Source: Myxococcus sp. (GTDB lineage: Bacteria; Myxococcota; Myxococcia; Myxococcales; Myxococcaceae). From it: 34,037 nt of DNA. The stretch spans positions 1-34,037 of the forward strand of contig JACSRE010000209.1 in NCBI GenBank assembly GCA_014879945.1, given 5' to 3'. Positions 1 through 34,037 of this stretch are shown here, piece by piece; position 1 is the stretch's first letter, and each line of letters begins with the position of its first letter. The translations under genes were made by a program, and so were the position numbers. The notes beneath the pieces are model-generated. The model saw only the letters and a program-made list of their open reading frames with translations, had not been told where the DNA came from and did no database searches.

Positions 1-19
1 AGATGTGTATAAGAGACAG
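1..19 (+). other. Nextera/Tn5 mosaic-end adapter (artefact)
   Basis: The first 19 bases are exactly the Tn5 mosaic end AGATGTGTATAAGAGACAG used in tagmentation libraries. They are library sequence and not part of the genome. Translated, they give the familiar contaminant peptides MCIRDS and MYKRQ, so any protein predicted to start here has a false N-terminus. Confidence 0.97.
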
Positions 20-57
20 CTCGACGGTCGCCCGCCCTCGAGCGGGCGACCGTCGAG
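20..57. repeat. 16-bp inverted repeat directly after the adapter
   Basis: Arms 20-35 and 42-57 are perfect reverse complements of each other, separated by a 6-base spacer (CCTCGA). The repeat abuts the adapter, so it may be a fold-back (chimeric) read end. A natural GC-rich hairpin inside the truncated gene is also possible, because the reading frame stays open through it. Confidence 0.85.
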
Positions 58-618
58 CTCGCGCTGGCCGGCGCCGTGGTCGAGCCGGGCCTGCTCGTGC
101 GCGCGGAGGTCGCGCTGGGCCGGGTGCGCCGGGGCGCCGCCGGGGCCCGCCAGCTCGGAGCGCTGCAGCTCGACCTCGTCGCGCTGCAGGTCGCGCTCCA
201 GACGGGCGAGCCGCGCGGTCGGCTGCGGGCCCGCCTGAGCGCCGGGAAGGACGTCGTGGTGCGCCAGGCGCTGGAGCGCCTGTCGCGACACCCGCAGGCG
301 CGCCTGAAGGCCGAGGCAGAGCTGGCGCGCGTCGGCGGCGACGCGCCGGTGGAGGCGCTCGAGTACCTCGGCCAGGTCGTCAAAGAGGCGGCGCGGCTGC
401 ACCCGGTCGAGGGGTTCGCGGTGCCGCATCAGGCCTGGCGACACGCGCAGGCGTTCGACCCCGCGCGCTTCGCCGGCGACCACCGCCGAACGGACTTCGA
501 GCTCGAGGCGATCGCCTTGCTCGCGGGCGTGCTGCGGCGGGCCCGGGTCGACCTGCGCGCGGGCTTCGTCGCGGGCCCCCGCCGGGGCCTCGAGGTGCGC
601 GTCGTGCCGCGCGCGTGA
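40..618 (+). CDS. Hypothetical protein, 5' truncated
   Basis: This is the C-terminal part of a protein of unknown function. The frame is open back into the adapter-adjacent inverted repeat, so the true start lies off the contig; the GTG at 76 is only the first possible start codon. Coding is supported by third positions that are nearly all G or C across about 190 codons. The product is rich in Ala, Arg, Leu and Val, with alternating charged and hydrophobic residues but no motif I recognise, and it has no obvious membrane segment. It converges on surE, whose stop lies 75 bases away. The first residues may be corrupted if the inverted repeat is artefactual. Confidence 0.55.
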   Translation, partial: ERATVELALAGAVVEPGLLVRAEVALGRVRRGAAGARQLGALQLDLVALQVALQTGEPRGRLRARLSAGKDVVVRQALERLSRHPQARLKAEAELARVGGDAPVEALEYLGQVVKEAARLHPVEGFAVPHQAWRHAQAFDPARFAGDHRRTDFELEAIALLAGVLRRARVDLRAGFVAGPRRGLEVRVVPRA

Positions 619-693
619 AGGTTCGCCAGGCGTCAGCTCAGGGCCCAGGCCCAGCGCGCCGGCCGCAGCGGAGGCGTCGTGGTGACGCGCCTG

Positions 694-3946
<3,253 letters not shown>

Positions 3947-3956
3947 GCGAGGGCCC

Positions 3957-3968
3957 CGCCGCCCGGCG
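3957..3968. terminator. Short GC hairpin between convergent genes (weak)
   Basis: CGCCG at 3957-3961 pairs with CGGCG at 3964-3968, and an overlapping alternative pairs CCCGG at 3962-3966 with CCGGG at 3974-3978. The site lies in the 43-base gap between the stops of the metallophosphoesterase and the porin. There is no T-run, so a terminator role is only suggested by position. Confidence 0.25.
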
Positions 3969-3989
3969 TCCGCCCGGGGAGCGGCTCGG

Positions 3990-5579
3990 CTACAGCGTGC
4001 CGGTCACCTGCGTCATCAGGTAGAGCGTCGGCGCGGCGCGCCCGCCCGGCGCGTTCAGCGCGAAGGCCCCGCGGAGGAAGGCAGCCCCGCCGACCTCGAA
4101 CACCAGGTTCCTGGGGAAGGGGGTCCACCGCACGCGGGCCTCCAGCTGCTCGCCCACGAAGGTGCCCGACGCGCCCCACGGGTCGCGAAGGCCGGCGGTC
4201 GTCCACGCGTCGCGCGCCGAGGCCAGCCACACCAGGCGCGCCTCGGCGAGCACGTCGAGCGTCTGCTGCGGAGCGCACTCCAGGCGAAGCCCCGGCGCGT
4301 TGAGGTTGCTGCGCGCGAGGGCGCCGAAGAGGCCGGTGGGCCCGAAGTCGAAGCGGCGCGCCCCGAAGAGCGGGTCGAAGCGCCCGTTCACGGTGTCGCC
4401 GGGGTCAGCGTCGCCGGTGGCGCCGTCGAACTGCAGCGCCACCCGCGGCCGCCACGCGACGTCGAAGAGGAAGCCGGCCGAGGCGTGCACCGAGGCGGCC
4501 CGGTGCCACAGGTCGGTGGTGTCGGCGATCGCGGCGGTGGCGCGTGAGCTGCCCACCTGCCCCATCAGCTCGAGCTGGAAGTCGAGCGCCCCCGGCGCCG
4601 GCGGCCGCAGCACCCGGAGCGCGGGCGTGATCAGGCTGCGGTTGCCCGTCTGGACGCGCGCGCTGTCACGCTCGTGCAGCCCCAGCAGCAGCAGCTCGAG
4701 CTGAACCCGGCTCCGCCACGGGGCCGCACCGTAGAACGCGCCCCACAGCAGCGCGTCGGTGTTCTCGCGATCGAACTCGATGGCGTTCACCGCGAGGCCT
4801 TCGATCGTCGAGGGGGCGCGCACCACCGGCAGCACCGCGAAGGCGCGCAGCACGTGGCGGGCGGGGCTGGCCCACTGGGCGTCGAGGCCGGTGAAGCCGT
4901 TGATGGTGTTCCGGTACTCGTTGCGCGCCACCAGGCGGCGGCTCCCCACGTCGAGCGTCTGGCGGCCGAGCGTGAGCGACGCCTCGTCGCCGGCGATGAA
5001 GAGGCCCTGGGCGCGAAGCCCGACGGTGGCCTGGAGCAGCTCGAGCGGGTTGATGAGCGACGTCGTCAGCGGGGCGCTGGTGGTCGCAAAGGCGCGCGAG
5101 TCCTGCAGCTCGGCGCTGACGACGACGGGCGCGAAGCGGAGCTCTCCGGTGACCAGCGTGCGCAGGGACAGCGCCGAGACGCTGCCGGGGGTGCTCGCGC
5201 GGAAGTCGTTCTCGAGGTGCTCGAAGCGGGCGCGGTGAGAGAGACCGAAGCGAAGCCACTGGGGCGCGTGCACGGCTTCGAAGGCCCGCCACGGCGCTCT
5301 GGCGAGTGGAGCAGCAGGAGCGGGCTCCGCGGCGCGAGCGGGCAGGCGGCCGTCTGCGATCGTCGCCGTGGAGCGATCTTCCGCAGGGGCGGTCGCGGCC
5401 GGGGGCGCTCCGGCGTCGAGCGCGGCCTCACGCGGCTGAGGCTCGACCCGCTGCCCCGCCGCCTCGGGGCGCGGCTGCGACCGGGCTGCGCCGGGCACCC
5501 ACGCGAGGAGCGCGACGAGCAACCAGGGGCGTCTTCCGAGAGGGCGCACGGGTTGGCCGGTGCATTCCACACGCCCCAC
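3990..5579 (-). CDS. Alginate-export-family outer-membrane porin
   Basis: This is a predicted beta-barrel protein of the AlgE-like alginate-export family, in which members pass anionic polysaccharides or other solutes across the outer membrane. The N-terminus has a basic patch and a hydrophobic core ending at AARS, a plausible Sec signal peptide. An Ala/Pro-rich linker follows to about residue 95, then alternating-strand barrel sequence. Family hallmarks include the R-x-R-x-E-H start of the barrel, GRQTLDVGSRRLV followed by NTINGF, and a GATGDADPGD segment leading into NGRFDPLFGARR. The GTG at 5579 has GGAAG four bases upstream. A GTG ten codons further in would leave a tidier signal peptide, so the start is uncertain. 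No alginate synthesis genes are nearby, so the substrate is unknown. Confidence 0.75.
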   Translation of the reverse strand: MGRVECTGQPVRPLGRRPWLLVALLAWVPGAARSQPRPEAAGQRVEPQPREAALDAGAPPAATAPAEDRSTATIADGRLPARAAEPAPAAPLARAPWRAFEAVHAPQWLRFGLSHRARFEHLENDFRASTPGSVSALSLRTLVTGELRFAPVVVSAELQDSRAFATTSAPLTTSLINPLELLQATVGLRAQGLFIAGDEASLTLGRQTLDVGSRRLVARNEYRNTINGFTGLDAQWASPARHVLRAFAVLPVVRAPSTIEGLAVNAIEFDRENTDALLWGAFYGAAPWRSRVQLELLLLGLHERDSARVQTGNRSLITPALRVLRPPAPGALDFQLELMGQVGSSRATAAIADTTDLWHRAASVHASAGFLFDVAWRPRVALQFDGATGDADPGDTVNGRFDPLFGARRFDFGPTGLFGALARSNLNAPGLRLECAPQQTLDVLAEARLVWLASARDAWTTAGLRDPWGASGTFVGEQLEARVRWTPFPRNLVFEVGGAAFLRGAFALNAPGGRAAPTLYLMTQVTGTL

Positions 5580-5673
5580 CCCGCTTCCAGTCTCATCGGG
5601 CTGGCCGAAACGACGAAAGGCCGACTCAGACAGCGAGCCGGCCCTCCGTTCATGGCTCAGCGGTCAGGCGCTT

Positions 5674-7140
5674 TCAGCGAATCGACGCCTCGTAGATCTC
5701 CTTCACCAGCTTGGGATCGACGAACGGGTTGCGGTCGTTCTTCCCGGTGAAGGCGGCGTCGGTCTGCGGGCGCCAGAGGAAGTCGGGGTTGGGGCTGTTG
5801 GTGTCCCAGCCGCCGTTGACGAACTTGCCGTTCTTCTCTTCGAGCCAGTAGCGGTAGCGCTCGGTGCCGCCCCCGCCGCCGAGCGACACGTTGCGCTCGA
5901 CCCAGGTGATCTTCCCGTCGCCGGCCGGGCCGTTGTAGCCCTTCTTGAGCAGCTCATCGTTGCCCCACGAGGGCTTGAGGCCGTCTTTGTAGAGGGTGTC
6001 TTCGGCCTTGTAGAAGTTGTAGTTCCACACGTGGTCGCCCGAGTCCTTGTCCATGACGGCGGGGCGGCCCGACTTCAGCCACGCCTCGATGGTCTCGTGG
6101 ATGAGGACGGGGTCGTCGCGCTTGTCCTCGCGGGCGACGAACGAGAGCTCGCTCTTCTTGTACGTCTTCTCGGTGCCGTCGAGCAGGCGCACCTTCACCT
6201 CGTCGGGCATGTTGGCGCTGTTGACCTGCCAGTCCTGCTGGCGCTTGGTGCCGAAGTCGAGCTCGGTGAGGACGGTGCCCTTGAGCTGCTGGCCGTTCTT
6301 GAGCGCGATGATGTCGGCGTTGGCGTCGTAGCGGTTGCCGACGAAGTCAGAGCCGCCCCCCTGGCTGTCGGCGATCACCGTCAGCAGGCCCTTGATGTCC
6401 TGGGTGGTGAAGGTGACGCCGTTGAGCACCACGTCCTTCTTGGGCTCCTCGAAGAGAATGCCGGCGCGCGCGACCTTGTCGCAGCTGCCCCACCAGCCGA
6501 CGCTCATCGAGCCGTCGGTCTTGCCGTCTTTGCCGAACTGGCCCTTCGAGTCGATGAAGTCCCACGCGACGTCTGCATCGATCTTGCCGTTGTTGTTGAA
6601 GTCGACGCCCGTGGTGCGCTCGGCGTCCTTCTCGGACAGGTTCGAGTTGGGGATGTAGTGGCCGGCTTCCTTGTTGACGAGCCAGTTGAGCGACGGCTTG
6701 AGCTCGAAGTCGCGCGCGCCTTCGGTCATGCCGCGGGCCTTCAGCAGCGAGTCGAACTTCGCCATCGCGCCCTCCTTCGCCCAGAGGTGCGACGACGCCG
6801 ACCCGTCGGTGCCGTTTCCGTTGCCCGCCATGGGCCAGTAGGTCGTCGTCCACGGCTTGCGGGTCGCCTCGTGCGTCACCTTCACCGGCTGGTTCGTCGG
6901 CGCGGGAGGCGGCGGCGGGAGAATGTTGGTGCCGCCAGTCAGGCGCGTGAACTCCGACTTCGCGGCCGCCGTGAACTTCGAGCCGTGCGTCTGCAGAATC
7001 GCGGCAAGCTCGGCCTTCTCTGCGGCGTCGATGACGTTGCCGTCGCTGGCCGCCTTGAAGAGCGAGCGCACCTCGTCGCGGGTGATGCGGTTGTTGCGAA
7101 GGGCCGTGTTCAGCGAGCTGCGAATGCCGTCGATGCTCAT
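5674..7140 (-). CDS. Transglutaminase-elicitor-like protein with EF-hand-like N-terminal domain
   Basis: The 488-residue protein most resembles the transglutaminase-elicitor family, first known from oomycete GP42 and also found in bacteria; those enzymes crosslink glutamine to lysine. A candidate catalytic cysteine is C220 in GWWGSCDKVARAG, and a candidate histidine is H370 in SGDHVWNYNF. Residues 1-70 form a separate helical domain with an EF-hand-like core (DGNVIDAAE, 33-41), followed by a poly-proline linker (75-79). A second EF-hand-like calcium loop, DFNNNGKIDADV, spans 180-191. There is no Sec signal peptide, so if secreted it uses another route. GGAG lies eight bases before the ATG. 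The family assignment is from remembered motifs and is moderate; the domain layout is read directly. Confidence 0.6.
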   Translation of the reverse strand: MSIDGIRSSLNTALRNNRITRDEVRSLFKAASDGNVIDAAEKAELAAILQTHGSKFTAAAKSEFTRLTGGTNILPPPPPAPTNQPVKVTHEATRKPWTTTYWPMAGNGNGTDGSASSHLWAKEGAMAKFDSLLKARGMTEGARDFELKPSLNWLVNKEAGHYIPNSNLSEKDAERTTGVDFNNNGKIDADVAWDFIDSKGQFGKDGKTDGSMSVGWWGSCDKVARAGILFEEPKKDVVLNGVTFTTQDIKGLLTVIADSQGGGSDFVGNRYDANADIIALKNGQQLKGTVLTELDFGTKRQQDWQVNSANMPDEVKVRLLDGTEKTYKKSELSFVAREDKRDDPVLIHETIEAWLKSGRPAVMDKDSGDHVWNYNFYKAEDTLYKDGLKPSWGNDELLKKGYNGPAGDGKITWVERNVSLGGGGGTERYRYWLEEKNGKFVNGGWDTNSPNPDFLWRPQTDAAFTGKNDRNPFVDPKLVKEIYEASIR

Positions 7141-7286
7141 GTTCGAGTCTCCGTGAGGGTCGGGGTGCGCCTTTGCCTACATTGTCGGATGAGGCGGCGT
7201 GTGAGTTTCGCATGGTCTCGCAGAAAGGTGACTTCCTCGTTGCGACCGTCGTGATTCCGGCATGTTCGGGCTACGTTCCCGAGGGC

Positions 7287-8411
7287 ATGCCGCCTCCCAA
7301 GAAGCCGCTGAAGAAGTCGCAGCTGCCCAACGAGGCCGACGAGGCGACGCGGCTGAGCCGGAGTCGCGGCGCGCTCCTGGGGCTGGCGGTCGGCGAGGCG
7401 CTCGGCATTCCCAACGAGTTCCGAAACGTCAACGCGCCCGACTTTCCAACCTTCGCCGACTACCCGGTGATGGAGCCGATGGGCGGCGGGCGCTTCGAGC
7501 TCAAGCGAGGCCAGACGAGCTGGGGCACGCAGATGGCGGTGACGCTGGCGACGGTGCTGCGCAAGCTGCGCGCGTACGATCTCAAAGAGACCGCGAGGGC
7601 CTATCGCCAGTGGATGCCGTCGGCCTTCGACGTACCCGAGACGTTCAAGGCGACCGCGGCGCAGATCGAAGACGGGCGCATGCTCGACACCCTGGGCTTG
7701 CGGGTGTGGCTCGAGAGCGGCCAGGTGCCCAAAGACAACATGGCGCTGGCGCGCACCGGCGTGCTGGGGGTGTTCTTCCAGCTCCCGAAGCATCGCGACG
7801 CGCGGCTGCGCGCCACGCTCGACGACACCGCGCTGACCAACTTCGCGCCGCTGTGTCAGATCGCCTCGGTCACCCTCAACGGCGTCATCGCCGCGGCGAT
7901 CATGGCGAAGGGCGAGCGCATCGAGCACAAGGAGCTGGTCAAGGTCGCCGAGGCCGAGCTCTCGTACGCGGCGGCGACGCTGGGGCGCGAGCAGTCGGAC
8001 TGGGTGCAGAAGATCAAAGACGCGGCCGATCTGCTCCGCGAAGATCTCAAGGCGGCGCAAGAGCTCGACCCGCAGCTCTACGGCCCCGAGCTCTCGCTCT
8101 TCCTCAACCCCACCCAGGTGCGCCTGACCTTCCGCCTCGCGTTCTGGGAGCTGTTTCACGCGCCGTCGTTCGAGGTGGGCGTCAAGGACGCCGCGAACCG
8201 GGGCGGCGACGCCGACACCAACGCCGCCGTCACCGGGGCGCTCCTGGGCGCGGTCTTCGGCGAGCGGGCCATTCCGACCGAGTGGGCCGAGCGCGTGCTC
8301 GAGGCGCTGGGGCCGGTGAACGAGTCGACCCTGTGGACGGTGTACCACCCCCGGTTCCTGCTCAACCTCGCGGGTTGCTCGCCCGACGACGCGCCCCCTC
8401 AGGAGTGGTGA
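7287..8411 (+). CDS. ADP-ribosylglycohydrolase (DraG-like) homologue with altered metal site
   Basis: DraG/ARH-family enzymes remove ADP-ribose from proteins or small molecules using two metal ions. This 374-residue homologue keeps the N-terminal helix (GALLGLAVGEALG, 28-40) and the C-terminal GGDADTNAAVTGALLG segment (306-320), where the D-x-D-T metal ligands D308, D310 and T311 survive. The usual N-terminal ligand motif T/S-D-D-T is replaced by S-W-G-T (78-81), and GDALG has become GEALG. Catalysis may therefore be lost or changed. An upstream TTG (7173) and ATG (7212) are in frame, but codons between 7212 and 7286 have many A/T third positions, unlike the gene body, so 7287 is preferred. 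It converges on the UspA gene with four bases between stops. Confidence 0.8.
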   Translation: MPPPKKPLKKSQLPNEADEATRLSRSRGALLGLAVGEALGIPNEFRNVNAPDFPTFADYPVMEPMGGGRFELKRGQTSWGTQMAVTLATVLRKLRAYDLKETARAYRQWMPSAFDVPETFKATAAQIEDGRMLDTLGLRVWLESGQVPKDNMALARTGVLGVFFQLPKHRDARLRATLDDTALTNFAPLCQIASVTLNGVIAAAIMAKGERIEHKELVKVAEAELSYAAATLGREQSDWVQKIKDAADLLREDLKAAQELDPQLYGPELSLFLNPTQVRLTFRLAFWELFHAPSFEVGVKDAANRGGDADTNAAVTGALLGAVFGERAIPTEWAERVLEALGPVNESTLWTVYHPRFLLNLAGCSPDDAPPQEW

Positions 8412-8420
8412 GGCCTCACC
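8407..8420. repeat. 14-bp perfect palindrome spanning two convergent stop codons
   Basis: GGTGAGGCCTCACC is its own reverse complement. It contains the TGA of the DraG-like gene (8409-8411) and the stop of the UspA gene on the other strand (8416-8418). With no loop bases it would form only a short hairpin, so termination is possible but not shown. Confidence 0.8.
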
Positions 8421-8838
8421 GAACGACCAACACCGGCTTGGAGCAGATGTGCATCAGGCGGTCGGCGGTGCTCCCCAGCAGCACCCGCGCGAGCGCGTTG
8501 TGCCCCTTCGCGCCGATCACCACGCCCCAGACGCGCTCGGCCTGGGCGAGATCGGCGAGCGACTCGGCGGGCGCGCCGTGCAGGGTGATCAGATCGCACT
8601 CGAGCCCGGCGCCCGCGACGATCGCGCGGGCCTTCTCGAGCGCCTCCTGGGCCATCGCCGCGTTGCCCTCTTCGAGCTTCTTGATCGTCTCGGCGTAGGT
8701 CGCGGGCGGGAGCAGCACGGGCGGGATCACGTAGACGAGCTCAAGCCGCGCCCCCAGCCCCCGGCCGAGCTCGACCGCCGCGTGCACGCCCTTGAGGGAA
8801 GGCTCCGAGCCATCAACCGCCACCAGAATGGTCTTCAT
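8416..8838 (-). CDS. Universal stress protein UspA family, ATP-binding type (copy 1)
   Basis: This is a cytoplasmic universal stress protein of 140 residues, the usual single-domain length. It opens with MKTILVAVDGSE, whose first beta strand and Asp contact nucleotide. It carries the ATP-binding pattern G-2x-G-9x-G-S at G109, G112, G122 and S123, so it belongs to the ATP-binding class. AGGG precedes the ATG. It lies downstream of a second UspA gene on the same strand, with a 41-base gap, and the two align without gaps at every motif, indicating tandem duplication. The specific stress response cannot be read from sequence. Confidence 0.93.
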   Translation of the reverse strand: MKTILVAVDGSEPSLKGVHAAVELGRGLGARLELVYVIPPVLLPPATYAETIKKLEEGNAAMAQEALEKARAIVAGAGLECDLITLHGAPAESLADLAQAERVWGVVIGAKGHNALARVLLGSTADRLMHICSKPVLVVR

Positions 8839-8879
8839 CGCGCCACCCTACTCCGCTCGTCGCGGGTCGGCCTTCGTGA

Positions 8880-9302
8880 TCATCGAACGACCAGCACCGG
8901 CCTGGTGCAGGTGTGCACCAGCCGATCTGCCACGCTGCCCAGGAGCACGCGCTTCACGGCGCCCTTGCCCGTGCTGCCGACCACCACGAGATCGAACCCC
9001 TCGGCCTCGGCCAGCTGGGCGAGGGTCTCGGCGATCGGCCCCAGGAGGATGCGCGTGCTCATCTTGACCGTCGAGGGCTCGAGCGCGGCGATGGACTCGG
9101 TGAGCGCCCGCTGGGCCCGCTGCTGCTCGGCGTGGTTGATCTCGTCCATCGGGGCCCACGGCGCGTCGCCCGGCAACATGATGGGCGGCACCACCGACAC
9201 CAGGGTGAGCGACGCACCCAGCGGCCCGGCGAGGGCGAGCGCCGCCTTCACGCCTTTGACCGACGCATCGGAGCCATCGACCGCGACCAGGATCTTCTTC
9301 AT
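8880..9302 (-). CDS. Universal stress protein UspA family, ATP-binding type (copy 2)
   Basis: This second 140-residue UspA protein is upstream of and co-directional with the first copy. It has MKKILVAVDGSD at the N-terminus and G109, G112, G122 and S123 in the nucleotide loop, the same residue numbers as its neighbour. Both end in nearly the same LGS-x-ADRL-x-H-x-C-x-x-PVLVVR. The frame is open 40 codons further upstream, but the ATG at 9302 is right because AAGGAG lies eight bases before it and the conserved strand starts immediately. The two genes are probably one transcription unit, starting in the 49-base gap shared with the divergent methyltransferase gene. Confidence 0.94.
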   Translation of the reverse strand: MKKILVAVDGSDASVKGVKAALALAGPLGASLTLVSVVPPIMLPGDAPWAPMDEINHAEQQRAQRALTESIAALEPSTVKMSTRILLGPIAETLAQLAEAEGFDLVVVGSTGKGAVKRVLLGSVADRLVHTCTRPVLVVR

Positions 9303-9351
9303 GGGGACGACTCCTTCAAGAGTGGGCCCGGCTGTTCTACAGCGTTCGGCC

Positions 9352-9954
9352 ATGAGCATCGACCCCTCGAGCGCCGCCGGGTGGAACGCACGGTACCTCT
9401 CGCAAGACACCCGGTGGGACAAGGGGCAGTGCGCGCCGCCGCTTGCGCGCCTGCTGGCGGAGCGCCTGGTGCCGCAGGGCGCGCGCGTCGCCGTGGTGGG
9501 CGCGGGCAGGGGCCACGAGGCGCTCGAGGCCGCGCGCCAGGGCTACCGCGTCACCGCCGTCGACTTCGCCCCCGAGGCGATCCGCGCCATGCACGAGGGC
9601 ATCGCCGCGACCGGGCTCTCGTTCGAGCCGCTCGAGGCCGACGTCTTCACGCTGCACCACACGCACCCGCGGGCCTTCGACGCGGTGCTCGAGCACACCT
9701 GCTACTGCGCCATCGACCCGGCCACGCGCGACGCGTACGTCACCGCCATCGAGGGCGCGCTCAGGCCGGGCGGCCTCGTGCTGGGGCTCTTCTACAACCA
9801 CGGCCGCGCCGGCGGGCCGCCCTTCGACACCACCGAGGCCGACGTGCGCGCGCGCTTTGCCCGGTTCGAGTTCGAGCGCCTCGAAAGGGCCCAGGACAGC
9901 TTCGAGGGCCGCGCCGGAGAGGAGTGGGAGGCGGTGCTCCGCCTGCGCGCATGA
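9352..9954 (+). CDS. SAM-dependent methyltransferase, thiopurine methyltransferase-like
   Basis: This 200-residue class I methyltransferase resembles the TPMT/tellurite-type family that methylates small thiols, selenium, tellurium or halide ions. The N-terminal W11-x-x-R-Y plus T20-R-W-D-K-G segment is characteristic of that group. The SAM-binding loop is VAVVGAGRGHEA (46-57), followed by an acidic strand end in VTAVDFAPEAI. A tyrosine-cysteine-rich HTCYCAIDP segment sits where substrate-binding loops usually lie. The ATG at 9352 was chosen because the W-x-x-R-Y motif follows directly; the frame is open far upstream over the usp genes but is antisense there. It diverges from the usp pair. The substrate is not determinable. 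Confidence 0.85.
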   Translation: MSIDPSSAAGWNARYLSQDTRWDKGQCAPPLARLLAERLVPQGARVAVVGAGRGHEALEAARQGYRVTAVDFAPEAIRAMHEGIAATGLSFEPLEADVFTLHHTHPRAFDAVLEHTCYCAIDPATRDAYVTAIEGALRPGGLVLGLFYNHGRAGGPPFDTTEADVRARFARFEFERLERAQDSFEGRAGEEWEAVLRLRA

Positions 9955-9987
9955 CAGGCAGCATCAGACGTGCGAGAGGGCGGCGCC

Positions 9988-11592
9988 ATGGCGTCCTTCT
10001 CCATCATCAACGTCTCCAAGGGGTACGGCCCCAAGAAGCTCTTCGACGAAGTGAACGTCGCCTTCTCGGCGGGCAAGCGGTACGGCCTCACCGGGCCCAA
10101 CGGCGCAGGCAAGACGACGTTCATGAAGATCCTCGCGGGCGACGAGGAGCAGGACACCGGCGACATCCACCGCCCGCGCAAGCTGGGCATCCTCCGGCAA
10201 GATCACTTCCGCTACGAAGACACGCGCGTGCTCGACGTGGTGATGATGGGCAACAAGCCGCTGTGGGCGGCGATGCAGGAGAAGAACAAGCTCCTCGAGA
10301 AGGCCGACCTGTCCGACGCCGACGGGCTCAGGCTCGCCGAGCTCGAGGGCGTGGTGGCCGAAGAAGACGGCTACGTCGCCGAGTCTGACGCGGGCGCGCT
10401 GCTCGAGGGCCTGGGCATCGAGCAGGCGTTCCACGAGCAGCCGCTCAAGAGCCTCACCGGCGGCTACAAGCTGCGCGTGCTGTTGGCGCAGGCGCTCTTC
10501 GGCAAGCCCGAGGGGCTGTTGCTCGACGAGCCGACCAACAACCTCGACCTCGACTCGATTCGCTGGCTCGAGAACTTCCTGCACGAGTACGAGGGCGTGC
10601 TGATCACCATCTCGCACGACCGGCACTTCTTGAACTCGATCTGCACGCACATCGCAGACATCGATTACGAGACGATCATCATCTACACCGGCGGCTACGA
10701 CGACATGGTGCGGCAGAAGGCCCAGGTGCGGTCGCGCATCGAGTCGGAGAACAGCGAGAAGAAGAAGAAGATCTCGCAGCTGCAGGACTTCGTGGCCCGG
10801 TTCTCGGCCGGCACGCGCGCCAGCCAGGTGCAGAGCCGCAAGAACCAGCTCGAGAAGCTCAAGGTCGAAGACGTCAAGCGCTCCAACATCGCGCGCCCGT
10901 TCATCAAGTTCGAGCAGAAGAGCGCCAGCGGCAAGCAGACGGTCACCATCGAGGGCATCTCGAAGGCCTACGACGGCAAGACGGTCATTCCGCCCTTCAC
11001 CGCGCTGGTGACCAAGGGCGAGAAGATCGCCGTCATCGGCAAGAACGGCGTCGGCAAGTCGACGCTGGTGAAGATGCTGACCGGCGCCGAGAAGCCCGAC
11101 AGCGGCACCGTCACCTGGGGCCACAACGCGATGGTCGGCTACATGCCGCAGGACCACCACGGCCTGATCAAGAAGGGCACCACGGTCTACCAGTGGCTGC
11201 GCGACCAGGACGTGAAGATGTCGAACGAAGAGATCGGCGGGCTGCTGGGCCGCATGCTCTTCTCGGGCGAGGAGCGCATGAAGCCCACCGACACGCTCTC
11301 GGGCGGTGAGACGGTGCGCACGCTCCTCTCGCAGTTGATGATGCAGAAGGACAACGTGCTCGTGCTCGACGAGCCCACCAACCACCTCGACCTCGAGTCG
11401 ATCTCGGCGCTCGGCGAGGGGCTGGCGCGCTTCGAGGGCACGGTGATCGTCGTCACCCACGACCAGCAACTGATCAGCGAGGTCGCCAACCGCATCTGGG
11501 CGCCCCGCAACGGCAAAGAGGTGATCGACTTCAGCGGCAGCTTCGAAGACTTCCTCGTCAAGCACGCCGACGTCGCCGCGCAGCACCGCTGA
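9988..11592 (+). CDS. ybiT: ABC-F family ATPase, YbiT subgroup
   Basis: ABC-F proteins are soluble twin-ATPase factors that bind the ribosomal E site and modulate translation; they are not transporters. This 534-residue protein has two cassettes: Walker A GPNGAGKTT (36-44) with signature LTGGYKLR and Walker B LLLDEPTNNLD; then GKNGVGKST, LSGGETVR and LVLDEPTNHLD. The linker between cassettes is charged and helical (KKKKISQLQDFVARFSAG), as in the family. Phrases such as TIRWLE-like SIRWLE, ISHDRHFLN and RPFIKFEQ match E. coli YbiT closely as I recall it, rather than EttA or Uup. The ATG at 9988 is preferred over the GTG at 9970 because GGCGG precedes it and the family's first strand begins there. 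Confidence 0.9.
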   Translation: MASFSIINVSKGYGPKKLFDEVNVAFSAGKRYGLTGPNGAGKTTFMKILAGDEEQDTGDIHRPRKLGILRQDHFRYEDTRVLDVVMMGNKPLWAAMQEKNKLLEKADLSDADGLRLAELEGVVAEEDGYVAESDAGALLEGLGIEQAFHEQPLKSLTGGYKLRVLLAQALFGKPEGLLLDEPTNNLDLDSIRWLENFLHEYEGVLITISHDRHFLNSICTHIADIDYETIIIYTGGYDDMVRQKAQVRSRIESENSEKKKKISQLQDFVARFSAGTRASQVQSRKNQLEKLKVEDVKRSNIARPFIKFEQKSASGKQTVTIEGISKAYDGKTVIPPFTALVTKGEKIAVIGKNGVGKSTLVKMLTGAEKPDSGTVTWGHNAMVGYMPQDHHGLIKKGTTVYQWLRDQDVKMSNEEIGGLLGRMLFSGEERMKPTDTLSGGETVRTLLSQLMMQKDNVLVLDEPTNHLDLESISALGEGLARFEGTVIVVTHDQQLISEVANRIWAPRNGKEVIDFSGSFEDFLVKHADVAAQHR

Positions 11593-11602
11593 TCGTCAGC
11601 GG
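11586..11602. terminator. Hairpin containing both convergent stop codons
   Basis: CCGCTGA (11586-11592) and TCAGCGG (11596-11602) form a perfect 7-bp stem with a TCG loop. The stop of the ABC-F gene ends the left arm and the stop of the acetyltransferase gene begins the right arm. A bidirectional terminator role is inferred; there is no U-tract. Confidence 0.5.
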
Positions 11603-12081
11603 GGCGAGCGCTCGCGGCTGAACTCGATCATCGTCTCGCGAAACCCCAGGCGCTTGAACAGCGCCTGCCCCTCACGGTTGGGCATGGCCGACGAGAGGAC
11701 GACCGACTGCGCGCCCTGCCCTTCGAGCGCCGCGATCGCGGCCTCCATCAGCGCCTGAGCCACCCCGCGCCGCCGATGGGCCTGCGCCACGAACACGTCG
11801 TGGATGGCGCCGTGGGCGTCGAGCAGCCTGGCCCAGTCCCGCGGCTCGAGGCTGCCGTACACGTAGCCAGCGATGGCGTCGTCGATCACCGCCACCAGCA
11901 ACACCACGCCGGGCTTGCCCAGCTCGCGCGAGAAGAACCAGCGGTAGCCCTCCTCGACGCCGCGCTCGAGGAAGAAGCGGCGCCGATCCCACTCATGGTG
12001 CAGCCGCACCAGCGCGCCCGCGAGCTCCCCCACTGAAGGGAGGTCGTCCTTCGTCATCGCCCGCACCAGCACGTCACTCAT
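11596..12081 (-). CDS. GNAT-family N-acetyltransferase
   Basis: This 161-residue acetyltransferase transfers an acetyl group from acetyl-CoA to an unidentified amine. GNAT motif A is visible as the strand IHDVFVAQAHRRRGVAQALM, where the R/Q-x-x-G-x-A loop binds the CoA pyrophosphate. Motif B ends in LFKRLGFRE, the usual C-terminal helix and strand. The ATG at 12081 was chosen over an in-frame codon 19 residues upstream because the conserved N-terminal VRAMTKDDL strand-helix follows it. The start is 40 bases from the divergent DNA methyltransferase start. The gene converges on the ABC-F gene with three bases between stops. Confidence 0.88.
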   Translation of the reverse strand: MSDVLVRAMTKDDLPSVGELAGALVRLHHEWDRRRFFLERGVEEGYRWFFSRELGKPGVVLLVAVIDDAIAGYVYGSLEPRDWARLLDAHGAIHDVFVAQAHRRRGVAQALMEAAIAALEGQGAQSVVLSSAMPNREGQALFKRLGFRETMIEFSRERSPR

Positions 12082-12104
12082 GCAGGCTGTGCTACGAGGC
12101 CTGC
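12082..12104. promoter_or_regulatory. Inverted repeat in a 40-bp divergent promoter gap
   Basis: GCAGGC (12082-12087) and GCCTGC (12099-12104) are perfect 6-base arms separated by 11 bases, in the gap between the divergent acetyltransferase and DNA methyltransferase starts. The position and symmetry suit an operator, but arms this short arise often in GC-rich DNA. Confidence 0.3.
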
Positions 12105-12121
12105 CCCGAGGGCGCAACCCA

Positions 12122-12853
12122 ATGGCAGGCAGGTGCATTCAAGGAGACTCGACGCACCCCGCGACGTGGACGCGGCTGCTGGGCGCCCGCCAGGGTGACG
12201 TGCTGATCACCGACCCGCCCTACTGCCTGCTGGTGCGCAGACGAAAGGGCGGCGACGAGCGCGAGGCCAAGGGCCGCAAGAACGACACCGGGCCCGTGGT
12301 TCGGCGCTTCGAAGACGTGCGCGAGTACCGCGAGTTCACCAGGGCCTGGCTGGGCGAAGCAGTGCGACACCTCGCGCCCGGCGCGCCGTTGATCGTGTGG
12401 ACCAACCTGCTGGGCCGCGAGCCCATCACCACCGCCGCCCGCGCGCTCGGCTACGCGCACCAGTTCGGCGAGTTCGTCTGGGGCAAGCGCACGCGTCAGT
12501 CCAACAGCGGCGAAGAGCTGCTGCGCGTGGTGGAGACGGCGTTGGTGTTCTCGCCGATGGCGCCCGCGCCCCCGGCGTTGGACGCGCCCGCCGTGCCCTG
12601 GGCGGCGGTCGCCGGCTACGACGACGACGGCGAGGCCGAGCGCTGGGGCAACCACCCCAACCACAAGCCCTTCGGCGTGCTCGAGCCCCTGGTGCGCACC
12701 TGGTCGAGGCCCGGCCAGCTCATCGTCGATCCGTTCGCGGGCAGCGGCTCCATTCCCGCCGCGGCGACGCGCCTGGGCCGAGACACCGCCTGCGTCGAGC
12801 TCGACCCCGAGTGGGCCGCCCGCGTCTCGGCCCGCCTCGAGGCAACCCCATGA
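12122..12853 (+). CDS. DNA methyltransferase, N6-adenine/N4-cytosine type (beta class)
   Basis: This 243-residue amino-methyltransferase acts on DNA. Catalytic motif IV is TDPPY (30-34), near the N-terminus. The SAM-binding motif I, VDPFAGSGS (202-210), is near the C-terminus, giving the beta-class order. The H-P-x-x-K-P element before motif I appears as HPNHKP (178-183). The ATG at 12122 places the GDS strand and DPPY at normal distances. No restriction endonuclease or specificity gene is adjacent, so this looks like an orphan methyltransferase that could act in regulation or be a relic. Its stop overlaps the next start (ATGA), coupling it to a HAD phosphatase. The target sequence and base cannot be read from the sequence. 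Confidence 0.88.
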   Translation: MAGRCIQGDSTHPATWTRLLGARQGDVLITDPPYCLLVRRRKGGDEREAKGRKNDTGPVVRRFEDVREYREFTRAWLGEAVRHLAPGAPLIVWTNLLGREPITTAARALGYAHQFGEFVWGKRTRQSNSGEELLRVVETALVFSPMAPAPPALDAPAVPWAAVAGYDDDGEAERWGNHPNHKPFGVLEPLVRTWSRPGQLIVDPFAGSGSIPAAATRLGRDTACVELDPEWAARVSARLEATP

Positions 12854-13536
12854 AGCCGACCGTGCTCCTCTTCGACATCGACGGCACGTTGATCACCAGC
12901 GGCGGCGCCGGCCGTCGCGCCATCACCCGGGCCTTCGAGCTCGTCTACGGCCGCGCCGACGCGTGCGATCACTTCTCGTTCAGCGGCATGACCGACCTGG
13001 CGATCGTCCGGCTGGGGCTCGAGGCCATCGGAGCCGCCGTCACCGCGAGCGCCATCGAAGGGCTCCTCTCCAGCTACCTCCACGAGCTCGAGCTCGAGGT
13101 CGCCCGGGTCGAAGACGCGCGCTACCGGGTGCACGCCGGCATGCACGAGGCGATCGCCGCCGGGCACGCGCACGGCTGCGCGGTCGGGCTCGGCACCGGC
13201 AACGTGCGCCGCGGCGCGATCACCAAGCTCCGGCGGGTCAAGCTCGACGGGCGCTTCGACTTCGGCGGCTTCGGCGACGATCACGAGCTGCGCCCCGAGC
13301 TCATTCGCCGAGGGGCTGAGCGGGGCGCCGAGAAGCTCGGGCGACGCCTCGACGAGGTGCGCGTGGTGGTGATCGGCGACACGCCCAAAGACGTCGACGC
13401 CGCGAAGGCGATCGGCGCCGAGTGCGTGGCGGTCGCGACGGGCGATCACTCGATCGAGGCGCTCCTTGCGGCCGGGGCGACCCGGGCGTTCGCCGATCTC
13501 ACCGCCACGGGCGCGCTCGAGTCACTGCTGGGCTGA
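12850..13536 (+). CDS. HAD-superfamily hydrolase (phosphoglycolate-phosphatase-like)
   Basis: This 228-residue haloacid-dehalogenase-fold phosphatase has nucleophile D9 and acid/base D11 in FDIDGTL, a C1-type helical cap, motif II in GLGTGN, a lysine in the ITKLRRVKL region for motif III, and motif IV aspartates in VVVIGDTPKDVDAA. The overall pattern matches Gph-like phosphatases that hydrolyse small phosphate esters, but substrate cannot be assigned. The ATG overlaps the methyltransferase stop by four bases, so the two are co-translated. The gene converges on an acetyltransferase gene and the 3' ends overlap by 15 bases. Confidence 0.9.
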   Translation: MKPTVLLFDIDGTLITSGGAGRRAITRAFELVYGRADACDHFSFSGMTDLAIVRLGLEAIGAAVTASAIEGLLSSYLHELELEVARVEDARYRVHAGMHEAIAAGHAHGCAVGLGTGNVRRGAITKLRRVKLDGRFDFGGFGDDHELRPELIRRGAERGAEKLGRRLDEVRVVVIGDTPKDVDAAKAIGAECVAVATGDHSIEALLAAGATRAFADLTATGALESLLG

Positions 13537-14040
13537 CAGCGGCAGCACGAACGCCTCGAGGAAGACCTCGGGCAGCAGATCGAGATCGCCCGAGGTGTCA
13601 CGCAGGTAGCCGCGGGCCTCGTACAGGCGCCGCACCCCCACCGCGCCCCGCCGCACGTGGAGGACGACCTTCTGCGCGCCCGACGCGCGCGCCCACCGCT
13701 CAGCCTCGTCGAGGAGCGCCCGCGACACCCCGCGCCCCCGCACCGCCGCGTCGACGGCGAGGTGCCGCAGATCGCACGCCCCGGCCACCCACGCCTCGGA
13801 GCCGCGCGCGCCAGACGGCCACAGGGCCACGGTGCCCACCACGCGCCCCTCGAGCTCCGCCACCCACACCCTCGCGACTGCGCGCTTGGCCGCCACGTCG
13901 CGCAGCTCGGCCTTGCGGCGCGCCGACACCTCGACCTCGGGCAGCTTCTTCGCGTACTGCTCGACGAAGGCGCGCACCAGGAGCTCGCCGACGTCACCAT
14001 CGTCGCCCGCGGTCGCCTCACGAATCATCAGACCCGTCAT
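13522..14040 (-). CDS. GNAT-family N-acetyltransferase
   Basis: This is a second GNAT acetyltransferase, 172 residues long. The acetyl-CoA motif is LRHLAVDAAVRGRGVSRALLDEA, with R-G-R-G-V in the pyrophosphate loop. The C-terminal LYEARGYLRD is the usual motif B. Two ATGs are possible, at 14040 and 14028; 14040 is used, and MIREATAGD after the second is the normal GNAT opening. The last 15 bases overlap the end of the HAD gene on the other strand. The start codon lies 28 bases from the start of the divergent pseudouridine synthase gene, so each promoter must extend into the other gene. The substrate is unknown. Confidence 0.87.
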   Translation of the reverse strand: MTGLMIREATAGDDGDVGELLVRAFVEQYAKKLPEVEVSARRKAELRDVAAKRAVARVWVAELEGRVVGTVALWPSGARGSEAWVAGACDLRHLAVDAAVRGRGVSRALLDEAERWARASGAQKVVLHVRRGAVGVRRLYEARGYLRDTSGDLDLLPEVFLEAFVLPLSAQQ

Positions 14041-14068
14041 GCGGCGCGTGTGCCATACCGAGGTGAGC

Positions 14069-14959
14069 ATGGCCAGCCGACGCCTCGAGGTGCCTCGCGG
14101 AGAGAAGCCAGCGCTCGAGAAGTTCCTCTCGAAGGCGTTGCCCAACGTCGATCTCGCGCGCGCCAGGCAGCTCATTCAGCTCGGCCGGGTGCGCGTCAAC
14201 GGCAAGCTCGCCAAAGCGGGACGCAAGCTGTGGGGCGGCGAGACGATCGAGGTCGAAGGCGCCGCGCCGGCTTCAGCGAAGCCCGTCGTCGGCCTCGACA
14301 TCGCCGTGCTCGCCGCGTCGCCCCACTTCCTCATCGTCGCCAAGCCCTCGGGCCTCACGGTCGAGCCGGAGCCCAACCAGCTGAGCCTCGTCGAGCTGGT
14401 CGGCTCGCAGCGCGGCGGCTTCGACGTCGCTGGCGCAGGCCTCCCCGGCGTCGTGCACCGCCTCGACAAAGACACCAGCGGCGCGCTGGCCCTGGCGACG
14501 ACGGACGACGGCGTGGCGCTGCTCAAGCGGGGCTTCGAAGAGAAGCTGATCGACAAGACGTACCTGGCGATCGTCGAGGGCGCGCCTCCAGAAACGGGCT
14601 CGCTCGACACGCCCTACGCCAGGACCCCCGCGGGCACCTACACCACCCGGCTCGAGTCGCCACGCCGCGCCCGGCTGAGCTGGAAGTTGGTGGAGCGCCT
14701 GGGGCCCGCGAGCCTGCTCGAGGTGAACCTCGACACCGGGCGCACCCACCAGATCCGCGTGCAGCTGTCCGAGGCGGGCTTTCCCGTGCTCGGCGATCGC
14801 ATCTACGGCCGGGCCTTCACCGCGGCGCCAGTGCCGAGGCTGGCGCTCCACGCGCTGCGGCTCGAGGTGCGGGTCGAAGGGCACGCGCTCTCGGCGACGA
14901 TGCCGGTGCCCGCCGACTTGAGCGCCCTCATCGAAGGGCTGCGCGCACAGCCCTGTTGA
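14069..14959 (+). CDS. RluA-family pseudouridine synthase with S4 domain
   Basis: This enzyme isomerises uridine to pseudouridine in structured RNA, most often 23S rRNA. The 296-residue protein has an N-terminal S4 RNA-binding domain (about 15-65: LARARQLIQLGRVRVNGK) and then the catalytic domain. The family motif HRLDKDTSG (130-138) contains catalytic D133, and the later GRTHQIRVQL motif is intact. The domain order and length match RluD/RluC-type enzymes; the exact target uridine cannot be assigned. The ATG at 14069 has AGGTGA just upstream. An in-frame ATG at 14039 overlaps the start of the divergent acetyltransferase gene and is less likely. Confidence 0.92.
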   Translation: MASRRLEVPRGEKPALEKFLSKALPNVDLARARQLIQLGRVRVNGKLAKAGRKLWGGETIEVEGAAPASAKPVVGLDIAVLAASPHFLIVAKPSGLTVEPEPNQLSLVELVGSQRGGFDVAGAGLPGVVHRLDKDTSGALALATTDDGVALLKRGFEEKLIDKTYLAIVEGAPPETGSLDTPYARTPAGTYTTRLESPRRARLSWKLVERLGPASLLEVNLDTGRTHQIRVQLSEAGFPVLGDRIYGRAFTAAPVPRLALHALRLEVRVEGHALSATMPVPADLSALIEGLRAQPC

Positions 14960-14980
14960 ACGTGCTACATCGCCGCCCCC

Positions 14981-15847
14981 ATGACGATGACCCTCGCGGA
15001 AGCGTTCGACGTGGTGGCCTGGTCGCAGACGTTGCTGGAGCGGCTCGAGGCGGCCCAGGGCGAGCTCGACAAGAAGCAGGGCCTCAAGGACGAGAAGGGC
15101 TGGCTGATGCTGGCGATCGATCGCCTGGCCGCCGCGCGCGGAGAGCTCGGCGATCTCAACCAGCGCGCCATGCGCCTGCCAGAGCTCGAGAGCGCGCGCG
15201 AAGAGCACGCCCGCACGCTCCAGAACACCGCCGTCGACGCCATCGAGCGCCTCCAGGCCGGCGTCACCTTCGTGGCGGGCACGCGCGCGCCGCTGCTCGA
15301 GGCGCTCTTCGGCAAGGTGAAGCTGCCGCAGGCCCGCCGCGCCGATCGCGAGGACTTCGAGCGCTTCGTCGCCGACTTCGAGAAGAAGCTGGGCAGCGGC
15401 TACTGCAAGCGCATCATGGCCGAGTCGTCGTTCGCGGCGATCGTGCCCGTCGTCGATCAGGTGCGCGGCTCGGTCGCGGCCTGGCGCGCCGGGTTCTCGC
15501 CAGAGCCGTTGACGCCGCCCGAGGCGTCGCTGCTGCGTGACGAGATCGTCGCCCACGCCCGCCGCCTCGAGCTGCCGATGCGCCAGGCCCGGCTCCTCGC
15601 CGAGGCCGCGCTCGCGCCGCTGCGGAACGCCTTCGACGACTCGGGCATCGGCCAGAAACCCAGGCGGCGCAAGAGCGAGGCGGAGCCCGAGGCCCCAGCG
15701 GACGCGCCCGAGGCGGTCGAAGCAGAGGCGCCAGCGGCCCTCGACGAGGCCGTCGCCGAGGCGGCCCCCGAGGCGCCCGTCGCCCCCGTGGTGGAGCCGG
15801 TCGCTCCGAAGAGGCGTGGCAAGAAGTCGACGCCCGCCGAGGCCTGA
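14981..15847 (+). CDS. Hypothetical coiled-coil protein with acidic Ala/Pro tail
   Basis: This 288-residue protein is of unknown function. Residues 1-90 are rich in Leu, Glu, Ala and Arg with heptad-like spacing (LLERLEAAQGELDKKQ, LNQRAMRLPELESAREEH), suggesting a coiled coil. The middle part is helical. Residues from about 220 form a low-complexity tail of Ala, Pro, Glu and Val ending in a basic RRGKKS patch. There is no signal peptide or membrane segment. It sits 21 bases after the pseudouridine synthase and 48 bases before hrpB, all on the same strand, so it may be in an RNA-related operon. No clear Shine-Dalgarno precedes the ATG; a second ATG lies two codons in. Confidence 0.8.
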   Translation: MTMTLAEAFDVVAWSQTLLERLEAAQGELDKKQGLKDEKGWLMLAIDRLAAARGELGDLNQRAMRLPELESAREEHARTLQNTAVDAIERLQAGVTFVAGTRAPLLEALFGKVKLPQARRADREDFERFVADFEKKLGSGYCKRIMAESSFAAIVPVVDQVRGSVAAWRAGFSPEPLTPPEASLLRDEIVAHARRLELPMRQARLLAEAALAPLRNAFDDSGIGQKPRRRKSEAEPEAPADAPEAVEAEAPAALDEAVAEAAPEAPVAPVVEPVAPKRRGKKSTPAEA

Positions 15848-15895
15848 TCGCACCTCGCGAAAACGGGCGCCGTGGGCTAACTGCCGCCGGCCCCG

Positions 15896-18436
15896 ATGCA
15901 GCTGCCGATCGACCACCTGTTGCCTGACCTCGTGGCCGCGCTGCGAACGCGCGACGCCCTGGTGCTCGAGGCGCCGCCTGGCGCGGGCAAGACGACGCGC
16001 GTGCCTCCGGCGCTCCTGGCGGCGGGGCTCTCTGGGTCGAGAGAGATCGTCGTGCTGCAGCCCCGCCGGCTCGCCACCCGCCTGGCCGCAGCGCGCGTCG
16101 CCGATGAGCGGGGCGAACGGCTGGGCGACACCGTCGGCTACCAGATCCGCTTCGACGACGTCTCGTCGGCGAAGACGCGCATCCGCTTCATCACCGAGGG
16201 GCTGCTGACGCGGCGCCTCGTGGGCGATCCACAGCTGCGCGAGGTGGGCGTGGTGGTGCTCGACGAGTTCCACGAGCGGCACCTCGCGGGCGATCTGGCG
16301 CTGGCGATGCTGCGCCGGCTGCAGAAGACGACCCGCCCCGACCTCAAGCTGGTGGTGATGTCGGCCACCCTCGACGCCGCGCCCATCGCCGCCTGGCTCG
16401 ACGATGCGCCAGCCCTGCGCAGCGAAGGGCGCCGGTTCGAGGTCGCGCTGGAGTACCTCGACCGGGAGGACGATCGACACCTCGAGCAGCAGGTGCTGGC
16501 GGCGCTCAAGCGGCTCATTCAGGCCGAGCTCGACGGCCACGTGCTCGTCTTCCTCCCGGGGGCCTCGGAGATTCGGCGCGCACAAGAGGCGTGCGCCGAG
16601 TTCGCGCAGCGGCACCAGCTCGAGCTGGTGGTGCTCCACGGCGATCTCAGCGCGGCCGAGCAAGATCGGGCGCTCAAGCCGAGCACCCGGCGCAAGGTGA
16701 TCCTCTCGACCAACGTGGCCGAGACGAGCGTCACCATCGACGGCGTCGCGGCGGTGATCGACTCGGGCCTCGCGCGCGTCGCGGCGCACTCGCCGTGGAG
16801 CGGGCTGCCGACGCTCAAGGTGCAGAAGGTGTCGAAGTCATCGGCCGTTCAACGGGCAGGCCGCGCGGGCCGCACGCGCGCGGGCACCTGCGTGCGGCTC
16901 TACACGCGCGGAGACTTCGAAGGCCGCCCGATGTCCGACGCGCCCGAGATTCGCCGCCTCGACTTCGTCGAGTCGTCGCTGTCGCTGCGCGCGCTGGGGG
17001 TGCACGACGTGCGGAGCTTCCCCTTCTTCGAGCCGCCGCCTGCGTCCGCGATCGACGCCGCCGAGGGGCTCCTCACCCAGCTGGGGGCGCTCGAGCCGAC
17101 CGGGGCGCTCACGAAGGTGGGGCAACGGCTGCTCACCTTCCCGCTGCACCCGAGGCTCGCGCGGCTGGTCGTCGCTGGCGAGCAGCGCGGCGTCGCCGAA
17201 GAGGCGGTCACCATCGCGGCGCTCTTGAGCGAGCGCGACATTCGCCTCGAGGCCCGCGCGCGGTTCGGCGACTCGCGCCGCGGCGCCGACACGCTGGCCG
17301 GGCCCTCTGACGTGCTGGAGCTGCTCGAGCGCTTCAAGGAAGGCCAGGCGACCAGCGCCCGCAGCGCAGGCCTCGACGGCGGCGCGATGCAGTCGGTGGA
17401 GCGCGTGCGCAGGCAGCTGGGCCGACAGCTCGACCGCCGCACCCCGGCGCCGGCCTCCGATCACGCCAGGGAAGAGGCGCTGCTCCAGGCCGTGCTCGCC
17501 GGCTACCCAGACCGGGTGGCCAAGCGCCGTCGCCCGAGGTCGCCCGACGTCGTCTTCGCCTCGGGCGGCTCGGCGTCGCTCGACCCCACCTCGGTGGTGC
17601 ACGAGGCCGAGCTGATGGTGGCCATCGACGCCGAGGAGCGCCGCGGCGGCGTCGCGGTGCGCATCGCCTCGCAGATTCAACCCGAGTGGCTGCTCGAGCT
17701 GTCGGGTGACGCGCTGGGCGACGTCGACGCGCTCGAGTGGAACGCCGACGCCAGGCGGGTCGACCGGGTCACCCGCATGACCTTCGGGAACGTGGTGCTC
17801 GAAGAGACGCGCAACCCGGCCCCGGCCTCCGAGGGCGCGACCAGGCTGCTGGCCCAGGCAGCGATCGAGGCGGGCGTGCGCGCCTTCGCCGAGCCCGAGG
17901 CCATCAGCGCCTGGCAGTGCCGCGTCGACGCGCTCCGCGCTGCGTTCCCCGAGGCGGGCTTCCCGGTCGCCGACGACGCCTTCCTCAAGGAGCGCCTGGC
18001 CGCGCTGTGCGAAGGGCTGCGCTCGTTCAACGAGGTGCGCGAGGCCGGCTTGCTCAACGCACTGCAGGCGTCGCTGACCGCGCAGCAGGCCAGGCTGCTC
18101 CACACCGAGGCCCCCGATCGCATCACGCTGCCCGGCGGCCGCTCGGTGCAGGTGCACTACGAGCCGGCCCGCCCGCCGTGGATCGAGTCGCGCCTCCAGG
18201 ACTTCTTCGGGCTGCTCAAGGGCCCGGCGATCGGCCGCGCCCCCCTGGTGCTGCACCTGCTCGCGCCGAACATGCGCGCCGTGCAGGTGACGACCGACCT
18301 CTCGGGGTTCTGGGACAGGCACTACCCGGCCATTCGAAAGGAGCTGATGCGCCAGTACCCGCGCCACTCCTGGCCCGAAGATCCGCGCACTGCGGCGCCA
18401 CCGCCGCCGCGCCCACCACGCCCCCCGAGGCGCTGA
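15896..18436 (+). CDS. hrpB: ATP-dependent helicase HrpB
   Basis: HrpB is a DEAH/DExH-box helicase presumed to act on RNA. The 846-residue length is standard. Motif I is APPGAGKTT (26-34), motif II is D-E-F-H (123-126, DEFHERHLAGDL), motif III is SAT (156-158), and motif VI is QRAGRAGRTRAG. The C-terminal HrpB-specific domain is well preserved: the DFFGL segment, LHLLAPN, and the closing LSGFWDRHYPAIRKELM then YPRHSWPEDP. A short Pro/Arg-rich tail follows the conserved end. The ATG at 15896 places the Walker loop at the normal distance. The gene converges on the secreted GExH protein, with 24 bases between stops. Confidence 0.96.
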   Translation: MQLPIDHLLPDLVAALRTRDALVLEAPPGAGKTTRVPPALLAAGLSGSREIVVLQPRRLATRLAAARVADERGERLGDTVGYQIRFDDVSSAKTRIRFITEGLLTRRLVGDPQLREVGVVVLDEFHERHLAGDLALAMLRRLQKTTRPDLKLVVMSATLDAAPIAAWLDDAPALRSEGRRFEVALEYLDREDDRHLEQQVLAALKRLIQAELDGHVLVFLPGASEIRRAQEACAEFAQRHQLELVVLHGDLSAAEQDRALKPSTRRKVILSTNVAETSVTIDGVAAVIDSGLARVAAHSPWSGLPTLKVQKVSKSSAVQRAGRAGRTRAGTCVRLYTRGDFEGRPMSDAPEIRRLDFVESSLSLRALGVHDVRSFPFFEPPPASAIDAAEGLLTQLGALEPTGALTKVGQRLLTFPLHPRLARLVVAGEQRGVAEEAVTIAALLSERDIRLEARARFGDSRRGADTLAGPSDVLELLERFKEGQATSARSAGLDGGAMQSVERVRRQLGRQLDRRTPAPASDHAREEALLQAVLAGYPDRVAKRRRPRSPDVVFASGGSASLDPTSVVHEAELMVAIDAEERRGGVAVRIASQIQPEWLLELSGDALGDVDALEWNADARRVDRVTRMTFGNVVLEETRNPAPASEGATRLLAQAAIEAGVRAFAEPEAISAWQCRVDALRAAFPEAGFPVADDAFLKERLAALCEGLRSFNEVREAGLLNALQASLTAQQARLLHTEAPDRITLPGGRSVQVHYEPARPPWIESRLQDFFGLLKGPAIGRAPLVLHLLAPNMRAVQVTTDLSGFWDRHYPAIRKELMRQYPRHSWPEDPRTAAPPPPRPPRPPRR

Positions 18437-18447
18437 CGGCCGCCGTC
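18435..18447. repeat. Inverted repeat at the end of hrpB
   Basis: GACGGC (18435-18440) and GCCGTC (18442-18447) are perfect arms around one base. The left arm begins inside the hrpB TGA stop, and the repeat lies in the short gap to the convergent gene. It may be a weak bidirectional terminator, although the loop would need a few base pairs to open. Confidence 0.35.
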
Positions 18448-18460
18448 GCCCACCCCGGAG

Positions 18461-19276
18461 TCACCGTCGACGTGGCCTCGGCCTGGTGTACGAAAAGACG
18501 ATGACGTTCACGCCGGGCGAGGGCTGAACCAGCACCGTCTTGCCGGCCCTCGCGAGCTCGAGCGCGGGCCGAAACCAGGGCAGCGCCAGCAGCTCTTCGT
18601 CTTTCTCCACGTACTCCGGCACCAGCAGATCGAGCTCGACGTACCCCCCGCCGGTCTCTCGGCGCAGCGACGGCCCGAACGAGTACGGCGCGTCTGAGGC
18701 AGACGGCTCGAGATCGTTGTGGAGCGCGCCGCCGTAGAGGATCAACATCTTCCCCGGCAGCCCGCCCTCTTCGTTCTCGCGCACCTCGAGCGCCTTCTCT
18801 TCGACCTTGCGCCGCATCAGCAGCAGCGACTTCTCGGCGTCGAGCTCCTTGTCTGCGTCGAGCATCGACTCGTAGTCGGCGCAGGTGATGAGGAGCGTGT
18901 GGTTCTTCAGGCCCAGATCGAAGGCCCGGCCCATCATGGTGGTGACCTCGTCTTCGGTCTCGACTGGCCGCTTCGTCGTCTTCTCGACCGCCTTCACCGC
19001 CTGCTTCTCGACCTCTCCGCAGCGGCCGCTCATCATCCACGTCTCGACGATCATCGAGGTGGCGCCGCCATCGAGCGCGGGCAGCCCTTCTCGGGTGAAG
19101 TGCCGAATGGCGCTGGGCACCTTCGGGGCGCCCTCGAGCTCGTGGTACTCGCCGACGCCGAGGATCTGTGGGCGCGCCTCGAACACCCTGGCGAACGCCT
19201 TGCCCGGCGACGCGAACGTGGTCATCGGCGTCCCGCCATCGAGCGCGCCCATCAGAACCAGCAGCCAGGCGCTCAC
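18461..19276 (-). CDS. Predicted exported protein with EreA/ChaN-like GExH pattern
   Basis: The protein is 271 residues long and its function is not established. The first 11 residues are hydrophobic and are followed by LDGG, a short leader very like that of the neighbouring TonB receptor. The body contains GVGEYHELEG with G42-E43-Y44-H45, an acidic IVETW (E78), and a late YGGALHND (H186). G-E-x-H plus a later E and H is the active-site arrangement of the erythromycin esterase/ChaN/Tiki superfamily of metal- or haem-handling hydrolases. Assignment to that fold is inference from motif spacing. The GTG start has GAGG five bases upstream. It follows the TonB receptor on the same strand after 136 bases in which I see no further gene. 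Confidence 0.6.
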   Translation of the reverse strand: MSAWLLVLMGALDGGTPMTTFASPGKAFARVFEARPQILGVGEYHELEGAPKVPSAIRHFTREGLPALDGGATSMIVETWMMSGRCGEVEKQAVKAVEKTTKRPVETEDEVTTMMGRAFDLGLKNHTLLITCADYESMLDADKELDAEKSLLLMRRKVEEKALEVRENEEGGLPGKMLILYGGALHNDLEPSASDAPYSFGPSLRRETGGGYVELDLLVPEYVEKDEELLALPWFRPALELARAGKTVLVQPSPGVNVIVFSYTRPRPRRR

Positions 19277-19412
19277 TCAGGCCTCGTCGGGGCCGTTGCC
19301 CTCAAAGACCTCGAACACCGCATCAGGCCTGTCTCGTGGAGCTGCCTCGACGACCGGATCGGAGCCACGCAGCGCAGTCTAGCCGGGCACGACCGGCCCT
19401 GCGGGTGAAGCG

Positions 19413-21647
19413 TCAGCGGAAGGCGTACTTGAAGCCGACCTGCGCCATCATCGGCGCCTGAGGCCTGACCCCGAACGGGCGGCGCGACACCGGGGCCGCC
19501 TGGTTCAGCAGGTTGGTCGCCGTCAGGTAGAAGCGCGCGTCGCCGAGCTCGAATGACGCCGTGGCGTCGAGCATCCACCGCGAGGGAATGCGCAGGTCGT
19601 CGGCGCCCTGCCCCGCCTCTTCGCGAAACTCGCCGTAGTACGTCGCGCCCAGGCCCGCCTCGAACGGCCCCTTGTTCACGCGCAGCCGCATGGAGAGCTG
19701 GTGCTGGGGAATGTACGGCAGGAAGTCGCCGGCCTCGACCGCGCCCCACACCGGGTTGTCCGAGGTGAAGCTGGTGAGGAAGCGCGCGCTGGTGATCGTG
19801 TAGGCCAGGTCGCCGTTCACCGTCAGGCCCAGCGCCGGCAGCTTCTGCCGTCGAGACAGCAGCGCCTCTGCGCCCAGCACGCGCGCCCGGCCGCCGTTGA
19901 ACTGCCGCGCCAGCTCGTTGAGCGCGCAGCCGTTCGAGGTCGTGCACTCGCCGGTGATGTTCTCGTACTCGCTCCAGAAGCCGATCAGCTCGGCCCGCGT
20001 GCCGTGCTGCGCGTAGCGAACGCCGAGCTCGGAGTTGACCGCGCGCTCGGGGGCGACGTCGGCGCTCTGGCCGGGCGACACCGGGCTGAACCCCTGGTGC
20101 ACGCCGCCGATCACCGACAGGCCGAAGTCGAAGGAGTAGACGGCGCCCAGGCCCAGCAGCGGAACGACGTTGCGATCGTACGCGCGGGTACCGCGGAGCG
20201 CGTTGGCGCTGAGCGAGTCGATGAGCTCTACGCGCGCGCCGGGCGCCACCAGCAGGCGGCCCCAGACGAACGAGTCCTGCACGTAGGCGGCGAAGGTGCG
20301 CGAGAAGTCCACCCGGCGCGCGCTGGGGCTGGGGCCGGCGCCGTCAGGAACGAGCGTGCCACGCACCATCTGATAGCCCACGAGGTCGTCGATGCGCCGG
20401 GCTTCGTCGTGGTGAAAGCGCAGCCCCACCTCGAGCTCGTTCGACAGCTGCTCGTCGCCCAGCTTCCAGGTCGCGGCGCTCTGCACGCCCTGAGAGACGT
20501 GCGGGCGGTTGGCGTCCGAGATCATCAAGGCCTCGTCGGGGCTCATCGAGTCGCCGCCGCGCAGCACGGCGCGGAAGGGCTCGTCGGCCGCCGCGTCGGC
20601 CACCAGCGCGTTGAAGGGCGTGGGCCCCTTCCGGAAGCCGTTGAAGCGCTGCCAGCGCCGCGAGAAGTCGAAGCGGTACGCGGTGGTGCGCACCTCGAGG
20701 CCCTTCATCAGCCGCGTCAGGTTGGTGAGCTGCACCTGGGTGCGGCCTGCCGTGAGGAGATCGCGCTGCGTCGCCGCGTACCGCTGGTACGGGTTCTCGT
20801 GGAAGTCGGCGTCAGTGAGGCCGGTGTACGTCTCGTTGGAGCGCTCGTCGCCGTAGGCCAGCTTGAGCTCGAACCCGGTGCCCAGCGTCGCCGACGGGTC
20901 GGTCGCCGCGCGCGCCTTGAGCATGAACTCGTTGCGGGTGAAGCCGGTGTCGCCCCCTCCCGGCAGGCTCTTGAAGCCCGTGCTGCCCCAGCGCACGCCC
21001 TCGAGCAGCACGCCGAACTGCTCGTCACCCCACGAGATGACGCCGTGGCTCTTGCCGTAGCCGTAGTTGCCCAGCGCCAGATCGAGATCGCCCTGGAGCC
21101 CGTTGGGGATGTCGCGGGTGCGCAGGTTGAGCGCGCCGCCGATGGTGTTGGGGCCGAACCGAATCGACGCCGGGCCCTTGAAGATGTCGATGCCGACCAT
21201 GCGGGTCATCGAGGGGAAGAAGTACGCCTGCGGGGCCGAGTACGGCGACGGGGCGATCAGCACGCCGTCCTCCATCAGCGTCACCTTGCTCGAGCGATCG
21301 GAGCTCACCCCTCGAAAGCCGATGTTGGGGCGGTTGCCGAAGCCCTCCTCCTCACGCACATAGGCGCCGGGCACCTGCTGGAGAATGCGGTTGATGTCGT
21401 TGCTCTCGAGGCGCTCGAGCTCTTCGCGGCCGATCACCTGGGCCGAGCCCGCGACCCGGTGCACGTCGACCGCGCGCTGGCCGAGCACGTACGTCTCGCG
21501 GCGCAGGCTCCCCGCGTCGGGTATCGACGGGAGGGAAGGCGCCGCGCCCCCGTCCTCCTGGCGCTCCACCGTCGGCGCCTCCACCTCGAAGGGCACCGGC
21601 TCGCCTCCATCAAGTTGTCCCATCACCACGAGCACCATCGACAGCAC
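19413..21647 (-). CDS. TonB-dependent outer-membrane receptor, FecA-like
   Basis: This 744-residue active outer-membrane transporter would import a ferric chelate or similar ligand using TonB energy. After a short hydrophobic leader and acidic linker comes the plug domain: the SAQVIGREELERL strand, ILQQVPGAYVR, then PNIGFRGV with a MEDGVLIAP segment and the IFKGPASIRFGPNTIGGALNL plug end. The wording of the plug recalls FecA. The rest is a 22-strand-type barrel ending in the aromatic C-terminus KYAFR, the outer-membrane insertion signal. The GTG start is secured by GGGAGG five bases upstream. A Fur-box-like palindrome lies about 25 bases before the start. The receptor is divergent from an ABC importer operon, suggesting they handle the same nutrient. 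Confidence 0.93.
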   Translation of the reverse strand: MLSMVLVVMGQLDGGEPVPFEVEAPTVERQEDGGAAPSLPSIPDAGSLRRETYVLGQRAVDVHRVAGSAQVIGREELERLESNDINRILQQVPGAYVREEEGFGNRPNIGFRGVSSDRSSKVTLMEDGVLIAPSPYSAPQAYFFPSMTRMVGIDIFKGPASIRFGPNTIGGALNLRTRDIPNGLQGDLDLALGNYGYGKSHGVISWGDEQFGVLLEGVRWGSTGFKSLPGGGDTGFTRNEFMLKARAATDPSATLGTGFELKLAYGDERSNETYTGLTDADFHENPYQRYAATQRDLLTAGRTQVQLTNLTRLMKGLEVRTTAYRFDFSRRWQRFNGFRKGPTPFNALVADAAADEPFRAVLRGGDSMSPDEALMISDANRPHVSQGVQSAATWKLGDEQLSNELEVGLRFHHDEARRIDDLVGYQMVRGTLVPDGAGPSPSARRVDFSRTFAAYVQDSFVWGRLLVAPGARVELIDSLSANALRGTRAYDRNVVPLLGLGAVYSFDFGLSVIGGVHQGFSPVSPGQSADVAPERAVNSELGVRYAQHGTRAELIGFWSEYENITGECTTSNGCALNELARQFNGGRARVLGAEALLSRRQKLPALGLTVNGDLAYTITSARFLTSFTSDNPVWGAVEAGDFLPYIPQHQLSMRLRVNKGPFEAGLGATYYGEFREEAGQGADDLRIPSRWMLDATASFELGDARFYLTATNLLNQAAPVSRRPFGVRPQAPMMAQVGFKYAFR

Positions 21648-21671
21648 AGGGGCCTCCCTTTGAAACGATTT

Positions 21672-21686
21672 TGCGAATCACTCTCA
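21672..21686. promoter_or_regulatory. Fur-box-like palindrome in divergent promoter
   Basis: TGCGAATCACTCTCA has the 7-1-7 layout of Fur sites. Its half-sites are TGCGAAT and, on the other strand, TGAGAGT, which agree at five of seven positions. It sits in a markedly AT-richer patch (about 21657-21692) between the TonB receptor and the thioredoxin-like gene, close to the receptor start. Iron control by Fur is inferred. Confidence 0.5.
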
Positions 21687-21694
21687 GTTACAGA

Positions 21695-21716
21695 CGGCCT
21701 CGTATCGAGGTAGCCG
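21695..21716. promoter_or_regulatory. Imperfect palindrome in the same promoter region
   Basis: CCTCG (21698-21702) and CGAGG (21706-21710) flank TAT, and outer CGGC/GCCG bases extend the symmetry with a bulge. It may be a second operator or a structured leader for the plus-strand operon. Confidence 0.3.
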
Positions 21717-21771
21717 CGGCAGGTCAAGGGTGAAGCCGCTAGGCTGATCGCCGACAACCCGGGAGGTCGCC

Positions 21772-22125
21772 GTGAAGCACCAGCTCGTGGTGGGAACCCC
21801 AGAGACGTTCGAGGCCCAGCTCGCCGCCCCGCCCGCGCAGCTGGTCGTCGTCTACTTCTGGGGCCCCGAGTGCCCCAACTGCGAGGTCTTCGCCAGAGAT
21901 CTGCCCGCGCTGCTCGAGGCGCTGCCGGCGAACGTCACCCTCGTGAAGACCAACGCCTATGAGCACCCCGAGCTGGCGCGCCGCTTCGCGATCTTCGGCA
22001 TCCCCGCGTTCGTGCTCTTCAAGGGCGGCGTGAAGCTGGGAATGATGCGGCAGTACTACGGCCGCGACTACTGGCAGGCGGTGATCGACGAGAAAGCAGC
22101 AGAGCCCCCGGTGCCACGGGGCTAG
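21772..22125 (+). CDS. Thioredoxin-family protein with CPNC active site
   Basis: This 117-residue single-domain thioredoxin-like protein has the redox motif C34-P-N-C37 preceded by FWGPE, in place of the classical WCGPC, so its redox potential and partners probably differ from housekeeping thioredoxin. The cis-proline segment is FGIPAFVLFKGG (P78). There is no signal peptide, so it should be cytoplasmic. The GTG start has GGGAGG five bases upstream. It is the first gene of a five-gene plus-strand operon and ends 11 bases before the metallo-beta-lactamase-fold gene. It diverges from the TonB receptor across a 124-base promoter region with a Fur-like site. Confidence 0.88.
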   Translation: MKHQLVVGTPETFEAQLAAPPAQLVVVYFWGPECPNCEVFARDLPALLEALPANVTLVKTNAYEHPELARRFAIFGIPAFVLFKGGVKLGMMRQYYGRDYWQAVIDEKAAEPPVPRG

Positions 22126-22136
22126 GGTCGCCCGCC

Positions 22137-23450
22137 GTGCACGTCACCTGGGCTGGACACGCGGCGCTCTTCGTCAACGTCGCAAACCGCACGCTGCTGC
22201 TCGACCCGTGGTTCCATGAGCCGGTGTTCGCGGGCGCCTGGTTCCGCTACCCGCCCACGCCCTTCCCCGACGCGTCGACGATGCCGAAGCCCGACTTCGT
22301 GTGCCTCTCGCACACCCACGCCGATCACGCCGGCCTCGAGACGCTCGAGCAGCTGAGAAAGGACCAGCAGGTGCTGGCCGTCGACTTCCCTTCGGGCGCG
22401 ATGCGGCGCCGCCTCGAAAGGGCCGGTCTCTTGAACGTCACCTGGCTGACGCCGTACGAGACGCGTGAGGTGTCACCAGGCCTCGAGGTCACCTTCGTAC
22501 CGCACGACGCCGGGTGGGAGGTGACGTCGATCGTGGTGCAGGGCGAGGGAACGACGCTCTACCACGGCAACGACAACACCCTCTCGATCGAGGCCTACCG
22601 TGAGGTGACGAAGCGTCTGGGGCCGGTCGACGTCGCGTTTCTGCCGTACGCAGGGGCCTCGTCGTACCCGACCAACTTCGACGGCGACGAGGCGACCCTC
22701 GGGCGACGGTGCGACGAGAAGAAGGCAGAGGGGCTGCAGCGGTTCCTCGACGGCCTCGAAGGGCTCCGGCCCTCGGAGGCCGCGCCGTTCGCGTCGTCCT
22801 GGGCGCTGCTCGAGCCCGACGAGGTGTGGAAGAACTTCGCTGACCGGTACACCGCGCCCGAGACGCTCGCGCGCGCGATGGCCTTCGCGCACGAGCGCGA
22901 CTGCCACCTGCTGCACCTCGAGCCCGGCGACGAGTGGAGCCCAGAGACCGGCGGGCTCAACCGCGGGCTCACCAGCCGCTGGCCCTCGACCCAGGAAGGC
23001 GTGCGCCGGTACGCCGACCTGGAGCGCTCACGCGTCAAGGCCGCCATCGCGGCGGCGCGCCGGCCCGAGCACGAGGTGCCCGCCCTCGACCCGCTCTTCC
23101 GCGCGTTCTTCGAGCACGACGTGCCTCGCTCGTTCGCCAGGCACGAGCCCTTCGACGGCGCCTTCGGCTTCCGCGGCGGAGCCTCGACGTGGACGGTGCA
23201 CTTCCAGGCTGGCCGGGTGCACCAGATCGAGGCCGGCCTGAGCGCGGCGGCCCCCGAGGTGCTCGCGCTGTCTGCGAGTGAGCTCTTCGACGTGCTGGTG
23301 GGCGAGTCGAGCTGGGAAGACGTCTGGTACGGCTATCGGCTGCACGTCACCAAGCGCCCCGACAGCGGCTACGCGCGCGCCTTCTGGGAGCTGCTCCTCG
23401 GCGTCGACCCCGACCTGGTGAAGGCGCGTCGCGCGGGAGCCGCGCCATGA
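22137..23450 (+). CDS. Metallo-beta-lactamase-fold protein, CMP-sialate-hydroxylase-like, no Rieske domain
   Basis: This 437-residue metallo-hydrolase-fold protein has the metal motif H59-T-H61-A-D63-H64. Around it, LLLDPWFHEPVF then GAWFR and the LSHTHADHAGLETL helix match, from memory, the MBL part of CMP-N-acetylneuraminate hydroxylase (CMAH). So do the LPYAGASSYPTNF segment and the C-terminal WEDVWYGYRLHVTKRPD. CMAH also needs an N-terminal Rieske iron-sulphur domain of about 100 residues; that is absent here, so hydroxylation by the known mechanism is unlikely. A GTG at 22137 begins directly with the first strand. The stop overlaps the next gene's ATG by four bases, tying it to the ABC importer. 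The substrate is unknown. Confidence 0.75.
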   Translation: MHVTWAGHAALFVNVANRTLLLDPWFHEPVFAGAWFRYPPTPFPDASTMPKPDFVCLSHTHADHAGLETLEQLRKDQQVLAVDFPSGAMRRRLERAGLLNVTWLTPYETREVSPGLEVTFVPHDAGWEVTSIVVQGEGTTLYHGNDNTLSIEAYREVTKRLGPVDVAFLPYAGASSYPTNFDGDEATLGRRCDEKKAEGLQRFLDGLEGLRPSEAAPFASSWALLEPDEVWKNFADRYTAPETLARAMAFAHERDCHLLHLEPGDEWSPETGGLNRGLTSRWPSTQEGVRRYADLERSRVKAAIAAARRPEHEVPALDPLFRAFFEHDVPRSFARHEPFDGAFGFRGGASTWTVHFQAGRVHQIEAGLSAAAPEVLALSASELFDVLVGESSWEDVWYGYRLHVTKRPDSGYARAFWELLLGVDPDLVKARRAGAAP

Positions 23451-24469
23451 GGGTGCTCGCGCTCTCGCTGGTGGGCCTCCTGTGCGCTTGCCGCATCGAG
23501 AGCGCCGCCCCCGCCTCGAGCGGCCAGGCGGTCAGCGGCGGTCAGCTCCAGGGTGACCTCTGGGTCTACACCTCGATGTACCGCCACGTGATGGACGCCT
23601 TCGAGCCGCTGCTGAAGGAGCACCTGCCGCAGGTGAACGTGCGTTGGTTCCAGGGCGGGAGCGAGAAGATCGCCACCAGGCTCGAGGCGGAGCTGGCGGC
23701 CGGCGGGTCTCCCTGCGACGTGCTGATGACGAGCGACCCGTTCCTCTACCGGCGCCTGGCGAAGGAGCACCGGCTGCTGCGCTCGGTCTCGCCCAACGGC
23801 GTGCGCACGCCGCGCGCGGTCGTTGACCCAGACGGCCACTGGGAGTCGGTGCGCCTCTCGACGATGGTGCTGGTGCACCAGACCGGCGTCGAGGGCCCCC
23901 GCGCGTTCGCCGAGCTGCTGGACCCGAAGTGGAAGGGCGAGATCGTGATTGGAGATCCGCTCACCAGCGGCACCGCCTTCACCTGGGCCGTCTCGATGGA
24001 GCGGACGTTCGGAGAGGACTTCTTCAAGCGGCTCCGCAGCAACGGCGCGCGCGTCGGTGGCGGGAACGCGGCGGTGCTGCAGAAGATCGAGGGTGGCGAG
24101 GCGAAGGTGGGGGTGGTGCTGCTCGAGAACGTGCTGGCGGCCAGGCAGCGCGGCAGCCCCGTCGAGGCGACGTGGCCGAGCGACGGCGCGGTCGTGATCC
24201 CCGGCCCGGCCGCGATTCTCTCGACCAGCCGCAACCCCCGGGCCGCGCGCGCCTTCATCGACGTGCTGCTCTCGCCCGAAGGCCAGCGCGTCATTCGCGA
24301 GCTGGGTGACATGCACGCGGTCGACCCCCGCCAACCCGGGCCGCGCGACACGCCGGGTGTCGAGGGGCTGCTGGCGAAGAGCGCCCCGTTCGACGAAGCA
24401 CTGCTCGACCAGGGGCTCTCTGACGGCGCCGCGCTCAAGGCCCGCTTCAGCGAGGCGTTCTCGAAGTGA
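23447..24469 (+). CDS. ABC importer substrate-binding lipoprotein (Fe3+/AfuA-like family)
   Basis: This 340-residue periplasmic binding protein captures substrate for the ABC permease encoded next. The N-terminus MRVLALSLVGLLCAC is a lipoprotein signal with lipidated C15. The mature protein follows the family-1 ferric-type fold: LWVYTSM, then the AEL-AAGGSPCDVLMTSD segment, LLDPKWKGEIVIGDP, and the late AARAFIDVLLSPEGQRVI. Classical ferric-binding proteins have a Tyr-Tyr pair in the C-terminal lobe, and no YY occurs here, so the ligand may be a ferric chelate, a phosphonate or something else. Both ends overlap neighbours by four bases (ATGA before, GTGA after), indicating tight co-expression. 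Confidence 0.88.
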   Translation: MRVLALSLVGLLCACRIESAAPASSGQAVSGGQLQGDLWVYTSMYRHVMDAFEPLLKEHLPQVNVRWFQGGSEKIATRLEAELAAGGSPCDVLMTSDPFLYRRLAKEHRLLRSVSPNGVRTPRAVVDPDGHWESVRLSTMVLVHQTGVEGPRAFAELLDPKWKGEIVIGDPLTSGTAFTWAVSMERTFGEDFFKRLRSNGARVGGGNAAVLQKIEGGEAKVGVVLLENVLAARQRGSPVEATWPSDGAVVIPGPAAILSTSRNPRAARAFIDVLLSPEGQRVIRELGDMHAVDPRQPGPRDTPGVEGLLAKSAPFDEALLDQGLSDGAALKARFSEAFSK

Positions 24470-26076
24470 AGCGCGCCCTGGTGCTCGCGACCGCGCTGGT
24501 GGCGACCGTCTTCGTGCCGCTGCTGGCCCTGTTGCGGCACAGCGGGGCTCCTTCGACGTGGGTCTCGCTCTGGCTGAGCCCGCAGGCCCTGAGCGCGCTG
24601 GTGGGCACGCTCGTCTCGTCGGTCGGGGCGAGCGCCGTGGCGCTGCTCTTCGGGCTCCCGTTCGCCTGGCTGATCGTGCGCACCGACCTCGCCGGGGCGC
24701 GTTGGCTCAAGACGCTCGTCACCCTCCCCTCGGCGATCCCTCCGTACCTCTGGACCATGGGGTGGATCGCGCTGGCCAACCCGCGCTCGGGCTGGCTCAC
24801 GCTGGCGATCGGCCAGGGCACCGTCGACGTGTATGGCCTGGGCGGCATCGCCTTCGTCTTGGGCACCTCGGCGCTACCGCTGGTGGTGCTCTCCACCATC
24901 GCCGCGTTCGAGCGCATCGACGGCTCGTTGGAGGAGGCGGCCCGGCTGTCTGGCGCGTCGGCGCTCCAGACCTTCACCTCGATCACCCTGCCGCTGATCA
25001 CCCCGGCGGCGCTCTCGGGGGCGGCGCTGGTCTTCGTCTTCGCGTCGGCGTCGTTCGGCGTCCCCTACCTGCTCGGCGTCTCGGCCAACCCGCCGACGCC
25101 GACGCTCACCACGCGCATCTACGGCGAGGTCTTGATGGGTGAGGCCGGCTTGTCGCGCGCGGCGGTGCTGAGCGTCGAGCTGCTGCTGATCGCGATCGTC
25201 GTGCTGGCCCTCAACGGCGCGCTGGCGAAGGCCGGGCGGGTTCGGCTGCCGCGAGGCAAGGGGCTCGGCCAGCGGGTGCTCTCGCTGGGGCGCTGGCGCG
25301 CGCCGGCCTCTGCGGCCGCGTGGGCGACGGCGGCGGCGCTCATCGTGCTCCCGCTCGGCGCCATCTTCCTCACCGGCTTGCAGCCGACGTGGGGCCAGTG
25401 GGGTTCGCTCACCTTCAAGCACTGGGGGGTGGTGATGCAGCCGCGCACCCTGCAGGCCATCGGGGTCAGCCTCGCCCTCGCGCTCGTCGCCGCCGTGCTG
25501 GTGGGGCTGTTGGGGCTCGCCGTCGCGCTGACCCGCCGAAGGTGGCTCGAGACCCTGGCCGACGCGCCCTCGGCGATCCCCGGCACGGTGCTCGCGCTGG
25601 CGCTGCTGGTCACCTTCTCGCGAGACCTGCGCTTCATCGCCTTCGACCGGATCGCCTTCGTGCTCGCGCTCGGGAACACGTTCTGGCTGCTGCTGCTGTC
25701 GTACGTGGTGAAGCACCTCGCGCTGGGCGTTCGCAGCTCGAGCGACGCGCTCGCCCAGGCTGACCCGACGCTGGGAGAGGCCGCGCGCTTGAGCGGCGCG
25801 GGCCGGCTCCGCGCGTTCGTCGACGGCATCTTCCCGCAGCTGCGAGGGGCGCTGATGGGGGCGGTGCTGCTGACGTTCCTGACCTGCGTGAGCGAGCTGA
25901 CGATGTCGGTCCTCCTCATCCCAACCGGGAGCGACGTGCTGGGCACCTTGCTGTTCGAGCTGCAGAGCTACGCCGACCCCGCGGCGGCGGCGGTGATCGC
26001 CTCGGCGCTGCTGCTGGTGGTGCTGGCCGCGCTGGTGCTCCAGGGCGTCGTCTCACGAAGGGCGGAGGCACGGTGA
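24466..26076 (+). CDS. ABC importer permease, fused double (FbpB-type)
   Basis: This 536-residue inner-membrane permease has about 12 hydrophobic segments in two homologous halves. Each half has an EAA loop for contacting the ATPase: EEAARLSGASALQTFTSITLP in the first and GEAARLSGAGRLRAFVDGIFP in the second. Two permease domains in one chain is the usual layout for ferric-type (FbpB/AfuB) and related importers. The GTG start overlaps the binding-protein stop, and the stop overlaps the ATPase GTG. Each half also repeats an SAIP element (PSAIPPYLW and PSAIPGTVL), confirming the internal duplication. Confidence 0.93.
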   Translation: MKRALVLATALVATVFVPLLALLRHSGAPSTWVSLWLSPQALSALVGTLVSSVGASAVALLFGLPFAWLIVRTDLAGARWLKTLVTLPSAIPPYLWTMGWIALANPRSGWLTLAIGQGTVDVYGLGGIAFVLGTSALPLVVLSTIAAFERIDGSLEEAARLSGASALQTFTSITLPLITPAALSGAALVFVFASASFGVPYLLGVSANPPTPTLTTRIYGEVLMGEAGLSRAAVLSVELLLIAIVVLALNGALAKAGRVRLPRGKGLGQRVLSLGRWRAPASAAAWATAAALIVLPLGAIFLTGLQPTWGQWGSLTFKHWGVVMQPRTLQAIGVSLALALVAAVLVGLLGLAVALTRRRWLETLADAPSAIPGTVLALALLVTFSRDLRFIAFDRIAFVLALGNTFWLLLLSYVVKHLALGVRSSSDALAQADPTLGEAARLSGAGRLRAFVDGIFPQLRGALMGAVLLTFLTCVSELTMSVLLIPTGSDVLGTLLFELQSYADPAAAAVIASALLLVVLAALVLQGVVSRRAEAR

Positions 26077-27101
26077 TGGCGGCGGTCGAGCTGCAGGAGA
26101 TCGAGAAGTCGTTCGGCCCGACGGCGGTGGTCAAGCGCCTCTCGCTCGAGGTGAAGGAGCATGAGCTGCTCGCGCTCCTGGGGCCGTCGGGGTGCGGGAA
26201 GACCACCACCCTGCGAATGATCGCCGGCCTCGAGCGCCCCGATCGCGGCGTCGTTCGGCTCGGCGGCCGGGTGGTCGACGACCAGGCCAGCTTCACGCAG
26301 CCCGAGCAGCGCGGCCTGGGCATGGTGTTTCAGAGCTACGCGGTGTGGCCGCACAAGAGCGTCTTCGAGAACGTGGCCTACCCGCTCCAGCTGCGGCGGG
26401 AGGGCGGGCTCGAGGCGAAGGTGATGGAGGCGCTGGGGTGGGTGCGCCTGGCGGCGCTCGCGCAGCGGCGGCCCCACGAGCTGTCGGGTGGCCAGCTGCA
26501 GCGCGTGGCGCTGGCCCGCGCGCTGGTCGGCCGCCCGAAGGTGCTGCTGCTCGACGAGCCGCTCTCGAACCTCGACGTCGCCCTTCGCGAGGAGCTGCGC
26601 GGGGAGATCGCCAGCCTGCGCGCGAAGCTCGGCACCACCATGGTGCTCGTCACCCACGATCAAGGCGAGGCGCTGGCCCTGGCCGATCGCGTCGCGGTGA
26701 TGAACAAGGGCGTCATCGAGCAGCTCGCCGCGCCCGCCGAGATCTACGGCGAGCCAGCGACGCCCTTCGTCGCGGGCTTCGTGGGCGGCGCCAACGTGCT
26801 CGAGGGCGTCGCGCGAGACGGCCGGTTCTTCATCGAGGGGCATGCCTTCGAGCTGCCCGGCGGCGCGAAGGCCGAGAACGGCCCCTTGACCATCGCGGTG
26901 CGCAGCGAGGACGTCGCGATCGGGGCGGGCGGCCCCGAGCTGGCGCTGCAGGCGAAGCTCTTCCTCGGGAGCACCACCGAGTACCGGTTCGCGCTCGGGC
27001 CGCAGGTGCTCCGGGCCACCGGCCCCGCGAAGGACGCGCTGCAGCCCTCGCAGCCCGCTGCCGTCTCGTTTCGCGCGGCGCGGCTGTTCGGCGCGCGCTG
27101 A
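26073..27101 (+). CDS. ABC importer ATPase
   Basis: This 342-residue ATPase energises the upstream permease. Walker A is GPSGCGKTT (37-45), the Q-loop is VFQSYAVWPH, the signature is LSGGQLQRVALARAL, Walker B is VLLLDEPLSNLD and the switch histidine is in LVTHDQ. A C-terminal regulatory domain of about 100 residues follows, as in the FbpC/PotA/MalK group. Start codons GTG (26073) and ATG (26076) are adjacent, and GGAGG at 26064-26068 serves either. It is the last gene of the operon; the next gene starts 46 bases on with its own ribosome-binding site. Confidence 0.95.
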   Translation: MMAAVELQEIEKSFGPTAVVKRLSLEVKEHELLALLGPSGCGKTTTLRMIAGLERPDRGVVRLGGRVVDDQASFTQPEQRGLGMVFQSYAVWPHKSVFENVAYPLQLRREGGLEAKVMEALGWVRLAALAQRRPHELSGGQLQRVALARALVGRPKVLLLDEPLSNLDVALREELRGEIASLRAKLGTTMVLVTHDQGEALALADRVAVMNKGVIEQLAAPAEIYGEPATPFVAGFVGGANVLEGVARDGRFFIEGHAFELPGGAKAENGPLTIAVRSEDVAIGAGGPELALQAKLFLGSTTEYRFALGPQVLRATGPAKDALQPSQPAAVSFRAARLFGAR

Positions 27102-27147
27102 CCACTTCCCGCTGACGCGTCGGGCGCCATGACGTATTGAGGAGCGC

Positions 27148-28920
27148 ATGACGATGCCAGTCACCTACCGCGTGGCGATGCCACAGCCCCACAGCCACCT
27201 CTTCGAGGTCGAGGCGATCTTCCCTTCTGCCGGCGGGGAGCTGACCGTCGGGCTCCCGGTGTGGACGCCGGGCAGCTACCTGGTGCGCGAGTACAGCCGC
27301 CACGTGCAGGACCTCCGCGTCACCAACACCGCGGGTGAGCCGCTCTCGTACGAGCGCCTCGACAAGCGGGCGCTGCGCATCAACGCAGGCAACGCCACCG
27401 TGCACCTCAAGTACCGGGTGTACGCGAACGAGCTCACCGTGCGCACCAGCCACCTCGACGCCTCGCACGGGTACTTCAACGGCGCGACGCTGTTCTTCTA
27501 CTCCGAGCAGCTGCGCTTCAGGCCCCACCACGTCGCCATCGACGCGCCGAAGGGCTGGCGCGCCACCGTGTCGCTCGAGCAGCGCGGCGACGAGTTCATC
27601 GCGCCGAACTACGACGAGCTGGTGGACTCGCCGTTCGAGGTGGGGCCGCACACCCCCATTCACTTCAACGCCGCCGGCGTGCCGCACGAGATCGTCCTCT
27701 GGGGAGAGCCGCAGCTCGACGAGAAGAAGCTGGTCGCCGATCTCACCCGCGTCATCGAGGTCGAGGCCGCGATGTTCGACGGCCTGCCGATGCAGCGGTA
27801 CGTCTTCTTCATCTACGGCACCGACAAGGGCCGCGGCGGGCTCGAGCACAAGGGGTCGACGGCGCTGCTCTACCCCCGCGCGGGGTTCTCGACCTCGAAG
27901 GGCTGGGAGGACTTCCTCACGCTCTGCGCCCACGAGTACTTCCACCTCTGGAACGTCAAGCGCATCAAGCCCCGGCGCCTGGTGCCCTTCGACTACTCGC
28001 AAGAGAACTACACCCAGCTGCTGTGGTTCTTCGAGGGCGGCACCAGCTACTACGACAACCTGCTGGTGCGCCGCGCCGGGCTGATGACGGCCGCGCGCTA
28101 CCTCACGCGCTTCGGCGAGTCGCTGACTTCGCTCCACACCACGCCGGGCCGCGCCGTGCTGCCGCTCACCGACGCCTCGTGGCTTTCGTGGATCAAGCAC
28201 TACCGCCCCGACGAGAACTCGCCCAACAGCGCGATCAGCTACTACCTGAAGGGCGAGATCGTCTGCGCGCTGCTCGATCTGCACGTTCGCAGGGCGACCG
28301 GCGACTCGAAGAGCCTGGACGACGTGCTGACCCAGCTGTGGAAGCGGTACGGCGACGAGTCGGGGGTGCCTGAAGACGGCGTCGAGAAGATCGCGACCGA
28401 GGTCGCCGGCGCTTCGCTCCAGCCCTTCTTCGACCACGCCCTGCGCGGCACCGGAGAGCTCGACTACTCGATCTTCTCGCACGTGGGCCTCGAGGTGAGG
28501 TTCCGCCCGCGTGACGTGTCGGCGACCGACAAGGGCGGCACCCCGCCCCGCAAGAGCGCCGAGAAGTCACCGGGTGGGTGGCTGGGCGTCGTCACCCGCA
28601 GCGCGACCATCGCGACGGTGCTCGAGGGCTCACCGGCGCTGCAGGCCGGCCTGGCGCCCGACGACGAGATCGTGGCCCTCGACGGCTTCAAGTGTGACGC
28701 GGCCAACCTCGTCACCCGGTGCGACGAGAAGAAGCCGGGCGAGACCGTGAAGGTGACGCTCTTCCGCCGCGAGAAGCTGATGGAGCTCTCGATCACGCTC
28801 GAGGCCAAGCCGAGCGACGGCGTCTACCTGGCGCGGGTCGACGCACCCACCGAAGCCCAGCGGGCCGCGTACAAGGCGTGGCTCGGGACGGCGTGGGAAG
28901 AGACGGAGGCGAAGTCATGA
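27148..28920 (+). CDS. M61-family metallopeptidase with PDZ domain
   Basis: This is a zinc aminopeptidase of family M61 (glycyl aminopeptidase type), 590 residues long. The N-terminal beta domain (about 1-175) contains WTPGSYLVREYSRHV, typical of the family. The zinc site is H262-E-Y-F-H266 with third ligand E296 in WFFEGGTSYYDNL. A PDZ domain lies at about 475-560 (GWLGVV, then GSPALQAGLAPDDEIVALDG). No signal peptide is seen, so it may be cytoplasmic. The ATG has AGGAG three bases upstream; a second ATG two codons later is possible. Its stop overlaps the slyX start by four bases. Confidence 0.95.
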   Translation: MTMPVTYRVAMPQPHSHLFEVEAIFPSAGGELTVGLPVWTPGSYLVREYSRHVQDLRVTNTAGEPLSYERLDKRALRINAGNATVHLKYRVYANELTVRTSHLDASHGYFNGATLFFYSEQLRFRPHHVAIDAPKGWRATVSLEQRGDEFIAPNYDELVDSPFEVGPHTPIHFNAAGVPHEIVLWGEPQLDEKKLVADLTRVIEVEAAMFDGLPMQRYVFFIYGTDKGRGGLEHKGSTALLYPRAGFSTSKGWEDFLTLCAHEYFHLWNVKRIKPRRLVPFDYSQENYTQLLWFFEGGTSYYDNLLVRRAGLMTAARYLTRFGESLTSLHTTPGRAVLPLTDASWLSWIKHYRPDENSPNSAISYYLKGEIVCALLDLHVRRATGDSKSLDDVLTQLWKRYGDESGVPEDGVEKIATEVAGASLQPFFDHALRGTGELDYSIFSHVGLEVRFRPRDVSATDKGGTPPRKSAEKSPGGWLGVVTRSATIATVLEGSPALQAGLAPDDEIVALDGFKCDAANLVTRCDEKKPGETVKVTLFRREKLMELSITLEAKPSDGVYLARVDAPTEAQRAAYKAWLGTAWEETEAKS

Positions 28921-29120
28921 TCGATGCCCTGCGGCTGACGACCATCGAAGAGCGCTACGCCCACCTCGAGCAGATCGTCACCGAGCTGTCCGAGGTGGTG
29001 TACCGGCAGCAGCGCGAGATCGACGCGCTCACCCTGCACCTCAGCCAGCTCAAGGAGAAGGTGGGCGGAGACCCGGGCCTCGTCGACCCCGGCCAGCACG
29101 AGCGCCCGCCGCACTATTGA
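28917..29120 (+). CDS. slyX: SlyX-family protein
   Basis: This 67-residue protein is an almost continuous helix with heptad-like leucines (ERYAHLEQIVTELSEVVYRQQ, IDALTLHLSQLKEKV), consistent with a coiled-coil oligomer. It ends in P-P-H-Y, the same tail as E. coli SlyX, which makes the assignment firm despite the small size. The biochemical role of SlyX is not established. The ATG overlaps the M61 peptidase stop (ATGA), so it is translated from the same message. Its 3' end overlaps the convergent M50 gene by seven bases. Confidence 0.88.
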   Translation: MIDALRLTTIEERYAHLEQIVTELSEVVYRQQREIDALTLHLSQLKEKVGGDPGLVDPGQHERPPHY

Positions 29121-29128
29121 GCGCGGGC
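29104..29128. terminator. Stem-loop with both convergent stop codons in the loop
   Basis: GCCCGC (29104-29109) pairs with GCGGGC (29123-29128). The 13-base loop contains the TAG of the M50 gene on the minus strand and the TGA of slyX on the plus strand. It is a possible bidirectional terminator; no T-run follows. Confidence 0.4.
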
Positions 29129-30466
29129 CAGCAGCGCCTCGAAGTCGGGGCGCTCCCGCAGCGGCGCGAGATCGTCATCGCCCGTCAGGGCCTCGCGGAG
29201 CTTCGGCATGCCCACGCGCACGGCCTCGGTGAGCCACCGCATGGCGTCGTCGGCGCGGCCGAGCTTCACCAGCGAGCAGGCCGCGTTGTACGCGTCTTCG
29301 CCCCTGCTGAACTTCTTCCAGAGGAACTCCGAGAGGCGCAGGCTCGGCTCGGGCGCGCCCGCGTGGAACAGCCTGGCGCAGAGGTCGGCGGCGGCACGGC
29401 CCGCGGCGTCGTCGCGGGTCTTCGCGTTCGCCAGCATCAGGGTGGCGACGGCCTCGACCTCTTGCAGGCGAGACTGCGCCAGCAGGGCCGACGCGAGGAG
29501 CGGCGCGGCGGTGACGGCGAGCTTGCCGTTCGTCACCTCGGGCAGCAGCGTCGCGATCACCCCGTCGATGTCATCCTGGGTGGCGAGCAGCCGGGCCTTC
29601 AGCTCGGGCGCGACCTGCCACCCCGGGGGCAGCGCGCGCACCTGCTCGGCCGCCGCCTCGGCCTTTCCGTTCATCAGGTGCACCCAGGCGAGCTCCTGCG
29701 CGACGCGCGCGCGCTGCTCGTCGGTCACCGCGGCCTGCTTCAGCATCAGGAGGATCGTCTCGGCGCCCTCGCGGTTGCCGCTCCACCCCAGGGCCACCGC
29801 CTGCTGGAGTGCCTGATCGAAGTCGGGCCGCTTGTCCTTCCAGCGCTCCCAGCCCCGCAGGATGGCGAAGACGCCGATCAACCCGAGGAAGGGCTGCTTG
29901 ATCAACGCCGCGCCGCCGATGACGGCCAGGCCGGTGACGATGCTCACCGCGCCGACCCACCGCGGCCGAGGCGTGCCGGTGACGATAGTGGCGCCGGCGT
30001 CGAGCAGGTTGCCGCCGTCGAGCGGCATGATCGGCAGCAGGTTGATGCCGCCCCAGACCAGGTTGATCCAGATCGACTGGCGCACGATCTCGTCGAGCGC
30101 GGGAGAGGCCGGCGCGAGCGCGGCGACGATCAGCGACAGCACGCCGAGCGAGATGGACACCGACGGCCCCGCGCCGCTCACCACGAAGCTCTGCTTCACC
30201 GTCGGCCGCGCGCCCTCGGGCCAGAAGGTCAGCCCGCCCAGCGCGTAGATCGACACCCGCGGCGCGAAGCCGAACACCCGCATCGCCAGCGCGTGTCCCA
30301 GCTCGTGGAGGAGCACCGAGACGAAGATCACCGCCGTCCAGGTCAGCGCGATGCGCCAGCCGGCCGCCGACGCGAACAACGGCACGATCAAGAACGACCA
30401 ATCGATGCCGACGGGCACCCCGAACAGCTTGAAGCGCACGAAGCCTTCACCCGTGCCGCCGAACAT
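29114..30466 (-). CDS. M50-family intramembrane metalloprotease with TPR-like C-terminal domain
   Basis: This 450-residue site-2-type protease should cut membrane-embedded substrates. The zinc motif is H54-E-L-G-H58 within a membrane helix, and the third ligand is D140 in INLLPIMPLDGG. About five hydrophobic segments occupy residues 20-210. From about 220 on, the sequence is soluble and helical with TPR/Sel1-like repeats (EGAETILLMLKQAA, DAYNAACSLVKLGRADDAMRWLTEAV), probably a cytosolic protein-interaction domain. The ATG at 30466 has GGGAGG six bases upstream and shares one base with the LOG gene stop. A GTG just before it is an alternative. The ending suggests a substrate-recruiting fusion. 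Confidence 0.9.
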   Translation of the reverse strand: MFGGTGEGFVRFKLFGVPVGIDWSFLIVPLFASAAGWRIALTWTAVIFVSVLLHELGHALAMRVFGFAPRVSIYALGGLTFWPEGARPTVKQSFVVSGAGPSVSISLGVLSLIVAALAPASPALDEIVRQSIWINLVWGGINLLPIMPLDGGNLLDAGATIVTGTPRPRWVGAVSIVTGLAVIGGAALIKQPFLGLIGVFAILRGWERWKDKRPDFDQALQQAVALGWSGNREGAETILLMLKQAAVTDEQRARVAQELAWVHLMNGKAEAAAEQVRALPPGWQVAPELKARLLATQDDIDGVIATLLPEVTNGKLAVTAAPLLASALLAQSRLQEVEAVATLMLANAKTRDDAAGRAAADLCARLFHAGAPEPSLRLSEFLWKKFSRGEDAYNAACSLVKLGRADDAMRWLTEAVRVGMPKLREALTGDDDLAPLRERPDFEALLARAQ

Positions 30467-31020
30467 CACGCACCTCCCGACAGCAGGTTCAGCAGCGGCT
30501 CGATCTCGGAGGACACGTGGAGCAGCGCTCGCACCTTCTCGGGCGCGAAGCCCTGACGAACCGCGCCGTCGAGCCACGCCACCAGCGGCGCGTAGTACCC
30601 CCCGACGTCGAGCAGCCCCAGGGGCTTGTCGTGCATCGCCAGCTGCCGCCAGGTGAGCGCCTCGAACAGCTCGTCCATGGTGCCGAAGCCGCCGGGCAAC
30701 GCGACGAAGGCGTCGGCGCGGTCGGCCATCACGGCCTTGCGCTCGTGCATCGAGCCGGTGTCGATGCGCTCGGTGAGCCGCGGGTGCGCGAACTCGACGC
30801 GGTCGAGGCCTCGGGGAATCACGCCGACGACCCTGCGGCCTCCTGCGAGCACGGCGTCGGCGACCGCGCCCATGAGCCCGCTGCCCGCGCCCCCGTAGAC
30901 CAGATCGATGCCCCGCCGCGCCATGGCCTCGCCGAAGGCCCTGGCCGCCTCGCGGAAGACCGGCTGCGCACCGTCGCGCGAGCCGCAGAACACCGCCAGC
31001 GCCCTGAGCTCACGGCTCAC
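30466..31020 (-). CDS. LOG-family nucleotide 5'-monophosphate phosphoribohydrolase
   Basis: LOG (TIGR00730) proteins cleave N-glycosidic bonds of nucleoside monophosphates; plant members activate cytokinins, and bacterial members may serve nucleotide turnover. The 184-residue product has the diagnostic P109-G-G-F-G-T-M-D-E117 and the M91-H-E-R-K95 loop, plus VYGGAGSGLMGAVADA. It is the active LOG signature rather than the longer PpnN type. The GTG start overlaps the end of nadB by 11 bases, and its stop overlaps the M50 gene by one base, so the three are one coupled unit. Confidence 0.92.
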   Translation of the reverse strand: MSRELRALAVFCGSRDGAQPVFREAARAFGEAMARRGIDLVYGGAGSGLMGAVADAVLAGGRRVVGVIPRGLDRVEFAHPRLTERIDTGSMHERKAVMADRADAFVALPGGFGTMDELFEALTWRQLAMHDKPLGLLDVGGYYAPLVAWLDGAVRQGFAPEKVRALLHVSSEIEPLLNLLSGGA

Positions 31021-32599
31021 GCGTGACCACCGTGTCCACGAGCCAGTTGTGATCGTCTGGGGCGAGGTAGTCGAGGGTGTAGTGCAGGCCCCGGCTCTCT
31101 TTGCGTCGCGAGGCGCACTCGACGATCAGGTGCGCGACGTCGGCGATGTTGCGCAGCTCGATCACGTCGCGCGTCACGCTGTACTGCCAGTAGTACTCAC
31201 GAATCTCTTCACGGAGCATGTCGAGGCGGCGGCGCGCGCGGGCCAGCCGCTTGCCGGTGCGCACGATGCCGACGTAGTTCCACATCAGCCGGCGAATCTC
31301 TTCCCAGTTCTGGCTGACGACGACGATCTCGTCCGAGGTGACAGCGCTGCCCGAGTCCCACTCGGGCACGACGTCGGGCAGCTTCACGCCGTCGCGCACC
31401 TCTGCGACCGCGGCCTGCGTGGCCCGGTGCCCGAAGACGAGCCCCTCGAGCAGTGAGTTCGAAGCGAGCCGGTTGGCGCCGTGGAGCCCCGTGCACGACA
31501 CCTCTCCGACGGCATAGAGGCCGGGCACCGAGGTGCGGCCCTGCTCGTCGGTCACCACGCCCCCGCACATGTAGTGCGCCGCCGGCACCACGGGGATGGG
31601 CTGCACCGCCATGTCGATGCCGAACTCGCGGCACGTCGCGTAGATCGTGGGGAAGCGCTCGACGAGGTACGCCTTCCCCAGGTGCGTCATGTCGAGGTGC
31701 ACGCAGTCGGCGCCGGTGCGCTTCATCTCGGCGTCGATGGCCCGCGCCACCACGTCGCGCGGCGCCAGCTCGGCCAGCTCGTGGTACCGCTTCATGAAGC
31801 GCTCGCCCGAGCCCTTGAGCCGCAGCTTGCCGCCCTCGCCCCGCAGCGCCTCGCTGATCAAGAAGCTCTTGGCCTCGGGGTGAAACAGGCAGGTGGGGTG
31901 GAACTGGTAGAACTCCATGTTCGCGATGCGCGCGCCCGCCCGGTACGCCATGGCGACCCCGTCACCGGTCGCGACGTCGGGGTTCGAGGTGTAGAGGTAC
32001 ACCTTGCCCGCGCCGCCGGTGGCCAGCACCGTCACCCGGCCGAGGAACGTCTCGATGGAGCCGTCCTCGAGGAGCACGTAGGCCCCCTGGACCCGGCCTT
32101 TCCCCGCCGGCGTCGCGCGCGCGCGGATCAGATCGATCGCGGTGGAGTCGGGGAAGAAGGTGATGTTCTTCTGCTCGTCGCACGCGGCCAGCATGGCGCG
32201 CTCCACCTCTTTGCCGGTGACGTCGCCGGCGTGAACGATGCGGCGCTTCGAGTGGCCGCCTTCACGCGTGAGATCGAACTCGCCGTTGGCTCTGCGGTTG
32301 AACTCGGCGCCCATGGCCACCAGGGCCTGCAGCCTGGCCGGCCCTTCGCGCACCGTGATCTCGACGATGGCCCGCTTGTTGAGCCCGGCGCCCGCCACCA
32401 TGGTGTCTTCGACGTGCTTCTCGAAGGTGTCCTCGGCCGACAGCACCGCCGCGATGCCGCCCTGCGCGTAGATCGTGTTGCCCTCGGAGCGGCTGCGCTT
32501 GGTGAGGATGGCGACGGTGCCGTGCCTGGCGGCTTCCAGCGCGAACGAGAGCCCTGCGACGCCACCGCCCATCACCAGAAAGTCGAAAGACCGAGCCAT
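31010..32599 (-). CDS. nadB: L-aspartate oxidase
   Basis: NadB oxidises L-aspartate to iminoaspartate, the first step of de novo NAD synthesis. The 529-residue flavoprotein begins with the FAD-binding strand LVMGGGVAGLSFALEAA (G11, G13, G16). Family features follow: EGNTIYAQGGIAAV, HAGDVTGKEV, QFHPTCLFHPEA, LISEALRGEGG, the HYMCGG active-site region, VGEVSCTGLHGANRLASNSL and the C-terminal helical domain with YWQYSVTRD. HYMCGGVVTDEQGRTS is typical of NadB rather than succinate dehydrogenase. The ATG at 32599 precedes the first strand directly; in-frame sequence further upstream is non-coding. nadA and nadC are not in this window. Confidence 0.94.
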   Translation of the reverse strand: MARSFDFLVMGGGVAGLSFALEAARHGTVAILTKRSRSEGNTIYAQGGIAAVLSAEDTFEKHVEDTMVAGAGLNKRAIVEITVREGPARLQALVAMGAEFNRRANGEFDLTREGGHSKRRIVHAGDVTGKEVERAMLAACDEQKNITFFPDSTAIDLIRARATPAGKGRVQGAYVLLEDGSIETFLGRVTVLATGGAGKVYLYTSNPDVATGDGVAMAYRAGARIANMEFYQFHPTCLFHPEAKSFLISEALRGEGGKLRLKGSGERFMKRYHELAELAPRDVVARAIDAEMKRTGADCVHLDMTHLGKAYLVERFPTIYATCREFGIDMAVQPIPVVPAAHYMCGGVVTDEQGRTSVPGLYAVGEVSCTGLHGANRLASNSLLEGLVFGHRATQAAVAEVRDGVKLPDVVPEWDSGSAVTSDEIVVVSQNWEEIRRLMWNYVGIVRTGKRLARARRRLDMLREEIREYYWQYSVTRDVIELRNIADVAHLIVECASRRKESRGLHYTLDYLAPDDHNWLVDTVVTREP

Positions 32600-32750
32600 G
32601 GCGCGGGGTCTAACAGGGCCCTCGGGGCGTGCCGACCTCTTCGTCCGCCCTGACTGGACCTGGAGGCCCCCGGCATCGCTGAACAGGCGGGGCTTTCTTC
32701 GGGAGCCGGCCATTCGGGTGTAAGCTCGCGACCGACGTTTCACCTCGTCT

Positions 32751-32755
32751 GGGAG
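32751..32755 (+). promoter_or_regulatory. Ribosome-binding site supporting a CTG start
   Basis: GGGAG at 32751-32755 lies seven bases before CTG at 32763. The TTG at 32790 has no comparable site, and no ATG, GTG or TTG occurs in frame between the stop at 32721 and 32790. Confidence 0.55.
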
Positions 32756-32762
32756 CCCTGCC

Positions 32763-33398
32763 CTGGTTCGACTGCTGCCACTGCTGCTGTTGCCGTCGCT
32801 GGCCTTCGCCGGAGGCATCTTCAGGTACGTCGAGGCCGACGGCACCGTCGTCTACACGAACGTTCCGCCCAAGGGCGCGGGGGCGCGTCAGGCGCGGAAG
32901 GTCGAGGGCGAGTTCCGTCCCGCGCCCCAGGCGAGCGCGCCGGCCCGCGTCACCACCTCGAGCACCAAGCAGCTCAACGCCTTCGACGACATCATCGACG
33001 AGATGGCGCTGAAGTACCGCATGCCGGTGCACCTGGTGCGCGCGGTGATGCACGCCGAGTCGGCCTTCAACCCCAACGCCGTCTCTCACGTCGGCGCCTC
33101 GGGGCTGATGCAGCTGATGCCGCAGACCGCCCGCGAGATGTACGTGAAGGACATCTTCGACGTGCGCGAGAACATCGAGGGCGGCACCCGCTACCTGCGC
33201 GTGCTGGCCAACGAGTTCGACGGCGACATGGTGAAGATGGTGGCGGCCTACAACGCCGGCCCCGACGCCGTGCGCAAGTACGGAGGCCAGGTGCCCCCCT
33301 ACGCCGAGACCCAGGCGTACGTGCGCAAGGTGCTCTCGCTCTACTTCCAGTACAAAGCGCAGGCCGACGGCGCGAAGAACGCCGACGCCGAGCGCTGA
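32763..33398 (+). CDS. Secreted lytic transglycosylase (DUF4124 + SLT domain)
   Basis: This enzyme cleaves peptidoglycan between N-acetylmuramic acid and N-acetylglucosamine. Starting at CTG, the product is 211 residues with a clean signal peptide (VRLLPLLLLPSLAFA, cleaved before GG). A DUF4124-like segment follows (GIFRYVEADGTVVYTNVPP). The SLT domain has catalytic E99 in HAESAFNPNAVS, then GASGLMQLMP, and the AAYNAGP motif. The first conventional start, TTG at 32790, would remove most of the signal peptide and has no ribosome-binding site. The gene is divergent from nadB across about 160 bases in which I see no clear promoter. It is followed 15 bases later by a TPR gene. Confidence 0.88.
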   Translation: MVRLLPLLLLPSLAFAGGIFRYVEADGTVVYTNVPPKGAGARQARKVEGEFRPAPQASAPARVTTSSTKQLNAFDDIIDEMALKYRMPVHLVRAVMHAESAFNPNAVSHVGASGLMQLMPQTAREMYVKDIFDVRENIEGGTRYLRVLANEFDGDMVKMVAAYNAGPDAVRKYGGQVPPYAETQAYVRKVLSLYFQYKAQADGAKNADAER

Positions 33399-33412
33399 CC
33401 CCAAGGGAACGA

Positions 33413-34000
33413 ATGTCGACTTCGCGGGCTCCAGTGAACGAAGAGGAGTTCCTCTCGGCGCTCTACAAGGGTGGAGAGCTGCTCGCGGCGGGGAAGATCG
33501 TCGAGGCGCGGTCGCACCTCGAGACGGCCAGCCAGCTCGCGCCGAAGAACGAGAAGGCCCAGAACCTGCTCGGGCTCACCTACTTCAAGCTCGGGCTGTT
33601 CGATCAGGCCTCTGACATCTACGAGCGGCTGGTGCGTGAGAACCCGGCCGACCCGACGCTCCGGGTCAACCTCGGCCTGGTGTACCTGAAGACCAACAAC
33701 CTGCCCCGGTGCATCAAGGAGTTCGAGACCGCCACCGATCTCGAGCCCGATCACAAGAAGGCCCACAACTACCTCGGCCTCGCCCTCGCCCAGGCCGGTG
33801 ACTACGCGAAGGCGCGGGAGCACTTCGTGCTGTCGGGCAGCGAGCAGATGGCCGAGAAGATGGCGCGCGCCTTGACGACGAGGGTCGAGAGCTCGCCGTC
33901 GAGCCACGGCATGGTCGTGCCCCCGCCACCGGCCGCCACCGCGCAGGCCGTCACCGCGCAGCCGGCCCAGCTGGTCACCCCCAAGCCCTCGGGGCCGCCC
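33413..34000 (+). CDS. TPR-repeat protein, 3' truncated
   Basis: The N-terminal 196 codons of a tetratricopeptide-repeat protein are present. Repeats run from about residue 13 to 145: AGKIVEARSHLETASQLAP, NLLGLTYFKLGLFDQA, NLGLVYLKTNNLPRCI and NYLGLALAQAGDYAKA carry the usual TPR small/aromatic pattern. A Pro/Ala/Thr/Gln-rich linker then begins (PPPPAATAQAV), so a further domain probably lay beyond the contig. AAGGGA precedes the ATG. Genomic sequence ends at 34000; the peptide LSLIHI that would follow is adapter-encoded. The 15-base spacing after the transglycosylase suggests an operon. Confidence 0.88.
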
Positions 34001-34037
34001 CTGTCTCTTATACACATCTGACGCTGCCGACGACGGA
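34001..34037 (-). other. Nextera read-1 adapter read-through (artefact)
   Basis: CTGTCTCTTATACACATCT (34001-34019) is the mosaic-end complement, followed by GACGCTGCCGACGA, the rest of the reverse complement of the Nextera read-1 adapter. The last four bases (CGGA) are probably the start of an index. In frame with the TPR gene it encodes LSLIHI, which is not part of the protein. Confidence 0.97.

Follow-up and report, generated by a model that had tools for sequence, protein, structure and literature searches.

In Nextera and Nextera XT libraries, the adapters contain a 19-base element, the hyperactive Tn5 mosaic end, and the read-1 and read-2 adapters diverge directly after this 19-mer. The trimming sequence of the read-1 side is given in PMC3906532, the sequence of the i5 primer S511 in PMC7757419. 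The window, i.e. the whole stretch of 34,037 nucleotides that was analysed, corresponds to contig C22 in a 448-contig assembly (G000), and its last 37 bases proved to be identical to such an adapter. These bases (34001-34037) are leftover Illumina Nextera library adapter and not bacterial DNA, which makes them an ordinary assembly error.

Identity of the right contig end

Direct reading of the window gives the tail as CTGTCTCTTATACACATCTGACGCTGCCGACGACGGA, which comprises three consecutive adapter parts (Table 1). The second of these, GACGCTGCCGACGA, is matched by the read-1 trimming sequence from PMC3906532. The i5 index of primer S511 reads TCTCTCCG, corresponding to CGGAGAGA as reverse complement. 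When the mosaic end was joined to the S511 primer, as printed in PMC7757419, and the product was reverse-complemented, a sequence of 70 bases resulted, the first 37 of which equal the window tail in 37 of 37 positions. The initial annotation, which had read the right end as Nextera read-1 read-through adapter plus index, thus agrees with the adapter base by base. Its assignment of the last four bases to the index holds as well: CGGA follows the read-1 adapter in 18 of the 56 contig ends that carry the 19-mer, and the five of these 18 with longer tails continue with the remainder of one index. With up to three mismatches allowed, the 19-mer showed two matches in the window, one per end, and at the same tolerance none was obtained in 100 shuffles of the window.

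Table 1. Features at the two ends of the window.
Feature	Position	Strand	Basis or remark
Tn5 mosaic end, adapter, left contig end; contains the false ATG (3-5) of ORF 3..815	1..19	+	
Perfect 16-base inverted repeat with 6-base loop, adjoining the left adapter	20..57	.	probable fold-back chimera
TPR protein gene, genuine 5' part, 196 codons, severed by the contig end	33413..34000	+	TPR families in Pfam; orthologues
Tn5 mosaic end, reverse complement, adapter	34001..34019	+	exact 19-mer
Spurious C-terminus LSLIHI and stop codon, adapter-derived	34001..34021	+	translation
Remainder of the Nextera read-1 adapter, reverse complement, GACGCTGCCGACGA	34020..34033	+	equals trimming sequence in PMC3906532
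First four bases of the reverse-complemented i5 index CGGAGAGA	34034..34037	+	longer tails, S511 primer, prefix test

It is practically certain that the tail is untrimmed Nextera (Tn5 tagmentation) adapter which was reached by read-through into the S511 i5 index. A library fragment would have ended at window base 34000, and a read exceeding its insert in length would have continued through the mosaic end and the read-1 adapter into the S511 index. With the reads left untrimmed or incompletely trimmed, the assembler would have extended the contig end with adapter, next to some 1.3 kb that stayed unbridged. Both the read-through step itself and the reason for the unbridged stretch are what we infer here.

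Distribution of the adapter

The adapter screen of the assembly that the initial annotation had suggested yielded 56 copies of the mosaic-end 19-mer. All 56 lie at most 54 bases from a contig end and none is internal, so that the adapter, continued by its read-1 or read-2 side, occurs in many unrelated places and at contig ends only. Two contigs, C22 and C39, carry it on both ends. The read-1 side follows the 19-mer in 23 of the 56 ends and the read-2 side in 8, one end showed a read-1 continuation with one additional base, and 24 terminate directly after the 19-mer. Since the two adapters diverge at exactly this point, the assembly graph would fork there, which would be a natural reason for the 24 stops.

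Five tails are longer than that of the window, and all five continue with GAGAGT..., the remainder of the same index; two of them, the longest, extend into P5, up to ...GTAGATCTCGG. A library-wide i5 index followed by P5 is therefore found via the longer tails, the window tail itself showing four index bases only. Thirteen of the 56 tails (L004 and 12 of L041-L082), that of the window included, end at exactly 37 bases, after the fourth index base. A fork within the index is not supported as the cause of these 13 stops, because the five longer tails of the assembly continue alike. In other genomes, the 33 longer matches among those listed all begin with G or GAGA, which also speaks against such a fork.

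The same observations bear on a genuine Tn5 insertion (IS50 or engineered EZ-Tn5 type), where the mosaic end would represent the tip of a transposon in the TPR gene. This explanation can draw on the 19-mer being the hyperactive Tn5 mosaic end, and on papers that contain 19-mer-derived peptides such as CLLYTS and DVYKRQ and apparently used transposon insertion. However, what follows the 19-mer is read-1 adapter plus a known i5 index and not transposon sequence, and the exclusive position of the 56 copies at contig ends, with read-1 and read-2 sides mixed, does not fit either. With regard to a 9-base target duplication, no two of the 56 ends showed a complementary 9-mer. Since adapter and index instead of a transposon body lie beyond the mosaic end, a Tn5 insertion as a biological event is rejected, and we assign it a negligible probability.

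Adapter was also found outside of the assembly. In genome contigs, the 37-mer was detected in at least 110 stretches with at least 112 matches, at contig ends of unrelated bacteria; this count demanded all 37 bases. Among the 80 rows listed, 79 come from one batch of MAG records, which have contig-70_ names and accessions beginning with JACSR or JACSS and belong to many bacterial groups; the remaining row is an Aromatoleum isolate. Nothing follows the 37-mer in 79 of the 112 matches listed, the other 33 carrying further bases; 18 or fewer such bases were counted for 110 of the 112 and more for two. In one genome contig (L210), the 37-mer is followed by 6070 bases, and this internal adapter is likely a chimeric join.

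Viral contigs contained the adapter 33-mer in at least 120 matches, and 95 of the 120 listed have at least 8 further bases. The following 8-mers in these 95 comprise 11 kinds, none of them CGGAGAGA, which is what libraries with other indices would be expected to show. In the viral contig L229, the read-1 adapter lies mid-contig at 2154-2186, followed by index and N bases, and is a residue left at a scaffold join.

On balance, we lean towards the view that the window assembly and the JACSR and JACSS MAGs stem from one metagenome batch, S511-indexed and untrimmed, so that many contig-end proteins there would carry false adapter-coded termini. The window's share in this batch is a guess, and the scan of genome contigs may omit the window's own records.

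The interrupted TPR gene

The open frame at the right end (33413-34021) encodes 202 residues ending in ...PSGPPLSLIHI. As LSLIHI is the frame 1 translation of the mosaic-end 19-mer, the predicted C-terminus is artificial, as had been stated in the initial annotation; the stop codon TGA (34019-34021) also lies within the adapter. The TPR gene itself is genuine but cut off, and its real sequence stops at 34000.

A search with the TPR protein gave matches in 60 of 60 genomes, counting the own genome, with TPR paralogues among them. The best five relatives belong to the same genus and matched with 83-91% identity on the protein level, as far as residue 196 or close to it; a sixth same-genus genome showed 65%. 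Four full-length readings from the same genus (G002, G003, G004 and G006) comprise about 840-910 residues, compared to 196 genuine codons in the window, which bears out the truncation that had been claimed. These four orthologues continue with other, longer sequence, some 650 residues beyond the window part; this comprises an extended linker with a high content of proline, glutamine and acidic residues and, at the C-terminus, a conserved domain. A relative with the 37 bases in its TPR gene would have pointed in the opposite direction. The 19-mer was absent from all 59 relatives searched, six of which share the genus and the remainder the family or order, and none of the 29 orthologue loci (L010-L038) contained 12 or more bases from the start of the tail on either strand. 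The local alignment to one relative (L012) enters the adapter by 7 bases, with a gap, which is compatible with chance.

When the G004 protein, starting near residue 190, was searched in the own genome, only one match was obtained (C427:4-675), with 88% identity to the last 224 residues. The stretch C427:1-675 also matched AIM24 (PF01987, E 6.8e-9). Collinearity of C427 extends over 5.5 kb with G002 and over 3.8 kb with G004, in each case to the end of the compared stretch. Based on this match and the collinearity with the relatives, the break is an assembly gap inside one gene. C427:1-675 is the real 3' end of the TPR gene, with the AIM24 domain. According to the coordinates of the relatives, the gap from the end of C22 to the start of C427 amounts to 1.3 kb (G004) to 1.4 kb (G002). 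For the middle part of about 1.3 kb, no contig of the own assembly matched the G004 protein, and a low-complexity stretch can escape such a search. A second full copy of window 33700-34000 was not found in the own genome, so no overlap leads to a neighbouring contig.

That the adapter is correctly recognised and the TPR gene nevertheless truly ends near 34000, with only a few residues being false, would suit the window alone, where the open frame stops at 34021, and is hardly conceivable given the additional length of the same-genus orthologues and the collinear 3' end on C427.

The left contig end

The initial annotation covered the right end only; bases 1-19 of the window are adapter as well. 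The frame 3..815 starts with the adapter ATG, its protein begins with MCIRDS, and no Pfam match was obtained for it. Directly adjoining the adapter, the arms 20-35 and 42-57 form the only perfect hairpin in the window that has a stem of at least 12 bases and a loop of 3-30. Perfect hairpins of at least 10 bases in the 100 bases preceding the adapter were observed in two of the 56 ends, namely the left end of the window and L067. The hairpin 20-57 is probably a fold-back chimera, and positions 20-41 may not be genomic in their present order.

In the left part of the window, the five listed same-genus relatives match only from about 680-710 onward. Positions 112-602 matched the same G002 contig at 74%, but some 4.3 kb away, and the gene content therefore differs in window 20-693.

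Discussion

Nothing at 34001-34037 is biology, and there is no biologically new reading of these bases. The relevance is limited to curation: positions 1-19 and 34001-34037 should be trimmed, and the TPR product should be labelled as partial, with no stop and with the residues after 196 removed. The ATG within the left adapter is false and should not serve as a start codon. Furthermore, the adapter-coded peptides LSLIHI, CLLYTS, DVYKRQ and MCIRDS can mislead searches for conserved terminal peptides.

Compared to known systems, the interrupted gene resembles a TPR protein with a C-terminal AIM24 domain, the TPR repeats lying in the window part and AIM24 in the C427 part; it differs in that a low-complexity linker of about 1.3 kb, as judged from the relatives, is absent from the own assembly. 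The tail itself shows no difference to the Nextera and Nextera XT read-through adapter, i.e. the reverse complement of i5 S511 plus the Tn5 mosaic end: it is identical over its whole length, lies at a contig end and ends after the fourth index base, and on other contigs of the own assembly the index continues as expected.
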